NCBI GenBank assembly: GCA_022447065.1 | Contig: JAKUUM010000008.1 | Span: forward strand, 1 to 64,000 | DNA: 64,000 nucleotides | Direction: 5' to 3' | Origin: SAR86 cluster bacterium | Lineage (GTDB): Bacteria; Pseudomonadota; Gammaproteobacteria; Magnimaribacterales; Magnimaribacteraceae | In this document: positions 1 to 64,000 of the stretch, piece by piece | How the letters are laid out: each line of letters opens with the position of its first letter | How positions within the stretch are numbered: position 1 is the first letter of the stretch | Made by a program: the position numbers and the translations under genes | The notes under the pieces: generated by a model | Told to the model about the DNA's origin: nothing | Seen by the model: the letters and a program-made list of their open reading frames with translations, nothing else | The model's database searches: none

Positions 1-2287
1 CTGCGTCCAATGCGGCTGTTGGTTCGTCTAAGATAAGTATTGGTGTGTTCCTGACCACAGCCCTAGCTATGGAAAGTCTTTGCCTCTGTCCGGTAGATAA
101 TTTTCCTCCTCTATCGCTCAGAACAGTGTCTAAACCTTGAGGAAGATCATGGACATATTCATCCATGCAAGCTATTTCAATGGCTTGATTAATAGTAGAG
201 TCATCAGCCTCCGGAGCAACATATCTAATGTTGTCTCTTACACTTAGAGAAAACAGTACATTTTCTTGAAGAGCAATTGCGGCTTTTTCCCTTACTGAAG
301 CAATAAGGTATTTATTTAAAGGAGTGCCGTCAATCTTGATCAATCCCGAAGATGGCTCATACAGACGCAGTAATAAAGACATGAGGGTAGTCTTACCAGA
401 TCCAGTGGGGCCAATAATGGCTGTGATGGTCCCAGGTTTAGCTGTAAAACTTACCCCTTCAAGTACTGGAATTCCTGATTCGTATTCAAAATTAATATTT
501 TCAAAACTAATTTCTTTTTCTAGTTTTATAAAAGGTTTAGCATCAGGCTCATCTTCGATATCAGGCTCGATATCTAAAATATCGAATACCCTGCTTAAAC
601 CCATGGCCATGTCTTGTGCTGTTAACCAAAGACGCATAAATTGCCTTACATTGTTTGAGGTAGTATGAAATTGTGTTCTCGCCCACTGGAAAGCTCCTAA
701 ATTCCAAATTACCCAACTTACCGCCATTAGCGCTATCAACTCATTTGCATAAGTTTTATTACCTTGATTAGCGCTATAACCCATAAAAAATTCACCTGAA
801 AGAAGGAAAAGTGAAGCAATGACAAACATTATTATCATTAGAAGAGCAACCAGGCGGCGAGACTGAAAAGCGGCATTCATAGCAATCACAGAATCCTTTT
901 CCATGCCCTCCTGAATTCGATCACCGGCATCGTATGCTTTGATAAGTTTGATCGCGGCAAAAGATTCCTGGATCCTAGAGATAAGTTCAGAAGTGTTAGC
1001 CCTATACACAAGACTCCTTATTCTCATCCTGGGCATGGCCCATCTAGCCCAGAAGACAGTTGGAATAACTAATGACAAAGCTATAATTCCCATGGTGGGA
1101 CTGAGAAAAGAAAGTAAAAATAGTGCATAAATGTAATACCAAAAACTTAAAGAAAGTTCCACCAAACGTCCTATAACAGCATTTACTTGTGCGCTGTCAG
1201 CATAAATTCTAAAAATTGAATCTCCCGTCCGGTGGTCGCTGTGATAAGAAAGTGGTAATTGATGCCATCTTCTAACCAGAGCAATACGCATATTCTGATT
1301 AATTTGTTGCATGATCCAAACGGTGTAGTAAGGAACAATCATTCCGATGGGCAAGTTGAACGCCCACAGAGCCATAGAAAGATAGACCCAAGACCACTTC
1401 AGATCATGCCGTTGTTCTTGGGTTAAAGACTCGGTATTGTCACCGCCCATTTCCGGTACTCCAAACCACAAAGAAGAAGCGACTTCCTGTTGTAGAGGCT
1501 CACTCTGCAGTAAAGACATGCTTAAAAGATCTGCAATTATTAGTCCCAGCGGCAAAGTAACTAAACCCTGTACGGCTGCCAATAGATAAAGATAAGTGAG
1601 GTGAGAGTGTAGCCTGTAACGAGTCACAAGCCTCCCTGATTCAAACCTGAACTGAACCACCCATCCCAATCCGCAGCACAATGTTAGTAGCACGCCATAA
1701 ATGATTGGTCCCGTACCATTCAGCACCAGGATACAAAGTAACAGAGTAAAGAAGGTGCACAGTGCTAAAAAGATAGCTACTGCTGATTGTCGAACTCCAG
1801 ATAATTTTCCTAGTGCTAAAAGCCACATGCTTAAAACCATGGAAGTAACAAAAATATAAAGAGTGCTTTCAGCTGATCCTAATTCAATGTCTATAAGACC
1901 CAATGAAGGCCCCAAGATTGCAACCCCAGTAGCTAAAACCGGTGCATAAATCAGTCCATAACCATCTCCAGCTAAAGGATCTGCGACCTCTTGGCTGGTT
2001 CCCTCACTTCTCGTATACCATCTACCTAAAAAATAAGGCCTTACAAAAGGCCATGATCTAAAAAGCAAAACTATCACTTCTCGAAGACCATGATCATCTT
2101 CTTCAATGGTTTTATTTTTCTCCTCGGGGATGTCCCCGTCCGTTAAGAAAGGCAAGGCAACAGCTCGTTTAAAGTCCTTAGGATCGAGTTCTGACTTGGG
2201 TATTGAACCACTTAGAATCCACATGCCTACCGGTATGGCAACTGCAATGATCATCATCCCTAGAGAGACGACCATAAAGGCGTTCAC
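1..2287 (-). CDS. ABC exporter half-transporter, long form (partial, 3' end outside window)
   Basis: ATP-driven inner-membrane exporter subunit; substrate unknown. I translated this reverse-strand frame by hand: it is open for about 760 codons and runs off the left edge just after Walker B. Visible at the end are a P-loop (GPTGSGKT), signature LSTGQ and Walker B with a normal catalytic glutamate (LDEPTAALDA). Between the start and the usual six-helix exporter domain there are several extra hydrophobic segments, so the finished protein would be about 840 aa, against about 600 for usual half-transporters. I chose a GTG start at 2287, which overlaps the stop codon of the preceding ABC gene, because AGGA stands 6 nt before it; an in-frame ATG at 2275 has no ribosome site. 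It is the third gene of an apparent exporter operon. Family assignment is firm, function is not. Confidence 0.88.
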   Translation of the reverse strand, partial: MNAFMVVSLGMMIIAVAIPVGMWILSGSIPKSELDPKDFKRAVALPFLTDGDIPEEKNKTIEEDDHGLREVIVLLFRSWPFVRPYFLGRWYTRSEGTSQEVADPLAGDGYGLIYAPVLATGVAILGPSLGLIDIELGSAESTLYIFVTSMVLSMWLLALGKLSGVRQSAVAIFLALCTFFTLLLCILVLNGTGPIIYGVLLTLCCGLGWVVQFRFESGRLVTRYRLHSHLTYLYLLAAVQGLVTLPLGLIIADLLSMSLLQSEPLQQEVASSLWFGVPEMGGDNTESLTQEQRHDLKWSWVYLSMALWAFNLPIGMIVPYYTVWIMQQINQNMRIALVRRWHQLPLSYHSDHRTGDSIFRIYADSAQVNAVIGRLVELSLSFWYYIYALFLLSFLSPTMGIIALSLVIPTVFWARWAMPRMRIRSLVYRANTSELISRIQESFAAIKLIKAYDAGDRIQEGMEKDSVIAMNAAFQSRRLVALLMIIMFVIASLFLLSGEFFMGYSANQGNKTYANELIALMAVSWVIWNLGAFQWARTQFHTTSNNVRQFMRLWLTAQDMAMGLSRVFDILDIEPDIEDEPDAKPFIKLEKEISFENINFEYESGIPVLEGVSFTAKPGTITAIIGPTGSGKTTLMSLLLRLYEPSSGLIKIDGTPLNKYLIASVREKAAIALQENVLFSLSVRDNIRYVAPEADDSTINQAIEIACMDEYVHDLPQGLDTVLSDRGGKLSTGQRQRLSIARAVVRNTPILILDEPTAALDA

Positions 2288-4197
2288 AAGATATCCTCGC
2301 TTTTTTCTTCCTCTTGCCTCTCCCAAGTCTCATACATCTGGAAATATCTTCCTTTCTTCTGAATCAATTCTTCATGGGAGCCCATTTCAAGAATTTGTTG
2401 TTCGTCTATTACAACAATTACGTCTGCTCTTCTCGTGGTTGCCAATCTATGAGCAATTATGATTGCTGTCCTGCCTTCCAAGAGTCTATCCAGGGCTTTT
2501 TCTATCTTGGCCTCATTCTGTTGATCAACATTAGAAGTCGCTTCATCAAGTATCAAAACTCTGGGCTTGCTTAAAAAAGCTCTTGCCAAAGCTAAAAGTT
2601 GTCTCTCGCCGGAGGAGAGCGAGGATCCTCTTTCGTGACAATGCGTTTCTAAACCTTCTGGAAGTCTCCTAATCATTTCTTCAATACCAACAGCTTTACA
2701 AGCCTCCACAACTTCTTCGTCTGTAGCCTCAGGTCTAGCAAATAGAATGTTATCTTTTATGGTTCCATGGAATAAGAATGGTTCTTGAGGAACTATGCCT
2801 AACTGGCTGTGAAGAGACTGAAGGGAAATATCTTTGAGGTTGATATTGTCAAGAGTTATGGAACCTTCACTAGGGTCATAAAATCTACACATCAATTTTG
2901 CTATTGTAGATTTTCCTCCTCCGGTAGGGCCTACAAATGAAACTGTTTTTCCTGCCTCTATATGAAGAGAAATATTTTTTAAGACTGTAATATTGCCATC
3001 ATATGAAAAACTCACATCCTTTAATCTTATATCTCCCTTTAAATCTTTAAGATCGAAGCAATTCTCCGATTCTTTTACACTTGGTTCTGTATCCAAGAGG
3101 TCTCTGAGTTTTAAGACTGCTGCATTACCTGATTGAAATTCATTGTAAAGTCCAGAGAGTTCATTGATGGGAATAAAGAACCTTGCTACTAAAACATTGA
3201 AAGCAACCAAGCTACCCACTGTAAAAGTTCCTTCTGGATCAAGAGAAGGATTAACATTCTTAAGGATAAAAAAGCCAGCCGTAAAAACTAATAGAGATGT
3301 CGCCGTGGTTATAAATTGAGTTCCCTGGCGATAAGTGGCTTGTATTTTTGAAGTGTAGTGGTTTGCATCTCTGTAATCGCCAACAATGTTCCTATGATTG
3401 ATCACATTGTGTTTCATTCGGTTGAAAGAAATGACCAAGCGCATACCAGACAAACTTTCCTGAAGGTCGGCTAAAACATTCGAAATTCTGCTTCTTACTA
3501 CTTCATATCCTCTTTTAGAAGTCTTGCTAAACCAGAAGGTAAACCCAAACATTACTGGTGCTGAAAATACAAGCAGTATGAGAGTTAATTGGAGATTAAA
3601 AGAGAAGAGTAAAATTAAAATGAAGAATAAAGCCAGTAATTGAGCTACCAAATTGACTAAACCTGTTTGTAATAAATTTGAAAGGGCTTCAATATCGCTG
3701 GTCATTCTAGTTAAAAGGCGACCAGCTTTCTCTTCAGTAAAAAAATCTAAAGATAGCCTTTGTAAATGACTAAAGACTCTAACTCTTAAATCGTACATCA
3801 ATAATTGACCCAAACGACCCAAAAATCTAATCCTTATTCCACTTATGATTACAGCTAAGAATAAACTTCCTACCCAAACCATCGCCACCGTCGTTAAGAT
3901 TGAGAAATCTTTAGGGACAATGGCCTTATCGATAGCAACCTGAACTAAATAAGGTCCAACCAACAACAGCATCTCTGTCATCGCCACTAATGCAAGCGCC
4001 AAAAAGAATCTAAATTTGTAAGGGGAAAGGAAACTCCATAGGGTGAAAGCTCTTGAAGAAGGGCTTTTGTGTGAGAAAGATTCTTGTATATCAGAAAAAT
4101 CAGGTTCTTTTTCAATCAACGCATTGGTGCGATCAAGCATTTCAGGAGGAATTCCAGCAAAAGGCAGGTTAGCTTCTATACGAGCTTCTCTACTCAT
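2284..4197 (-). CDS. ABC exporter half-transporter, canonical Walker B / degenerate signature subunit
   Basis: Membrane-spanning domain fused to an ATPase domain (637 aa from the chosen start). Six membrane helices lie at about residues 60-345. The P-loop is GPTGGGKS (423-430), Walker B has the catalytic glutamate (LDEATSNVD, Glu552), but the signature is LSSGE (527-531) instead of LSGGQ. The upstream neighbour shows the opposite defect, the pattern known from heterodimeric exporters such as TM287/288, so the two probably pair, with one catalytic and one degenerate ATP site. The frame is open further upstream to 4248, but ATG at 4197 is preceded by a strong AAAGGAGG 5 nt away and overlaps the upstream gene by only 8 bp, so I start there. 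Substrate unknown; multidrug or lipid export are the usual roles of the family. Confidence 0.93.
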   Translation of the reverse strand: MSREARIEANLPFAGIPPEMLDRTNALIEKEPDFSDIQESFSHKSPSSRAFTLWSFLSPYKFRFFLALALVAMTEMLLLVGPYLVQVAIDKAIVPKDFSILTTVAMVWVGSLFLAVIISGIRIRFLGRLGQLLMYDLRVRVFSHLQRLSLDFFTEEKAGRLLTRMTSDIEALSNLLQTGLVNLVAQLLALFFILILLFSFNLQLTLILLVFSAPVMFGFTFWFSKTSKRGYEVVRSRISNVLADLQESLSGMRLVISFNRMKHNVINHRNIVGDYRDANHYTSKIQATYRQGTQFITTATSLLVFTAGFFILKNVNPSLDPEGTFTVGSLVAFNVLVARFFIPINELSGLYNEFQSGNAAVLKLRDLLDTEPSVKESENCFDLKDLKGDIRLKDVSFSYDGNITVLKNISLHIEAGKTVSFVGPTGGGKSTIAKLMCRFYDPSEGSITLDNINLKDISLQSLHSQLGIVPQEPFLFHGTIKDNILFARPEATDEEVVEACKAVGIEEMIRRLPEGLETHCHERGSSLSSGERQLLALARAFLSKPRVLILDEATSNVDQQNEAKIEKALDRLLEGRTAIIIAHRLATTRRADVIVVIDEQQILEMGSHEELIQKKGRYFQMYETWERQEEEKSEDIL

Positions 4198-6151
4198 CAA
4201 AACCTCCTTTAAAACCTTCTTCTGAAGTGTCTTTAATGACCATCTCACTTATGCGCTTGCGATATTCTTCATCCGATTCATCTGAAGTCTTTTCTTCTTC
4301 AACTACAGTTTCTTTGTTTGATTGTTGAGCAAGAATTTCTGAATATCTTGGCTCATTAGTTAGTAGATATTCATGAGTACCCGAAGCTAGAATCTTTCCT
4401 TTGTCTAAGACTAATATTCTGTCTGCTAAGCTTATTGTGGAAAGTCTATGCGCAATTAAGATTGTTGTTCTTTTATTTAATAACTTTAATAAAGATTTAT
4501 GGATCTTCGCTTCTATTCTGACGTCAATAGCGCTCGTGGCATCGTCAAGAATAAGTATAGAAGGATCAACTAATAGAGCCCTGGCTATTCCTAGTCTTTG
4601 CCTCTGCCCACCCGACAAAGTATATCCTCTCTCTCCCACTACGGTTTCATATCCTTCTGAAGTTTGTTCGATAAAATCATGTGCTTCAGCAGCTTTTGCT
4701 GCTTGAATAATTTCATCCATTGAGGCATCAGGTCTTCCGTAAGCTATGTTGTCTTTGATGCTAACTGAAAATAAAAAAGGCTCATCTAGGACTTGAGCTA
4801 TATGGTAATGAAGATTTTTTACCCCCATATCTTGTACTTTGACTCCGTCTATGGAGATACTGCCTTTATCTACTTCATAAAATCTTGAAAGCAGTCTGAT
4901 TATTGTAGATTTACCTGAGCCTGTTTGTCCTACTATTGCGACTGTTTCATTAGGTTCTACTTCAAAACTCAATCCTTTTAAAATTGGCTCATTGGCGTAT
5001 GCAAAACTTACATTCTTGAAAGAGATACTTCCCTTAATCTCCTTCATCTCAACCTTATCTTCTTTGTCTTTAATTTCCGATGTCTCATCAAGTATTTCAA
5101 AGATTCTTCCAGCAGAAGCCTTAGCCCTCTGTTCAAGCATAAGCATCCAACCCAAAAATCTAAAAGGCATTTGAATCATCATCAGGTACATGGTGAAAGC
5201 CACTAAAGAACCTAAGGCTATCTCCCCTTCAATAACCAACCAACCGCCATAAACCCAAACTAAAACAGAACCTAAAACAGTAAGGTTTTCTATTAATGGG
5301 TTATAAAAAGCAGAAACATCAACAGATCTTACTTGTACCCATTGAAGTTTTTTTGCAGCTCTAGCAAGTAAGTTAACTTGCATCAATTCTTGGGCAAAGG
5401 ATTTCACTATTCTTTGACCATTAATATTCTCATCAACAATCACGGCTACATCAGCTTGCCTAGCCTGAGTTAGCCAAGATAGAGGGAAAGTCAACTTTCG
5501 TAATTTAACACTTAAGAAAAATACTAACGGAATTGCAATCATTGAGGCTAAAGCTAAGGTGAGATGTACCGAAAGCATATATATAGCTGCAAACGCAAAA
5601 CTTAAGAGGCTTGTTAGTAGCATTGGGGCGATCATCAAAAACATTTGAATTGTCTTGATATCACTATTAGCTCTGGATATGAGTTGACCTGTTTGTGTCT
5701 TATCAAAAAAAGAAAATGAGAGAGTGAAAAGATGATTGTAGACAACAGATCTTAAATCCGCTTCCAATTGATTTGAAACTCTACCAAGCTGATAGGAACC
5801 TATTGCACCTCCAATGAATCTAATAAGGCTTATTATTAGAATTATCGTAACTAGGAATATAAAATCACTTATTTCTCCTGTAGAAAGGGTAGGCTCAATT
5901 GAATCTACAAGTTTTCCGATTAAAGCAGGAACTGATACTCCAAGCATCATGGTAGTTACCATAAGTGTGATTCCTAATCCGAATGACCGCCTATTAGCCA
6001 GCAAAATAGGAAGTACCCTACGGAACCAGTTTTTGGTTTGATCGCGATCTATATCCGCCTTGGGATTCGCAAAACGTTGTTCTACATTAACTGGTTCAAG
6101 CCCAGCATCTAGATCTACTATTCCTTTATCATCTACGGATGGATTCAGCAT
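4190..6151 (-). CDS. ABC exporter half-transporter, degenerate Walker B subunit
   Basis: 653-aa exporter half. An N-terminal hydrophilic stretch of about 45 residues is followed by six membrane helices (about 50-340) and an ATPase domain with P-loop GQTGSGKS (408-415), Q-loop near 453 and canonical signature LSGGQ (512-516). Walker B ends in two aspartates (LDDATSA, Asp536-Asp537), so the catalytic glutamate is replaced by aspartate. In heterodimeric exporters this marks the subunit contributing the degenerate ATP site, which fits the complementary signature defect in the next gene. It starts 12 bp after a small cysteine-rich secreted protein and overlaps the next ABC gene, so the four are probably one transcript. 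Substrate unknown. Confidence 0.93.
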   Translation of the reverse strand: MLNPSVDDKGIVDLDAGLEPVNVEQRFANPKADIDRDQTKNWFRRVLPILLANRRSFGLGITLMVTTMMLGVSVPALIGKLVDSIEPTLSTGEISDFIFLVTIILIISLIRFIGGAIGSYQLGRVSNQLEADLRSVVYNHLFTLSFSFFDKTQTGQLISRANSDIKTIQMFLMIAPMLLTSLLSFAFAAIYMLSVHLTLALASMIAIPLVFFLSVKLRKLTFPLSWLTQARQADVAVIVDENINGQRIVKSFAQELMQVNLLARAAKKLQWVQVRSVDVSAFYNPLIENLTVLGSVLVWVYGGWLVIEGEIALGSLVAFTMYLMMIQMPFRFLGWMLMLEQRAKASAGRIFEILDETSEIKDKEDKVEMKEIKGSISFKNVSFAYANEPILKGLSFEVEPNETVAIVGQTGSGKSTIIRLLSRFYEVDKGSISIDGVKVQDMGVKNLHYHIAQVLDEPFLFSVSIKDNIAYGRPDASMDEIIQAAKAAEAHDFIEQTSEGYETVVGERGYTLSGGQRQRLGIARALLVDPSILILDDATSAIDVRIEAKIHKSLLKLLNKRTTILIAHRLSTISLADRILVLDKGKILASGTHEYLLTNEPRYSEILAQQSNKETVVEEEKTSDESDEEYRKRISEMVIKDTSEEGFKGGFDE

Positions 6152-6163
6152 GGAGCGCTATTC

Positions 6164-6721
6164 TTAGTTTCTCCAAAGACCAGTATTAGCTTCTCGATAT
6201 TTGTTAATGTCCTCAGGCGAACCTATTAGCGCTATAACTTGACCGGATAAGCCTAAAATTTGAAATTGCTTATCTTCTATTCTTAATGGTAAAAAAATTG
6301 TTTTTTTCGAAAAACTAGTCACATACTTGTAAGCTTGTCTCTCATTCAAACTGCCTTTTACAGAGGTAATATCTACCCCCTTGATTCTTCCTTGTGCAGA
6401 GATGTAATAATCAAAATTGATTAGACTCTTACCAGATTTTGCATCCTCAGGTTTTTTAAATACTCTGGAAACACGTAAGGGCGTGCAAAAAACTACCTTA
6501 CATACTTGTTCGTCACCTAATTTTTCAGAGGGCCATGGTTTCATGGTGCAAGCATCACCCGAGCAATTTAAGCAAATTGAGTGAGTCTGACTTCTAATTT
6601 TTTGAAGGGTTTTTGCGGTCTCTTTATTAATTTCCTTGTCTATGGAACATATCAAATTATCCCCAAAAACTAAATTTGAACAAATAAATAAGCAACCTAG
6701 TAAAAAAAGTTTCTTTCCCAT
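6164..6721 (-). CDS. Small secreted cysteine-rich protein of unknown function
   Basis: 185 aa. A clear signal peptide (lysines at 3-4, hydrophobic stretch about 5-19, cleavage near FGD at about 20) predicts export to the periplasm. The mature part has six cysteines (25, 50, 53, 58, 74, 79), enough for three disulfides, all in the first third; the rest looks like a small alpha/beta domain. I recognise no family. It sits 12 bp upstream of the first of three ABC exporter genes on the same strand, so it is probably co-transcribed with them and may be a periplasmic partner, but that is inference from position only. Confidence 0.75.
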   Translation of the reverse strand: MGKKLFLLGCLFICSNLVFGDNLICSIDKEINKETAKTLQKIRSQTHSICLNCSGDACTMKPWPSEKLGDEQVCKVVFCTPLRVSRVFKKPEDAKSGKSLINFDYYISAQGRIKGVDITSVKGSLNERQAYKYVTSFSKKTIFLPLRIEDKQFQILGLSGQVIALIGSPEDINKYREANTGLWRN

Positions 6722-6744
6722 TACAACAACCTTACCTGCATTGA

Positions 6745-7146
6745 TTAAAGAGTCAAATTTTCCTGGTTACCGTATATCTTTTTTTGCCCATATTTGATTT
6801 CCAGGGCTAAACGATCTGCTTTTCTTAATTTTCTAACTACTAAAGCATAGGAAGTATCTATCATATTTTCTATCTCTTCGCGAGGTATGGTTCCATTGAG
6901 TATGACCGTGTTCCAGTGATCTTTATTCATATGATATCCAGGGATAACAGCTTCAAAAATATCTCTCATCACCATGGCCTCTTCTGGCCTACATTTTAAG
7001 TTGATATGAGCAATCCCTTCTTTGTGCCTCAGAAATCCAAACATCTTTCCTTTGATCTTAAAAACGGGAGTATCAGGACCAAAGGGAAAATCTTCTATCG
7101 CCTCTGGGCAAGTGAGAAAACAGGATCTTGCTTGTTCTCCATTCAT
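6745..7146 (-). CDS. MmcQ/YjbR family DNA-binding-like protein
   Basis: 133 aa, full length for the MmcQ/YjbR (CyaY-like fold) family. Seen: the N-terminal pattern around PEAIEDFPFGPDTPVFKI, then KMFGFL and a central NLKC followed by a long helix, and the HMNKDHWNTV segment typical of the family. Members have a double-wing fold and are often annotated as DNA-binding, but no precise role is established. It lies between the exporter operon and the aminotransferase on the same strand, with about 20 bp on either side, so it may be read through from upstream. Confidence 0.85.
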   Translation of the reverse strand: MNGEQARSCFLTCPEAIEDFPFGPDTPVFKIKGKMFGFLRHKEGIAHINLKCRPEEAMVMRDIFEAVIPGYHMNKDHWNTVILNGTIPREEIENMIDTSYALVVRKLRKADRLALEIKYGQKKIYGNQENLTL

Positions 7147-7169
7147 GCCTTTAGGTCAAAAAAATATTC

Positions 7170-8429
7170 TTAGCTGGATTCAATACGATATTGATCAGCA
7201 CTTCCTAGTACAGAGAAGGCCTCTGCTGCTGCATCACAAATATTAATAATATCCTTTTCAGTGTGTGCAGTGGAAACGAAATGATTATGGTAACCAACCA
7301 TATATACACCACGTTTAACACATTCGTCTATCCAAGCAAAATGTGTCTTTCGTTCGACATTGTGCAACCGGTAATAAGGCATAGCTGGAATGCCAGAAAC
7401 GACCAGATCGTAACCATGTGCATTCGCTACTTTAACCAAACCCTCATTGAGTTTATTGCCAAATTCTGTCATCTGCTTGGCAGCATCGACTCTTTGGAGT
7501 TCTAACAAAGTGGCTTTGGCTGCCGCCATTGGGACAGCATTGAAAAATTGAGTGCCCGTATAGTAAACATCTTCTGCTGCTTGCTTTAAAGCATCGCTGC
7601 CCACAAGAGCTGAGATGGGATATCCATTTGCCATTGCTTTACCAAAACAAATTAAATCGGGAGTGAAACCATAAGCTACGTTGGAGCCAGATAAGTTAAT
7701 GCGGAAACCTGCTCTAACATCATCAACAATCAAAACAATATCGTGTTTTCTGCAAAGAGTTTCTATCTGGTTCCAATATCCATCGGCTGGCAAAGAATTA
7801 TCCCGGAACACCGGGTGGTCATAAGGGGTAGAAATAAAACAAGCAATCTCATCGGCATGGGCTGCAATAGCTGCTTCAAAGGCATTAACATCATTCCAAT
7901 CAATTGCGAGTACATGGTCACCGTCTGAGGGAAGAATTCCTGGTCGGTCATCGCCCTCTTGCATCCAAGCAGTAACGCCATGATAGCCATCGCGAATTTT
8001 GATTACTTTCTCACGACCTGTTGCCGCACGAGCAATCATTACCGCCAGTGTAGTGCTATCCCCGCCATTCTTTCCAAACAGAGCCCAATCAGCAGCACTT
8101 ACCATATCAACAAGAGTTTCTGCCAACTCGATCATAACGGGAGATGCCAAGCTGACAGTGTTGCCGAGATCGTATTGAGTGCGAGCCGCTTGATCTATCA
8201 AAGGATGGTTATAGCCTAAAATCATAGGTCCGTAAGCACAGATCAGATCTACGTATTCGTTGTCATCTACATCCCAAAAATGCGCATCTTTGGCACGCGA
8301 AAAAAACTTTGGACCTGAGTCTCTTACAGAATACTTATAGTGACCAAAAATACCACCGGGTATAACCTCTTTGGCTTTATTAAATAAGCTTTGGGATTCT
8401 GTAATGTTGTAATTCTTTTGTTTCATCAT
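7170..8429 (-). CDS. Class III PLP-dependent aminotransferase (glutamate-1-semialdehyde aminomutase-like)
   Basis: 419-aa fold-type I PLP enzyme. Motifs: FWDVDDNEYVDL near the N-terminus, IVDDVRAGFR with the ring-nitrogen aspartate at 236, and the PLP lysine in CFGKAMANGYP (Lys264). The family covers HemL and omega-aminotransferases. DDVRAGFR replaces the usual DEV-TGFR of HemL, and no haem genes are near, so I do not call it hemL; the substrate is open. The first ATG (8429) lies only 12 nt after the 3' CCA of tRNA-Ser; that leader contains AAAGGG, better spaced for the second ATG (8426). Hand counts over five lines give about 46% G+C against about 36% for four nearby lines, hinting at transfer from elsewhere. 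Confidence 0.9.
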   Translation of the reverse strand: MMKQKNYNITESQSLFNKAKEVIPGGIFGHYKYSVRDSGPKFFSRAKDAHFWDVDDNEYVDLICAYGPMILGYNHPLIDQAARTQYDLGNTVSLASPVMIELAETLVDMVSAADWALFGKNGGDSTTLAVMIARAATGREKVIKIRDGYHGVTAWMQEGDDRPGILPSDGDHVLAIDWNDVNAFEAAIAAHADEIACFISTPYDHPVFRDNSLPADGYWNQIETLCRKHDIVLIVDDVRAGFRINLSGSNVAYGFTPDLICFGKAMANGYPISALVGSDALKQAAEDVYYTGTQFFNAVPMAAAKATLLELQRVDAAKQMTEFGNKLNEGLVKVANAHGYDLVVSGIPAMPYYRLHNVERKTHFAWIDECVKRGVYMVGYHNHFVSTAHTEKDIINICDAAAEAFSVLGSADQYRIESS

Positions 8430-8441
8430 TAACCCTTTAAC

Positions 8442-8531
8442 TGGCGGAGAGGGAGGGATTCGAACCCTCGAAGAGTGTTAGCCCTTACTCCCTTAGCAGG
8501 GGAGCGCTTTCAACCGCTCAGCCACCTCTCC
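8442..8531 (-). tRNA. tRNA-Ser(GCT)
   Basis: 90-nt tRNA on the reverse strand. Acceptor GGAGAGG pairs with CCTCTCC, followed by discriminator G and an encoded CCA (8442-8444). The D-arm is GCTGAGCGGTTGAAAGC, the anticodon stem CTCCC/GGGAG encloses loop CTGCTAA (anticodon GCT), there is a long class II variable arm, and the T-arm has GGTTCGAATCC. The class II arm and the anticodon together identify serine (codons AGC/AGT). The aminotransferase gene begins 12 nt downstream. Confidence 0.98.
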
Positions 8532-8535
8532 GGTC

Positions 8536-8564
8536 ATTACATAAAAGCTTAACACAGCAATCAA
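8536..8564 (-). promoter_or_regulatory. Predicted promoter of tRNA-Ser
   Basis: On the reverse strand TTGATT (8559-8564) is followed after exactly 17 bp by TGTAAT (8536-8541), four bases before the mature tRNA 5' end. This is a fair sigma-70 promoter in the expected place and would also drive the downstream aminotransferase. Confidence 0.5.
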
Positions 8565-8671
8565 AACTTTTAAGTGAAAGCCATTTACTCCCAATGAATG
8601 TTTTATGGGGTCTGTTACAATGCGGATTCTACCCATATTTTAATTAGGGCAATATAAATTTCTAAATCCAT

Positions 8672-9091
8672 ATGGAAAATGATCCAAAAATTCACGAAGT
8701 CAAAGAGGCTAAAAACTTTTTACTAAAATGGCTTTGGGTCTTTCTGGGTTGTCTTTTTGTCGGGCTGGGAGCTATAGGAGCAGTTATACCGGGCATGCCT
8801 ACTACGGTTTTTCTTGTCCTAGCAGCGGCTTGCTTCATCAGATCTTCCCAAAAGCTATACGATTGGTTAATTGCTAATAAAACCTTTGGCCCTTACTTGA
8901 AAGATTATCGCGAAGGAAAAGGGATTCCATTCAGAGCAAAGATAGTTGCTTTAGCAATGATAGTTATTTTTGTGAGCTTCGCAGTGTTTTTTGCCATTGA
9001 AGTTAAGCCAATCAAAATCTTGGTTGGCCTTTTAGGTCTTATAGGATTCTGGTTTGTTTTCTTTAAAGTACCAGCCGCAAAAAAAACTTAG
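8672..9091 (+). CDS. YbaN-like DUF454 inner-membrane protein
   Basis: 139 aa. Matches DUF454: an N-terminal helix (LGCLFVGLGAIGAVIPGMPT) with the family's typical G-x-IGA-x-PG-MPTT-F pattern, the segment AAACFIRSSQKLYDWL, then two more hydrophobic segments near the C-terminus. Its function is not known; family members are often near iron/haem genes. Its stop overlaps by 4 bp the stop of the convergent TonB receptor, and it is the only rightward gene of this block. Confidence 0.9.
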   Translation: MENDPKIHEVKEAKNFLLKWLWVFLGCLFVGLGAIGAVIPGMPTTVFLVLAAACFIRSSQKLYDWLIANKTFGPYLKDYREGKGIPFRAKIVALAMIVIFVSFAVFFAIEVKPIKILVGLLGLIGFWFVFFKVPAAKKT

Positions 9092-11307
9092 AACTTATAT
9101 CGAAAAGAAGCGTTTAGAGATCTCCCAGGTTCGCCAAAAAGATCTAACTCTTCATCATTTTGAGGCAATTCAGCTACGGATGCCCATCTGGTATATTTTT
9201 TATCAGTCAAATTCTCCACAGATATTCGAATTTGGAAATTATCGTTGGGATTGTAAAAACCAAACAAGTTAACCAGACCATAACCTGAAGTTTTAGCTCT
9301 CGGAGTACATTCATTCCCCGGCATTCCGCATACCTGACCGACTCCGACGGTTGGAACTCCTTTAAGTCCATCTTTACTTTTATCCACTAAATTTAACAAT
9401 CCTTGCAATCCCCACTTTTCGTTTGGAGCTATCCAATTTAAACCTAAAATAAATTCTTTAGGGTCTATCTCAGCCATCGAAGCTCCTCCCTCTTCTTCCC
9501 CTGAGTTAACAGAAAAGGCTAATTTTGCTGACAATCTTTTTGAAATCTCGCGAGCGTATTCAAATTCTATACCTTCAATAGTTACGCTTTCGTAGTTGTC
9601 GTATTGATAAATGACTAGGCCCAGTGGTGAAAAACCTATTGCTTCCGCATTGATGAAATCTTTAACTTTATTTTTGTAAATGGCTAATTCCCAATTACCT
9701 TTGTCTTGTTCTCTTCTAAGTCCGAATTCGTAACTTTTGCTGGTTTCCGATTTTAAATTGAGATTGGGTTTTATGGTATATCGGTAGGCAAAATTGGTAA
9801 AAACCGTATTGGTGCTTTCGTAGTCAGGGGCTCTAAAACCTTCGCTGTATTGGCTATAAAATGTCAGATCCGGAGAAAAATCATACAGATAGCCAACTTT
9901 CAAAGAAGTTTCTGAATCCCCAACATCCTTAATCTGATAACCCAATGGATTACCATTAAGAAAGTCAGTATCTTCCGAAGTATTAAGCTCATAATCATCG
10001 TATCTAAAACCTAAAGAAAGGATCTGTCTTTCTGAAAGATTAATGCGATCGTTAAGGTAAATTGCTTTCCTCACTGATTCAGAATCTGGAAAAGTTTTAT
10101 TAGGATAAGTCTCTCCATCAACAGAAAATGAAATAGCACCGGATACGAGATTGGTTTCAAATTTTTGCCTGGGTCGAGTTGTATCCGTAGTCTCAAAATC
10201 TAAACCATAAACCATTTGGTGCCTGCTAGATCCCTTATAAGCTTGAAATGACAAGCCTTTTAGGGATTGCTCAAACTGAAAATTACTATGTCTCATGGTT
10301 GGCGTGGGAGCAGCCTGCATCCCATTTAGAAAAGATACCTGATGTTGAACCGTGATTTGTTTTTGCTCTGTATCTTGTGTATACAAGGTAAAGCTTCCCC
10401 AATCGAGAAAAGAAGAATTCTCTGGAGATAAATTAACTTTAAAACTTATTCTCTCTCTTAAACCTTCATCCTCTCCTAAGGAAGATGAAACGGCTCTTGG
10501 TACTGGAAAGTAAACAAATCCCTTCTCTGTATTAACCATCCAATCACCATCCCAGTCTTGCATATCCAGTATCAAACTTAAAATAGTACTCTCTGAAAAA
10601 TGAAAAACTGTTTTAGCAAAAAGGCTTTTCTGGGTTCCTTCAAAGGGATTGGCTTCTAAACTAAAATCATCATGCAGCTCAGTATTATTGAGGTTTCTAT
10701 TTACAAGTTGCAGCAGTCCCTCAATATTTTCCCCGGCATGAGCTGTTAACAAATTTAACTTTTCTTGCTTGTTAGCCTGCTGAGTCGAAAAATTAGCTGA
10801 GAAGTAGTGTTCACCCTCCTCTACCAGATCAGAAGGGTCTTTAGTAAAGTACGCTACTGCTCCAGCTAAACCATCAGAGCCATACTCTACTGAACTAGGG
10901 CCTTTCATAATTTCAACTTTTTTCAATAGATCTGTATCAACTATATCCCTTCCGTAACCTGTATAAGAATCTGAAATTCTTTGCCCATCTATGAGATAAA
11001 TAGCGCCGCCATGAATTCCTCTTATATGAAGGTCGTCGGTAAAAGATCTTCCGTACTGATTTTCTTTGTGAGCCGAAACTCCGGGTACAAACCTTACCAA
11101 TTCAGCCAGACTATCAATCATGTTCAGATCCAAATCTTCAGAGGTGATGGAGTCAACCGAGCCAATGACTTCACTAGCTACTGTGGGTATTCTCGAAGAG
11201 ATAACTACCAGTTCTTCATCCACAACTTCGGAATGTCTTTCATCAGCCAAAAGAGATGGGAAGAGAAAAGGAAAAAGGAGGAAAAAAAACCGATAAATCT
11301 TTAACAT
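9088..11307 (-). CDS. TonB-dependent outer-membrane receptor, haem/haemoglobin-receptor-like
   Basis: 739-aa outer-membrane receptor. Signal peptide about residues 1-21; plug domain with VVISSRIPTVASEVIGSV and VEIMKGPSSVEYGSDGLAGAV; then a 22-strand-type barrel ending in NASFRYKF with terminal Phe. FRAP (about 9827-9846) followed by KPNL in place of NPNL resembles haem receptors of the HmuR/HemR kind, but no histidine lies between the two motifs, where those receptors carry their haem-contacting His. The ligand is therefore uncertain (haem, siderophore or other). ATG at 11307 has AGGA 7 nt upstream. I see no convincing Fur box directly in front of it. Confidence 0.9.
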   Translation of the reverse strand: MLKIYRFFFLLFPFLFPSLLADERHSEVVDEELVVISSRIPTVASEVIGSVDSITSEDLDLNMIDSLAELVRFVPGVSAHKENQYGRSFTDDLHIRGIHGGAIYLIDGQRISDSYTGYGRDIVDTDLLKKVEIMKGPSSVEYGSDGLAGAVAYFTKDPSDLVEEGEHYFSANFSTQQANKQEKLNLLTAHAGENIEGLLQLVNRNLNNTELHDDFSLEANPFEGTQKSLFAKTVFHFSESTILSLILDMQDWDGDWMVNTEKGFVYFPVPRAVSSSLGEDEGLRERISFKVNLSPENSSFLDWGSFTLYTQDTEQKQITVQHQVSFLNGMQAAPTPTMRHSNFQFEQSLKGLSFQAYKGSSRHQMVYGLDFETTDTTRPRQKFETNLVSGAISFSVDGETYPNKTFPDSESVRKAIYLNDRINLSERQILSLGFRYDDYELNTSEDTDFLNGNPLGYQIKDVGDSETSLKVGYLYDFSPDLTFYSQYSEGFRAPDYESTNTVFTNFAYRYTIKPNLNLKSETSKSYEFGLRREQDKGNWELAIYKNKVKDFINAEAIGFSPLGLVIYQYDNYESVTIEGIEFEYAREISKRLSAKLAFSVNSGEEEGGASMAEIDPKEFILGLNWIAPNEKWGLQGLLNLVDKSKDGLKGVPTVGVGQVCGMPGNECTPRAKTSGYGLVNLFGFYNPNDNFQIRISVENLTDKKYTRWASVAELPQNDEELDLFGEPGRSLNASFRYKF

Positions 11308-11394
11308 TTAATATTCCTACAATTTGAAGCAAAAAAATAACACAAGTTGGGTTTTAAGCAGCGGCATTATAAATTTTTATTGAAGAAAATAGAA

Positions 11395-13599
11395 CTAAAT
11401 TCGCCACCTTAGACCGACTAAAATCGTTCTAGGTTTTTGTGCTCTTGCTCCGCTTTTAGGGGCTCTTGCAACTATATCTTTTTGGTCAGTGATATTTTCT
11501 ACCACCGTGTACAGATCTAACTTTTCATGGATTGATTTTGATAAAGATACATCTAGTATCCTGTAAGAATCTATTTTGGTCCCAGGGGAGCAGTCTGCAA
11601 TTGAACAAGTGCTCCCAAAAGAATATACGGTGGCATCGCCTTTCCAACCAGTAATAGTTTGAAACCCTCCCCTTAGCGCTAATTGAGTATCAGGAAGATC
11701 TGGTATATCCATACCGGAAGTAACATTGCCCCAAAAGGAACTGGAGAAAGTATTCTCAAAAGTAGCATCCGTGAACGTATAAGTAAAACTTAGAGAATAA
11801 TCAACTCCGGACTCAGAATTTATTTCTTTCTGGGCAAACAGTTCTATTCCCCTAATGGCAGCTTCTCCTGCATTAAATGAATCCCCTATTTCACATTCAC
11901 CAGTTGCACCGCCCGAAGCGGTACAACTGCCGAACATATTCTGATAATCAGTATCAAAGTAAAGAAGTTCTATAAAAGTTGATTTGGTAACATACCTAAT
12001 TCCAGCTTCTATGTTGTTAGCTTCTTCGGGATCGGCTCCACCACAGGAGGGAGTAAATCCTTCATGAAACCCTAAAAAGATTGAAGTGGTATCAGTTAAA
12101 TCATAAGTAGCCCCAAATCCCATTAAGCTATTATCAGAATCAGCTAACTTCCTAGGATATCCTTCTTCTTTGTTGACAGCCGTTCTTGCAGCATCAATAA
12201 ATCTTTCTTGTGAAATCTCCCACTCTTCAGATCTAAATCCCAAGATCAAAGTTAGTGAGCCAAGAAAAACTTCTTCATTAATGTAAAAAGCTTTTGCTTC
12301 AGCCGTAGTTACCTTGTTATTAGAACTATAATCTGGAAGAGACCCAACGGTTAAAACCCCTAATTTACCTCCAGACCAGTTGGAGTACTCATAAATTTGA
12401 AAACGATCTTCACTGTCCTCAGTCTCTCTATAACCCAAAGTAAGAATTTGAATATCAGAACTATAATGAAGTCTTAGGTCAGTGCCTTGTGACCTATAAG
12501 ATCTATTGTTGTTTTTGAGTTTTATTTCTACAGTCTGGGTATTCGTGCCATTTAATATGGCTGAAGCACTAGTATTTCCTGAATTAGCAGCATCGATTAT
12601 GTTGTTGATGCCGCTACCTATACCGTATACCTCTTTGTTATCAATCTTATCTACCTTGAACCAATTCCGGGAAAAATCATTTTTGTAAATCGTAGCGCTA
12701 AACTCTACATCTCCTAAATCAATAATGTAATTCATTGAAAAAGTATCATGCCCACTATCCATATTGTCATAAGCAGTTAATCCATACCTTGAATGTGGAT
12801 CTTTTTTGAAATCAGCATTTGATAACCCAACGTAAGACTGATCAGAAGACTCGTCTGAGTCTTGATACTTCAAATTAAGCTCATGATAAATACCTTCTTT
12901 ATCAACATCCGAATTAAGTCTTAACTTGAAGACTAAATCATTTTTATCAAAGCCTGTATCTGAAGTAGATCTCTTAATAGAGTCAAAACCATCTGTCTTC
13001 CACAAATGAGATTCAATTAAGAAAGCTGAGTTCTCATGTATTACTCCGTAATGGAGATGTGTCCTACTTGTTCTATCTTCTCCCAATTCCTGATTAATCA
13101 TTCCTCCAGTTTGTTCGGGGATAGGAGTACTTAACAAATTAATAGCACCTCCTACTGTAAAAGGTCCTTGAGTTATAGCTGCAGGACCTTTAAGAACTTC
13201 AACACCAGCTATTCTTCCTGTGGTTGGAAAATAATAAGCTGAAGAAGCTGCATAAGGAGCTGGAGCTATTAAAATTCCATCTTCCATTAAAGTTATTTTC
13301 CCTGAACGATCAGCGTAAGTTCCTCTTATACTAATATTGGGTCTTAAGCCATAACCTTCTTCTGGTCTAAAGTTTACTCCAGGGATTATGGACAAGATTT
13401 TATGTATATCAGTGTACTCATAAATCTCTAGATCTTCGCTTGTGATTACTGAAGCAGAGCCAGCTATCTCAACGGCTTCCTCTTGAGAACCTATGATTGC
13501 AACTACTTCTATCTCCACTTCTTCAGAAGCTGCGTCATTGGAAGAAGCTGGAAAAGATAAGAGACTCAGAAAAAATGATAGAAAAAAGGCCTTTTTCAA
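11395..13599 (-). CDS. TonB-dependent outer-membrane receptor, FecA-like
   Basis: 734 aa. Signal peptide (about 1-20, ending near SFPASSNDA), plug domain with the FecA-type signatures GLRPNISIRGT, DRSGKITLMEDGILIAP and VEVLKGPAAITQGPFTVGGA, then a barrel ending in LVGLRWRI. This subfamily is annotated as ferric-dicitrate receptor, although most members are untested. The start is TTG at 13599 with AGGA 6 nt before it; no in-frame ATG is near. Two Fur-box-like sites stand directly upstream, so iron repression is likely. No TonB/ExbBD and no periplasmic or inner-membrane FecBCDE genes are in the window. Confidence 0.9.
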   Translation of the reverse strand: MKKAFFLSFFLSLLSFPASSNDAASEEVEIEVVAIIGSQEEAVEIAGSASVITSEDLEIYEYTDIHKILSIIPGVNFRPEEGYGLRPNISIRGTYADRSGKITLMEDGILIAPAPYAASSAYYFPTTGRIAGVEVLKGPAAITQGPFTVGGAINLLSTPIPEQTGGMINQELGEDRTSRTHLHYGVIHENSAFLIESHLWKTDGFDSIKRSTSDTGFDKNDLVFKLRLNSDVDKEGIYHELNLKYQDSDESSDQSYVGLSNADFKKDPHSRYGLTAYDNMDSGHDTFSMNYIIDLGDVEFSATIYKNDFSRNWFKVDKIDNKEVYGIGSGINNIIDAANSGNTSASAILNGTNTQTVEIKLKNNNRSYRSQGTDLRLHYSSDIQILTLGYRETEDSEDRFQIYEYSNWSGGKLGVLTVGSLPDYSSNNKVTTAEAKAFYINEEVFLGSLTLILGFRSEEWEISQERFIDAARTAVNKEEGYPRKLADSDNSLMGFGATYDLTDTTSIFLGFHEGFTPSCGGADPEEANNIEAGIRYVTKSTFIELLYFDTDYQNMFGSCTASGGATGECEIGDSFNAGEAAIRGIELFAQKEINSESGVDYSLSFTYTFTDATFENTFSSSFWGNVTSGMDIPDLPDTQLALRGGFQTITGWKGDATVYSFGSTCSIADCSPGTKIDSYRILDVSLSKSIHEKLDLYTVVENITDQKDIVARAPKSGARAQKPRTILVGLRWRI

Positions 13600-13613
13600 A
13601 ACAATTCCTATTT

Positions 13614-13660
13614 GTTAATAATAATCATTCTCATTTTAAATGATAATGATTCTTATTTAC
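13614..13660. promoter_or_regulatory. Two Fur-box-like operators upstream of the FecA-like receptor
   Basis: Against the 19-bp consensus GATAATGATAATCATTATC, 13614-13632 matches 16 of 19 and 13642-13660 matches 14 of 19 (counted by hand). They lie 14-61 bp upstream of the TTG start of the leftward FecA-like receptor, where Fur would cover the promoter. Confidence 0.75.
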
Positions 13661-13666
13661 AGGGAA

Positions 13667-14611
13667 TTATGACTCTTTTTTTAAATAAAACTTGCTCCAA
13701 AAACTTAATCCAAAGACCAGAGAGATAAACCAAAGAATCAACTCAACCCAATTTGGATTACTGTTGTAGCCAAAGAAACCTTTAAGGAAGACACCAACCC
13801 TGCCCTTGTCATGAAACCAATGGGAGTACAGTTCTTTGCCGTGGAGGTTAAAATTGTAAAAAAGTTCAATATCTCCTTCATTTAACAACTTTTTTGGTTG
13901 ATGGACATTCCATACTCTAGAAATTTGATCTCTAGCTTTTAATGTTGTCCCATCTTCTAGTCTTTTATCTTCAAGACCGACCCAATTAAGGTGTTTCCCC
14001 TTCACCATAAATTCTTCTGCTTCATGAGTCCCATAGGCAACCATACCTGAAGCAAAGAAAACCAATAGCAAGGTAGTTATTCTAAAGAAAGAGGTAAGGT
14101 CTATTTTCCTTCCTTGAACTACAACCAGATAACCCAAGAAGATTGCTAGGATCATGCCGGAGAAAAAGCCAACGTAAGAAAAACTGCCGAGAATAGAAAA
14201 ACTACCCATCAAAAATATAGCGGTCTCAAATCCTTCTCTTAGAATAGCAAAGAAAACCAGGAAGAATACTCCCCAGCCAGCTATTTCTAAAGCACTTGAA
14301 GTATGACCTTCAAGTATTTTTCTATCACTCACTAGTTTTGAGAGCCAGAAAATTACATACCAGAGCAAGCCAGCCGTGATGTACATAAGAATGGCTTCTA
14401 CAAGTTTTTCAATGGAAACTTTTCCAATTGATTCTTTAATATTAATTAAAAAGAGAGCTACTAATAGACTAGCAGCAACAGAGGCTCCTACAGCGTACCA
14501 AAGGTGACGAATTTCTTTCTTGAGACCTTGTCTTAAAATTACAGTGTAAATAATACCCACTATGAGTGCAGCTTCTAAGGTTTCTCTGAAGGTGATAATG
14601 AATTCATTCAC
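13667..14611 (-). CDS. FTR1/EfeU-family high-affinity iron permease
   Basis: 314-aa polytopic inner-membrane protein with about seven helices. The two iron-binding R-E-x-x-E motifs are intact: RETLE at 9-13 and REGFE at 125-129. A hydrophilic loop of about 60 residues, rich in charged and His residues, lies between the last helices. FTR1 proteins import ferric iron, usually with a partner oxidase (EfeO/EfeB in bacteria); none is encoded here, so how iron is presented is unclear. Start is GTG at 14611 with no clear ribosome site; a Fur-like site lies 5 bp upstream. It follows lysC and a small membrane gene on the same strand but seems to have its own control. Confidence 0.9.
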   Translation of the reverse strand: MNEFIITFRETLEAALIVGIIYTVILRQGLKKEIRHLWYAVGASVAASLLVALFLINIKESIGKVSIEKLVEAILMYITAGLLWYVIFWLSKLVSDRKILEGHTSSALEIAGWGVFFLVFFAILREGFETAIFLMGSFSILGSFSYVGFFSGMILAIFLGYLVVVQGRKIDLTSFFRITTLLLVFFASGMVAYGTHEAEEFMVKGKHLNWVGLEDKRLEDGTTLKARDQISRVWNVHQPKKLLNEGDIELFYNFNLHGKELYSHWFHDKGRVGVFLKGFFGYNSNPNWVELILWFISLVFGLSFWSKFYLKKES

Positions 14612-14615
14612 AAAT

Positions 14616-14634
14616 GCGAATGGTAATCATTATT
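14616..14634. promoter_or_regulatory. Fur-box-like operator upstream of the FTR1 permease
   Basis: Matches 15 of 19 positions of the consensus Fur box, including the continuous core TAATCATTAT. It ends 5 bp before the GTG start of the permease, so binding would block transcription or its early phase. Confidence 0.65.
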
Positions 14635-14662
14635 ATCTAATTGGCAAGTCGTTCTTTGATTT

Positions 14663-15022
14663 TTAATCGTGAGAACTTTTTAAGTCCTTTTCTATGTCTT
14701 CGTGATCACCAACCATGATGTGCTTTTCACTTTTGATAATGTATTTCTCAAGAATCGGAATACCGATAAGTGGAATAGCTCCTCCGAGCACAATACCTAA
14801 AGCAGCAGAGCGCATAGTTGGATCCAAAGCAGCTGCTATCAAGTCAGCAAATATATGAGCTATTACTGCCCCTATGATTCCAGCTACATATCCATTAGAA
14901 GCTATTTTTAGAAGCCTATTAATGCTCCAGCCACTGTAATAACCTATTACTAATATACTCACATGAATTAGGCCAAAAATGAAGCCGCGCATCACCACTT
15001 GATCTAGTTCTAATATTCCCAC
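14663..15022 (-). CDS. Small polytopic membrane protein of unknown function
   Basis: 119 aa with three to four predicted membrane helices (about 12-30, 42-64, 68-92) and a hydrophilic, acidic C-terminal tail with several His (KHIMVGDHEDIEKD). Glycine/alanine-rich helices and IAHIFADLIAAALDP are distinctive, but I recognise no named family. Start is GTG at 15022, directly abutting the lysC stop codon, so it is translated from the lysC transcript. It occupies the position where csrA/rsmA follows lysC in many gammaproteobacteria but shows no resemblance to CsrA. Confidence 0.7.
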   Translation of the reverse strand: MGILELDQVVMRGFIFGLIHVSILVIGYYSGWSINRLLKIASNGYVAGIIGAVIAHIFADLIAAALDPTMRSAALGIVLGGAIPLIGIPILEKYIIKSEKHIMVGDHEDIEKDLKSSHD

Positions 15023-16249
15023 CTAAGCCTTTAAACTCTTATCCAGTTGGAAAGCATCATGCAGTGCATTTACTGCTTTTTTCATCAAGTCCTTTTGGAT
15101 AACAACAGAAATTTTAATCTCAGAAGTAGTAATCATAAGTATGTTAATTTCATTATCTGCAAGAACTTGAAACATTTTGCTTGCAATACCAGATTGCCCT
15201 CTCATGCCTCTTCCAACAATACTGACTTTCGCAATATCGTCATCCATTTCTATGGAACCTCCGCCAAGAGATTTAGACGTATTTTTTAGAATTTCTTCAG
15301 CTGAAGAAGCATCTTTTTGATCCACAGTGAAGGTAAAATCAGTTGTATTTTCTGCTCCTATGTTTTGGACAATGACATCCACTTCTATTCCGGAATCACT
15401 TATAGGACTTAGAATTTTAGCTGCCACTCCTGGTAAATCAGGCACTCCCCTAATGGTTAATTTAGCCTCGTTATCTAAACTACTTATACCCGACACTACT
15501 GGTCTTTCCATCTCTTCTATCTCCTCTACTAAAGTGCCTGGGCTTTCCGAAAAGCTTGAAAGCACTCTGATGGGCATCTTGTTTTTTCTGGCATATTCTA
15601 CAGCACGCAACTGCAGAACCTTAGCGCCTGCACTAGAGAGCTCAAGCATTTCTTCAAAAGAAACTTGATTTAAAAGCCTAGCTTTTGAACATATTCTCGG
15701 ATCAGTAGTAAAAACTCCATCAACGTCAGTAAAGATCTGACATTCATCTGCACCAAGAGCAACCGCTATAGCAACCCCAGTTGTATCAGAACCCCCTCTT
15801 CCAAGAGTTGTAATATCACCCTCATCATTCATACCTTGAAATCCAGTTATTACCGGTATCACACCTTTTTTTATCTGTTTCTTTAACTTTTCAACTTTCA
15901 CATCTAGAATTCTGGCTCTTCCATGCCTTTTATTGGTCTGTATACCTAATTGATAGGCTGTGTAAGATTTTGCTTTAAGATTTCTTTTACTAAGAGCCAT
16001 TGCCATTAGTGCAACTGATATCTGCTCTCCTGTTGAAACTAATGCGTCATACTCCCTTAAATTAGGTTCAGGATGAATTGCTTTAGCTAAGTCAATCAAT
16101 CTGTCTGTCTCTACCCCCATTGCAGAGAGAACTACGGCAACACTATTTCCTTCAGAGATTGTTTTCACAATAATATCGGCTGCAGCTTCTAGACGCTTTG
16201 TATCCACAAGCGAAGTCCCGCCAAATTTCTGTACTAGCAGCTTTCCCAT
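15023..16249 (-). CDS. lysC: Aspartate kinase
   Basis: 408 aa, the length of the pseudomonad-type enzyme. It phosphorylates aspartate, the first step to lysine, threonine and methionine. Seen: N-terminal kinase signature VQKFGGTSL, FQGMNDEGDITTLGRGGSDTTG in the active site region, FTTDPR, and two C-terminal ACT domains (about 265-335 and 345-408; SIVGRGMRGQSGIASK) for amino-acid feedback. alaS is 35 bp upstream on the same strand, as in Pseudomonas. The next pathway gene, asd, is at 47-48 kb. Confidence 0.97.
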   Translation of the reverse strand: MGKLLVQKFGGTSLVDTKRLEAAADIIVKTISEGNSVAVVLSAMGVETDRLIDLAKAIHPEPNLREYDALVSTGEQISVALMAMALSKRNLKAKSYTAYQLGIQTNKRHGRARILDVKVEKLKKQIKKGVIPVITGFQGMNDEGDITTLGRGGSDTTGVAIAVALGADECQIFTDVDGVFTTDPRICSKARLLNQVSFEEMLELSSAGAKVLQLRAVEYARKNKMPIRVLSSFSESPGTLVEEIEEMERPVVSGISSLDNEAKLTIRGVPDLPGVAAKILSPISDSGIEVDVIVQNIGAENTTDFTFTVDQKDASSAEEILKNTSKSLGGGSIEMDDDIAKVSIVGRGMRGQSGIASKMFQVLADNEINILMITTSEIKISVVIQKDLMKKAVNALHDAFQLDKSLKA

Positions 16250-16284
16250 GAGTGTTAATTTAGAAAAGTGCGTATCCTATAGCA

Positions 16285-18888
16285 CTAAGAACTTAAAGAA
16301 ACTAGTAAATCCGAAAGAGAGGAAAAAGCTATTTCTATGTCTTCCACTTTATCAATGCCGCCTTGAGCTAAGTCAGCTCTTCCACCTCCGCTACCCCCAA
16401 GAAGATTAATTAAATGCTTCATTACTTCTCGAGCATCTATTTCTTCAAGATCTTTATGCGTAGCAACCATAATAGGAGCTTTGTCTTCAACAATAGAAAC
16501 TAACACGATTACAGAATTTTTTTCTTTTTTTCGAAGCTTATCTGCAGTCTCTCTTAGACTGGCTGAATCCATGCCCTCTAATTTTTTCGCAATGACTTTG
16601 AACCCTGCCACCTCTTCTGCCTCTAAAGACATATCGGAGGCGGTTTCTGAGAGATTACTAGAACGAAGATTATCTAATTCTTGCTTCATAGATTTATTTG
16701 AATCTAGAAGTTGAAATACCTTTTTAGTTACTTGATCTGATGAAGTATTCAGCTTAAGTGCAATCGAATTCAAATTATTATGACTAGATCTAGAAAGCTT
16801 GTGAGCAGCTTCTCCTGTTAAAGCCTCTATCCTTCTTACCCCAGCAGCAATACTAGATTCTCCAATTATCTTGAAATAACCTATATCCCCGGTTCGCTTG
16901 ACATGAGTACCTCCACAAAGCTCTACTGAGAATCCTTCACCCATAGAAAGCACTCTAACTTCTTCACTATACTTATCACCAAAGAATGCCAGGGCCCCCT
17001 TCTTTTCAGCTTCCTTAATAGACATGGTCTCTGATTTAGCCTCAGTATTCAGTCTAATTTCTTTATTTACTAAATCCTCGATTCTTTCTAATTCATCTAT
17101 AGTAACTTTTTTAGGATTAGTAAAATCAAACCTTAACTTCTCATCATTTACCAAGGAACCTCTTTGTTCTATGTGTTCCCCTAAAACTAGCCTTAAAGCT
17201 GAATTGAGTAGATGAGTAGCGGAATGATTTAAAACAGTATTATTTCTTACTTGTCGGTTTAATTGAGCCAAGACTTGGTCACCCTTAGAAGCATTACCTT
17301 TCGTTAAAGTTCCTATATGACCGACATGGTCACCCACTTTTTGTGTGTCCCGCACTTTAAATTCAAATTTTTCTCCAATTAGATTTCCAGTATCCCCCAC
17401 TTGTCCCCCGGATTCTGCGTAGAATGGGGTTTTGTCTAGAATAACTAAAGTTTCTTGGTTTTTCTTTACTTTGACTTGAGATTTCCCATCGGAGAAAGAA
17501 ATTAATTCCAAAATCTTTGCCTTAACTTCCCCTTTTTCATATCCGACAAAGTTAGTACTTCCCTTTAAATTTAGAGATTCAAGAATAATGGAGCCAAAGG
17601 CGCTTGATTGTCTTCCCCTTTCCTTCTGTTGAGCCATGCAACTTTCATATCCTTCTAAATCAACCTCAAGATTATTTTCCCTAGCAAAATCTGCCGTCAT
17701 ATCTGGAGGGAAACCATAGGTATCGTATAGTCTAAAAATGAGTTCTCCTGAAATGGTTTTTCCTTTTATATTTTCTGTCTCTTCCCTGAGAACATTCATG
17801 CCCTGAATTAAAGTGGAAGCAAATTGTTCTTCCTCTTGAAGTATATTAGCTTCAATTAATTTACTATTTCTCTTGAGAATCGGATGAGCATTACTCATCA
17901 GTTTTACTAAAGTAGGAACCATAGAAGACAATACAGGCTCTTCAACTCCAAACTTATTTGCATGACGTAAAGCCCGTCTAATGATTCTTCTTAGGACATA
18001 CCCTCTTCCTTCATTTGAAGGGCTAACACCATCTGCTACCAAAAATGCACTTGCTCTAAGATGATCAGAAATAACCTTCAATGAGGGATTAGTTAAATCT
18101 TTCGTCCCACAAAGATTAGCTGCTTTGGTAATTAAAGGTTTAAATAGGTCTGTCGCAAAGATGTTGTGTTCTTTCTGTAATACCGCAGCCATCCTCTCTA
18201 AACCCATGCCAGTATCTACGCATTGATTAGGAAGAGGGTTTAAATCTCCTTCTTTAGATCGATCAAATTGAGTGAAAACCAAATTCCAAATTTCTATAAA
18301 CCTATCTCCTGAATCTGACCCTGATGCTGGTGGTGATCCTTCGATTTCTGGCCCAAGGTCGTAACAAATTTCACTGCAAGGCCCACAAGGACCAGTGTCG
18401 CCCATAGTCCAAAAATTTTCATCTTCATCTAAGCGTGAAATTCTTTCTGTGGGAATTCCTATATCTTCTTTCCATATAGACTCAGATTCATCATCATCTC
18501 TAAAAACTGTAACCCAAAGTTTATCCTCGGGAATTGAATAATTTTGAGTGAGTAGTTCCCAGGCAAATTCAATTGCTTCTTTCTTAAAATAATCTCCAAA
18601 ACTAAAGTTTCCTAACATTTCAAAAAAAGTGAGGTGTCTTGCTGTATAACCCACATTTTCTAAATCATTATGTTTTCCTCCTACCCTAAGACACCTTTGA
18701 GAACTAACCGCTCTAGAATAAGGTCTTTTTTCAACTCCTAATAAAACATCTTTAAAAGGAACCATACCTGCATTGGTAAATAACAAAGATGGGTCGTTGT
18801 GAGGTATTAAAGAATCGCTTTCTACTACTTCATGATCCTTAGATTTGAAATAGTCTATGTAAGTTTTTCTTATCTTATTGGCTTGCAC
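16285..18888 (-). CDS. alaS: Alanyl-tRNA synthetase
   Basis: 867 aa, usual length. Charges tRNA-Ala. Domain order: class II catalytic core with FTNAGMVPFKD and the GMGLERM motif 3, tRNA-binding part, editing domain with zinc-binding motifs HSATHLL and CGGTH, and C-Ala domain with the glycine-rich GGSGGGRADLAQGG end. Start is GTG at 18888 (codons GTG CAA GCC). It is followed by lysC and preceded by a dienelactone hydrolase-family gene on the same strand. Confidence 0.98.
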   Translation of the reverse strand: MQANKIRKTYIDYFKSKDHEVVESDSLIPHNDPSLLFTNAGMVPFKDVLLGVEKRPYSRAVSSQRCLRVGGKHNDLENVGYTARHLTFFEMLGNFSFGDYFKKEAIEFAWELLTQNYSIPEDKLWVTVFRDDDESESIWKEDIGIPTERISRLDEDENFWTMGDTGPCGPCSEICYDLGPEIEGSPPASGSDSGDRFIEIWNLVFTQFDRSKEGDLNPLPNQCVDTGMGLERMAAVLQKEHNIFATDLFKPLITKAANLCGTKDLTNPSLKVISDHLRASAFLVADGVSPSNEGRGYVLRRIIRRALRHANKFGVEEPVLSSMVPTLVKLMSNAHPILKRNSKLIEANILQEEEQFASTLIQGMNVLREETENIKGKTISGELIFRLYDTYGFPPDMTADFARENNLEVDLEGYESCMAQQKERGRQSSAFGSIILESLNLKGSTNFVGYEKGEVKAKILELISFSDGKSQVKVKKNQETLVILDKTPFYAESGGQVGDTGNLIGEKFEFKVRDTQKVGDHVGHIGTLTKGNASKGDQVLAQLNRQVRNNTVLNHSATHLLNSALRLVLGEHIEQRGSLVNDEKLRFDFTNPKKVTIDELERIEDLVNKEIRLNTEAKSETMSIKEAEKKGALAFFGDKYSEEVRVLSMGEGFSVELCGGTHVKRTGDIGYFKIIGESSIAAGVRRIEALTGEAAHKLSRSSHNNLNSIALKLNTSSDQVTKKVFQLLDSNKSMKQELDNLRSSNLSETASDMSLEAEEVAGFKVIAKKLEGMDSASLRETADKLRKKEKNSVIVLVSIVEDKAPIMVATHKDLEEIDAREVMKHLINLLGGSGGGRADLAQGGIDKVEDIEIAFSSLSDLLVSLSS

Positions 18889-18911
18889 TTTGACCGTTAA
18901 AAGTTTCCAAA

Positions 18912-19613
18912 TTAAAAAATTTCGTTAAGGAAATTCTGCATAGACTGCCAAGATCTCTCATTAGCAGATTTATTGAACTGAGTTCCTAAATTGGGATCAT
19001 TAGCATCTGGGTTGGTGAAAGCATGATAGGTTCCTCCATAGCTATGCAACTGCCAATCTGCACCAGCTTTAGTCATTTCTTTTTGGAATGCATCTACCAT
19101 TTCTAGAGGTACCATGGGATCTCTTTCCCCATGTAAAGCCAGCACCTTAGCTTTGATCCCTGTTTCAGAAATGTCTGATCCCATAAGAAGACCATGAAAG
19201 CTTACAACTCCTTGTAAATCCTCGCCTGATCTAGCTAAGTCAAGTGCTACTAGTCCTCCAAAGCAATATCCGATAGCTGCTGTTCTATTGGGATCAACAC
19301 CAGGTAAACTCTTTCCATAATGCAAGGCAGAAACTATACGGTCTTTTAACATATTTCTGTCACCAACTAATGGTGTCATTAGAGATTCATTTTCTGCTGT
19401 ATCAGCACCCACCTTACCATTCCCATACATGTCTACAGCAAAACCTACATAACCAAGTTCAGCGAGGTCTTCAGCTTTTTTGTGAACAAATTCATCTTTA
19501 CCTGCCCAAGTATGAGCTATCAAAACTAAAGGAGCATTTTCTGCATCTGGAAATGCTACATAGCCTTCTAATTCAACATCGGTAGCTTGATAACTAACTG
19601 TTTCAGTCTTCAT
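18912..19613 (-). CDS. Dienelactone hydrolase family protein
   Basis: 233-aa alpha/beta hydrolase, usual length. The nucleophile is cysteine in GYCFGG, the acid is in HGERDPMVP and the histidine in YHAFTNPDA, giving the Cys-Asp-His triad of dienelactone hydrolases. Family members open lactone rings, but many are unspecific esterases, so the substrate is not assigned. It begins 3 bp after the gamma carbonic anhydrase gene. There is no signal peptide, so it is cytoplasmic. Confidence 0.9.
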   Translation of the reverse strand: MKTETVSYQATDVELEGYVAFPDAENAPLVLIAHTWAGKDEFVHKKAEDLAELGYVGFAVDMYGNGKVGADTAENESLMTPLVGDRNMLKDRIVSALHYGKSLPGVDPNRTAAIGYCFGGLVALDLARSGEDLQGVVSFHGLLMGSDISETGIKAKVLALHGERDPMVPLEMVDAFQKEMTKAGADWQLHSYGGTYHAFTNPDANDPNLGTQFNKSANERSWQSMQNFLNEIF

Positions 19614-19616
19614 TAT

Positions 19617-20144
19617 TTAATCCTCCACCTTTTTTAATTCTAATTTAAATCTTTTGTAATTCTGTACATAGTGTTGTGCAGATAGCAACAAACCATTTTT
19701 TCTTCCTTCATCCAATGATCCCTTTATTTTTCCTGGAGAGCCCATTACAACTGAGCCATCTGGAACTTCCATCCCTTCAGTAACCAAAGCATTGGATGCA
19801 ATTAAACAACCTGATCCTATTTTTGCTCCACTTAGCACTACTGCACTAATCCCAATCAAACTTCCATCTCCTATTGTGCATCCATGAAGTATGACTTGAT
19901 GTCCAATCGTTACATCTTTCCCTATCTCCACAGGAAAACCTATATCAGTGTGGATAACACAGCAGTCTTGAACATTACTTCCCTCACCAATTGTAATAGG
20001 TTCTGTGTCTCCCCTTAATACAGCTCCAAACCACACGCTGGCATCTTTACATAACTTGACCTTACCCAGAACCACAGCATTTTCAGCTATGTAAAAATCA
20101 TCCCCCTCCGTTTGAACAGAGTTCTCCCCTAAATCAAACTTCAT
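19617..20144 (-). CDS. Gamma-class carbonic anhydrase family protein (YrdA-like)
   Basis: 175-aa left-handed beta-helix protein with hexapeptide repeats from about 10 to 150. The three metal-binding histidines of the gamma-carbonic anhydrase family are present: CVIHTD and [10 protein letters not shown]. Bacterial YrdA/PaaY-like members bind metal; carbonic anhydrase or thioesterase activity is reported for some. The ATG overlaps the Nudix gene's stop by 4 bp, and it is followed 3 bp later by the dienelactone hydrolase gene. Confidence 0.92.
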
Positions 20145-20767
20145 CCCTCTTCTCCTTCAATCTTACTGGGCACAGACATATTAATGCCAGCATCTAGAGC
20201 TCTATTTAAAAAATTAACGGTAATCATAGCTGTTAATCCCCATATAACATAAGAGCTATACTTATAGGCCGGCATATAAAAAGTTTCTCCGTTGCGGTTG
20301 ATCTTATCATTTCTATATCTTTTATCTTCTAATAAAAAAGACAAAGGAACTCTAAAACATGCCTCTATTTCTTCTGAATTTACATTTAGCTCCACATTTT
20401 TGGGGATCACACCTACAAAAGGCGTAACGCTTATATTAAATCGGCTCACCATGGTATCTAATGAACCTAAAATTGTTACGCAATCCTGAGGCAAACCGAT
20501 TTCTTCTTCAGATTCTCTAAGCGCAGTAACGCTTAAAGAAGAGTCAGAATCCTCCTTCATTCCACCGGGAAAAGAGACTTCCCCTTGATGAGAAGAGACT
20601 TTACTTGACCTTAAAGTATAGATAATCTCGGGACTTTCCTCGTCAGTTATGGCTAAGAGAACTGCTGCTTTAGGAAGATCAGCTTCAGGAGAAGATTGCT
20701 TCAAAGATAACTGATCAAGCCAAGTTGACTCTCTTCGGGATAAGTTGTTTTCGATTTTTTTAAGCAT
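20141..20767 (-). CDS. Nudix hydrolase, CoA pyrophosphatase (NudL-like)
   Basis: 208 aa. The pattern [20 protein letters not shown] then [11 protein letters not shown] is the NudL/CoA-diphosphatase variant of the Nudix box, in which LxxHxGxVxFPGG precedes the motif. Such enzymes split CoA or its derivatives into phosphopantetheine and 3',5'-ADP. First gene of the leftward run Nudix - gamma carbonic anhydrase - dienelactone hydrolase - alaS - lysC; a second, unrelated Nudix gene is divergent 70 bp away. Confidence 0.9.
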
Positions 20768-20837
20768 GGATAGTTAATTCCTAATTTAGATAATAGTTTA
20801 TACTTCAAGCCTTCAAATCAAAAATTATCCAAGCAAA

Positions 20838-21389
20838 ATGAAATATTGCAGTAGTTGTGGCAGTAAAGTAGAACTCAAAGTTCCGCAAGACGATCACTTT
20901 CCTAGATACTGTTGCACTAATTGTGATGCAATCCATTACCAAAACCCCAATATCGTAACGGGAACTATTCCTATTATGAAAGACAGAATTTTGTTATGTA
21001 AAAGAGCAATTCATCCTAGGCCTGGAATGTGGACTCTTCCAGCAGGTTTTTTAGAGAATGGAGAAACTATTGGACAAGGTGCTTTTAGAGAAACCCTAGA
21101 AGAAACAAATACTGAGGTAAAAATGGGTAATCTTTATGCGATCTTTAATATTCCTCAGATAAGCCAGGTTTACATGCTCTTTTTTGCTGAAGTACTTAGA
21201 GAAGATTTTGGAGAAACTCCAGAAAGCCTTGAAGTTAAGCTTTTTAAAGAGGAGGAAATCCCATGGCAAGAACTTGCTTTTCCTTTTGTTCCTATTGTTT
21301 TGAAAAATTATTTTGCAGACAGGAAAGACAATAAATTTGACTTAAAAGTAGAGACCATTGAAAGGCCTGTGAAAAAAACTAATCAATAA
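20838..21389 (+). CDS. Nudix hydrolase with N-terminal zinc ribbon (NADH pyrophosphatase-like)
   Basis: 183 aa. Residues 1-35 form a zinc ribbon with paired cysteines (YCSSCG and CCTNCD), then HYQNPN, as in the C-terminal half of NudC. The Nudix box is PAGFLENGETIGQGAFRETL followed by EET, intact except Asn at the last glycine. The large N-terminal domain of NudC is absent, so it belongs to the short ribbon-Nudix group whose substrates (NADH, ADP-ribose) are not fixed. Its stop overlaps the end of convergent purL by 11 bp. Confidence 0.9.
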   Translation: MKYCSSCGSKVELKVPQDDHFPRYCCTNCDAIHYQNPNIVTGTIPIMKDRILLCKRAIHPRPGMWTLPAGFLENGETIGQGAFRETLEETNTEVKMGNLYAIFNIPQISQVYMLFFAEVLREDFGETPESLEVKLFKEEEIPWQELAFPFVPIVLKNYFADRKDNKFDLKVETIERPVKKTNQ

Positions 21390-24300
21390 ATTCTCTGGCA
21401 TTTGAAAAGAACTTTATCCAGGGACTGTACAAGCCCCAGTCATTTGGTTTCCAAGAGTTTTGAATGGACAAAAAAGACCTCTCAGGATGCGGCATCATTA
21501 AAGTTATCGTGCCGGATAAATTAGTTACACCTGCTACTCCAAACATAGACCCACTTGGATTTTGAGGGTAACTTTCGGTAGGTCTGCCTTCATCATCGGC
21601 ATAAGTAATAGGTATCAATCCTTTCTTCAATAATGTGTCTGTTTCATCTCTGGATAAGCTAATTTGGCCCTCGCTGTGAGCAACGGCAATTGGCAAAATT
21701 GAGTCATTCATATCTTTAAAAAATATTGAAGGGGAACTTCTTATTAAGAGCTGAGTAAATCTAGCTTCAAATTTTTCAGATTTATTCCTTGTAAACTTTG
21801 GCCACAAAGAAGATTCGGAAATTAAATCAGATAAAAGTGCCAACATCTGACAACCATTACACACGCCTAAACTAAAAACGTCATCCCTAGAAAAAAATTC
21901 TTGGAAATCTTTTCTAAGTGCTTCATTGTAAAGGATGCTTGTTGCCCAACCTTCACCTGCTCCTAAAACATCACCGTAAGAAAACCCTCCGCAAGCTACC
22001 AAGCCCCTAAATTCTTTTAAATTCTTTTTCCCTGAGATTAAATCTGTCATATGAACATCCACACAGGAAAATCCTACTCTATCAAAAGCAGCTGCCATCT
22101 CAACTTGACCATTTACTCCTTGTTCTCTGAGTATTGCTATAGAGGGCCTGTTCTTCAGGTTCTCTACCTTTTTGGGTATGACAAAGGAAACTGTTGGATT
22201 GATGCCTTTTCTTTTTCCATTTATGTCAAACAAATACTCTTGTTTTGCAGTTTCTGGATTATCCCTTAATGTTTGCAACTTATAACTAACTAAATTCCAC
22301 TCTTTTAACAGCTCTTCTAAACTCCATTCATTAGCCAACTTTTGGTCTCGCCATAGCTTTATTTTTTTAGAATCATTTGGGGAACCAATTCTATGCACAT
22401 GCTTAGTAAGACCTACTCCAACAATCGAATCTATAACTTCCCTCTCACATTCAGAAGGTACTTGAATAATAATTCCTAACTCTTCGTTGAAAAGAGTTTT
22501 AAGAATTTCATTATCTGAATTACAAATCTGATCCATTTCGATATCTAATCCACTCCTACCTGCAAAGGCCATCTCAATAAGAGTGCAAATCAAACCTCCA
22601 TCAGAGCGGTCGTGATAAGAAAGAATTTTTTCTTGTTTCATTAAACGATGAAGAACCCTAACCAATCCTGGCATTTCATCTACACATTCGACATCAGGAA
22701 CAGGTCCAACTAGTTGGGACGTAATTTGAGAAACAATGCTTCCACCCATCCTTTGATTCCCTTTACCTAAATCAATAAAAATGAGTTCAGTTGATTTGTG
22801 GGATTTCAAATCAATCTGTGGAGTTAATGCCATACTGGCATCTCTTAGAGGTGAAAAGGCTGAGACTATTAAAGACAAGGGAGAAATCACTGATTGTTCC
22901 TTTCCTGACTTATCTTTCCAACTAGTAGCCATAGATAAGGAATCTTTACCTACAGGTATGCAAATTCCCCACTTAGGACAAAGGTCCATTCCTACTGCTT
23001 CTACAGCTTGGTATAGATCTTGATTTCCATTGAGCTTATCCGGTGCACCCATCCAATTGGCTGAGAGCTTTACATCAGATAAGTTTTCTATTCCGGATGA
23101 GATAATGTTTGTTACTGCTTCTCCTACTGCCATTCTAGAAGCAGCCGCAGAATTAATTACTGCACAAGGTGTTCTCTCGCCTATTGACATGGCTTCACCT
23201 GTTGTTGAAAAAAAACTAGAAAGCGTGACTGCATTATCTGCTACCGGTACTTGCCAGGGACCCACCATTTGATCCCTGGAAATAAGACCGGTGACTGTTC
23301 TATCCCCTATTGTGATTAAAAAGCTTTTACTTGCTACTGTAGGATGCCTTAAAACCTTTTTTAACAAGGAGTGAATTTCTAATCCTTTAAGTTTTAATTC
23401 TAATTTTTCCCTTTTTTCTTTCTTAAAAGATCTGACTGTTTTGGGTGTCTTGCCGAAAAGAATGTCTAAAGAAATATTTATTGGATAATTATCGAACAAA
23501 GAATCATATACTTTCAGGTCTGAGCCTTCAGAAATTTCACCTAATACTGCAACAGGACATCGTTCTCTAGAACAAATTTCCAAAAAATCTTCCAAGCTAA
23601 TACTTTCTATTGCTAAAACATATCTTTCTTGAGATTCATTGCACCAAATTTCCATAGGAGACATACCAGGTTCAGCATTTGGAATGTTTCTAAGTTCAAC
23701 AAAACCCCCGTGACCGCTATCTTTAATTAGCTCTGGAATAGCATTCGATAAACCTCCTGCGCCTACATCATGAATGAAGAGGATGGGATTATATTTATCC
23801 TTCTGCCAACAACGGTCTAGGACCTCTTGACACCTTCTTTCCATTTCAGCGTTGCCTCTCTGAACCGAAGCAAAATCTAAATCCTGTTCTGCTTCTCCAG
23901 ACAATAAGGAAGATGCAGATCCACCACCCAATCCTATCAACATGGCTGGTCCTCCTAAGACGACCAGTTTAGAACCTACAGGAACATGAGATTTTTCTAC
24001 ATGGGAACCTTTAATATTACCCAGACCCCCAGCTAGCATGATGGGCTTGTGATAACCATAAAGCCTCTCATTCACTGACATCTCAAACGATCTAAAATAC
24101 CCTAAAACATTGGGTCGTCCGAATTCATTATTGAATGCAGCAGCGCCTATAGGCGCCTCAAGCATAATCTGAAGTGGTGAGCATATACGATCAGGTTTAT
24201 TTTCTGTCCCTTCCCAATCCTCTTGTGAACCAGGAATTCTTAAATTCGAAACACTAAATCCACACAATCCAGCCTTAGGTTTAGCGCCTCTTCCAGTTGC

Positions 24301-25290
24301 ACCTTCGTCCCTAATTTCACCTCCTGAGCCTGTTGAAGCTCCAGGAAAAGGAGAAATTGCGGTGGGGTGGTTGTGGGTCTCTACTTTGGTTACTAAATGT
24401 ATTTCTTCTTCTTTAGTTGTATAAATAGAATCAGTATCAGGGTAAAACCTTTTTGCTTTGTGCCCTTTCAAAACAGCAGCATTATCTTTATAGGCAGACA
24501 ACACCCCTTCGGAATTAGTTTCATAAGTATTCTGAATCATATCGAACAAACTTTTTGGGGTTTTCTTGCCATCTATTTCCCAGCTGGCATTAAAGATTTT
24601 ATGCCTGCAGTGTTCAGAATTAACTTGTGCAAACATCATTAATTCCGCATCAGTTGGATTGGAATTGTTCTGAGTATAACTTTTATATAAGTAATCTATT
24701 TCATCTTCACTTAGAGCAAGTCCTAATGAAATATTAGCCTCAACAAGAGATTCTTGTCCCTCCTTTAAAACTGGAATTTCTAAGACTGGTTTAGCTTCAA
24801 GTTGCTTAAATAAATCCTCAGCACTGGATAGCTTGCTAATGACGCTCTGAGTCATTCGATCAAAGATTTTATGACCTATGTCATGCAAAGTTGTTTGATC
24901 TAATTTAAGTGAAGTATCAACAGAAAAACACAAACCTTTTTCTATTCTGTTTAAAAAATCTATACCAGCGTTAACAAGAATCTCTGTTGCCTTAGATGAC
25001 CAGGGAGATATAGTCCCAAATCTGGGAATTAAAATAAATTGATTGCACTTTAATTCTTTTTTAATAATTTTAGCTTTAAGAATCTTGCAAAGATCTTTTT
25101 CCATTCTTTTATAAAAAGCGGCTGACTCTGTTGTCAAAGAACAAAGATAAAGTTCGTCACATGCGACAGAATTAATTGCCGGAAAATCAGTTTTAATTAC
25201 CTCAAGCAGAGCTTTAAGACGAAACTCAGAAAACCCTTGTTGCCCTTTAAAAGCAATAAATGAGAAAGACTCTTCTTTTGCTGAAACCAT
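21379..25290 (-). CDS. purL: Phosphoribosylformylglycinamidine synthase (single chain)
   Basis: 1303 aa, the large one-chain form of gammaproteobacteria (E. coli about 1295). Converts FGAR, glutamine and ATP to FGAM in purine synthesis. Order: N-terminal PurS-like domain, linker, two FGAM synthase halves (VETHNHPTAI near residue 300, GGLSNAIPEL, SYHDRSDGG), and a C-terminal glutaminase domain with nucleophile Cys in GVCNGCQML and His/Glu in PHPERSF. ATG at 25290 follows a TATAAT box by 17 bp. Divergent from the MltF-like gene as in E. coli and Pseudomonas, with two NrdR-like boxes between them. Confidence 0.98.
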   Translation of the reverse strand: MVSAKEESFSFIAFKGQQGFSEFRLKALLEVIKTDFPAINSVACDELYLCSLTTESAAFYKRMEKDLCKILKAKIIKKELKCNQFILIPRFGTISPWSSKATEILVNAGIDFLNRIEKGLCFSVDTSLKLDQTTLHDIGHKIFDRMTQSVISKLSSAEDLFKQLEAKPVLEIPVLKEGQESLVEANISLGLALSEDEIDYLYKSYTQNNSNPTDAELMMFAQVNSEHCRHKIFNASWEIDGKKTPKSLFDMIQNTYETNSEGVLSAYKDNAAVLKGHKAKRFYPDTDSIYTTKEEEIHLVTKVETHNHPTAISPFPGASTGSGGEIRDEGATGRGAKPKAGLCGFSVSNLRIPGSQEDWEGTENKPDRICSPLQIMLEAPIGAAAFNNEFGRPNVLGYFRSFEMSVNERLYGYHKPIMLAGGLGNIKGSHVEKSHVPVGSKLVVLGGPAMLIGLGGGSASSLLSGEAEQDLDFASVQRGNAEMERRCQEVLDRCWQKDKYNPILFIHDVGAGGLSNAIPELIKDSGHGGFVELRNIPNAEPGMSPMEIWCNESQERYVLAIESISLEDFLEICSRERCPVAVLGEISEGSDLKVYDSLFDNYPINISLDILFGKTPKTVRSFKKEKREKLELKLKGLEIHSLLKKVLRHPTVASKSFLITIGDRTVTGLISRDQMVGPWQVPVADNAVTLSSFFSTTGEAMSIGERTPCAVINSAAASRMAVGEAVTNIISSGIENLSDVKLSANWMGAPDKLNGNQDLYQAVEAVGMDLCPKWGICIPVGKDSLSMATSWKDKSGKEQSVISPLSLIVSAFSPLRDASMALTPQIDLKSHKSTELIFIDLGKGNQRMGGSIVSQITSQLVGPVPDVECVDEMPGLVRVLHRLMKQEKILSYHDRSDGGLICTLIEMAFAGRSGLDIEMDQICNSDNEILKTLFNEELGIIIQVPSECEREVIDSIVGVGLTKHVHRIGSPNDSKKIKLWRDQKLANEWSLEELLKEWNLVSYKLQTLRDNPETAKQEYLFDINGKRKGINPTVSFVIPKKVENLKNRPSIAILREQGVNGQVEMAAAFDRVGFSCVDVHMTDLISGKKNLKEFRGLVACGGFSYGDVLGAGEGWATSILYNEALRKDFQEFFSRDDVFSLGVCNGCQMLALLSDLISESSLWPKFTRNKSEKFEARFTQLLIRSSPSIFFKDMNDSILPIAVAHSEGQISLSRDETDTLLKKGLIPITYADDEGRPTESYPQNPSGSMFGVAGVTNLSGTITLMMPHPERSFLSIQNSWKPNDWGLYSPWIKFFSNAREFID

Positions 25291-25307
25291 TAAGTTTTGA
25301 ATTGGGT

Positions 25308-25313
25308 ATTATA
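25308..25313 (-). promoter_or_regulatory. Predicted -10 box of purL
   Basis: Reverse-strand TATAAT, 17 bp before the purL ATG. No good -35 hexamer is seen at 16-18 bp. The region where -35 would lie is about 10 bp from the nearer NrdR-like box, so a bound regulator could touch RNA polymerase here. Confidence 0.45.
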
Positions 25314-25336
25314 GTTTAAGCCAATGAATACAAAAA

Positions 25337-25384
25337 CCACTTTATATAGTGTTATTAGTCGTTTAGGAACACAATATATAGTGA
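25337..25384. promoter_or_regulatory. Tandem NrdR-box-like sites in the purL/mltF intergenic region
   Basis: Two copies of a 16-bp palindrome related to the published NrdR consensus (acaCwAtATaTwGtgt): 25337-25352 matches 14 of 16 and 25369-25384 matches 15 of 16, counted by hand. Their starts are 32 bp apart, about three DNA turns, which is the usual spacing of paired NrdR boxes before ribonucleotide reductase genes. Here they stand between purL and the MltF-like gene; no nrd gene is in the window. Confidence 0.65.
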
Positions 25385-25403
25385 TTAACAGCTGTTTGTG
25401 TCT

Positions 25404-25409
25404 TATAAT
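25404..25409 (+). promoter_or_regulatory. Predicted -10 box of the MltF-like gene
   Basis: TATAAT, 29 bp before the GTG start at 25439. No convincing -35; at the usual spacing this would fall at the right edge of the second NrdR-like box (GTGATT at 25381-25386). A ribosome site AGGGGAGAG stands about 10 nt before the GTG. Confidence 0.4.
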
Positions 25410-25438
25410 ATTGCCCCCAAGGGGAGAGTTTTTTTAGT

Positions 25439-26140
25439 GTGAATAAGGTTAGACTGTTTTCCTTTTGTGGTTTATTGCTAGTTGCCCTGTTGGGTCTTGA
25501 CAACTCTGCGGTATCGCTTAACGCTAATAGTACTAGTTATCTGGAAGAGGAGATAGAAATCCTTTGGGGTGAACAAGATCCAGCTGGCCAGGAAATTTTT
25601 CTATCAAGAATGCATCAAAGACTTCCAGAGTTGGAAGAACTCTTCAAAGAAGCAGCTACACAATCAGACCTACATTGGACTCTCTTAGCTGCTATTAGTT
25701 ACCAAGAATCCCATTGGGACCCTAAAGCAATTTCAAAAACTGGTGTAAGAGGACTGATGATGTTGACGCAAACTACTGCAAAAGAAGTTGGAATATCTAA
25801 GAGAACAGATCCTAAACAAAGCGTAATTGGTGGTTCGATTTATTTCCAACGTCTGTTAGAACAGTTCCCAGATTCAATTCCTAGACAAGATAAACTTTGG
25901 ATGACAATGGCTGCTTATAACTTAGGGTTTAGTTACTTAAAAGAAGCTAGAAAAATCACGAGAGCTAACAACAAAAATCCAAACAGTTGGAAAGAAGTTA
26001 GTAATGCTCTCAGTCTTATGGCAAGAAAAGAGCAAGATAAGATAATGATTGAAAGAATTAACGAAGCTTTGGATTATGTTCAAAAAGTACAACTCTATTA
26101 TCGGACTCTTTCAGTAAACAAAAGAATTTTAGTATTCTGA
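25439..26140 (+). CDS. Lytic transglycosylase, MltF catalytic part without the substrate-binding module
   Basis: 233 aa. Cuts peptidoglycan glycan strands in the periplasm. A signal peptide spans about 1-25; the SLT domain begins near 60 with the catalytic glutamate in AAISYQESHWDP (Glu90), followed by GVRGLMMLTQTTA and a C-terminal AAYNLG. The segment just before the SLT domain also resembles MltF. E. coli MltF (about 518 aa) carries a solute-binding-protein module of some 250 residues between signal and SLT domain; here only about 35 residues lie there. Position divergent from purL supports orthology to mltF. GTG start at 25439 has a good ribosome site; no reading frame for the missing module exists upstream. 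Confidence 0.9.
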   Translation: MNKVRLFSFCGLLLVALLGLDNSAVSLNANSTSYLEEEIEILWGEQDPAGQEIFLSRMHQRLPELEELFKEAATQSDLHWTLLAAISYQESHWDPKAISKTGVRGLMMLTQTTAKEVGISKRTDPKQSVIGGSIYFQRLLEQFPDSIPRQDKLWMTMAAYNLGFSYLKEARKITRANNKNPNSWKEVSNALSLMARKEQDKIMIERINEALDYVQKVQLYYRTLSVNKRILVF

Positions 26141-26144
26141 CCTC

Positions 26145-28163
26145 TTAACTCATAAATAATTTTTGTTTTAATTCTGACACCCTGTCTCTGTGAGCTGCCG
26201 CTTCTTCAAATTCTAGATTTTTAGCATGTTCATACATTAAATCTTCTATATGATTAATTTCCTTTTTCATTTGTTCAGCGTCTCTTAGTTCTTCTATCGG
26301 AGTAAAGTTAAAGACTTCCAAACCTTTCTTTTTACTTTTAGAACGGCCTCTCTTTCTAGTGGATCGTGCTCCTTCCATAATGTCTGGTACGGATTTTGTG
26401 ATGCCTATTGGTGTAATGGAATGCTTCTTATTAAAAGCTTCCTGTATCTCTCTCCTTCGATTTGTTTCATCAATAGCCCTTTGCATAGAACCTGTAATTT
26501 TGTCTGCATACAGAATAGCTTTGCCAGAAATATTTCTCGCTGCCCTCCCAATTGTTTGTATAAGCGAGCCTTCGGATCTCAAAAAGCCTTCCTTATCAGC
26601 ATCTAAGATGGCTACCAAAGCAACCTCAGGAATATCCAAGCCTTCTCTTAACAGATTTATGCCAACAAGTACGTCAAATTCTCCCAACCTTAAATCCCGG
26701 ATTATTTCTATCCTTTCTATGGTATCTATATCCGAATGCAAATATCTAACGCGAACTCCATTTTCATCAAGATAGTCAGTAAGATCTTCAGCCATTCTCT
26801 TTGTTAAGACTGTTACTAGAACTCTTTGTTTTTTTGGGGCGTAATTATGAATTTGTGATAGTAAATCATCTACTTGACTGCTTGCTGGTTTGACTTCAAT
26901 CACTGGATCTACCAAGCCCGTAGGCCTAACAACTAATTCCACTACCCTACCTGAATTATCCTTTTCATATTTTCCAGGAGTGGCAGAAACGAAAATTTTT
27001 TGACCGGACAACATTTCCCATTCATCAAACCTTAGAGGTCTGTTGTCCAAAGCCACAGGCAACCTGAATCCATAATCTACTAGAGTTTGTTTTCTAGAGC
27101 GGTCCCCTCTATACATACCTCCTAATTGAGGCAAAGAGGCATGAGATTCATCTATGAAGACCAGTGTGTCTTCGGCAAGATAGTCATAAAGAGTTGGCGG
27201 AGGTTCACCTGGTTGTCGATCTGAAAGAAATCTAGAATAATTTTCTATTCCTGAACAAAAACCTAGCTCTTGTAACATTTCTATATCATATAAAGTACGC
27301 TGTTCCAGTCTCTGAGCTTCTACTAGTTTATTTTCTTTATTTAATTCCTCGAGTCTTGAAGCCAGTTCTTCTTTAATAAATTCAATGGCCTTTATGATTC
27401 GGTTCCTTGAAGTTACGTAATGGGATTTGGGGTAGATGGTAGCTCTAGGAACTTCTCGAATAATTTCACCTGTCAACGGGTCAAAAAATTTTAATGATTC
27501 TATTTCGTTCCCGTTTAGCTCTACACGTAAGGCTTCCTTTTCTGAATCAGCAGGGAAAACATCTATAATATCTCCACGTACCCTATAAACTGACCTTCTA
27601 AAATCAGCCTCATTTCTTTCGTATTGCAGTTCTGCCAATCTTCTAATTAATGTCCTTTGATCGATCTGTTCGCCGCGGTCTAAATGAATAACCATTTTAA
27701 AATATCTTCTTGGATCTCCTAATCCATAAATGGCAGATACAGAGGCCACTATCACCACATCTCTTCTTTCCATAACAGCCTTAGTGGCAGACAGACGCAT
27801 TTGGTTTATGTGTTCGTTGATAGAAGCATCCTTTTCAATGTAAATGTCCGTAGTAGGAACATATGCTTCAGGTTGATAATAGTCGTAATAAGAAACGAAG
27901 TATTCAACGGCATTATTGGGTAAGAATGCTTTGAACTCTCCGTACAGCTGCGCAGCCAAAGTCTTATTGTGAGCCATGACTATGGCCGGTCGCTGAAGTT
28001 CTTCTATAACTTTGGCCATCACAAATGTTTTACCTGATCCTGTCACTCCCAATAGAGTTTGATTCAGCAGACCGCTATTAATTCCTTCAACCAATTCTTT
28101 GATTGCCTTAGGTTGATCACCAGCAGGTTCAAAATCTGCAATGACCTTTAATTCTTTAGACAT
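26145..28163 (-). CDS. uvrB: Excinuclease ABC subunit B
   Basis: 672 aa, full length. UvrB opens damaged DNA and hands it to UvrC in nucleotide excision repair. Motifs: Walker A GVTGSGKT (39-46), the beta-hairpin [12 protein letters not shown], helicase motif II DESH, motif [11 protein letters not shown], and the UVR domain at the C-terminus ([15 protein letters not shown]). No CTGT-N8-ACAG LexA site is seen in the 50 bp between its start and tRNA-Asn, so SOS control is not evident here. Confidence 0.98.
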
Positions 28164-28201
28164 AAGCTTTATTAGAAATTTATTATAAACTTGGAAGAAG
28201 T

Positions 28202-28207
28202 TATAAT
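28202..28207 (+). promoter_or_regulatory. Predicted -10 box of tRNA-Asn
   Basis: TATAAT ending 8 bp before the tRNA-Asn 5' end. The -35 region is not distinct. Confidence 0.4.
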
Positions 28208-28215
28208 TAACATAT

Positions 28216-28291
28216 TCCCCGATAGCTCAGTTGGTAGAGCAAATGACTGTTAATCATTGGGTCGCTGGTTCGAGCCCAGCTCGGGGAGCCA
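28216..28291 (+). tRNA. tRNA-Asn(GTT)
   Basis: 76-nt tRNA. Acceptor TCCCCGA pairs with TCGGGGA, then discriminator G and encoded CCA. D-arm GCTCAGTTGGTAGAGC, anticodon loop CTGTTAA (GTT), T-arm GGTTCGAGCCC: all standard. It lies between uvrB (divergent) and a nuclease gene on the same strand. Confidence 0.98.
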
Positions 28292-28299
28292 AATTGAAA

Positions 28300-28320
28300 G
28301 GGGCTTGAGTATAAAGCCTC
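28300..28320 (+). other. Hairpin between tRNA-Asn and the nuclease gene
   Basis: GGGGCTT (28300-28306) and AAGCCTC (28314-28320) form a 7-bp stem with one G-T pair and a 7-nt loop, 8 nt after the tRNA CCA. There is no T-run, so it is not a normal intrinsic terminator; it may protect or process the tRNA transcript. Confidence 0.4.
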
Positions 28321-28332
28321 GTAATAAAAATA

Positions 28333-29061
28333 ATGGCTTCGAGACTTTTTAATCCAAATACTGAAGAACCTTTCACTCTAAGCAGGTCTAGGGTAGACAA
28401 TTTCCTAGAATGCTCTAGGTGTTTTTACTTAACAAATAGACTGGGAATAGCAAGGCCATCATCATTTCCTTTTAATCTCAATAATGCTGTGGATGAACTG
28501 TTAAAAAACGAATTTGATGGCTATAGAGAGAAACAACAACCTCACCCCATACAAAAGGAAAACAATTTAAACGCTATACCCTATCAACATCCTGACCTGG
28601 ATAAATGGAGAGAATCTTTAAGAAGTGGAGTTAAGAGGTTTCATGAACCTACAAATTTAATTCTAAGAGGTGGCATAGATGATGTGTGGATAGACACAAA
28701 GACGAATCAATTGATAGTGGTTGACTATAAAGCCACCTCTAAAAAAGGAGAAGTTAACCTAGATGCAGACTGGCAGATAAGTTATAAAAGACAGGTTGAA
28801 TTCTACCAATGGCTTTTTAGAGGAAATTCATTTGATGTTTCTAATACAGCATATTTTGTTTACTGTAATGGAATAAAAGATAAAGCTGAGTTTAACAACA
28901 AATTAGATTTTAAAGTGAAGCTAATTCCCTATATAGGAAATGATCAATGGGTTGAGCCCACACTACTGGACCTTAAGAACTGTCTTTTAGCAGAGGAGCC
29001 ACCTAAAGCTGCTGATGATTGTAGTTACTGCAAATACGTAACTAAAAGCCTAACTGTTTAA
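28333..29061 (+). CDS. PD-(D/E)XK nuclease family protein with a Cys4 site (RecB/Cas4-like)
   Basis: 242 aa. Nuclease motifs: GGIDDVW (Asp116/117), VVDYKAT (Asp131, Lys133) and QVEFYQW (Gln154, Tyr158), the QxxxY motif of RecB/Cas4-like enzymes. CxxC pairs near both ends (Cys27/30 and Cys230/233) could hold an Fe-S cluster or zinc; Cas4 and AddB instead use one N-terminal and three C-terminal cysteines. No cas gene or CRISPR is near. Its DNA substrate and pathway are unknown. It begins 41 bp after tRNA-Asn with no clear ribosome site, and abuts convergent cysS. Confidence 0.85.
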   Translation: MASRLFNPNTEEPFTLSRSRVDNFLECSRCFYLTNRLGIARPSSFPFNLNNAVDELLKNEFDGYREKQQPHPIQKENNLNAIPYQHPDLDKWRESLRSGVKRFHEPTNLILRGGIDDVWIDTKTNQLIVVDYKATSKKGEVNLDADWQISYKRQVEFYQWLFRGNSFDVSNTAYFVYCNGIKDKAEFNNKLDFKVKLIPYIGNDQWVEPTLLDLKNCLLAEEPPKAADDCSYCKYVTKSLTV

Positions 29062-30435
29062 CTATCTTCTTCTCCAGAAGGTTCCTTCTTTGGAGTCTTC
29101 TAAAATTATATTTTGCTCGAATAATTGATCCCTTATCTCGTCAGCTGTTGAATAATCTCCGCTGTCTCTTGCCTTTTCTCTTTTATCTATAAGTGCTTCG
29201 ATCTCAGATTCGTTTACATTAACTCCAGACTTAAGGAATACTTCAGGATCTTGTTGAAGTAAGCCCAAAGGTTTAGCTAAATGGATTAATTCATGAACCA
29301 ATAATTTTGTCCTTTCTTGATCTCCAACCTCCTTCGCTTTATTGGCCATTTTCGACAGATCAAATAAGACCGCCAAGGCTTCGGGCACATTGAAATCGTC
29401 ATCCATAGCTTGCTGAAATTGTTTGGTATGTGATCCCTTAGTTATTACTCCTTCGTCGGATATGTCTACATCATGGATAGAGGTATAAAGTCTGTCCAAA
29501 GCGGCTTTGGCCTCTTCTAAAGCTGCTTCTGAGTAATTGACTGGACTTCTGTAGTGGCTGGACAACAAAAAATATCTAATAATTTCATAAGGGTAATTCT
29601 TCAAAGCATCCCGTATGGTTAGGAAATTATCCAGTGACTTAGACATTTTCTTTTTGTCTATTCTTAATGGTCCTGTGTGCATCCAATATTTAGCAAATTT
29701 ATTGCCAGTAGCTGACTCGGATTGAGCTATTTCATTTTCATGATGAGGGAACTTCAGATCTGATCCTCCTGCGTGGATGTCGAAGCTTTCCCCTAAAGCA
29801 TCCATACTCATTGCTGAACACTCTACGTGCCAACCTGGTCTTCCTCTTCCCCAGGGAGAATCCCAAGCCAAACCTTCGTCTGATCTTTTCCATAGGACAA
29901 AATCAGCTGGATTCTTTTTTTCTTTATCTATTTCTGTCCTTGCACCTGGAAGAATTTTATCCATTTTTTGATTAGATAATTTTCCATAGTCAGAAAAAGA
30001 CTCCACTGAGAAATAAACATCTTTTCCTTCATGGTAAGCATAGCCTCCTTCTATCAATTTATTAATCAGCTCCAAGATTATTTGGATGTTTTCTGTTGCT
30101 CTTGGCTCCTTGTCCGGTGATATCATGCCCAGAGCATTAAAGTCAGAAGTCATTCTTTCAATGTACCTATTCGTCAAAACAGTCGGATCCTGCTTTGTTT
30201 CTTCTGCTCTCATTAGTATTTTGTCATCGACATCCGTAATATTTCTAATGTAATTAACTTCTATGTTCTTGGAGCGAAGGTATCGAACGATCATATCGAA
30301 AGACAGGAAGGTTTTAGCATGCCCAATATGACAATCGTCATATACAGTCATTCCACAAACATAGATGCTGATCTTTCCAGTTTCGGTTGGGGTTAAATCC
30401 TCTTTTTTTCCTGATAGAGAGTTAAATATCTTCAT
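29062..30435 (-). CDS. cysS: Cysteinyl-tRNA synthetase
   Basis: 457 aa, normal length. Charges tRNA-Cys. Class I motifs: HIGH at 36-39 (CHIGHAKTF), zinc ligands beginning with Cys27 in YVCGMTVYD, HAGGSDLKFPHHENE, and KMSKS in KKMSKSLDN near 265. The ATG overlaps the gltX stop by 4 bp, so the two synthetases are translated from one message. Confidence 0.98.
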   Translation of the reverse strand: MKIFNSLSGKKEDLTPTETGKISIYVCGMTVYDDCHIGHAKTFLSFDMIVRYLRSKNIEVNYIRNITDVDDKILMRAEETKQDPTVLTNRYIERMTSDFNALGMISPDKEPRATENIQIILELINKLIEGGYAYHEGKDVYFSVESFSDYGKLSNQKMDKILPGARTEIDKEKKNPADFVLWKRSDEGLAWDSPWGRGRPGWHVECSAMSMDALGESFDIHAGGSDLKFPHHENEIAQSESATGNKFAKYWMHTGPLRIDKKKMSKSLDNFLTIRDALKNYPYEIIRYFLLSSHYRSPVNYSEAALEEAKAALDRLYTSIHDVDISDEGVITKGSHTKQFQQAMDDDFNVPEALAVLFDLSKMANKAKEVGDQERTKLLVHELIHLAKPLGLLQQDPEVFLKSGVNVNESEIEALIDKREKARDSGDYSTADEIRDQLFEQNIILEDSKEGTFWRRR

Positions 30436-31841
30436 ATTTTGCTGGCTTTCTCTAAACGTTCTATCACCCTTTCCTTACCCAACAGTGTACTCAACTGGTC
30501 TAGTTTAGGACCTGATTCCTGTCCAGTTAAGGAAATTCTAATTGGCTGATAAAGCTCTTTACCTTTTTTGCCAGAAGTGGAGGATAAGTCTTTCATGGAC
30601 TCTGTCCACATAGGCCAATTTTTTAGAAAGGCTTCTCTGGCAAGATTAAAGAACTCGCTGCCAGAAGCTTTAATAATATTTTTAGCTTCTTTCGAGAGCT
30701 TAAAATCAGCACTCATAATATTGTTGGCCAAAGAAATAGCTTCTTCAGGGAAAGCGATGTTTTCACGTATAGTTTTTACGAAAAGTCCGCTATCAACATC
30801 TTTAGGCAATAAACCTTCTAAAAAGGGATTGAGCCAGTTGTTAAGTTCTTCATCCGTTTGTGCTTCTACAACCTGTTTCTGCCAAAAGTTTAGTTGTTGT
30901 AAATCAAAGCGACTTGGAGAACTGGAAACTTTTTTGGTGTCAAAAACTTTAGCTAGAGCAGTTAAATCTCTAACGTCATTGTCCCCAATAGTATGCCCTA
31001 CTCGGGCCAGATAATTAATAACAGCCAACGGGAAGTAACCTTTCTTTTTTAACTCTTGGATCGATAAGCTTCCATTTCTTTTTGACAAAGGGGAACCATC
31101 GTCACCTGTAAAAAGAGCTATGTGAGCATATTCTGGAATATTTAATTGCAAAGCTTCTAACAAGGCTATCTGTCGTGGAGTATTGCTCAAGTGATCATCG
31201 CCGCGTACAACCAAGTTAATATTCATTAATGCATCATCAATGGCATTGGCAAACATGAAAGTGGGACTACCATCTTCTTTTTTAACTATAAAGTCATCTA
31301 GATCATTAGAATTAAAACTCTGCTCTCCTTTAACCAAGTCTTTAAAGGTTATTGTCTTGTCTTTTGGAATTCTAAATCTATAAACAGGCTTGGAACCTTT
31401 ATCTAGTTCTTTTTGTATATCTTCTTTAGAAGTATTAGACCAAATTCCAGGGTATCTCGGCGGTTTTCCAGCCGCCAACTGGTTCCTGCGTATGACCTTT
31501 AGTTCTTCTTCAGTTGCAAAACAAGGATAAATTAAATCCTTATCAATTAATTCCTTATAAAATTTCTCATAAAGTTTAGTTCGTTCAGATTGGAAATAAG
31601 GTTTTTGGGGGCCCCCAGTTCTTGGTCCTTCTTCCCAAATCAAACCTATCCAAGTTAAATCATCGCAAATAGATTCCGCAAACTCTTTTTTTGACCTTTC
31701 TTTGTCTGTGTCCTCAATACGAAGAATAAACCTCCCTTTTGATTGTTTACTCAAAAGGAAATTTAACAGCGCAGTACGCAAATTACCTAGATGCATTAAG
31801 CCCGTTGGACTGGGACAAAATCTTGTTTTTTTAGTGAACAT
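30432..31841 (-). CDS. gltX: Glutamyl-tRNA synthetase
   Basis: 469 aa, normal length. Class I synthetase with the HIGH-type motif in SPTGLMHLGNLRTAL and the KMSKS-type motif as SPLSKRNGS. The body matches bacterial GltX: RFRIPKDKTITFKDLVKGEQ, VVRGDDHLSNTPRQ and the C-terminal anticodon-binding domain. Whether it is discriminating or also makes Glu-tRNA-Gln cannot be told from this window: neither glnS nor gatCAB is here. It is the first gene of the gltX-cysS pair and divergent from the cyclophilin gene. Confidence 0.96.
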   Translation of the reverse strand: MFTKKTRFCPSPTGLMHLGNLRTALLNFLLSKQSKGRFILRIEDTDKERSKKEFAESICDDLTWIGLIWEEGPRTGGPQKPYFQSERTKLYEKFYKELIDKDLIYPCFATEEELKVIRRNQLAAGKPPRYPGIWSNTSKEDIQKELDKGSKPVYRFRIPKDKTITFKDLVKGEQSFNSNDLDDFIVKKEDGSPTFMFANAIDDALMNINLVVRGDDHLSNTPRQIALLEALQLNIPEYAHIALFTGDDGSPLSKRNGSLSIQELKKKGYFPLAVINYLARVGHTIGDNDVRDLTALAKVFDTKKVSSSPSRFDLQQLNFWQKQVVEAQTDEELNNWLNPFLEGLLPKDVDSGLFVKTIRENIAFPEEAISLANNIMSADFKLSKEAKNIIKASGSEFFNLAREAFLKNWPMWTESMKDLSSTSGKKGKELYQPIRISLTGQESGPKLDQLSTLLGKERVIERLEKASKI

Positions 31842-31913
31842 CCGATTAATACAATGGAAGCTAGTCTATAAAGTTCGTATTATATCGCTCCAGATGAATC
31901 AATTTGGAAGAAA

Positions 31914-32504
31914 ATGAAGCAACTAGCATTTATTATTGCCCCAATCTTACTTGTTTTAGGTATATTTTGGCTTGTTCCTCTATCAGAAAAAGCAAAGGAG
32001 ATAAAAGTGGTAACTTTTGAAACGACAATGGGTCCTATAGTAATAGAGCTTTTTGAAGAAGATGCTCCCATAACAACTAAAAATTTTTTAGATTATGCAA
32101 ACAGTGGTTTTTATGATGGAACTCTTTTCCATAGAGTTGTTCCGGGGTTTGTAATTCAGGGAGGAGGTTTGGAACCAAGAATGCAAGAAAAAGCAGGAAA
32201 TCCGCCGATCGAAAACGAGGCTAATAATGGTCAAAAGAACCTTAAATGGAGCCTCTCTATGGCACGTACGAGTGATCCAAATTCTGCTACCTCTCAATTT
32301 TTCATAAACCTAGAAAATAACACTAATCTGGACCATACATCAGAAACCCCTCAAGGATGGGGTTATGCAGTTTTTGGTACTGTTATTGATGGATTTGAGA
32401 CTGTCGAAGCCATAGCGTCTGTAACTACAGGCAGTGCAGGTAACCATCAAGACGTTCCACTTGAAGACATTACCATTCAAAAAACAAAAGTTACCAAGGA
32501 GTAA
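31914..32504 (+). CDS. Cyclophilin-type peptidyl-prolyl isomerase with N-terminal membrane anchor or signal
   Basis: 196 aa. The cyclophilin domain (about 33-192) has FETTMGPIVIELFEEDAP, FHRVVPGFVIQGGG, a shortened MARTSDPNSATSQFFINL and GYAVFGTV, the small PpiA/PpiB bacterial form. In front is a hydrophobic segment of about 20 residues (5-24) ending in PLSEKAKE, so the enzyme is probably exported or anchored facing the periplasm. It sits beside lpxH and near cysS, where cytoplasmic PpiB is found in E. coli and Pseudomonas. It starts 72 bp from divergent gltX; lpxH follows 5 bp later. Confidence 0.92.
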   Translation: MKQLAFIIAPILLVLGIFWLVPLSEKAKEIKVVTFETTMGPIVIELFEEDAPITTKNFLDYANSGFYDGTLFHRVVPGFVIQGGGLEPRMQEKAGNPPIENEANNGQKNLKWSLSMARTSDPNSATSQFFINLENNTNLDHTSETPQGWGYAVFGTVIDGFETVEAIASVTTGSAGNHQDVPLEDITIQKTKVTKE

Positions 32505-32509
32505 ATAGT

Positions 32510-33235
32510 ATGGCTTATTGCTTCATTTCTGATCTCCACCTTCAAGAAGAAAAACCTGAAGTGACAGAAGCTTTTTTATCTTTTCTAGACACCACTGCTA
32601 AAGAAGCAGAGCGCCTTTATATCCTAGGAGATCTTTTTGAAGTCTGGATCGGAGACGACCTAAAGAGTGAGCTCTCCCGTTTAATTAAAGAAAAGCTGGT
32701 GTTCCTTAAAAATGATTCAATTGCTGTTTTTGCTATGCATGGAAACAGAGACTTTCTGATTGGGGAGAAATTCTGCGAAGATACCGGGGTAACCTTACTT
32801 GAAGATCCTTGTAAATTAGAATTATTTGGGAAAGATACCCTGTTGATGCATGGTGATTTACTTTGCACCAAAGATGTAGCATACCAAGAATTTAGAAATA
32901 CAAGCCGTAACCCTCAATGGAAAAAAGAATTTCTTGATAAGCCAATTGAAGAGAGGGAGAAAATAACTCAGGAACTAAGAACGAAAAGTAAAAAAGCTAC
33001 TAGTCAAAAGGAAGATGAAATCATGGATGTGTCTCCCGAAGCCGTAGAGGAAATTATGACAGCCCATAATGTAAAGCTTTTAATTCACGGTCATACTCAC
33101 CGACCTAATGTTCATTCACTTCAGATAAACCAAGCTCCAGCACAGAGAATAGTTTTGGGCGATTGGGATAAAGCTGCCTGGTATATTTGGATGGATGAAG
33201 CATCCTGTGAGCTTAAGCAGTTTCCTATTGCTTGA
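32510..33235 (+). CDS. lpxH: UDP-2,3-diacylglucosamine hydrolase
   Basis: 241 aa, normal length. Splits UDP-2,3-diacylglucosamine to lipid X in lipid A synthesis at the inner membrane surface. Metallophosphoesterase motifs in order: ISDLHL, GDLFEVWIGDD, GNRD (in MHGNRDFLIG), MHGD and HGHTHRP. Translated right after the cyclophilin gene (5 bp gap). Shows that the organism makes LPS-type lipid A. Its end overlaps the next, convergent gene by 11 bp. Confidence 0.96.
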   Translation: MAYCFISDLHLQEEKPEVTEAFLSFLDTTAKEAERLYILGDLFEVWIGDDLKSELSRLIKEKLVFLKNDSIAVFAMHGNRDFLIGEKFCEDTGVTLLEDPCKLELFGKDTLLMHGDLLCTKDVAYQEFRNTSRNPQWKKEFLDKPIEEREKITQELRTKSKKATSQKEDEIMDVSPEAVEEIMTAHNVKLLIHGHTHRPNVHSLQINQAPAQRIVLGDWDKAAWYIWMDEASCELKQFPIA

Positions 33236-33884
33236 CTCTATTCTGCAGGATCAGTCCTAAAATAATTAAAACCAAAGCCAACAGAAGTCTTAAATCACTA
33301 AGATAAAGAACTGTTTCAACAGGGTAAGCGATGGTTTTTTCTAGAGCCGCTATTTTAAATATATGCTTACCTCTCATTTTTGGATTGGTCGCAATTTCTA
33401 ATATGGTTCTTCGGCTTTTGTAGCGCATAAGAGCTGCTCTATCCCACCTTTCTGCGCCTTCAATGCCTACCACGTCCATAACCATGTTAACAGCATTACC
33501 CATAAACACTGGATGCGATGCCCGTTTTAGAAGCTCTGGGTACATATGTTCCATGTAACGACCCATTAACTGATCTGCTGTCTCACCTGGCTCTGCTCCT
33601 TGAACATTTCCGGGATTCTCATTCATATCAAGAATGTTCACCATGATGAACTGCCTACCTGTGTCAGCTTCCATAAACTTCAGCAGATTAGACCTAAAAG
33701 CCTCTCGTACTTTAATCTCTTCTTCGGTATAAACAGTGTCGTCTGCTTCACTGTTTTGCTGAAGCCTGTCCATAAACACCTCAATTTCTTCAGGTTCAAG
33801 TTTTCCGCCTAGGTCTGTGTACCAAACAAAGAACGCAACGTAGACCACTGCAATGCTTATCCAGATTTTAAAAGTTTTAGACAT
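33225..33884 (-). CDS. Membrane-anchored protein of unknown function
   Basis: 219 aa. One N-terminal helix (about 7-23) and one at the C-terminus (about 193-213) enclose a mostly helical, charged domain of about 170 residues, which would lie in the periplasm or cytoplasm depending on orientation. Met-rich pieces such as YMEHMYPELLKRASHP and GNAVNMVMDVVG suggest a helical bundle. I recognise no family. It stands alone between lpxH (convergent) and umuD (divergent). Confidence 0.7.
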   Translation of the reverse strand: MSKTFKIWISIAVVYVAFFVWYTDLGGKLEPEEIEVFMDRLQQNSEADDTVYTEEEIKVREAFRSNLLKFMEADTGRQFIMVNILDMNENPGNVQGAEPGETADQLMGRYMEHMYPELLKRASHPVFMGNAVNMVMDVVGIEGAERWDRAALMRYKSRRTILEIATNPKMRGKHIFKIAALEKTIAYPVETVLYLSDLRLLLALVLIILGLILQNRVKQ

Positions 33885-33969
33885 GTTCTCTCCAATTCAA
33901 AATCCTATTATTGCTTTTTGAGAACAAATAAAAAAGGTTCTATCCTAGAGTAAAAATTTGTTCAAAGAC

Positions 33970-33996
33970 TTTACAAAATAAGTGATTAAATATACT
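33970..33996 (+). promoter_or_regulatory. Predicted umuDC promoter
   Basis: TTTACA (33970-33975) and TATACT (33991-33996) separated by 15 bp, a short spacing. The -10 element overlaps the first bases of the LexA box, so LexA would exclude RNA polymerase. Confidence 0.45.
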
Positions 33997-34012
33997 GTAT
34001 ATATATACAGTA
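33993..34012. promoter_or_regulatory. LexA operator (SOS box) of umuDC
   Basis: TACTGTATATATATACAGTA, a perfect palindrome identical to the gammaproteobacterial LexA consensus CTGT-N8-ACAG with flanking TA. It lies 18 bp before the umuD start. Consensus boxes bind LexA tightly and are released late in SOS. Confidence 0.95.
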
Positions 34013-34030
34013 TTATTTTAATTAGCTCTT

Positions 34031-34459
34031 ATGGTTGTAAAGTATCTGGGGGATACCTCAGAGGGAGATTTTCCCCTCATAGAAATCCCTTATTTTTTAA
34101 ACAAAGTTCACGTTGGCTGGCCAAGTCCCGCTGACGATTACGTCGAACGACCCATTGATCTAAATGAACATCTAATTAAAAACACCGCAGCAACTTATTT
34201 TGTGCGTGTCAGTGGAGATTCTATGATAGATGCCTGTATTGGGGACGGCGCTATACTTATTGTGGACAGGAGTATAGAGCCTCAACATAAGAGTATCGTT
34301 GTTGCTGCTATTAATGGATCTTATGCTTGTAAAAGACTCCTGATGAGGCCAAAAGTCTGTCTTGCTTCAGAAAACCCCAAGTACCCTCCTATATTTATAG
34401 GAGAGAACGAAGAGCTGGAAATTGCTGGTGTCGTAATCGCTGCAATAAATACTTACTAA
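34031..34459 (+). CDS. umuD: UmuD, DNA polymerase V accessory protein
   Basis: 142 aa, E. coli-like length (139). LexA-type self-cleaving protein; the cleaved dimer joins UmuC to form the translesion polymerase. Catalytic Ser64 is in SGDSMID and Lys101 in ACKRL. The self-cleavage position, by alignment of HVGWPSPADDYVE with E. coli QCGFPSPAADYVE, is Val28-Gly29 instead of the usual Cys-Gly or Ala-Gly. umuC starts 3 bp after its stop. A consensus LexA box stands directly upstream. Confidence 0.95.
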   Translation: MVVKYLGDTSEGDFPLIEIPYFLNKVHVGWPSPADDYVERPIDLNEHLIKNTAATYFVRVSGDSMIDACIGDGAILIVDRSIEPQHKSIVVAAINGSYACKRLLMRPKVCLASENPKYPPIFIGENEELEIAGVVIAAINTY

Positions 34460-34462
34460 AAA

Positions 34463-35728
34463 ATGACCTACGCATTAGTTGATTGCAATAGCTTCTATGC
34501 ATCTTGTGAGAGAGTGTTCAGACCTGATCTAAAAGACACGCCCATTGTTGTTCTCTCAAATAATGATGGTTGCGTTGTGGCACTTTCTAAAGAAGCTAAA
34601 AATATTGGAATAAAAATGTGCGAACCCTGGTTTAAGATAAAAAATTCTTTTGCCAATAAAGGGGGGGTGGCGTTTTCTTCAAACTACGAATTGTATGCAG
34701 ATATATCAGCTAGAGTCATGCAGACCTTGGAGCACTTAGCACCCAGAATTGAAATCTACAGTATAGATGAAGCCTTTTTGGACCTTAGTGGTGTCGACTT
34801 TTGTACCGACCTAGATCAATTTGGTCATGAATGCCAAGAAAAGGTTAAACGCTGGACAGGCATGCCAGTGCGTGTTGGTATAGGTCCAACAAAAACTTTA
34901 GCTAAAGCTGCCAGTTACGGCGCAAAAAAATACACAGCAACACAGGGCGTTGTTGATCTGTCTAAGCAAGAAAGACAAAGAAAGCTCATGTCCATCATGC
35001 CTGTGGAAGAAATCTGGGGAGTGGGGAGTAGGTTAAAAGCCCACCTTAATCGAATGGGTATCACAACGGCGCTTGACCTAGCTGATACCGACACAAAACT
35101 GATCCGAAGAAGATTTAGCATTGTCTTGGAAAGAACGGTAATGGAACTAAAAGGCTATCCCTGTATTGGTCTCGAGGAACACCCTTCTACAAAAAAGGAA
35201 ATAGTGGTCAGCAGAACTTTTGGTAAGAAAGTCACTACTCTTGAGTCAATTAATGAGGCCGTAAGTGATTACGCAGCAAGGGCATCAGAGAAGCTAAGAC
35301 GTGAAAAACAGTATTGCAAAGTTGTTTCTGTTTTCGCTAGAACAAATCCTTTTAGATTACAAGATCAACAATACAGCAATATTTTAAGTTGTAAGTTAAG
35401 TTCACCCACAAATGATACTCGTGATATTCTGCATGCCACTAAAATGCTGTCCAGAAGAGTTTACAAAAAGGGGTATAACTTTATAAAAGCTGGAGTAATG
35501 CTAAGTGATTTTTACGACAAAGATGTGTATCAATCGGATTTCTTTATACCTAATTCCAGGAGACCCAAAAGTGAGAGGTTAATGAAAACTATAGATAAGA
35601 TTAACGCTACTGGGGAAAGTAAGATCACTTTTGCTGCACAAGGAATAAAAAAACCTTGGTCGATGCAAAGACACTTCCAGTCACCCAAATACACAACTAA
35701 TTGGAATGATCTGCTGGTTGTAAAATAA
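34463..35728 (+). CDS. umuC: UmuC, DNA polymerase V catalytic subunit
   Basis: 421 aa, normal length. Y-family translesion polymerase: VDCNSFYASCERVF (metal-binding Asp), YSIDEAFLDLSG (catalytic Asp-Glu), then finger and thumb domains and a little-finger domain. A C-terminal VYQSDFF probably replaces the QLNLF beta-clamp motif of E. coli UmuC; the following RPKSERLMKTIDKIN also matches UmuC. Co-transcribed with umuD and followed by a short terminator hairpin. Confidence 0.97.
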   Translation: MTYALVDCNSFYASCERVFRPDLKDTPIVVLSNNDGCVVALSKEAKNIGIKMCEPWFKIKNSFANKGGVAFSSNYELYADISARVMQTLEHLAPRIEIYSIDEAFLDLSGVDFCTDLDQFGHECQEKVKRWTGMPVRVGIGPTKTLAKAASYGAKKYTATQGVVDLSKQERQRKLMSIMPVEEIWGVGSRLKAHLNRMGITTALDLADTDTKLIRRRFSIVLERTVMELKGYPCIGLEEHPSTKKEIVVSRTFGKKVTTLESINEAVSDYAARASEKLRREKQYCKVVSVFARTNPFRLQDQQYSNILSCKLSSPTNDTRDILHATKMLSRRVYKKGYNFIKAGVMLSDFYDKDVYQSDFFIPNSRRPKSERLMKTIDKINATGESKITFAAQGIKKPWSMQRHFQSPKYTTNWNDLLVVK

Positions 35729-35743
35729 GGTCTAAATACAGCT

Positions 35744-35773
35744 GCGGAATCTAAAAGGAGGGTCCGCTTTTTT
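35744..35773 (+). terminator. Predicted intrinsic terminator after umuC
   Basis: GCGGA (35744-35748) pairs with TCCGC (35763-35767) across a 14-nt loop, followed directly by six T. The stem is short but GC-rich for this genome and 16 bp after the umuC stop. Confidence 0.55.
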
Positions 35774-35886
35774 ATTCAAACCTGTCTCTAGTATAGAAAG
35801 TAGTTTTAATCTTAGACCCTAATCTTCATCAAATAACTCTCTGTGGAGATTGAGGTGTTTTCTTAAGAAGAACTTCTTCCCAAAGG

Positions 35887-36342
35887 TTAGGCACGATAAT
35901 TATCTTCTAATCTAAAATATCGCTGATAATGGGCTTCTGAAAGGGTAAAGAGTTCTTCTTCAATTAACCGTTTAAGCTCAACAAGATCTATCGATGACTT
36001 AAATAAAGGTTGCAATCCAAATTCTGCAAGGTTAGTTATAGATTGACTGGCTTGCTTTATAAGATCAAAAACCCAGCAATAAGGGTCAACCTTTTCATAG
36101 TAAGAGATTTTGTGAGCATCAAGTTTCGTTTTCAGTAAAGTTTCATCTTTTATTGTAATTTTTGACTTCATGATCAAGACCTTTAAAGCTTCGAGTCTAT
36201 TCCATACTGTCTCTTTCTCAATATCAGAATAGCCATTCCACTCTATAACTTCATGATCGAATCTTTTGCATCCCCTGCAAACTTGATCGCCAAATACAGT
36301 AGAACAAATTCCTACACAAGGCGTTTTAACCTTTCTATCCAT
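35887..36342 (-). CDS. DUF1289 domain protein
   Basis: 151 aa. The N-terminal 55 residues are a DUF1289 domain: PCVGICSTVFGDQVCRGC supplies four cysteines (metal or Fe-S site inferred), followed by WNGYSDIEKETVWNRLE. The remaining 95 residues are a helical extension I do not recognise; many DUF1289 proteins are only 60-100 aa. Function unknown. It starts 4 bp after a short reverse-strand reading stretch that looks like a decayed gene end, and lies between umuC and acnB. Confidence 0.85.
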   Translation of the reverse strand: MDRKVKTPCVGICSTVFGDQVCRGCKRFDHEVIEWNGYSDIEKETVWNRLEALKVLIMKSKITIKDETLLKTKLDAHKISYYEKVDPYCWVFDLIKQASQSITNLAEFGLQPLFKSSIDLVELKRLIEEELFTLSEAHYQRYFRLEDNYRA

Positions 36343-36346
36343 AGAT

Positions 36347-36505
36347 TTACATGATATCTAGAACTCTTTTGAACGCAACTTCTACATCCTTTGTATGATA
36401 AACTTCGCTCGCGTAAGAACTTAATGGACTAGCTTCTTGAAAAAAAAGAAAACTAACTTACTACCATATAGAAGAGCATCAAAATGTGCGTTCTATCAAA
36501 GACCC
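36347..36505 (-). pseudogene. Possible remnant of a gene upstream of the DUF1289 gene
   Basis: In this 234-bp gap one reverse frame reads, from 36457 to its stop at 36347, about 36 codons ending in ASEVYHTKDVEVAFKRVLDIM without its first residue; upstream, another frame reads NAHFDALLYGSKLVFFF into the same T-rich run (about 36440-36450), beyond which it stops. Together they look like one protein end broken by a frameshift in the run and by stops near 36490. I cannot name the parent protein. The gap otherwise holds only the acnB upstream region; no clear promoter was found. Confidence 0.35.
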
Positions 36506-36576
36506 CTATTATCAGAAAAAAAGAACTCTAAGGTTGAAATAATTATGGCATGAGTTCAAGGTAACTGACCAAAAAC

Positions 36577-39156
36577 ATGTTAAAAGAATACAAAATTCAT
36601 CAAGAAGAAAGAAGCAAACTAAGAATCCCTCCTCTAGCTTTAAATGCAGAACAGGTTTCAGATTTAGTCGAGTTGATAAAAGAACCTCCTTCTGGTGAGG
36701 AAGAATTTATATTGGATCTCTTTACAAATCGAATTCCAGCTGGAGTTGACCAAGCAGCATATGTGAAAGCAGCATTTCTCACAGATGTTGCTAAAGGCAA
36801 TATCACAACTTCTCTCATAAGTAATATATTAGCAACAGAGCTTCTTGGAACAATGTTAGGAGGTTACAACGTTGAACCACTAATTAATCTTTTGGAGAAC
36901 GACGAAGTTGGAGAAACAGCAGTCGAGGCTTTATCCAAGACTCTTCTGATTTTTGATGCATTCCATGATGTCTTTGAACTCTCGAAAAAGAATGATAGAG
37001 CAAAAAAAGTCATTTCTTCATGGGCAGAAGCGGAATGGTTTCTCAAACAGCCAGAAGTACCTGGGTGCATAACCGCAAAAGTTTTAAAGGTTGAAGGAGA
37101 AATAAACACAGATGATTTATCTCCAGGGCCAGAGGCCTGGTCAAGAGCAGACATACCTCTGCATGCTCTTTCCTTGTTAAAGCATACTAATTTTAATGAC
37201 CCGATAGGTACAATAGAAAAACTTGAAGAATCAGGCAATCCAGTAGCTCTTGTAGGAGATATTGTAGGAACAGGCTCTTCAAGAAAATCTGCTACCAATT
37301 CCTTGCTGTGGCATATAGGAAACGACATACCTAATATTCCAAATAAGAGAGAGGGAGGCATCTGTCTTGGAGGAAAGATAGCTCCTATTTTCTTTAACAC
37401 TCTGGAAGATTCTGGGACCTTACCCATTGAATGTGACGTGACTAAAATGAACTTGGGTGACACCATAAATATTTATCCACATGAAGGTCGAATAGTTTCA
37501 AAAGATTCTGGGAAAGACCTTTGCTCTTTTGAGTACAAAACCCCCACCCTGCTAGATGAAGTAAGGGCTGGAGGAAGAATTTCTTTAATTATTGGTAGAT
37601 CGCTAACAGATAGAACAAGAGAAGCTTTATCTCAAAAAAGCTCGACTGTCTTTGTAAGACCTGCAGGTCAAGCCAAAAGCGATAAAGGTTATACCTTGGC
37701 CCAAAAGATGGTTGGCAGAGCCTGTGGAGTTGAAGGTATAAGACCCGGTACATACTGTGAACCTAGACTTTCTACCGTAGGGAGTCAGGACACCACAGGA
37801 CCCATGACCAGGGATGAGTTAAAAGAACTAGCTTGCTTAGGATTCTCAGCTGATCTGGTATTGCAATCATTTTGTCATACAGCAGCCTATCCTAAACCCT
37901 CGGATATAGAGACTCACCATACTTTGCCAGATTTTATTCAAACCAGAGGAGGGGTAGCTCTTAAACCTGGAGATGGAATCATACATTCATGGATGAACAG
38001 AATGTTGTTGCCAGACATGGTTGGTACAGGAGGAGATTCTCATACGAGGTTCCCTCTTGGTATAAGTTTTCCAGCAGGCTCCGGCCTGGTTGCGTTCGGA
38101 GCGACGCTTGGTTCTATGCCATTGGATATGCCTGAATCAGTCCTGGTAAAATTTACTGGTACCATGCAGTCAGGAATCACTTTAAGAGATCTTGTAAACG
38201 CAATTCCTTATGTAGCCTTAAAAACGGGTAATTTAACTTTAAAAAAAGAAGGAAAAATTAACGTTTTCTCTGGTAGATGCATGGAAATAGAGGGATTACC
38301 CGATTTAAAAATTGAACAGGCTTTTGAATTGTCTGATGCTTCAGCAGAGAGATCCTCTTCTGGCTGTACCATAAAACTAAATAAAGAACCCATTATTGAA
38401 TACCTTAATTCGAATATAACTTTGCTTAGATGGCTTATTTCTGAAGGTTATGGTGATGAAAGAACGATTGAAAGAAGAGCACAGGCCATGGAGGCTTGGC
38501 TACAAAATCCAGAACTTCTTGAAGCTGATGAAGATGCTGAATACGCAGCCGAGATAGAAATAAATTTGGATGAGATCAAGGAGCCTCTGTTGGCCTGTCC
38601 TAACGATCCAGACGACATAAAGCCTTTGTCAGAAGTTTCAAAAACTAAAATTGATGAGGTCTTTATTGGTTCATGCATGACAAATATTGGGCACTTTAGA
38701 GCAGCGGGTAATCTACTGAGCGAAGCGGAGAACGTACCAACCAAACTGTGGATAGTTCCTCCAACAAAGATGGACCAACATCAACTGATGGAAGAAAACT
38801 ATTATGAGATTTTTGAACGATCGGGAGCTAGAACCGAGGTGCCAGGCTGTTCATTATGTATGGGTAACCAAGCCAGAGTAGAAGATAATTCTACCGTGGT
38901 ATCTACTTCAACAAGAAATTTTCCCAACAGACTTGGAAAAGGAGCTAACGTATTCTTAGCTTCTGCAGAGTTGGCAGCTATATCATCTATATTAGGCTAT
39001 CTTCCTTCTGTAGAGGAATACCAAAAATACATGGAAGAAATAAATTCCATGGGTCCTGAAGTTTACAGGTACTTAAATTTCCATGAAATTGCTTCATACA
39101 AAGAAGCTGCAGAAAATGCTGTATTGCCGACAGTAACAATTGAAACAGTGAAGTAA
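36577..39156 (+). CDS. acnB: Aconitate hydratase B / 2-methylisocitrate dehydratase
   Basis: 859 aa, normal for AcnB (E. coli 865). Interconverts citrate and isocitrate in the TCA cycle; AcnB also hydrates 2-methyl-cis-aconitate. N-terminal HEAT-like domain (about 1-160) specific to AcnB, then the swivel domain and catalytic domains. The 4Fe-4S ligands are Cys700 (GSCMTN), Cys758 and Cys761 (GCSLCMGN). The start MLKEYKIHQEERSK matches E. coli AcnB. It could complete the prp cycle encoded at 55-59 kb. Convergent with purF. Confidence 0.98.
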   Translation: MLKEYKIHQEERSKLRIPPLALNAEQVSDLVELIKEPPSGEEEFILDLFTNRIPAGVDQAAYVKAAFLTDVAKGNITTSLISNILATELLGTMLGGYNVEPLINLLENDEVGETAVEALSKTLLIFDAFHDVFELSKKNDRAKKVISSWAEAEWFLKQPEVPGCITAKVLKVEGEINTDDLSPGPEAWSRADIPLHALSLLKHTNFNDPIGTIEKLEESGNPVALVGDIVGTGSSRKSATNSLLWHIGNDIPNIPNKREGGICLGGKIAPIFFNTLEDSGTLPIECDVTKMNLGDTINIYPHEGRIVSKDSGKDLCSFEYKTPTLLDEVRAGGRISLIIGRSLTDRTREALSQKSSTVFVRPAGQAKSDKGYTLAQKMVGRACGVEGIRPGTYCEPRLSTVGSQDTTGPMTRDELKELACLGFSADLVLQSFCHTAAYPKPSDIETHHTLPDFIQTRGGVALKPGDGIIHSWMNRMLLPDMVGTGGDSHTRFPLGISFPAGSGLVAFGATLGSMPLDMPESVLVKFTGTMQSGITLRDLVNAIPYVALKTGNLTLKKEGKINVFSGRCMEIEGLPDLKIEQAFELSDASAERSSSGCTIKLNKEPIIEYLNSNITLLRWLISEGYGDERTIERRAQAMEAWLQNPELLEADEDAEYAAEIEINLDEIKEPLLACPNDPDDIKPLSEVSKTKIDEVFIGSCMTNIGHFRAAGNLLSEAENVPTKLWIVPPTKMDQHQLMEENYYEIFERSGARTEVPGCSLCMGNQARVEDNSTVVSTSTRNFPNRLGKGANVFLASAELAAISSILGYLPSVEEYQKYMEEINSMGPEVYRYLNFHEIASYKEAAENAVLPTVTIETVK

Positions 39157-39173
39157 AAATTAAAGAAGATTTT

Positions 39174-40652
39174 TTAATTCAATTTCCTGGATTTTTGTTG
39201 ATCGCTTCTAGTTTCTTCTAATTTTTGTAGGTAAGTGCTATCTATATCAGCCGTAATATATTTTCCATCAAAGACAGAACATTCAAATTGTTGAATAGAA
39301 GGGTTTCCTTTCCTAGCCGATTCTACTAAATCTTCAAGATCTTGATAAATTAACCAGTCTGTTCCTATCAGTTCACTTATTTCATCTTCTGACCTGTTAT
39401 GAGCTATCAATTCAGTAGTAGATGCCATATCAATGCCATAAACATTCTGATACCTCACAGGAGGTGCGGCAGAAGCAAAATAGACTTTCTTGGCGCCTGC
39501 TGATCTTGCCATTACTATAATCTGTCTGCTTGTTGTTCCTCTTATTATGGAATCATCAACCAATAAAACTACCTTGTCTTTAAACTCAAAATTTATTGGA
39601 TTAAGTTTTTGTCTAACTGATTTTTCTCTCTTTTCCTGAAAGGGCATTATAAAAGTCCTGCCTATATAACGATTTTTTACAAATCCTTCGACGTATTTAA
39701 TTCCTAAAGTATTCGCTAGCTGAAGTGCGGAAGTGGTGCTGCTCTCTGGTATTGGGATGACTACATCTATGTCATGATCTGGCTTAAGATTAACAATTTT
39801 TTTGGCGAGAGCTACTCCCATTCGCATTCTTGATTTATGTACAGAAATATTGTCAATTACGGCATCAGGTCTAGCTAAGTAGACATATTCAAATATGCAA
39901 GGTGTATGGACTGGATTTTCTATGCAAGCTTCTCTAAACATTTCCCCTTCCTTACTTATAAAGACAGCTTCTCCTGGATTCACATCTCCAAGAACATTAA
40001 AACCAAGAATATCTAAAACCGTGCTTTCTGAAGCCAACATATAATCTGGTCCTAATAAATCGTTTTCTCTTGAACCAAATATGAGAGGTCTAATTCCAAA
40101 TGGATCTCTAAACCCAATAACCCCTACTCCGTTAATCATAAAAATAACTGAATATGCTCCTCTGACTCTCTTATGAGTAGCTCTAACTGCAAGAAAGATT
40201 TCTTTTTCGGTAGGTGTTGAAGTGCCCTGTTTTTGTAACTCATGGGCAAATACATTAAGCAAAACTTCACTATCAGAATCAGTACTTAAAAACCGTAGAT
40301 TCTTTTCAGTCAGAATCTTACTAATTTCTTCTCTGTTTGTTAGGTTGCCATTATGCGAAATGCTTATTCCATATGGAGAATTAACATACATCGGTTGCGC
40401 TAGTTCTCTGTCTTGGCTTCCGGCAGTAGGATATCTTAAATGGCCTATGCCCATCGATCCCCTCAAATTGATCATATGACTGTCTCTAAACACATCCCTA
40501 ACAAGACCTAGCTGTTTTCTCAAATGAAATTTATCTTGATCACAAGTGGCGATACCGGCTGCATCTTGCCCTCTGTGTTGTAAAATCGTTAAGGCATCAT
40601 AGATCATCGGAGATACTTCCGATTTGCTAACTACTCCTACTACTCCGCACAT
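39174..40652 (-). CDS. purF: Amidophosphoribosyltransferase
   Basis: 492 aa (E. coli 505). First committed step of purine synthesis: PRPP plus glutamine to phosphoribosylamine. The nucleophile is Cys2 (MCGVVGVV) of the Ntn glutaminase domain, with RYPTAGSQ and SHNGNLTN; the PRPP loop is VVLLVDDSIIRGTTS in the C-terminal transferase domain. Last gene of the long leftward block, 15 bp after cvpA, the order seen in E. coli and Pseudomonas. Confidence 0.98.
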   Translation of the reverse strand: MCGVVGVVSKSEVSPMIYDALTILQHRGQDAAGIATCDQDKFHLRKQLGLVRDVFRDSHMINLRGSMGIGHLRYPTAGSQDRELAQPMYVNSPYGISISHNGNLTNREEISKILTEKNLRFLSTDSDSEVLLNVFAHELQKQGTSTPTEKEIFLAVRATHKRVRGAYSVIFMINGVGVIGFRDPFGIRPLIFGSRENDLLGPDYMLASESTVLDILGFNVLGDVNPGEAVFISKEGEMFREACIENPVHTPCIFEYVYLARPDAVIDNISVHKSRMRMGVALAKKIVNLKPDHDIDVVIPIPESSTTSALQLANTLGIKYVEGFVKNRYIGRTFIMPFQEKREKSVRQKLNPINFEFKDKVVLLVDDSIIRGTTSRQIIVMARSAGAKKVYFASAAPPVRYQNVYGIDMASTTELIAHNRSEDEISELIGTDWLIYQDLEDLVESARKGNPSIQQFECSVFDGKYITADIDSTYLQKLEETRSDQQKSRKLN

Positions 40653-40667
40653 GGGGGGACAACTAGT

Positions 40668-41198
40668 TTATAACGATGGAGGAAAAGTTACATTCTCTTT
40701 ATTCAATAAAATCTCAGCTTGAGCCTTCCAATCTTTTAATATTGGCTCCATGATTTCGGCTATTCTCAGGGTCCATTCTTTTGAAAGCGATTCAACCCAC
40801 CAGCTTTGATTTTCCAAAAATCCTGAAGCAAGCATAAAAACGCTCACCAATATTGCTGTTGCTTTTAAAGCACCAAAAACAAAACCAAAACCTTTGTCTA
40901 AAAAGCCTAGTCCCAATGCGCTAAGAAATTTTGAGGTAACAGCACCAGAAAGTCTTAATAAAGTAAAAAGGATTATGAATAATGCTACAAACGAGGCAAT
41001 AGATTTAACCTCCGCGTTACTAATGTATGGATCGATGTAAGGAAAAAGCAGGGGTCCAAAATACCATGCCCCTAGAATTGATATTATCCAAGCAGCTGCA
41101 GAAAAGATCTCTTTTGCAAACCCATTAAAAAATCCTGCCACTCCAAATGCACTAATGATTGCTATGGAGAACCAATCTACTAATAGTAATTCCATCAA
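40668..41198 (-). CDS. cvpA: CvpA family inner-membrane protein
   Basis: 176 aa. Four predicted helices (about 10-28, 32-50, 66-85, 105-125), starting WFSIAIISAFGVAGFFNGFA, which matches CvpA. In E. coli it is needed for colicin V production and its basic job is unclear. Immediately before purF, as in many gammaproteobacteria. The SPOR-domain gene (dedD) usually between folC and cvpA is missing: only 29 bp separate them. Confidence 0.93.
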   Translation of the reverse strand: MMELLLVDWFSIAIISAFGVAGFFNGFAKEIFSAAAWIISILGAWYFGPLLFPYIDPYISNAEVKSIASFVALFIILFTLLRLSGAVTSKFLSALGLGFLDKGFGFVFGALKATAILVSVFMLASGFLENQSWWVESLSKEWTLRIAEIMEPILKDWKAQAEILLNKENVTFPPSL

Positions 41199-41227
41199 TT
41201 CTTAACTAGAAATTTAATGCAGGCATC

Positions 41228-42496
41228 TTAAGCCACCGATCTTAATAATTTGATGGCAGGAAAAGCTTCAGCCACGGTGTAAAAAGAACCAAAGATTAGT
41301 ATCAGACCTCCTTCTCCTGTCTCTTCATGAGCTTTTAAGCAAGCTTCCTTTACGTTCTTAACTTGATTGACTTGGGAAGGGCTTTTTAAAGAAATTAATT
41401 TTGAAAGTTCATTTGAGTCCATAGACCTTTCTATATCAGGTGAAGTAGCGTACCAATTCTTAACTCTTCTTAGTAAAGGTTTAATGATTGAATTAATGTC
41501 TTTGTCCGACATGACACCAAAAACGGCTGAAATTTCTCTGTCGCTCTCAAAATTCCTTTCTAAAAAAGCAGAAAGATACCTAGCTGAAGATTCATTGTGG
41601 CTCACATCTAAAAGGAATCTATTCTCAATTAGTTCACATCTACCTTTCAAATCTGTTTTCTTAAGCACAGCTTCGATATCAATTTTGACGTCTTCTTCTA
41701 AAATACAAAAGGCAGTTAGAGCACTGGAAAGACTGCTAACTGATAAATTATTAAGGTGAATTTGAGAAAAAGTAATTGCCTTTTGCCCTGAGAAACTATA
41801 CGACCATTTTTTTTGTAAACCATCTACCTGGTAATCAAACCTTCCTCCCACTCTATACACTTGGTTTTGTAGCTCTATTGCTTTTTCTAAAACACTTTCA
41901 GGAATGCTATGTTGACCAAGAATTACTGGCTTTTGGGACCTAAAAATAGCAGCTTTTTCTTTGCCAATTATTTCTCGAGTGTTTCCCAGCCAATCCTGAT
42001 GATCCAGCTCTACATTGGTTAAAATAGCTATATCAGAATCAACGATATTAACAGGGTCTAACCTTCCTCCAAGACCTATTTCCAAAACCATTACATCTAC
42101 TTTGAATTCATTAAATATGAGCAAAGCAGCTAAGGTAGAAAAATCAAAATATGTAAGCTGAACGGATCCTCTATTTTCTTCTATAAGTTTAAAGCTATTA
42201 ATAATATATCTTTCTGGAACTGCTTGACCATTAACTTTTATTCTTTCGTTAAAATTGAATAAATGAGGAGAAGTAAAAGTTCCCACACTTCTTTTTTTTG
42301 AAATCAACAACTGACTTAGAAATTCTACAGTCGTACCCTTTCCATTAGTCCCACCCACGACAATGGTTTTGGACTTTATAAAAGGTCTTATCAGTTTTTC
42401 GTAAATTGGGCTTATTCTTTCAAGGCCTAATTCTATTTCCTTTGGCCCAAGTGACTGTATACGTTCGAGCCATGAATTTAAAGAATCCAGCTTCAT
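41228..42496 (-). CDS. folC: Bifunctional folylpolyglutamate / dihydrofolate synthase
   Basis: 422 aa, usual length. Adds glutamate to dihydropteroate and folates. P-loop VVGGTNGKGTT (about 46-56), then FTSPHLFNFNERI, EIGLGGRLDPVN and ILTNVELDHQDWLG, the typical Mur-ligase-like series; C-terminal ligase domain with DVSHNESS. Its ATG overlaps the accD stop by 1 bp (TAATG), indicating coupled translation. Confidence 0.97.
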   Translation of the reverse strand: MKLDSLNSWLERIQSLGPKEIELGLERISPIYEKLIRPFIKSKTIVVGGTNGKGTTVEFLSQLLISKKRSVGTFTSPHLFNFNERIKVNGQAVPERYIINSFKLIEENRGSVQLTYFDFSTLAALLIFNEFKVDVMVLEIGLGGRLDPVNIVDSDIAILTNVELDHQDWLGNTREIIGKEKAAIFRSQKPVILGQHSIPESVLEKAIELQNQVYRVGGRFDYQVDGLQKKWSYSFSGQKAITFSQIHLNNLSVSSLSSALTAFCILEEDVKIDIEAVLKKTDLKGRCELIENRFLLDVSHNESSARYLSAFLERNFESDREISAVFGVMSDKDINSIIKPLLRRVKNWYATSPDIERSMDSNELSKLISLKSPSQVNQVKNVKEACLKAHEETGEGGLILIFGSFYTVAEAFPAIKLLRSVA

Positions 42497-43362
42497 TATT
42501 GAGCCAAAGTTTTATCTAAAAGATTTAAGAGCAACCTATGTACGGTTTCTTTAAGGTCCTTCCTATGCACAATTATATCAATAGCTCCATGCTCCAATAA
42601 AAATTCACTTCTTTGAAAACCTTCTGGTAATTTAACTTTAAGAGTTTGTTCTATAACCCTTGGGCCCGTAAATCCAACCAGCGCGTTAGGTTCAGCCATA
42701 TTGATATCTCCGAGCATAGCTAGGCTTGCTGCAACTCCTCCATAGATTGGGTCAATCATGATAGAGACGTAGGGTAAGCCTTCTTTTTTTAATTTTTGAA
42801 GCACCGCACTTGTCTTCGCCATTTGGTACAACGAAATTAAAGATTCTTGCATTCTTGCACCACCACTTGTTGAAAAACAAACAAATGGAAGTTGATTTTT
42901 TAGAGCATGGTCTACTCCCTCAACAAACTTTTGACCTACCACTGAACCCATTGAGCCACCCATGAACCTAAATTCAAAAGCAGCTGCCACTAAGGGGAGT
43001 TTTAACAACGATCCCTGTATTACAACCAATGCTTCCTGTTCTTCGCTTTTTTTTTCGGCCTCTACCAGTCTATCTTTATAACGTTTAGTATCTTTAAACT
43101 TGAGCCAATCTATCGCTCTCTTATCTGCCGCTATTTCAGTCTGATTGCCTGTATCCAAGAATAGGTCAAGCCTCTTTCTGGCTCCAATACGGATATGATG
43201 ATCACACTTAGTACAAACATATAAATTTGCTTCAAGTTCAGGCACATAAAGAATAGTGCTACAAGCAGAACAAGCTTGCCACAAACCTTCTGGTACAGAT
43301 GATTTTTTAGCTGTTTCTTTTTTTATAAAAGACGGAAGAATTTTGTCAAACCAATTAGCCAT
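42496..43362 (-). CDS. accD: Acetyl-CoA carboxylase carboxyltransferase subunit beta
   Basis: 288 aa. With AccA transfers CO2 from biotin to acetyl-CoA for fatty acid synthesis. N-terminal zinc ribbon with two CxxC pairs (ACSACS and VCTKCD), then the crotonase-fold transferase domain with SGGARMQES and [11 protein letters not shown]. Starts 2 bp after the trpA stop. Its place before folC is conserved. Confidence 0.97.
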
Positions 43363-43364
43363 TT

Positions 43365-44162
43365 TTAAATCTCATTTAAGGCTTGTGAAAGATCTTTAAT
43401 TTTAATAGATAATTCCTTTTCTATCTTCTCTTTTGGACCTCCCATAATGTCAACAAATGCACTTCCAACGACAATTCCATCAGCTAAATCTCTTACGGAT
43501 GAGGCCGTTAACCCATCCTTTATTCCAAAGCCTATAACAACAGGTAATTCGGTTAAACCTCTTAAAATTCCTACCTTTTCTTTAACTTCTTCAGCATTAA
43601 TAGAATTAGCACCAGTGATACCCTTAAGGGAAATGTAGTAAACATACCCTGAAGCTTCTGCACATATCTTTTTAATTCTAGATTCACTTGTGGTTGGGGC
43701 TACCAGTCTTATAATATCAATGCCTAACTTCCTAGTTTGTTTGGTAAATTCACTGCTCTCTTCCAGTGGCATATCAACAATTAGAATTCCGTCTACCCCA
43801 TTCTCCGAAGCTTTAGAAGAAAAAACTTTACTTCCCATTGATTGAAAGGGATTCGTGTATCCCATCAAGATGATAGGTGTCTTCTTGTCCTGTTCTCTGA
43901 AACTCTTAACAAGCTCAAGGACTTCTTCTAAAGAAGTTTCATTGATAAGAGCTCTCTCGTATCCTCTCTGGATTGAAGGTCCCTCAGCCATAGGATCAGA
44001 AAATGCAACTCCTAGTTCAATGACATCAACTCCCTGATTGACCATTAATTCCATAGCCCTAGCTGTACTATTGAGATCGGGGTCTCCTGCAACAATATAA
44101 CCTATCAAAGCTTTCTTATTCAGCTTCTGTAGCTCTGAGAAAGTCTCCTTAATTCGACCCAT
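43365..44162 (-). CDS. trpA: Tryptophan synthase alpha chain
   Basis: 265 aa. Cleaves indole-3-glycerol phosphate to indole. TIM barrel with [10 protein letters not shown], catalytic Glu in [14 protein letters not shown] (also Asp of SDP), and the phosphate loop [12 protein letters not shown] overlaps the trpB stop by 1 bp (TAATG). Inserted with trpB between trpF and accD, unlike Pseudomonas, where trpBA lie elsewhere. Confidence 0.97.
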
Positions 44163-45367
44163 TAAAGCTCTATGCCTTCTAGATTTGCAACAATGTTTAT
44201 GTCCTTATCTCCTCTTCCAGAAATGTTTACAACTATTGTTTCTTCGTGGTTCATCGAAGGAGCTACTTTCTTAACGTATGCTAATGCATGGGCTGTCTCA
44301 AGAGCTGGCATTATGCCTTCAACTAAAGTTAATTCTTTGAAGGCCTCTAAAGCTTCTTTATCGTTAGCAGTAGTGTAATCAGCTCTACCAATATCTTTCA
44401 ACCAGGCGTGTTCAGGTCCTACTCCTGGATAATCCAAACCAGCTGAAATAGAATGAGTCTCTTGTATTTGTCCCTTTTCATCTTGCATTAAGTAAGTTCT
44501 CATTCCATGAAGAACTCCTTCGGTACCGGCATTTAAAGGAGCTGCATGTTTACCTGTATCCAAACCTAAGCCACCGGCTTCTACTCCCACTAATCTAGTT
44601 GCAGCAATTTCTATAAAAGGATAAAAAAGGCCCATAGCATTGGAGCCTCCGCCAACACAAGCCACCAAGAGATCTGGCATTTTACCCATTTGCTCTTCAC
44701 TTTGAGTTAACACCTCATAGCCAACTACTGCATTAAAGTCTCTCACTATCTTCGGATAAGGGTGAGGACCCGCAACGCTGCCAATAATGTAGTAAGTGTT
44801 ATCTACATTCGTTACCCAGTCTCTCATTGCTTCATTCATAGCGTCTTTAAGTGTTTTTGATCCAGACTTAACTGATACAACCTCTGCACCAAGAATTTTT
44901 ATTATATAAACATTTAAGGATTGTCGCTTTATGTCTTCTTCACCCATGTAAATTACACATTCCATTCCATGTCTTGCAGCAACAGTAGCTGTCGCCACTC
45001 CATGCTGTCCAGCTCCCGTCTCAGCTATGATCCTCGTTTTTCCCATATGCTTAGCAAGCAGAATTTGACCTACAGTGTTATTTATCTTATGAGCGCCAGT
45101 GTGATTTAGATCTTCTCTTTTGAGATATATTTTTGCTCCCCCTAATTTCTTAGACCAGCTTTTAGCAAAGTAAAGAGGAGAAGGTCGACCGACGAATTTT
45201 TCTAAATCTTCAAAAACTTCAGATTTAAACTCTTCATTTTCTTTAATTAATTCATATTGCTTAGCTAACTCTTCAAGAGCAGGAACCAGCGTTTCCGAAA
45301 CATACACCCCTCCATAAGGGCCAAAGTGCCCTTTAGAGTCAGGAACATTTAAATCTTTTTTAGTCAC
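44162..45367 (-). CDS. trpB: Tryptophan synthase beta chain
   Basis: 401 aa. PLP enzyme joining indole and serine. PLP lysine in [20 protein letters not shown], phosphate-binding GGGSNAMG and the C-terminal SGRGDKD. The gene overlaps the trpF stop by 8 bp. No trp leader peptide or attenuator is seen before the trpF-trpB-trpA set. Confidence 0.98.
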
Positions 45368-45986
45368 TGAAATTCCTTGCTGTCTCGATAAACTTCCTCA
45401 GTTTGATCGAATCTTTCTTTCCTGTAGAAGATTCTACACCTGAACTAACATCCAAACCTGCACAAGAAGCTAGAGATAGTGCCATTTCAACATTCTCAGG
45501 ATTTAATCCTCCAGCCAATAAGTAAGGTTTATTAAACTTTTTTTCTTTCAAACTTTTCCAATCAAAAGATTTTCCTGTTCCTCCAAAATCATTTTTTTGA
45601 TAGCTGTCAAGAAGAAGCATCCAAGATTTAGAATAACTTTCAAAAATTGGATGAAGATCTTCTTCACCTGAAACTCTTAATGCCTTTAAGAAATCTCTAC
45701 CAAAAGAGGAGCAGAATTCGGGGGTCTCTTCCCCATGAAACTGTGGAATCAGTTTAGGAGACATTTCTAAACATGTCTCAACGTACTCAGAGCTGGAGTT
45801 AACAAAAACCAATACTGGAACTATTCTTTCAGGTAACTCTTCAATTATTTTTAAGACTTTTTCTTTATTTATTTTCCTGGGACTTTTTTCATACATGATA
45901 AAGCCCAATGCATCAGCTCCACAAGATACGGCTAACTCCGCGTCTTCTAAGTTAGTTATGCCACAAATTTTTATAAATAATTCCAT
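45360..45986 (-). CDS. trpF: Phosphoribosylanthranilate isomerase
   Basis: 208 aa, usual length. Third step from anthranilate in tryptophan synthesis. TIM barrel with catalytic Cys in [32 protein letters not shown], catalytic Asp in LLLDSYQ, and [10 protein letters not shown] plus GLDVSSGVE for phosphate. 51 bp downstream of truA, the largest gap in the block before cvpA, perhaps with a weak internal promoter. Confidence 0.96.
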
Positions 45987-46037
45987 GATCTAATCTAGGG
46001 TCGCGCAGTCTACCAGATTTGGTTTAATTGGATTCGA

Positions 46038-46829
46038 TTAGCATTTACAATTTGAAACGGGTGGAATCTTAAATTTCTTTAAATAGCTTGCACCGACAAA
46101 ATACAAACCTTCTGGCGAAGATGTTTTACCTGCTAGTTTTCTATCCTTAGCACTAAGAATCAACTTTACTTCCTTAGGAGTAATTTTTTTACTTCCTACT
46201 TCCAAGAGAGTTCCTACTATTATCCTAACCATGTTTAATAAGAAAGCATTGGCTGTAATGTCGATTAAAACCAATTCGCTCTGTTTCTGGATTCTAATAG
46301 AGTGAATTTTTCTTAATGAGGTTTTTGACTCACATGTAGAAGAACGAAAAGAAGCAAAATCTTGCTCTCCTATAAGATATGAGGAGGCTCTTCTCATACC
46401 TAGTAAATCTAAATCTTCTTTTATCCATAAGTGTCTGTTTCTGTTTAGTGCAGAGGGAAAGGAGGAATTTCTAATAATATATCTATAAGTTCTAGAAATG
46501 GCTGAAAATCTGGAATGAAAATTGTTGCTGACTTTCTGTGCCCAAATGAATCTTATGTCTTTTGGCAATAAAGCGTTTCCACCTTGAATCCATGCCTTTT
46601 TTGCTCTGAAAGCAGCTGTGTCAAAATGTATGATTTGACAATAAGCGTGAACACCAGTATCAGTTCTTCCACTGCATGTGGTGTTGATCTTTTGATCAGC
46701 TATTTGGCTTAAAGCAACATCTATAAACCCTTGTATTGTCTCATTAGTACTTTTTTGTTTTTGAAACCCTTTATAGGCTGTGCCGTCATATTCTACCCCA
46801 ACTGCTATACGAGATATTTCTTTAGCCAT
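46038..46829 (-). CDS. truA: tRNA pseudouridine synthase A
   Basis: 263 aa. Makes pseudouridine at tRNA positions 38-40. Catalytic aspartate in CSGRTDTGVHA; other family marks are YDGTAYKGFQ, ISRTYRYIIRN and FLLNMVRIIVGTL. The ATG overlaps the FimV-like gene by 8 bp; the fimV-truA-trpF order is as in Pseudomonas. Confidence 0.97.
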   Translation of the reverse strand: MAKEISRIAVGVEYDGTAYKGFQKQKSTNETIQGFIDVALSQIADQKINTTCSGRTDTGVHAYCQIIHFDTAAFRAKKAWIQGGNALLPKDIRFIWAQKVSNNFHSRFSAISRTYRYIIRNSSFPSALNRNRHLWIKEDLDLLGMRRASSYLIGEQDFASFRSSTCESKTSLRKIHSIRIQKQSELVLIDITANAFLLNMVRIIVGTLLEVGSKKITPKEVKLILSAKDRKLAGKTSSPEGLYFVGASYLKKFKIPPVSNCKC

Positions 46830-47181
46830 GCTCTTTTTCTTTTAATCTCTTTCTAAGAATTTGGGCTTTTTCTTTTTGTATCTGAGTTAAGTCAGAACTT
46901 TGTTCTACGTTATCCAAACAATCTTTTGCTTTTCTAAATTCACTCATCTCTATGAGGCTTCTTGATAGATTTAAATTGGCTTCGATAGGATCTCCCACAT
47001 CAACAAGGTCTGCGGGCTGAAAACTGAAATCTTTCTTATCTTTTTTTTCGTAACGTATAAGGAAAAGCAAAAGTGAAAAAATTGCTAGACCTATCAGTAA
47101 TCCTAGAGGCCCCTGTATGGAGAATCCGATAATGTCTTGAAAGTTTTTTTCTATGCTAAAGATCAACAAAGCAATATTCAT
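46822..47181 (-). CDS. Minimal FimV-like protein (one helix plus C-terminal domain)
   Basis: 119 aa. One membrane helix (about 24-42) and then a hydrophilic domain in which DPIEANLNLSRSLIEMSEF and AKDCLDNVEQ match the end of FimV (usually like D-x-x-x-KLDLARAYIDMGD-x-x-GAR-x-LL-EV). FimV of Pseudomonas is about 900 aa, with a periplasmic LysM part that binds peptidoglycan and a long acidic region; both are absent. Its place between asd and truA is exactly that of fimV. The conserved C-terminal part acts in type IV pili and polar localisation in Pseudomonas; what the remnant does here is unknown. Confidence 0.75.
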   Translation of the reverse strand: MNIALLIFSIEKNFQDIIGFSIQGPLGLLIGLAIFSLLLFLIRYEKKDKKDFSFQPADLVDVGDPIEANLNLSRSLIEMSEFRKAKDCLDNVEQSSDLTQIQKEKAQILRKRLKEKEHG

Positions 47182-47187
47182 GTAAAG

Positions 47188-48195
47188 CTATGAAAAATGA
47201 ATCTCGGCAATTTGAATACTATTTAACGCTGCTCCTTTCCTTAAGTTATCTGCAACAATCCAAAGGTTTACTCTGTTTTTGTTCCAAAGGTCTATCCTTA
47301 CCCTTCCAACATGTACTAAATCAGTCCCATCTACTTCTAGAGCTGTTGTGTAACTTTCAGAACCCTCACCTCTTATTAGTTTTACGCCTTTAGCTTCACT
47401 TAAACATTCTTTCACCGCATCTACATTTAATGATTCTCTAGTTTCAATATGTACAGATTCAGAATGTCCATTCAGAACCGGAACCCTCACACAAGTTGCT
47501 GCAATCTCAATATTGGGATCCAAAATTCTGTGAGTTTCCCAAACTATCTTCATCTCTTCTCGAGTAAAACCGTTAGACTCAAAATCTTGACAATGAGGAA
47601 GAACATTAAAAGCAATCTGTTTAGAGTAAATTTGAGATGAGGGAGTTGCTCCACTCATTTGATCCTTAATTTGATTAGTTAATTCATCCTGGGCAAGTTT
47701 TCCAGTTCCTGACACGGCTTGGAATGTTGTTACATCAATTCTATTGATTACAAATAAATCATGTAGGGGCTTCAAAGCAACCACCATTTGGATGGTTGAA
47801 CAATTAGGATTCGCGACTATTCCAGGAATTGAGGTTTCTGTGAAATCTTCTGAATTTACCTCGGGAACAATTAATGGAATGCTTTCGTCTTGTCTAAAGC
47901 ATGAAGAATTGTCAACAACAAAACATCCTTCTTTTTGAGCTTTAGGTGCGTATTTTTTGGCTACTTTGTCGCCCGCAGAGAAAAAGACAACGTCCACTTC
48001 TGAAAAATTAAATTCTTCTAGAGAATTAACGACATGGACTGAGTTCCTGAAAAAGACTTCCTGACCTTTGGATTTACTACTAGCAACTAAATGAATCTTT
48101 GAATCTAAAAAATGATCGGATTCAAGCAATTCTAGAAAAGTTTTACCTACAAGTCCTGTTGCTCCAACGATAGCTATATTGGAAGCCTTATTCAT
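47188..48195 (-). CDS. asd: Aspartate-semialdehyde dehydrogenase
   Basis: 335 aa. Makes aspartate semialdehyde for lysine, threonine and methionine. NADP loop [14 protein letters not shown] at the N-terminus, catalytic Cys in ANPNCSTIQ, and the C-terminal RIDLW-type end. The nearby usg paralogue of Pseudomonas is absent. Its ATG overlaps the leuB stop by 4 bp; the FimV-like gene follows by 6 bp. Confidence 0.96.
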
Positions 48196-49271
48196 TTTAA
48201 AGATTCCATTTTTGCTAACACTTCTCTCCCCATTTCTTTGGTTCCTATTACTGAATTTGTTTCCATCGCTATGTCTTGAGTTCTTTTTCCTGAAGCTAAT
48301 ACTGATTCCACAGAAGATTCTATTGCTATGGCCACTTCTTCTTCATGAAAGGTATAACGCATCATCATCGCAACAGATAAGATAGAACCCAAAGGATTGG
48401 CCATATCTTTGCCCGCTATATCAGGAGCTGAACCATGAACAGGCTCATAGAGACCTTTACTAGAACCATTAAGAGAGGCTGAAGGTAGCATCCCTATAGA
48501 ACCTGTTAACATCGCTGCTATATCAGATAGGATATCTCCAAATAAATTCCCAGTAACCACTACATCAAATTGCTTAGGTTCCCTAACTAACTGCATGGCC
48601 GCATTGTCGACTAACATATGAGTAAGCTCAACTTCTGGATATTCTTTAGAAAGTTCAGAAATTACATCTCTCCAAAAAACACCAACTTCCAGCACATTCG
48701 CTTTGTCCACAGAACAGAGCTTTCCATCCCTTTTCTGAGCAGCTTCAAAAGCCACTCTTCCTATCCTCTCTATTTCAGTTTTGCTGTATCTCATGGTATT
48801 CAAGGCTTCAGAGCCTTCAATTATGCCTCGGGGTTCTCCAAAATAAATGCCTCCTGTAAGTTCTCTGACTATAAGCAAATCTAGACCAGAAACTTTTTCT
48901 TCCTTTAAGGTTGAAGCGGAAACAAGTTCTTTTGAAAGAATAGCAGGTCGAAGGTTAGCAAAAAAATCAAATTCAGATCTTATTCCTAAAAGTCCTTTTT
49001 CTGGTCTTTTATCGGGAGAAAGTTGATCCCATTTAGGGCCTCCAACAGCACCCAAAAAAATTGCCTCGCTAATCTTAGCTTTATCTAAAGTTTCCTGGGG
49101 AAGAGGGTCTCCAGTTTCCTCATAAGCAATGCCTCCAATTAGGCCCTCACTTATTTCTAGATCAAGAGAGTATTTTTGATCTACTAAACTTAATAATTCT
49201 CTAGCTATGGAACTAACTTCTGGACCTATACCATCACCAGGAAGAATAAGTATTCTTTTAGGTGGACTCAT
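48192..49271 (-). CDS. leuB: 3-isopropylmalate dehydrogenase
   Basis: 359 aa. Oxidises 3-isopropylmalate in leucine synthesis. [10 protein letters not shown] at the start, [14 protein letters not shown], and the NAD-binding [16 protein letters not shown] followed by SVAMMMRY. The gene overlaps leuD upstream and asd downstream by 4 bp each. Confidence 0.97.
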
Positions 49272-49903
49272 TTAAAAATCCAGGGGGTCTGTTTCTTTTT
49301 AGCATTCTCATAATTTTTAATAGTTTTGCTATATTTCAGACTCAACCCAATTTCATCAAGTCCTTCCAAGACACATGTTTTTCGATAAGAATCTATCTCA
49401 AATTTAACCATTTCTGTCTCATTGAGATCTAAAATAACTTGATTAACTAAATCCACATGAATGGCTTCTCCCTCTTCAGCAAAACGAAACAGTTCAGCCA
49501 TAGAATCTTTGGGTAAGGTGATAGCCAGAAGGCCGTTTTTAAAACAGTTGTTGTAAAAAATATCAGCAAAACTCTCTGCAATAACACACTTGATTCCATA
49601 ATCTTGTAAAGCCCAAACAGCATGTTCCCTACTTGATCCACATCCAAAATTTTCTCTTGAGATTAAAACTTCAGAACCTTTATATTTCTTGTGGTTGAGC
49701 ACAAATTCTGAGTTTAATTCTCTTCCTGAGTTATCCTGCCCAGGAAATCCTGCATCTATGTATCTCCATGAATCAAACAGATTGGGTCCAAAACCACTTT
49801 TTTTAATAGATTTGAGAAATTGTTTTGGGATTATCTGATCAGTGTCAATATTAGATCGATCCAAGGGCACCATTTTGGCTGAGTGAATAGTGTATTCGTT
49901 CAT
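49268..49903 (-). CDS. leuD: 3-isopropylmalate dehydratase small subunit
   Basis: 211 aa. Small swivel-domain partner of LeuC. Family marks: [27 protein letters not shown] and [17 protein letters not shown]. One bp after leuC and overlapping leuB by 4 bp. leuA, needed for the first step, is not in the window. Confidence 0.97.
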
Positions 49904-49904
49904 T

Positions 49905-51302
49905 TTATGACTTCAAAACTTGCCTAACATCAACAAAATGTCCGGCTATAGCAGCTGCAGCTGCAGTTGCTGGGCTAACTAGATGAGTTCGTCCTTTGTA
50001 GCCTTGTCTGCCCTCAAAATTTCTATTTGATGTTGACGCACAATGATCTCCTTCGTCAAGCTGATCAGGGTTCATTCCCAAACACATTGAACATCCAGGA
50101 GCCCTCCATTCAAATCCTGCTTCCTTGAAGATCTCATCTAGACCTTCATTTATTGCAGCCCTTGAAACTAATCCTGAACCAGGAACAACAATGGCCCTCT
50201 TCAAATCTTTGTTAACTTTATTCCCTTTAACAATGCTTGCAGCTACCTTTAAATCTTCTAATCTTGAGTTCGTGCAAGAACCTATAAAGACTTGATCTAA
50301 TCTTATGTCTTGAGCTCTCATACCTGTTTTAAGATCCATGTAATCAAGTGCATCAGACTCTGAGTTAGATCGTGGTTCTGGGATAGTTGAATCTATGTCC
50401 ATTACCATCTCCGGTGAAGTTCCCCAAGAGACTTGAGGTTTTAATTTACTTCCATCTAAGTCAACCGTTTTATCAAAATGAGCCCTATCGTCGCTTCTTA
50501 GTTCCTTCCATTGAACCAAAGCTTCTTCCCATTCCCTTCCTGATGGAGCAAAAGGTTTTCCTTTTACATACTCTAAAGTTACTTGATCGAAAGCTATCAT
50601 TCCCGCTCTTGCACCAGCTTCTATAGCCATATTACAGACAGTCATCCTTGCTTCAATAGACATGGATCTGATGGCTTCACCAGAATATTCTATTGCGTAA
50701 CCTGTTGCTCCAGCAGTACCTATTTTCCCAATTACACTCAAAGTTAAATCTTTTGAATAGACCCCTTCGGGAAGACTTCCACTTATTTCAACTTTCATAT
50801 TTTTTTGTTTTATTGCCACTAAACACTGAGTAGCTAATACATGTTCCACTTCCGAAGTTCCTATTCCCATAGCCAAAGCACCTAGAGCACCATGGGTTGA
50901 GGTATGAGAATCACCGCAAACAACTGTCATCCCAGGTAATGTAATGCCCTGCTCTGGACCCACTACATGTACGATACCTTGTCTTTCGTCCGAAATATCG
51001 AACTGCTCTATACCATGTTCTTTGCAGTTCTCGTCTAAGGTAGTAACTTGTAATTTAGATACATCATCAGTTATACCTTCAAGACCTAATTCTCTGTTAG
51101 TGGTAGGTACATTGTGGTCAGGAGTAGCTTTATTTGCAGATACTCTCCAGAGCCTCCGTCCAGCGACTCTTAAACCTTCAAATGCTTGGGGAGAGGTTAC
51201 TTCATGTATTAAATGTCTATCGATGTAAAGAAGATGGGTACCATCTTCTCTTTTAATCACTTCATGAAGTTCCCATAATTTATCGTAAAGGGTTCTAGGC
51301 AT
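49905..51302 (-). CDS. leuC: 3-isopropylmalate dehydratase large subunit
   Basis: 465 aa. Aconitase-family enzyme isomerising 2- to 3-isopropylmalate. 4Fe-4S ligands in FIGSCTNSR and GCSMCLGMN; substrate segments [13 protein letters not shown] and [12 protein letters not shown]. Follows aroC by 5 bp. Confidence 0.98.
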
Positions 51303-51307
51303 AACAT

Positions 51308-52405
51308 TTATTGTTCTGAAGGAATTTCAGGAACGTCTGAATTAACATCCGCATTTTGACCCCTGTTACGAAGAAGATGATCTACTAGTACAAGGGCTAT
51401 CATTGATTCTGCTATAGGAGTAGCCCTAATCCCCACACAAGGATCGTGACGACCCTTCACTTTTATTTTGGTAGCCTTACCATCCTTGTCTATAGTATCT
51501 CCTTCTTTGGCTATGCTGGAAGTTGGCTTCAAAGCAATGCTAGCAATTAAATCCTGACCTGTTGATATTCCTCCAGATGTTCCTCCAGAAGAATTTGACT
51601 TAAATCCCTCAGGGGACATTTCATCTCTACTTTCTGACCCTTTAGCCTCGATAACAGAAAATCCGGCTCCGATCTCAACCCCTTTGACCGCGTTTATACC
51701 CATAAGAGCTTTTGCAATCTCAGCGTCTAATTTATCAAAAACGGGCTCTCCTAAACCTGGCGGTAAGTTCTTAACACTCACCGTTATCTTCGCTCCTATA
51801 GAATCACCTTCTGCACGCAAATTCTCTATTAACTCTTCTATCTTAGGAGTCATATTCTTATCAGGACAGAAAAAGGGATTGTTATCAATTTCAGTTAAAT
51901 CTACTTCTTCAACCATTAAGCCTCCAATTTGACTCAGATAGCCAGTTATTTTTATACCGCAAGTTTCTTCTAAGTATTTTCTTGCAACTGAACCAGCCGC
52001 AACCCTCATAGTGGTTTCTCTTGCTGAGGCTCTTCCTCCACCTCTGTGATCTCTTATTCCATACTTTTGAATGTATGAGTAATCGGCATGAGAGGGCCTG
52101 AAAACATTTTTGAGCTTATCGTAATCTTTAGATCTCTGATCTTTATTCCTGATCAAAAGACCTATGGGTGTTCCAGTAGTTTTACCTTCAAAAACTCCAG
52201 AAAGAATTTCTACTATATCGTCTTCCTTTCTCTGGGTAGTGAACTTTGATGATCCAGGCTTTCTTTTATCTAAATAAATCTGAATATCTTCTTCTGATAA
52301 TTCCATTCCCGGGGGACAACCATCAATTATGCAGCCCATAGCAACTCCATGACTCTCTCCAAAAGTGGTCACGTTAAAAAGCTTTCCAGTTGTATTTCCT
52401 GACAT
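51308..52405 (-). CDS. aroC: Chorismate synthase
   Basis: 365 aa. FMN-dependent last step to chorismate. Marks: [34 protein letters not shown] and [13 protein letters not shown]. First gene of the leftward block; a reverse-strand TATAAT stands 32 bp before its ATG. A family of tryptophan and leucine genes follows, so chorismate and amino acid synthesis are expressed together. Confidence 0.98.
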
Positions 52406-52436
52406 TTTCTTATCTTAAGCTAATTTCGGGAGAGCG

Positions 52437-52442
52437 ATTATA
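52437..52442 (-). promoter_or_regulatory. Predicted -10 box for the aroC block
   Basis: Reverse-strand TATAAT 31 bp upstream of the aroC ATG. No good -35 at normal spacing; the region upstream is almost pure A/T. Confidence 0.4.
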
Positions 52443-52448
52443 GGTTTT

Positions 52449-52477
52449 TTGGACTTTTTATATAGTTTAAATAGTAT
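52449..52477 (+). promoter_or_regulatory. Predicted promoter of the HAD-acylase pair
   Basis: TTGGAC (52449-52454), 17 bp, TAGTAT (52472-52477), about 50 bp before the HAD gene. A reasonable sigma-70 promoter in a divergent AT-rich spacer. Confidence 0.5.
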
Positions 52478-52527
52478 TATTTTTATTTTTTTTACTATAC
52501 TGCAGACTTTAAAAAGGTATTAAAACC

Positions 52528-53172
52528 ATGATTAGAGCCGTATTTTGGGACTTTGGCGGAGTCATTACATCCAGTCCTTTCGATTCTTTTAATATTTATG
52601 AGAAAGAACACAAGATACCAAAAGATTTCATAAGAACTATCAATTCAACTAATCCACATGTTAACGCCTGGGCTAAATTAGAAAGAGACGAAATTGATCA
52701 AGAACAGTTTGATTCTTTATTTGCTACAGAAAGTAAAAAAATGGGTTATGCCATCCCTGGCAAAGAAGTTTTGGCCCTCCTGAAAGGACAAATTAGGCCT
52801 GAAATGGTAAATGCACTACGCACCATTAAAGACAAGCTCATCCAAGGATGTTTAACTAATAATATCCAGCCTATGGAGGATCAACAACTTGAAAAGAACA
52901 ATTCGGCAATCTCAGGTGCACATCAGGAGATTATGAAATTATTTGATTTTGTTTTCGAATCTAGTAAAGAAAATGTAAGAAAACCTGACCCCAATTTTTA
53001 TAAGTTGGCTTGTCAGAGAGGTAATGTGAAGCCAAATGAAGTTATTTTTCTAGATGACCTAGGCATTAATTTAAAACCAGCAAAGGCTCTTGGCATGAAA
53101 ACGATTAAAGTAGTCAAGGCAGATAAAGCGCTCCAAGAATTACAGGATCTATTGGATTTCCCAATTATATGA
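52528..53172 (+). CDS. HAD-superfamily hydrolase (epoxide-hydrolase N-terminal / ACAD10-like)
   Basis: 214 aa. Begins WDFGGVITSSPF: the nucleophile Asp is present, but the second Asp of DxD is Gly, as in the phosphatase domain of epoxide hydrolases and ACAD10. Other motifs: TNN (motif II region), KPDPNFY with Lys, and LDDLGINLKPA. Likely a phosphatase of small molecules, substrate unknown. Its stop overlaps the acylase start by 4 bp (ATGA), so the two are coupled. Confidence 0.88.
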   Translation: MIRAVFWDFGGVITSSPFDSFNIYEKEHKIPKDFIRTINSTNPHVNAWAKLERDEIDQEQFDSLFATESKKMGYAIPGKEVLALLKGQIRPEMVNALRTIKDKLIQGCLTNNIQPMEDQQLEKNNSAISGAHQEIMKLFDFVFESSKENVRKPDPNFYKLACQRGNVKPNEVIFLDDLGINLKPAKALGMKTIKVVKADKALQELQDLLDFPII

Positions 53173-55274
53173 AGCGGGTTTTCTCAATTTTTCTATTGTT
53201 TATCAGCTTTGAAGCCTGTAATGCTGATTTTAAAGAAGAAGCGCTAATAGAAGCACAAAAATATAAAGCTCTAATCACTAGAGACGTATGGGGAGTACCC
53301 CATATTCAGGGTAAAAGGGATGAAGACGTAGCTTTTGGATTAGCTTACTCACACGCAGAAGACGATATGGAAAATCTTATGGGAAATATGTCTTTATACC
53401 GAGCGCAAATGGGACTTAAAGAAGGTTTTGATGGAGCAGTAACAGATTATTTAATTAAAGTTCTTGGAATAAGAGAAAGAGCAATTTCAAGATACGAATC
53501 CGATCTTTCGTTAGAAGTAAGAAAGGTAATTGAGGCCTATACTGCTGGATTAAATTATTGGGCAGCGTTACATCCTGATAGTGAATACATAAAAAATTTT
53601 CCAATTACAAAAGAAGACATTGTTGTTGGATTTTCTATTCAGAATCTTTTCTTTTCAGGAGTTATTAGCTCTATTGAAAAGTTACAAAGCGGCAAAGGGC
53701 TTTCCAAAAAACAGACTGCAAAAGCTAAATCTAACCTTCTAAATTGGCAGGATTTAGTGCTCGGTTCTAATGCTTTTTCAGCCAATCCAAGGAAAACTGA
53801 TGATGGGAGTACTCGGTTAATGATTAACTCTCACCAGCCGCTTGAAGGACCCCTGGCCTGGTATGAAGCTCATCTTAAAAGTGAAGAAGGATGGAATATG
53901 ATGGGAGGACTTTTTCCTGGATCCCCTTTTATCTTAGTTGGTTTTAATGAAAATTTGGGATGGGGATTCACAGTAAATAAACCTGACCTTTCTGATGCCT
54001 ATTTACTTAAATTAAATCCGGATAACGAGAATCAATATTGGCTGGATGGAGAGTGGGTTACTTTTGAGAAGAAGAGCCTAAAGCTACCTATAAAGCTATG
54101 GGGTCCCTTTTGGTGGACCTTCAATAGGGAAGCCAAATTTTCTGTTCATGGTCCGGTCTTAGAAACGGATTATGGTGTTTTTGCCATCAGGTTTAGCGGT
54201 ATGAATGATATAAAACAAGTTGAGCAGTGGTATAGATTAAATAAATCAAAAAACAAAGATGAATGGCTGAAAGCAATGAGACTCAGATCAATAGTTTCTT
54301 TTAATGCTATATATGCAGATAAAGAATCCAACATCATTTTCTTACACAACTCTTCTTCACCTGTTCGGGAGGAAGGTTTGGATTGGACTCTACCTGTTGA
54401 CGGCACAAAATCTTCTCTAATCTGGAATCAATTAGTTCCTTTGGAAGAGATTCCTCTGATTATTAACCCTACCTCGGGTTGGCTGGTAAGCCATAATCAA
54501 GATCCTTTCAAAGTAACTTCCGAAGAAAGCAATCTAAAGCCAGACAATTATTCCCCTACTTTAGGTCTACAGACAAGGATGACAAACAGAGCTAACAGAG
54601 CACTTGAATTATTCTCAGAGTCTGGATATGTATCGGAACAGAGATTTAAAGACATTAAGTTTGATAACGCTTATTCCAGAAACTCCAGAGCTTATAAATA
54701 TCTAGCTCAAATATTTGAAATTGATTTTCAAGAAAACCACTTGAAAGATGCTCAAAAATTACTAAGAGATTGGAATCTAAAAACTGACTTTAATAATAGG
54801 GCAGCAGCTTTAGGTGTTTGTGTAATTAGTCCCGAATGGCTAGCTGAACAAAGACAAAGAATGCCTCTCTCACCCGAGAAAGTATTCAGGGACTGCGTAG
54901 ATCAAATAACCCTATCACATGGAAGGATAGATCCACTATGGTCAGAGAGAAATTTTCTGATCAGAGGGGATAAGAAAATTTCTGTTCAAGGAGGTCCTGA
55001 TACTCTTAGAGCTATTTATGGTAGAGAACAGGCAAAGGGTTATCTAAAGGCTGTTGCGGGTGATGGACTATATATTTATGTGGAGTGGGATAAAAATGGA
55101 AATTTGAAGTCCGAAAGCGTTCACCAGTATGGAAGCGCAACTCAGGATGAAGAATCACCTCATTATCACGATCAAATGAATTTATACGTTGAGGAGAAAA
55201 TGAAAGATACCTTTTTTTATACCTTTAACAAAAATGAGAACTTCGAAAGCCAGATAACTATCCCTTTTCAATAG
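53169..55274 (+). CDS. Penicillin acylase family protein (Ntn amidohydrolase)
   Basis: 701 aa. Hydrolyses amide bonds; the family includes penicillin G acylase and acyl-homoserine-lactone acylases such as PvdQ. A signal peptide lies at 1-19 (FEACNAD could be a weak lipobox). The nucleophile is Ser200 in LGSNAF, where the precursor would cut itself after Gly199; the beta chain then has NSHQPLEG, a substrate-pocket segment GFNENLGWGFTVNKPD and later SHNQDPF. Periplasmic location is inferred. Substrate unknown: penicillin, AHL and N-acyl amino acids are all possible. Translationally coupled to the upstream HAD gene. Confidence 0.92.
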   Translation: MKRVFSIFLLFISFEACNADFKEEALIEAQKYKALITRDVWGVPHIQGKRDEDVAFGLAYSHAEDDMENLMGNMSLYRAQMGLKEGFDGAVTDYLIKVLGIRERAISRYESDLSLEVRKVIEAYTAGLNYWAALHPDSEYIKNFPITKEDIVVGFSIQNLFFSGVISSIEKLQSGKGLSKKQTAKAKSNLLNWQDLVLGSNAFSANPRKTDDGSTRLMINSHQPLEGPLAWYEAHLKSEEGWNMMGGLFPGSPFILVGFNENLGWGFTVNKPDLSDAYLLKLNPDNENQYWLDGEWVTFEKKSLKLPIKLWGPFWWTFNREAKFSVHGPVLETDYGVFAIRFSGMNDIKQVEQWYRLNKSKNKDEWLKAMRLRSIVSFNAIYADKESNIIFLHNSSSPVREEGLDWTLPVDGTKSSLIWNQLVPLEEIPLIINPTSGWLVSHNQDPFKVTSEESNLKPDNYSPTLGLQTRMTNRANRALELFSESGYVSEQRFKDIKFDNAYSRNSRAYKYLAQIFEIDFQENHLKDAQKLLRDWNLKTDFNNRAAALGVCVISPEWLAEQRQRMPLSPEKVFRDCVDQITLSHGRIDPLWSERNFLIRGDKKISVQGGPDTLRAIYGREQAKGYLKAVAGDGLYIYVEWDKNGNLKSESVHQYGSATQDEESPHYHDQMNLYVEEKMKDTFFYTFNKNENFESQITIPFQ

Positions 55275-55703
55275 TCATTCAACTTTTAGCCTTAACTTAA
55301 CTGGAATACCATTACAGTTATCTTTTTCTACTTGGCCGGAAGATAGAATATCAACTATCTTACTTGAAATTCCATACTTTTCTTTTCTTAATTGATGATA
55401 AAGATCATGGGAGTTTACATCTGAAACTGCTAGATATTTTTCCTCTTTGCCTTTTCTAGCTAGTGAGATTTCAGATTTTTCAGTCAATTGATTGATCCAA
55501 TAAGAATCTCTGTGGCCATGTTCTATCCACGATTGTTCATCAGCATCTACAATCCAGACTCTAACTTCTTTGGTACTACCATCGGGTTCAGGTCTGATTA
55601 AGGTTACCACTTCACCTCCTAGCTCCGAAGCCGAAAATATTAAACCTACATAAAGAATTAGAATACTTACTAGGATAACAACTAGTTTAAAAAATATTCT
55701 CAT
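55275..55703 (-). CDS. Membrane-anchored protein of unknown function
   Basis: 142 aa. One N-terminal helix (about 5-25), then a small alpha/beta domain of about 110 residues with EVVTLIRPEPDGSTKEVRVW and HRDSYWINQLTE. The pattern of a Trp-x-x-His-Gly-His region is distinctive, but I do not recognise the family. It follows prpD by 14 bp on the same strand and so is probably the last gene of the prp transcript; it is convergent with the acylase gene with no gap. Confidence 0.65.
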   Translation of the reverse strand: MRIFFKLVVILVSILILYVGLIFSASELGGEVVTLIRPEPDGSTKEVRVWIVDADEQSWIEHGHRDSYWINQLTEKSEISLARKGKEEKYLAVSDVNSHDLYHQLRKEKYGISSKIVDILSSGQVEKDNCNGIPVKLRLKVE

Positions 55704-55717
55704 AAGAACCTTTGGAT

Positions 55718-57166
55718 TTATTCTAAGACTATTAACTCCATAAAATCTGAAACTGCTGTGGATTCTAATTTGGATTCATCTAAACAAAGATTAAGTATCA
55801 CTTCTGATCTTGATTCCGAAAACTGTGTACCTAGATTATTTTTAAACTTTTCAATTAAAAGTGGCAAGCCTTCTTCTCTTCTTCTTCGATGTCCAATGGG
55901 ATATTCAACTTCAATTTTCTCTGTTGAGCTTCCATCTTCAAAAAAGATCTGTACCGCATTAGCAACAGATCTCTTGTCTGCCTCTAGATACTCTCGACTG
56001 TAGCGTTTATCTTCTTCAATCACCATCTTACTTCTCAATAAATCTATGCGAGGATCGGAAGCTACATCATCCTCATAATCTTCTGCTACTAGGTTCCCTT
56101 TTAACAGGCCTACAGCCGTCATGTATTGAATGCAGTGATCTCTATCTGCAGGATTGTTAAGTTGTCCTTCCTTACTAATAATCCTGATAGCTGACTCTTG
56201 TGTACTAATAACAATCTTCTGGATATCGTTAACCCTATCTTTTACTTCAGAGTGAAGTATGACAGCTGCCTCAACAGCAGTTTGAGCATGAAATTCAGCT
56301 GGAAATGAAACTTTAAACAAGACATTCTCCATTACGTAAGATCCAAACTCCTGAGGAAGCCTTAGCTCTTTTCCTTTAAAGAGTACATCTTGAAATCCCC
56401 AAATTGGAGCAGTGATAGCGCTTGGATAACCAATTTGGCCTTTTAAGGTTAGTAGAACTAATTGAAGAGCTCTACTGGTAGCATCGCCAGCAGCCCAAGA
56501 CTTTCTTGGCCCAACATTGGGCGCATGTCGATAGGTTCTTAAACTTTGTCCATCAACAAACGCTTGAGACAGGGCATTTATAGTTTGTTCCTTGGTCAAA
56601 CCGAACAGAGAAGAAATAACGGCAGTAGAAGCAATTTTAACTAAGACCACATGGTCCAACCCGACTCTGTTAAAGCTGTTTTCTAAAGCAAGTATGCCTT
56701 GAATCTCATGAGCTTTTATCATACTAACCAGAACGTCATAGATGGTTAGGCCCTTCTTCCCTAACTGGACATTTTTTTGAGAAATATAATCGGCTGCTGC
56801 CAAGATTCCCCCTAAATTATCTGAAGGATGTCCCCATTCTGCTGCTAACCAGGTATCGTTAAAATCCAGCCATCTAACCATAGCTCCAATGTCCCAAGCT
56901 CCTTTTACTGGATCTAGCACATGTTTAGTTCCCGGAACCCTAACTCCACCAGGTACTTGTGTATTTTCTACATAAGGTCCTAGCAAATTTTTGCAATCAT
57001 CAAAAGTTAAAGCTAATAAACCACAACCCAGAGTGTCCATGAGACAGTATCTGGCAGTGGTCAAAGCTTCTTTACTTTCTATGGATATATTAAGAGCATA
57101 GTCAGCAATCTTAACCAGCACCTTATCAGGATCAGGTCGGACGTTTGAGTCGACGTTTCCAGTCAT
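55718..57166 (-). CDS. prpD: 2-methylcitrate dehydratase
   Basis: 482 aa, normal length. MmgE/PrpD-family enzyme removing water from 2-methylcitrate in propionate degradation. Marks: LMDTLGCGLLAL, VRWLDFNDTWLAAEWGHPSD with LGGILAAAD, RKSWAAGDATSRA and KVSFPAEFHAQTAVEAA. 19 bp after prpC. Confidence 0.96.
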   Translation of the reverse strand: MTGNVDSNVRPDPDKVLVKIADYALNISIESKEALTTARYCLMDTLGCGLLALTFDDCKNLLGPYVENTQVPGGVRVPGTKHVLDPVKGAWDIGAMVRWLDFNDTWLAAEWGHPSDNLGGILAAADYISQKNVQLGKKGLTIYDVLVSMIKAHEIQGILALENSFNRVGLDHVVLVKIASTAVISSLFGLTKEQTINALSQAFVDGQSLRTYRHAPNVGPRKSWAAGDATSRALQLVLLTLKGQIGYPSAITAPIWGFQDVLFKGKELRLPQEFGSYVMENVLFKVSFPAEFHAQTAVEAAVILHSEVKDRVNDIQKIVISTQESAIRIISKEGQLNNPADRDHCIQYMTAVGLLKGNLVAEDYEDDVASDPRIDLLRSKMVIEEDKRYSREYLEADKRSVANAVQIFFEDGSSTEKIEVEYPIGHRRRREEGLPLLIEKFKNNLGTQFSESRSEVILNLCLDESKLESTAVSDFMELIVLE

Positions 57167-57185
57167 AAATTTTCCTTGTTAATAA

Positions 57186-58310
57186 TTAACGATCAGACAT
57201 GTCAACCCAGTCTGACTTATCTGGGCCAATGTATCCCTCACTAGGTCTAATGAGGGTATTGTCCGCTCGTTGTTCCATCACATTTGCAGCCCATCCTGAG
57301 GTCCTGCCAATAACAAACAAAGGCGTAAAAATCTGTGTGGGTATTCCTAGGTAGTGGTAAGCGGAAGCCATGTAAAAATCTGTATTGGCAAATAAATTTT
57401 TTTCCTCTGCCATAACTTTCTCTACCTCTTCAGAGACTTCATACAAGAGAGTATCTCCCACAGATTCTCCTAACTTCTTAGACCAGGCTTTAATAATTTT
57501 ATTTCTGGGATCCTCATTGGTGTACACCGCATGGCCAAAGCCCATGATCTTTTCTTTATTAGCTAACATTCTTTTCACACCTTCATTAGCTTCTTCTCTT
57601 GAAGAGAATTTTTCTATCATGCCCATAGCGGCTTCATTAGCTCCCCCATGTAGAGGACCTCTTAAAGTTCCAATAGCTCCGGTGATGCATGAATGCATGT
57701 CTGACAGCGTTGAAGCACAGATTCTAGCAGTAAAGGTAGACGCATTAAATCCATGTTCAGCATAAAGAATTAGTGAAACATCAAGTGCTCTAGCATGTTC
57801 TTCAGAAGGCTCTTTACCAGTTAGCAGAGATAAAAATTGGCCCCCAATGGTCAAGTGATCAGTTTCTGTCTCCATACTTTCACCCTCATGTGAAAAACGA
57901 TACCAATAAGTAATAATAGAAGGCATAGCAGCTAGGATTCGGTCTGCAGTTTCGCTTTGATTTGAAAAATCTCCTTCAGGTTCCAAATTTCCCAGCATAG
58001 AACATCCGGTTCTCAATACATCCATGGGGTGAGCAGAGCCAGGAATACGTTGTAATACTTCTTTTAATTCCTCGGGAAGTTTCCTATAGGATTTTAGTTT
58101 TGAAGAATAATTATCATATTCAGATTGATTAGGAAGATTGCCGTATAAAAGCATATAAGCAACTTCCTCAAAAGTTGCTTTTTCAGACAATTCTTCTATC
58201 GCATAACCACGGTAGGTAAGACCTTTTCCAGCTTTTCCTACCGTTGAAAGAGCCGTATGACCAGCCACCTGTCCTCTTAATCCTGCCCCTTCTAGTTTCT
58301 TTTTAGCCAT
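57186..58310 (-). CDS. prpC: 2-methylcitrate synthase
   Basis: 374 aa. Condenses propionyl-CoA with oxaloacetate. Begins GLRGQVAGHTALSTVGKAG, the PrpC form rather than TCA citrate synthase; catalytic marks HGGANEAAM, GFGHAVYTNEDPR and a C-terminal R of the citrate-synthase family. Lies between prpB and prpD with gaps of 9 and 19 bp. Confidence 0.96.
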   Translation of the reverse strand: MAKKKLEGAGLRGQVAGHTALSTVGKAGKGLTYRGYAIEELSEKATFEEVAYMLLYGNLPNQSEYDNYSSKLKSYRKLPEELKEVLQRIPGSAHPMDVLRTGCSMLGNLEPEGDFSNQSETADRILAAMPSIITYWYRFSHEGESMETETDHLTIGGQFLSLLTGKEPSEEHARALDVSLILYAEHGFNASTFTARICASTLSDMHSCITGAIGTLRGPLHGGANEAAMGMIEKFSSREEANEGVKRMLANKEKIMGFGHAVYTNEDPRNKIIKAWSKKLGESVGDTLLYEVSEEVEKVMAEEKNLFANTDFYMASAYHYLGIPTQIFTPLFVIGRTSGWAANVMEQRADNTLIRPSEGYIGPDKSDWVDMSDR

Positions 58311-58319
58311 ATCTTCGCT

Positions 58320-59204
58320 TTACTTTTCAAACAGATCATCAAGTTTCTTTTCGAAAGTATGATAATCCAGTATTTCGTAAAGTTCATCTCTAGTTTGCAT
58401 TTTATCAAGCAACGTTTCTTGAGTCCCTTGTTCAAGAATCTCTGTATAGACTTCTTCTGCAGCTTTACTCATTGCTCGAAAAGCAGACAAAGGATACAAA
58501 ACCATATCAACACCGACTTCACTTAATTCGGTTTTAGAAAACAAAGGTGTTTGACCAAATTCAGTGATGTTAGCCAATAGCGGTACGTTTATTTGATCTG
58601 AGAATTTTTTATATTGGTCTATCTCAGTTACGGCTTCAGCAAATATAGCATCTGCACCAGCATCTTCGTAGGCAACTGCTCTTTCCAAAGCAGCCTCCAA
58701 CCCTTCGTTGGCAAGAGCATCCGTTCGAGCCATTATCATAAAATCAGGATCAGTCTTTGCATCTACCGCGGCTTTTAACCTGTCTTGCATTTCTTTAGAC
58801 GAAACAAGTTCCTTGTTTGGTCTATGACCACATCTTTTTTGTTCTACTTGATCTTCTATATGGACCCCAGCTGCACCCGATGAAATCATACTCTTAACCA
58901 TTCTTGATAGGTTGAAAGCCCCTCCCCATCCAGTATCAGCATCAACTAATAAAGGCAATTCACAAACATTTGTTATTCTCTCAACATCAGTTAATACATC
59001 TGCTAAGGTTGTTATTCCCAAGTCAGGAATACCCATACTAGAAGCTGCTATCCCGCTTCCAGAAAGATAAATTGCCTTATGCCCTTTCTTCTCTGCCAAA
59101 AGAGAAGAATAGGCACTTACGGTACCTACAATCTGTAAAGGTGTATTTTCAGAAATAGCATTTCTTAATTTCTTTCCTTGTGAGATCTTTTCATTCATAA
59201 CCAA
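58320..59204 (-). CDS. prpB: Methylisocitrate lyase
   Basis: 294 aa. Splits 2-methylisocitrate to pyruvate and succinate. Metal and active-site marks: [31 protein letters not shown] with the KRCGH loop, and MARTDALAN. Starts 8 bp after thrH. Together with prpC and prpD it encodes the methylcitrate cycle apart from aconitase, which AcnB (36.6-39.2 kb) may supply. Confidence 0.96.
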
Positions 59205-59212
59205 AAAATAGC

Positions 59213-59827
59213 CTAAAACTCTTGAACGAAATGAGAAGCACGAGAAAAAACCTTCTTTAGCTCAGCATGACTCTCTACACACTGAATATTGTCATATTCA
59301 GCTCTTATATGTTTGGGAGCTTTAAAAAATACTCCCAAGTCCGCTTCCGTTAACATCCCAATATCGTTATATGAATCACCAGAAGCAAACACTTTATATT
59401 TCAATCCCTTCAAGGCTTGAACTACTCGTTTCTTATTCTCTTCTTGGCGCAATTTATAACCTTTTAATTTATTTTCTTCTATTTCAAGATGATGGCAAAT
59501 TATGGGAGGGGTTCCTAATTTCCTTATTAAAGGCCAAGCCATTTGATAGAAGGAATCAGAAATTATGGTGACCTGAAAGTTATCCCTAGCCCAATCGATA
59601 AATTCTTTAGCTCCTTCGAAGGGTTCCATTCCTTCAACAACCTGACTTATGTCTTTCATGGACAAATCTATTGAATTAACGAGCTTTATTCTCATGTCCA
59701 TTAACGTGGAATAATTTTTTATATCTTGAGTCGTTAAATTAAATTTCTCTTCACCAGTAAATTTAGCAACTTCAGACCAAATTTCTGGGACTAATACCCC
59801 TTCTAGATCAAGACAAACGTATTCCAT
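59213..59827 (-). CDS. thrH: ThrH-type phosphoserine phosphatase / homoserine phosphotransferase
   Basis: 204 aa. HAD enzyme of the ThrH group: [13 protein letters not shown] (second Asp of DxD replaced by Glu, as in ThrH), [12 protein letters not shown], and [11 protein letters not shown]. In Pseudomonas it dephosphorylates phosphoserine and can pass the phosphate to homoserine. Here it leads the prp genes, 8 bp before prpB, an unusual place for it. Confidence 0.92.
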
Positions 59828-59894
59828 AACTTAAATTTTTTGTGGAAAGATGCAGTGATGGCGCATTCTATACCCTTTGTATCAAAATTGCAGT

Positions 59895-60767
59895 TTACTG
59901 TTTAAGATTTACAACTTGACCTGTTGGCACCTTATCACTTGCTAAATCACAATTTTCTTCTTGATCATCAAAGAAAATATCAGCTTGGTATACTTTTAAG
60001 AAATCAGCCTTTTGCAATCCTCCTAAGAATAAACTCTCATCTATTCTTATCTCCCATTCTCTTAAAGTACGAATAACTCTTTCATGGGATGGAGCAGATC
60101 TAGCTGTAACTAGGGCAATCCTTAAAGGACATTCAGACTGAGGAAATAAAGTTTGAAGTCTGTGCAATTCAGATAAGAAAGGTTTGAAAGGTCCTCCCGA
60201 TAAAGGTTTTTTGGCTAAACTTTTCTCGTTCTTATCAAACGCCTCTAAACCATAGGTATCATAAATTTCTTGTGACTCTTCAGAAAAAATAACTGCGTCT
60301 CCATCAAAGGCAACCTTTAACTGACTATCCTTCGTTTTGGGTGTCCCAGATGGGATTATTCTTGCTGCGGCCACACCACTTTTTAAGGCTAATTTGCAAT
60401 CAGAAAATTCTGTGGAAAGAAATAAATGAGCGCCAAAAGCCTTGGCGTAAGTATGAGGGCTATTCCCTCCACAAAAGGCAGCTCTTTTTATTTCTAACTT
60501 ATGATGTTCTATTGAATTAAAAATTCTTAATCCTGTATCAGCAGAGTTTCTACTTAACAAAACGACCTCTACAGATTTTTGTTGTTTTAACTTCTTATTT
60601 AAATCCAATAACTTCATCACTAGAGGAAAAGCCTGACCTGGATTAAGCACTTCATTTTCATTAGATATTTGATATTCTCGATAAGCCTCTAATCCTTGTT
60701 CTTCAAAGATCTTATGGCTGTCATCTAGATCGAACAGAGCTCTAGAAGTAATTCCTATGACTAACAT
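59895..60767 (-). CDS. 5'-nucleotidase, PF06189 type
   Basis: 290 aa. Matches the bacterial relatives of cytosolic 5'-nucleotidase I: SRALFDLDDSHKIFEEQGLE, VVLLSRNSADTGLRIFNSI, RAAFCGGNSPHTYAKAF, and FDGDAVIFSEESQ. Likely cleaves nucleoside monophosphates in the cytoplasm. Divergent from lexA; the shared LexA box lies 22 bp before its start, so SOS may affect it too. Confidence 0.9.
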   Translation of the reverse strand: MLVIGITSRALFDLDDSHKIFEEQGLEAYREYQISNENEVLNPGQAFPLVMKLLDLNKKLKQQKSVEVVLLSRNSADTGLRIFNSIEHHKLEIKRAAFCGGNSPHTYAKAFGAHLFLSTEFSDCKLALKSGVAAARIIPSGTPKTKDSQLKVAFDGDAVIFSEESQEIYDTYGLEAFDKNEKSLAKKPLSGGPFKPFLSELHRLQTLFPQSECPLRIALVTARSAPSHERVIRTLREWEIRIDESLFLGGLQKADFLKVYQADIFFDDQEENCDLASDKVPTGQVVNLKQ

Positions 60768-60771
60768 AAAT

Positions 60772-60801
60772 TTGAGTTTTATCCATTTTACTGTATATAA
60801 T
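60772..60801 (+). promoter_or_regulatory. Predicted lexA promoter
   Basis: TTGAGT (60772-60777), 18 bp, TATAAT (60796-60801). The -10 lies inside the LexA box, giving self-repression. A ribosome site AGGGGGA stands 5 nt before the ATG at 60828. Confidence 0.65.
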
Positions 60802-60808
60802 TACAGTA
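60789..60808. promoter_or_regulatory. LexA operator (SOS box) of lexA
   Basis: TACTGTATATAATTACAGTA: CTGT-N8-ACAG with flanking TA, 19 bp before the lexA start and 22 bp before the divergent 5'-nucleotidase start. Slightly less perfect than the umuDC box. Confidence 0.93.
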
Positions 60809-60827
60809 ATAAAGTTTAGGGGGAAAT

Positions 60828-61427
60828 ATGAAAGGCTTAACTGCACGGCAAGAAGAGATTCTAAATCTTATTAAAGACTATTTAAAGGAAAAAGGTTTTC
60901 CCCCAACTAGGGCAGATATTTCAAAGGCATTCGGTTTTAAATCACCCAATGCTGCAGAACAACATCTCAGAGCTATCGAAAAGAAAGGATTCATCTCCAT
61001 ACTGTCAGGTGCTTCAAGAGGCATTATCTTAAATCAAAAAGAAGTTGGTATCCCAGTAATAGGACTAGTAGCAGCAGGACAGCCAATACTGGCAGAAGAA
61101 AACGTTGAAAGTAAATTAGAAATACCCCCATTAATGTTTAAACAAAAAGCAGATTTCTTTCTTAGAGTAAAAGGCGAAAGCATGAAAGATGTTGGCATAA
61201 ACGAAGAAGACCTGATAGCAGTAAGAAAATCTAAAGAATGTAGGAATGGAGATATTGTTGTGGCTAGAATCAACGACGAAGTCACAGTTAAGACTTTTAA
61301 GACCAATGGTGAAGGTGAAGTGATACTTCAACCTCAAAATAAAAACTTTAATTCAATAAAGGTTAACCTTTCTAAAGAAGACTTCTTTATAGAAGGAATA
61401 TGTGTGGGGGTAATTAAAAGGTTCTAA
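60828..61427 (+). CDS. lexA: LexA repressor
   Basis: 199 aa. Winged-helix DNA-binding domain (about 1-65; LTARQEEILNLIKDYL, RADISKAFGFKSPNAAEQHL) and a C-terminal peptidase domain. Self-cleavage site Ala83-Gly84 (LVAAGQP), Ser118 in GESM and Lys155 in VTVKTF are intact. Represses SOS genes until RecA filaments trigger its cleavage. Upstream box shows self-control. It is convergent with topA, 4 bp apart; lexA and topA are near each other in Pseudomonas too, with sulA between, which is absent here. Confidence 0.98.
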   Translation: MKGLTARQEEILNLIKDYLKEKGFPPTRADISKAFGFKSPNAAEQHLRAIEKKGFISILSGASRGIILNQKEVGIPVIGLVAAGQPILAEENVESKLEIPPLMFKQKADFFLRVKGESMKDVGINEEDLIAVRKSKECRNGDIVVARINDEVTVKTFKTNGEGEVILQPQNKNFNSIKVNLSKEDFFIEGICVGVIKRF

Positions 61428-61431
61428 AAAT

Positions 61432-64000
61432 CTATTCTAATAGTGATAAAGCTATAACCTCGTCGACGTCTTTAACCTTAATGTCTTTTGGAAGCTCTTT
61501 CTTGGTTCCAGCATGAACCACAAATGCTTTCCATCCTTTATTCCTAGTTCTTTGTCTTCTAATGCCTACAGGTCTTAAATCACTAGGGTGATAAGTAATT
61601 ATGGGTAGGTTCTCCACAGCCCATTCTAAGGTTACTTCTTCAACAGAAAGGTCTTTAGGGACAGTTTTTCTTATTAAATCATCAGTTTCCACATATGCTC
61701 CAAACCTGCCTTTCTTTAAATAGACAGGCCTATTACTTGATGGATCGAGTCCTAATTCTTTAGCTTCCTCTTGACCTGTGCCCTTACCAGCTAAAAGCTC
61801 AATAGCTCGGTTCATGCCAAGAGAAAAGATGTCTTCTTCTACAAGAAGGTTTGCATATTGATAGGTTTCTTTGCCTTGCCTTTTAACTCTGACAAAAGGA
61901 CCTCTTGCAAAACCTGCTTCAATAATTTCACCCGTTTCAGGATGAGGGCCAATAGTCCGGGGCAAGTTAATCCATTTGATTGCTTCTTCAATTGATAAAA
62001 GTTCAGCAATCTCATTTGGAATTGTCTGTCTCATTGTTTTTAACTTTGAATCTTGAGTTTCTAAATAAAGTCCTCCACCCCTCGAAGGCTTTAAGAAGAT
62101 ATCTTTTCCAGATTCAGGATTAATACCTATCGAATCTTTAGCTTTAGCATGTGCATCAGCTTCTTCACTGGTTAAAAAGGGAGGACTTTTATAATCACAA
62201 CCGGTTTCATCATATTCGGAACATCCTATGAAAGGGCCGAACTTAGGGCTGTTCTTCAAAGTTAGGACCCCAGAGCACTTAGGGCAACTATCGCCACTGG
62301 GAAATAAACGTTCTTTTAAAACTTGATTAAGCTTCTCTAATACTTCTCTATTGGAAAGCTCAAGAACTGAATTGACACTGGGTTCAAACCCTTCCCAGAA
62401 CTTATCTAATAAATTAGTCCATAGAAGTTCCCCTTTTGCTATTTGATCCAAAGATTCTTCCATGTCGGCAGTAAAATCATATTTAAAGTAGTCCAAAAAA
62501 TAAGAATCTAAGAAAGCCACTACAACTCTACCTTTATTAGCTGGCTTAAATTGTTTGTTTTCCAGAGAAGCATACTCACGTTTTTTTATACTATTCATTA
62601 TTGATGCATAAGTTGAAGGACGACCAATACCTCTTTCTTCTAGCTCTTTAATAAGACTTGCTTCGGTAAATCTAGGAGGAGCTTTAGTAAAGTGTTGTTC
62701 AGGTGAAATTGAAGTTATTTCAAACTTATCTCCTAGTTCTAACTTCTCGGACAGTCTTGTGTCGGAAGTGTTTTCTTCATCGTCTTTACTTTCCTCATAA
62801 ACTTCTAAAAATCCGTTAAAAATAATTTGTGTTCCAGTTGCTTTAAAAATTAGATTCTGATCAGAAGAGGAAATAAAAATATCTGTTTGAGTTACATCTG
62901 CACTTTCCATTTGACTTGACACAGCTCTGTTCCATATAAGCTCATAAAGTCTAGCCTCATCTCCAGAAAATCCAGCTCCCGAAGGATATTTACCAGCATT
63001 AGTGGGCCTTATGGCTTCATGTGCTTCTTGAGCTTGTTTTGATTTACTTTTATAAGTTCTGGATTGAGATGTTAAGTACTTAGAACCATATCTATCTTCT
63101 ATTACATTTCTTATTTGGGTAATTCCTTCCAAGACTATAACGGGACTATCGGTTCGCATATAAGTGATATGAGCCTTTTCATAAAGTGATTGAGCAGTTC
63201 TCATTGTTTGATCTGCAGAAAATTTTAATTTTCTGGCTGCCTCTTGTTGAAGGGTAGAAGTTATAAAGGGAGGTCGAGGATTTCTTTTAAGAGGTTTTTT
63301 AATTATTTCTGAAATTGAAAACAAAGAATTCTTCGATCTAAGGGCAATTTCCTGAGCAAATGGTTCACTAGAAATATCTAATTTTTTTAATTTATTTCCA
63401 TCCACAGAATTTACTTGGGCTGAAATTTTTTCTTGCTCTTTCTGAAAATCTGCCTTAATACTCCAATACTCTTGGGGATCAAAAACTTCTCTGTCACTCT
63501 CTCTCTCACATATTAGTTTTAAAGCTACTGATTGAACTCTCCCTGCTGATTTTGCTCCTGGTAGTCTCCTCCAAAGAAGAGGAGACAAATTAAATCCCAC
63601 AACAAAATCTAAAACTCTTCTGGCAAGATAGGCTTCTACTTTATCTATGTTTATTTCTTGAAGATTGTTGATTGCCTCGGTCACAGAATCCCTTGTGATG
63701 GAGTTAAAAACTGCTCTACTAACTTTTATATCTTCTGTGGCTCCCTTTTTCTTAAGAAGTTCATATATATGCCAAGCAATAGCTTCCCCTTCTCTATCAG
63801 GGTCAGTTGCAAGTATTAGGTGTTGTGCATTTTTAAGAAGGTGCAGAATTTCTTTGAATTGATCTTTTCCCCTTTTGTTTAGAGACCATTTAATAGTAGA
63901 CCAATCCCCAGGAATAACTGCTCCATCCTTGTCTTCTATATCCCTGACATGACCAAAAGAAGCTATCACTCTATAAGAATCCCCCAGATAGCTTTCTATA
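61432..64000 (-). CDS. topA: DNA topoisomerase I (5' end outside window)
   Basis: About 855 codons are visible; the frame continues past the right edge (YLGDSYRVIASFGHVRDI), lacking only some 25 N-terminal residues. Relaxes negative supercoils. Toprim metal motif DPDREGEAIAWH, catalytic Tyr in ITYMRTDSP, ERGIGRPSTYASI. The C-terminal part has one clear Cys4 zinc motif (CPKC...GCSEYDETGCDY) followed by about three Topo-C repeats (GKDIFLKPSRGGGLYLE, FARGPFVRVKRQG, GRFGAYVET), unlike the three zinc fingers plus ribbons of E. coli TopA; this layout is commoner outside Enterobacteria. Confidence 0.96.
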   Translation of the reverse strand, partial: IESYLGDSYRVIASFGHVRDIEDKDGAVIPGDWSTIKWSLNKRGKDQFKEILHLLKNAQHLILATDPDREGEAIAWHIYELLKKKGATEDIKVSRAVFNSITRDSVTEAINNLQEINIDKVEAYLARRVLDFVVGFNLSPLLWRRLPGAKSAGRVQSVALKLICERESDREVFDPQEYWSIKADFQKEQEKISAQVNSVDGNKLKKLDISSEPFAQEIALRSKNSLFSISEIIKKPLKRNPRPPFITSTLQQEAARKLKFSADQTMRTAQSLYEKAHITYMRTDSPVIVLEGITQIRNVIEDRYGSKYLTSQSRTYKSKSKQAQEAHEAIRPTNAGKYPSGAGFSGDEARLYELIWNRAVSSQMESADVTQTDIFISSSDQNLIFKATGTQIIFNGFLEVYEESKDDEENTSDTRLSEKLELGDKFEITSISPEQHFTKAPPRFTEASLIKELEERGIGRPSTYASIMNSIKKREYASLENKQFKPANKGRVVVAFLDSYFLDYFKYDFTADMEESLDQIAKGELLWTNLLDKFWEGFEPSVNSVLELSNREVLEKLNQVLKERLFPSGDSCPKCSGVLTLKNSPKFGPFIGCSEYDETGCDYKSPPFLTSEEADAHAKAKDSIGINPESGKDIFLKPSRGGGLYLETQDSKLKTMRQTIPNEIAELLSIEEAIKWINLPRTIGPHPETGEIIEAGFARGPFVRVKRQGKETYQYANLLVEEDIFSLGMNRAIELLAGKGTGQEEAKELGLDPSSNRPVYLKKGRFGAYVETDDLIRKTVPKDLSVEEVTLEWAVENLPIITYHPSDLRPVGIRRQRTRNKGWKAFVVHAGTKKELPKDIKVKDVDEVIALSLLE

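Follow-up and report, generated by a model that had tools for sequence, protein, structure and literature searches.

The closest described systems are the NrdR operators of ribonucleotide reductase (RNR) operons, such as nrdHIEF and nrdDG of E. coli and nrdRJ of S. coelicolor, in which two 16-bp palindromic boxes separated by a spacer of 15-16 bp lie beside the promoter. NrdR boxes were reportedly described by Rodionov and Gelfand in 2005. The gene at the centre of this study, purL, is controlled in E. coli by PurR, a member of the LacI family whose effectors are hypoxanthine and guanine. DNA binding by NrdR requires that the protein carry dATP together with either ATP or ADP (PMC12176259), and the spacers bound by the protein measure 14-17 bp, with an optimum of 15-17 bp for binding and repression (PMC12051234). 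NrdR has been described as RNR-specific; one non-RNR target that has been tested is topA of P. aeruginosa, which carries a single box and is activated (PMC4409342). We found no publication linking NrdR to the control of purL, although an older prediction is possible (Rodionov and Gelfand 2005), and none treating both SAR86 and NrdR.

Paired boxes between purL and a divergent transglycosylase gene

The window, by which we mean the entire 64-kb stretch of SAR86 DNA that was analysed, contains two NrdR-like boxes between divergent genes. Box scores are given as matches out of 16 to the consensus ACACWATATATWGTGT (ACACwATATaTwGTGT), and pair scores as matches out of 32. The relevant features are:

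21379..25290, minus strand: purL, phosphoribosylformylglycinamidine synthase, 1303 aa, above the TIGR01735/NF003672 cut-off; most likely target
25308..25313, minus strand: putative -10-like element of purL, TATAAT; relatives have a -10-like block at the same position (TACAAT/TATAAT)
25331..25336, minus strand: putative -35 position of purL, a weak TTTTTG (TTTACT in genera g3/g6), directly abutting the proximal box
25337..25352, no strand assigned: NrdR-like box proximal to purL, CCACTTTATATAGTGT, 14/16, conserved in relatives
25353..25368, no strand assigned: 16-bp spacer between the boxes, kept in length but not in sequence in relatives
25369..25384, no strand assigned: NrdR-like box distal to purL, ACACAATATATAGTGA, 15/16, conserved in relatives
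25404..25409, plus strand: TATAAT, possible -10 element of the transglycosylase gene, conserved in g1, with TATAA also in g5
25439..26140, plus strand: MltF-like lytic transglycosylase (SLT domain), 233 aa; uncertain second target

The first-pass annotation had reported boxes of 14/16 and 15/16, 32 bp apart, at 25337-25384 between purL and an MltF-like gene. Coordinates and scores were re-read from the sequence and agree, and the flanking genes are as it had named them, with PurL scoring above its profile cut-off and the SLT protein matching the C-terminal part of MltF. Against the MltF profile NF008112, the latter protein reached 226 bits, below the cut-off of 354 bits, and only the C-terminal part was matched; the product of 25439-26140 aligns with only the lytic-transglycosylase portion of MltF, and nothing in it matches the N-terminal portion of the profile.

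The box starts are 32 bp apart and separated by a 16-bp spacer, which places the centres about three helical turns from each other, the spacing of an NrdR operator. No other site in the window scores 13/16 or higher. When the 64-kb window was simulated 200 times with an order-1 Markov model, sites of at least 14/16 occurred at a mean of 0.025 per simulated window, and the best simulated pair at 32-bp distance reached 23/32, compared to 29/32 for the purL pair. A pair-pattern search of the whole 1.55-Mb genome allowing up to three mismatches matched only the purL pair and a pair upstream of nrdA, and the reversed-pattern control of the same search gave 0 matches. Beyond purL and nrdA, neither this search nor a pair-model search of the genome revealed such a pair, be it at another pur gene or elsewhere. 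A regulon prediction from single sites was dropped because single boxes with two mismatches were not above the reversed control genome-wide. There is no riboswitch or other RNA at purL, and the window contains two tRNAs only.

NrdR, the nrdAB operator and conservation at purL

The same genome encodes NrdR in a single gene, whose product scores 166.7 bits with TIGR00244 (cut-off 124.65) and combines a zinc ribbon with an ATP-cone (PF22811 and PF03477). The protein retains the zinc cysteines C3, C6, C31, and C34. Among the DNA contacts named for the structure of S. coelicolor NrdR bound to DNA (D15, R17, R26-R29, R37, and R12; PMC9110341), D15, R17, R26-R29, and R37 are likewise retained, and position 12 is K rather than R. 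In the order, nrdR was found in all of the 26 near-complete genomes searched. The nrd promoter of this genome carries the same kind of paired box at the same 32-bp spacing:

C23:85735 and C23:85767: box pair with 32-bp spacing directly before nrdAB

Approximately 43 bp separate the end of this pair from the nrdA ATG; nrdA encodes the large subunit of a class I reductase with an ATP-cone and is followed by nrdB. The nrdA pair is present in every genome of family f1 in which the region upstream of nrdA was read (26/26), with the boxes 31-32 bp apart. The purL locus thus resembles the operators of RNR operons in the architecture of its boxes, and the genome has both nrdR and an operator of the same kind at nrdAB. 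It differs from them in its target, a gene of de novo purine synthesis, and in that the boxes abut the -35 position from upstream.

To assess conservation, 30 purL loci of family f1 were read. The pair is kept in register upstream of purL in genera g1, g3, g5, g6, and g7, with about 41-50 bp between the end of the boxes and the likely purL ATG. With genus g4 and genome G026 set aside, 19 of the remaining 26 loci have a pair score of at least 24/32; in seven loci of g6, the pair has drifted to 19-23/32, scores that the best chance pair in 64 kb can also reach, and the control of these loci may have weakened or disappeared. In an alignment of 16 dereplicated rows, the boxes carry a mean information of 1.12 and 1.10 bits per column, and the corresponding values are 0.94 bits for the purL promoter side, 0.61 bits for the spacer, and 0.63 bits for the mltF side. 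Beyond the proximal box, on the purL side, a -35/-10-like block stands at constant distance, reading TTTACTTA ... TTATTACAAT in g3/g6 and containing TATAAT in g1. This block is conserved by alignment; a simple consensus scan yielded nothing above shuffled sequences and did not report the purL -35 element. On the transglycosylase side of the alignment, a TATAA is conserved in two genera only, g1 and g5, and, judging from sequence and alignment, the -35 position belonging to the TATAAT of the window would overlap the distal box.

Boxes are absent before purL in the three genomes of g4, where both purL and the divergent transglycosylase gene are kept, which indicates that the regulation is dispensable. 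A PurL tree recovers a g3/g4/g6 group in which g3 and g4 are sisters (89-91% bootstrap), and the family root is not settled by this tree. With g4 placed next to g3, the simplest reading is that g4 has probably lost the boxes. The g6 locus of G026 (L022) lacks the transglycosylase gene between uvrB and purL; here, the distal box is gone and a decayed proximal box remains. In f2-f4, three other families of the order, no boxes were found before purL at 20 loci; at several of these, an upstream gene of the same direction ends almost at the purL start. Likewise, none of 80 purL loci from named gammaproteobacteria (Pseudomonas, Marinobacter, Vibrio, and others) has a pair of at least 22/32.

Predicted repression of purL and alternative readings

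We consider it likely that the boxes form a genuine NrdR operator and that NrdR, loaded with dATP and ATP (or ADP), represses purL in step with nrdAB. We infer binding, the sign of regulation, and the effector logic, the last being taken from NrdR of E. coli and S. coelicolor. When dATP and ATP (or ADP) are plentiful, an NrdR tetramer would bind both boxes, three helical turns apart, and cover the stretch that borders the purL -35 position on its upstream side. Since the pair touches this position, bound NrdR should hinder RNA polymerase, and high deoxyadenylate would shut down nrdAB and purL together. Once deoxyadenylate falls, NrdR would leave the DNA, and both RNR and the de novo synthesis of purines would rise.

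A LacI-family helix-turn-helix was not found in this genome, which suggests that PurR is missing, and occurs above the cut-off in only 4 of 35 genomes of the family. Repression of purL by NrdR would make sense in a genome of this kind. The expected outcome, nucleotide-responsive repression of purL, is that of PurR control in E. coli, whereas the protein family and the operator differ. Compared to topA of P. aeruginosa, the purL site shares the feature of a non-RNR target, but it has a full pair of boxes and is predicted to be repressed. We regard the paired and conserved NrdR-type operator at purL as a new predicted target of a known regulator and not as a new kind of system.

The first-pass annotation had proposed an enlarged NrdR regulon for either purine supply or wall growth. 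None of the three findings it had listed as refuting was obtained: the genome has nrdR, its nrdA promoter bears a matching box pair, and relatives keep the pair at purL. The purine half of this proposal is favoured because the conserved stretch takes in the boxes and the purL promoter but not the mltF side, and the wall half has little support outside g1. On the sequence data, the identity of the boxes and an enlarged NrdR regulon with purL as the predicted main target are well supported. Control of the transglycosylase gene is possible, mainly in g1, where the operator may also repress this divergent gene.

It is unlikely that the transglycosylase gene is the main target, or that both genes are controlled equally, an arrangement that would tie wall cutting to dNTP status. 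All four g1 genomes do have a TATAA(T) on the mltF side near the distal box, with a -35 position that would overlap this box, and in G026 the distal box has disappeared along with the transglycosylase gene. However, outside g1 (and g5) the mltF side is variable in length and has no conserved promoter-like element, whereas on the purL side both sequence and distance are conserved in every genus with boxes. In addition, the missing distal box of G026 may simply reflect a deletion edge, and g4 has kept the transglycosylase gene without the boxes.

We give even less credence to the idea that NrdR binds the boxes but activates purL, or that the site is non-regulatory. The boxes lie just upstream of the purL -35 position and not across the core promoter, and NrdR of P. 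aeruginosa activates topA (PMC4409342). Yet this activation came from a single box, and paired boxes at three-turn spacing constitute a repression architecture (PMC12051234, PMC12176259); nrdDG of S. pneumoniae has a similar layout, in which box 2 includes the -35 element and the -10 element lies downstream (PMC12051234). Finally, although the genome is AT-rich and the number of single sites, with at most two mismatches allowed, does not exceed that of the reversed control, the pair statistics, the likeness to the nrdA operator, the exact spacing, and the conservation across genera make it very improbable that the palindromes are sites of a different regulator or an AT-rich repeat that arose by chance.

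Other box pairs in the family and the meaning of a possible NrdR control at purL

A pair model was built from purL and nrdA pairs taken from the very genomes that were searched; the search with this model is partly circular and found few other pairs, and our conclusions on conservation rest on direct reading and alignment of the loci. In genome G016, a separate nrdB has its own NrdR-like pair (L231:2492-2560; 27/32, 32 bp). Five loci of genus g10 in family f4 (L271-L274 and L277) have a strong box of 14-16/16 (ACACTATATATAGTGT in L273) accompanied at a distance of 31 bp by a weak second box, upstream of a gene for a GlcD-like FAD oxidase. In addition, a pair scoring 25-29/32 at 31-32 bp lies directly before the ATG of a metallophosphoesterase gene in all seven family genomes that have this gene:

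L233:2663-2715, L234:2616-2666, L235, L236, L238, L232, and L275 (genomes G008, G015, G021, G020, G022, G028, and G024): box pairs of the metallophosphoesterase operon

The metallophosphoesterase belongs to the LpxH-like fold family and is distinct from an LpxH-like gene found elsewhere in these genomes. The next gene encodes a GT4 glycosyltransferase and, where the operon was read on, genes for a cytidylyltransferase and PhoB/PhoR-like proteins follow. A similar gene set is found in the PlcP clusters of marine bacteria, which serve lipid remodelling under phosphorus stress (PMC4796936). By its gene order, the operon resembles such a lipid-remodelling operon, and the metallophosphoesterase would correspond to PlcP. 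The metallophosphoesterase gene had no match in the genome to which the window belongs.

A broader role can be put forward tentatively, and we think it may well not hold: NrdR of this family could act as a general regulator of purine and deoxypurine status that fills the gap left by PurR at purL and, in part of the family, extends its control to a PlcP-type operon for phospholipid-to-glycolipid remodelling. If true, one ATP-cone sensor would join DNA precursor supply, purine synthesis, and the saving of membrane phosphorus. For purL itself, a paired NrdR operator whose spacing is kept across several genera would place de novo purine synthesis under the direct influence of dATP/ATP status; in these reduced genomes, which lack PurR, a simple feedback loop is the predicted outcome.
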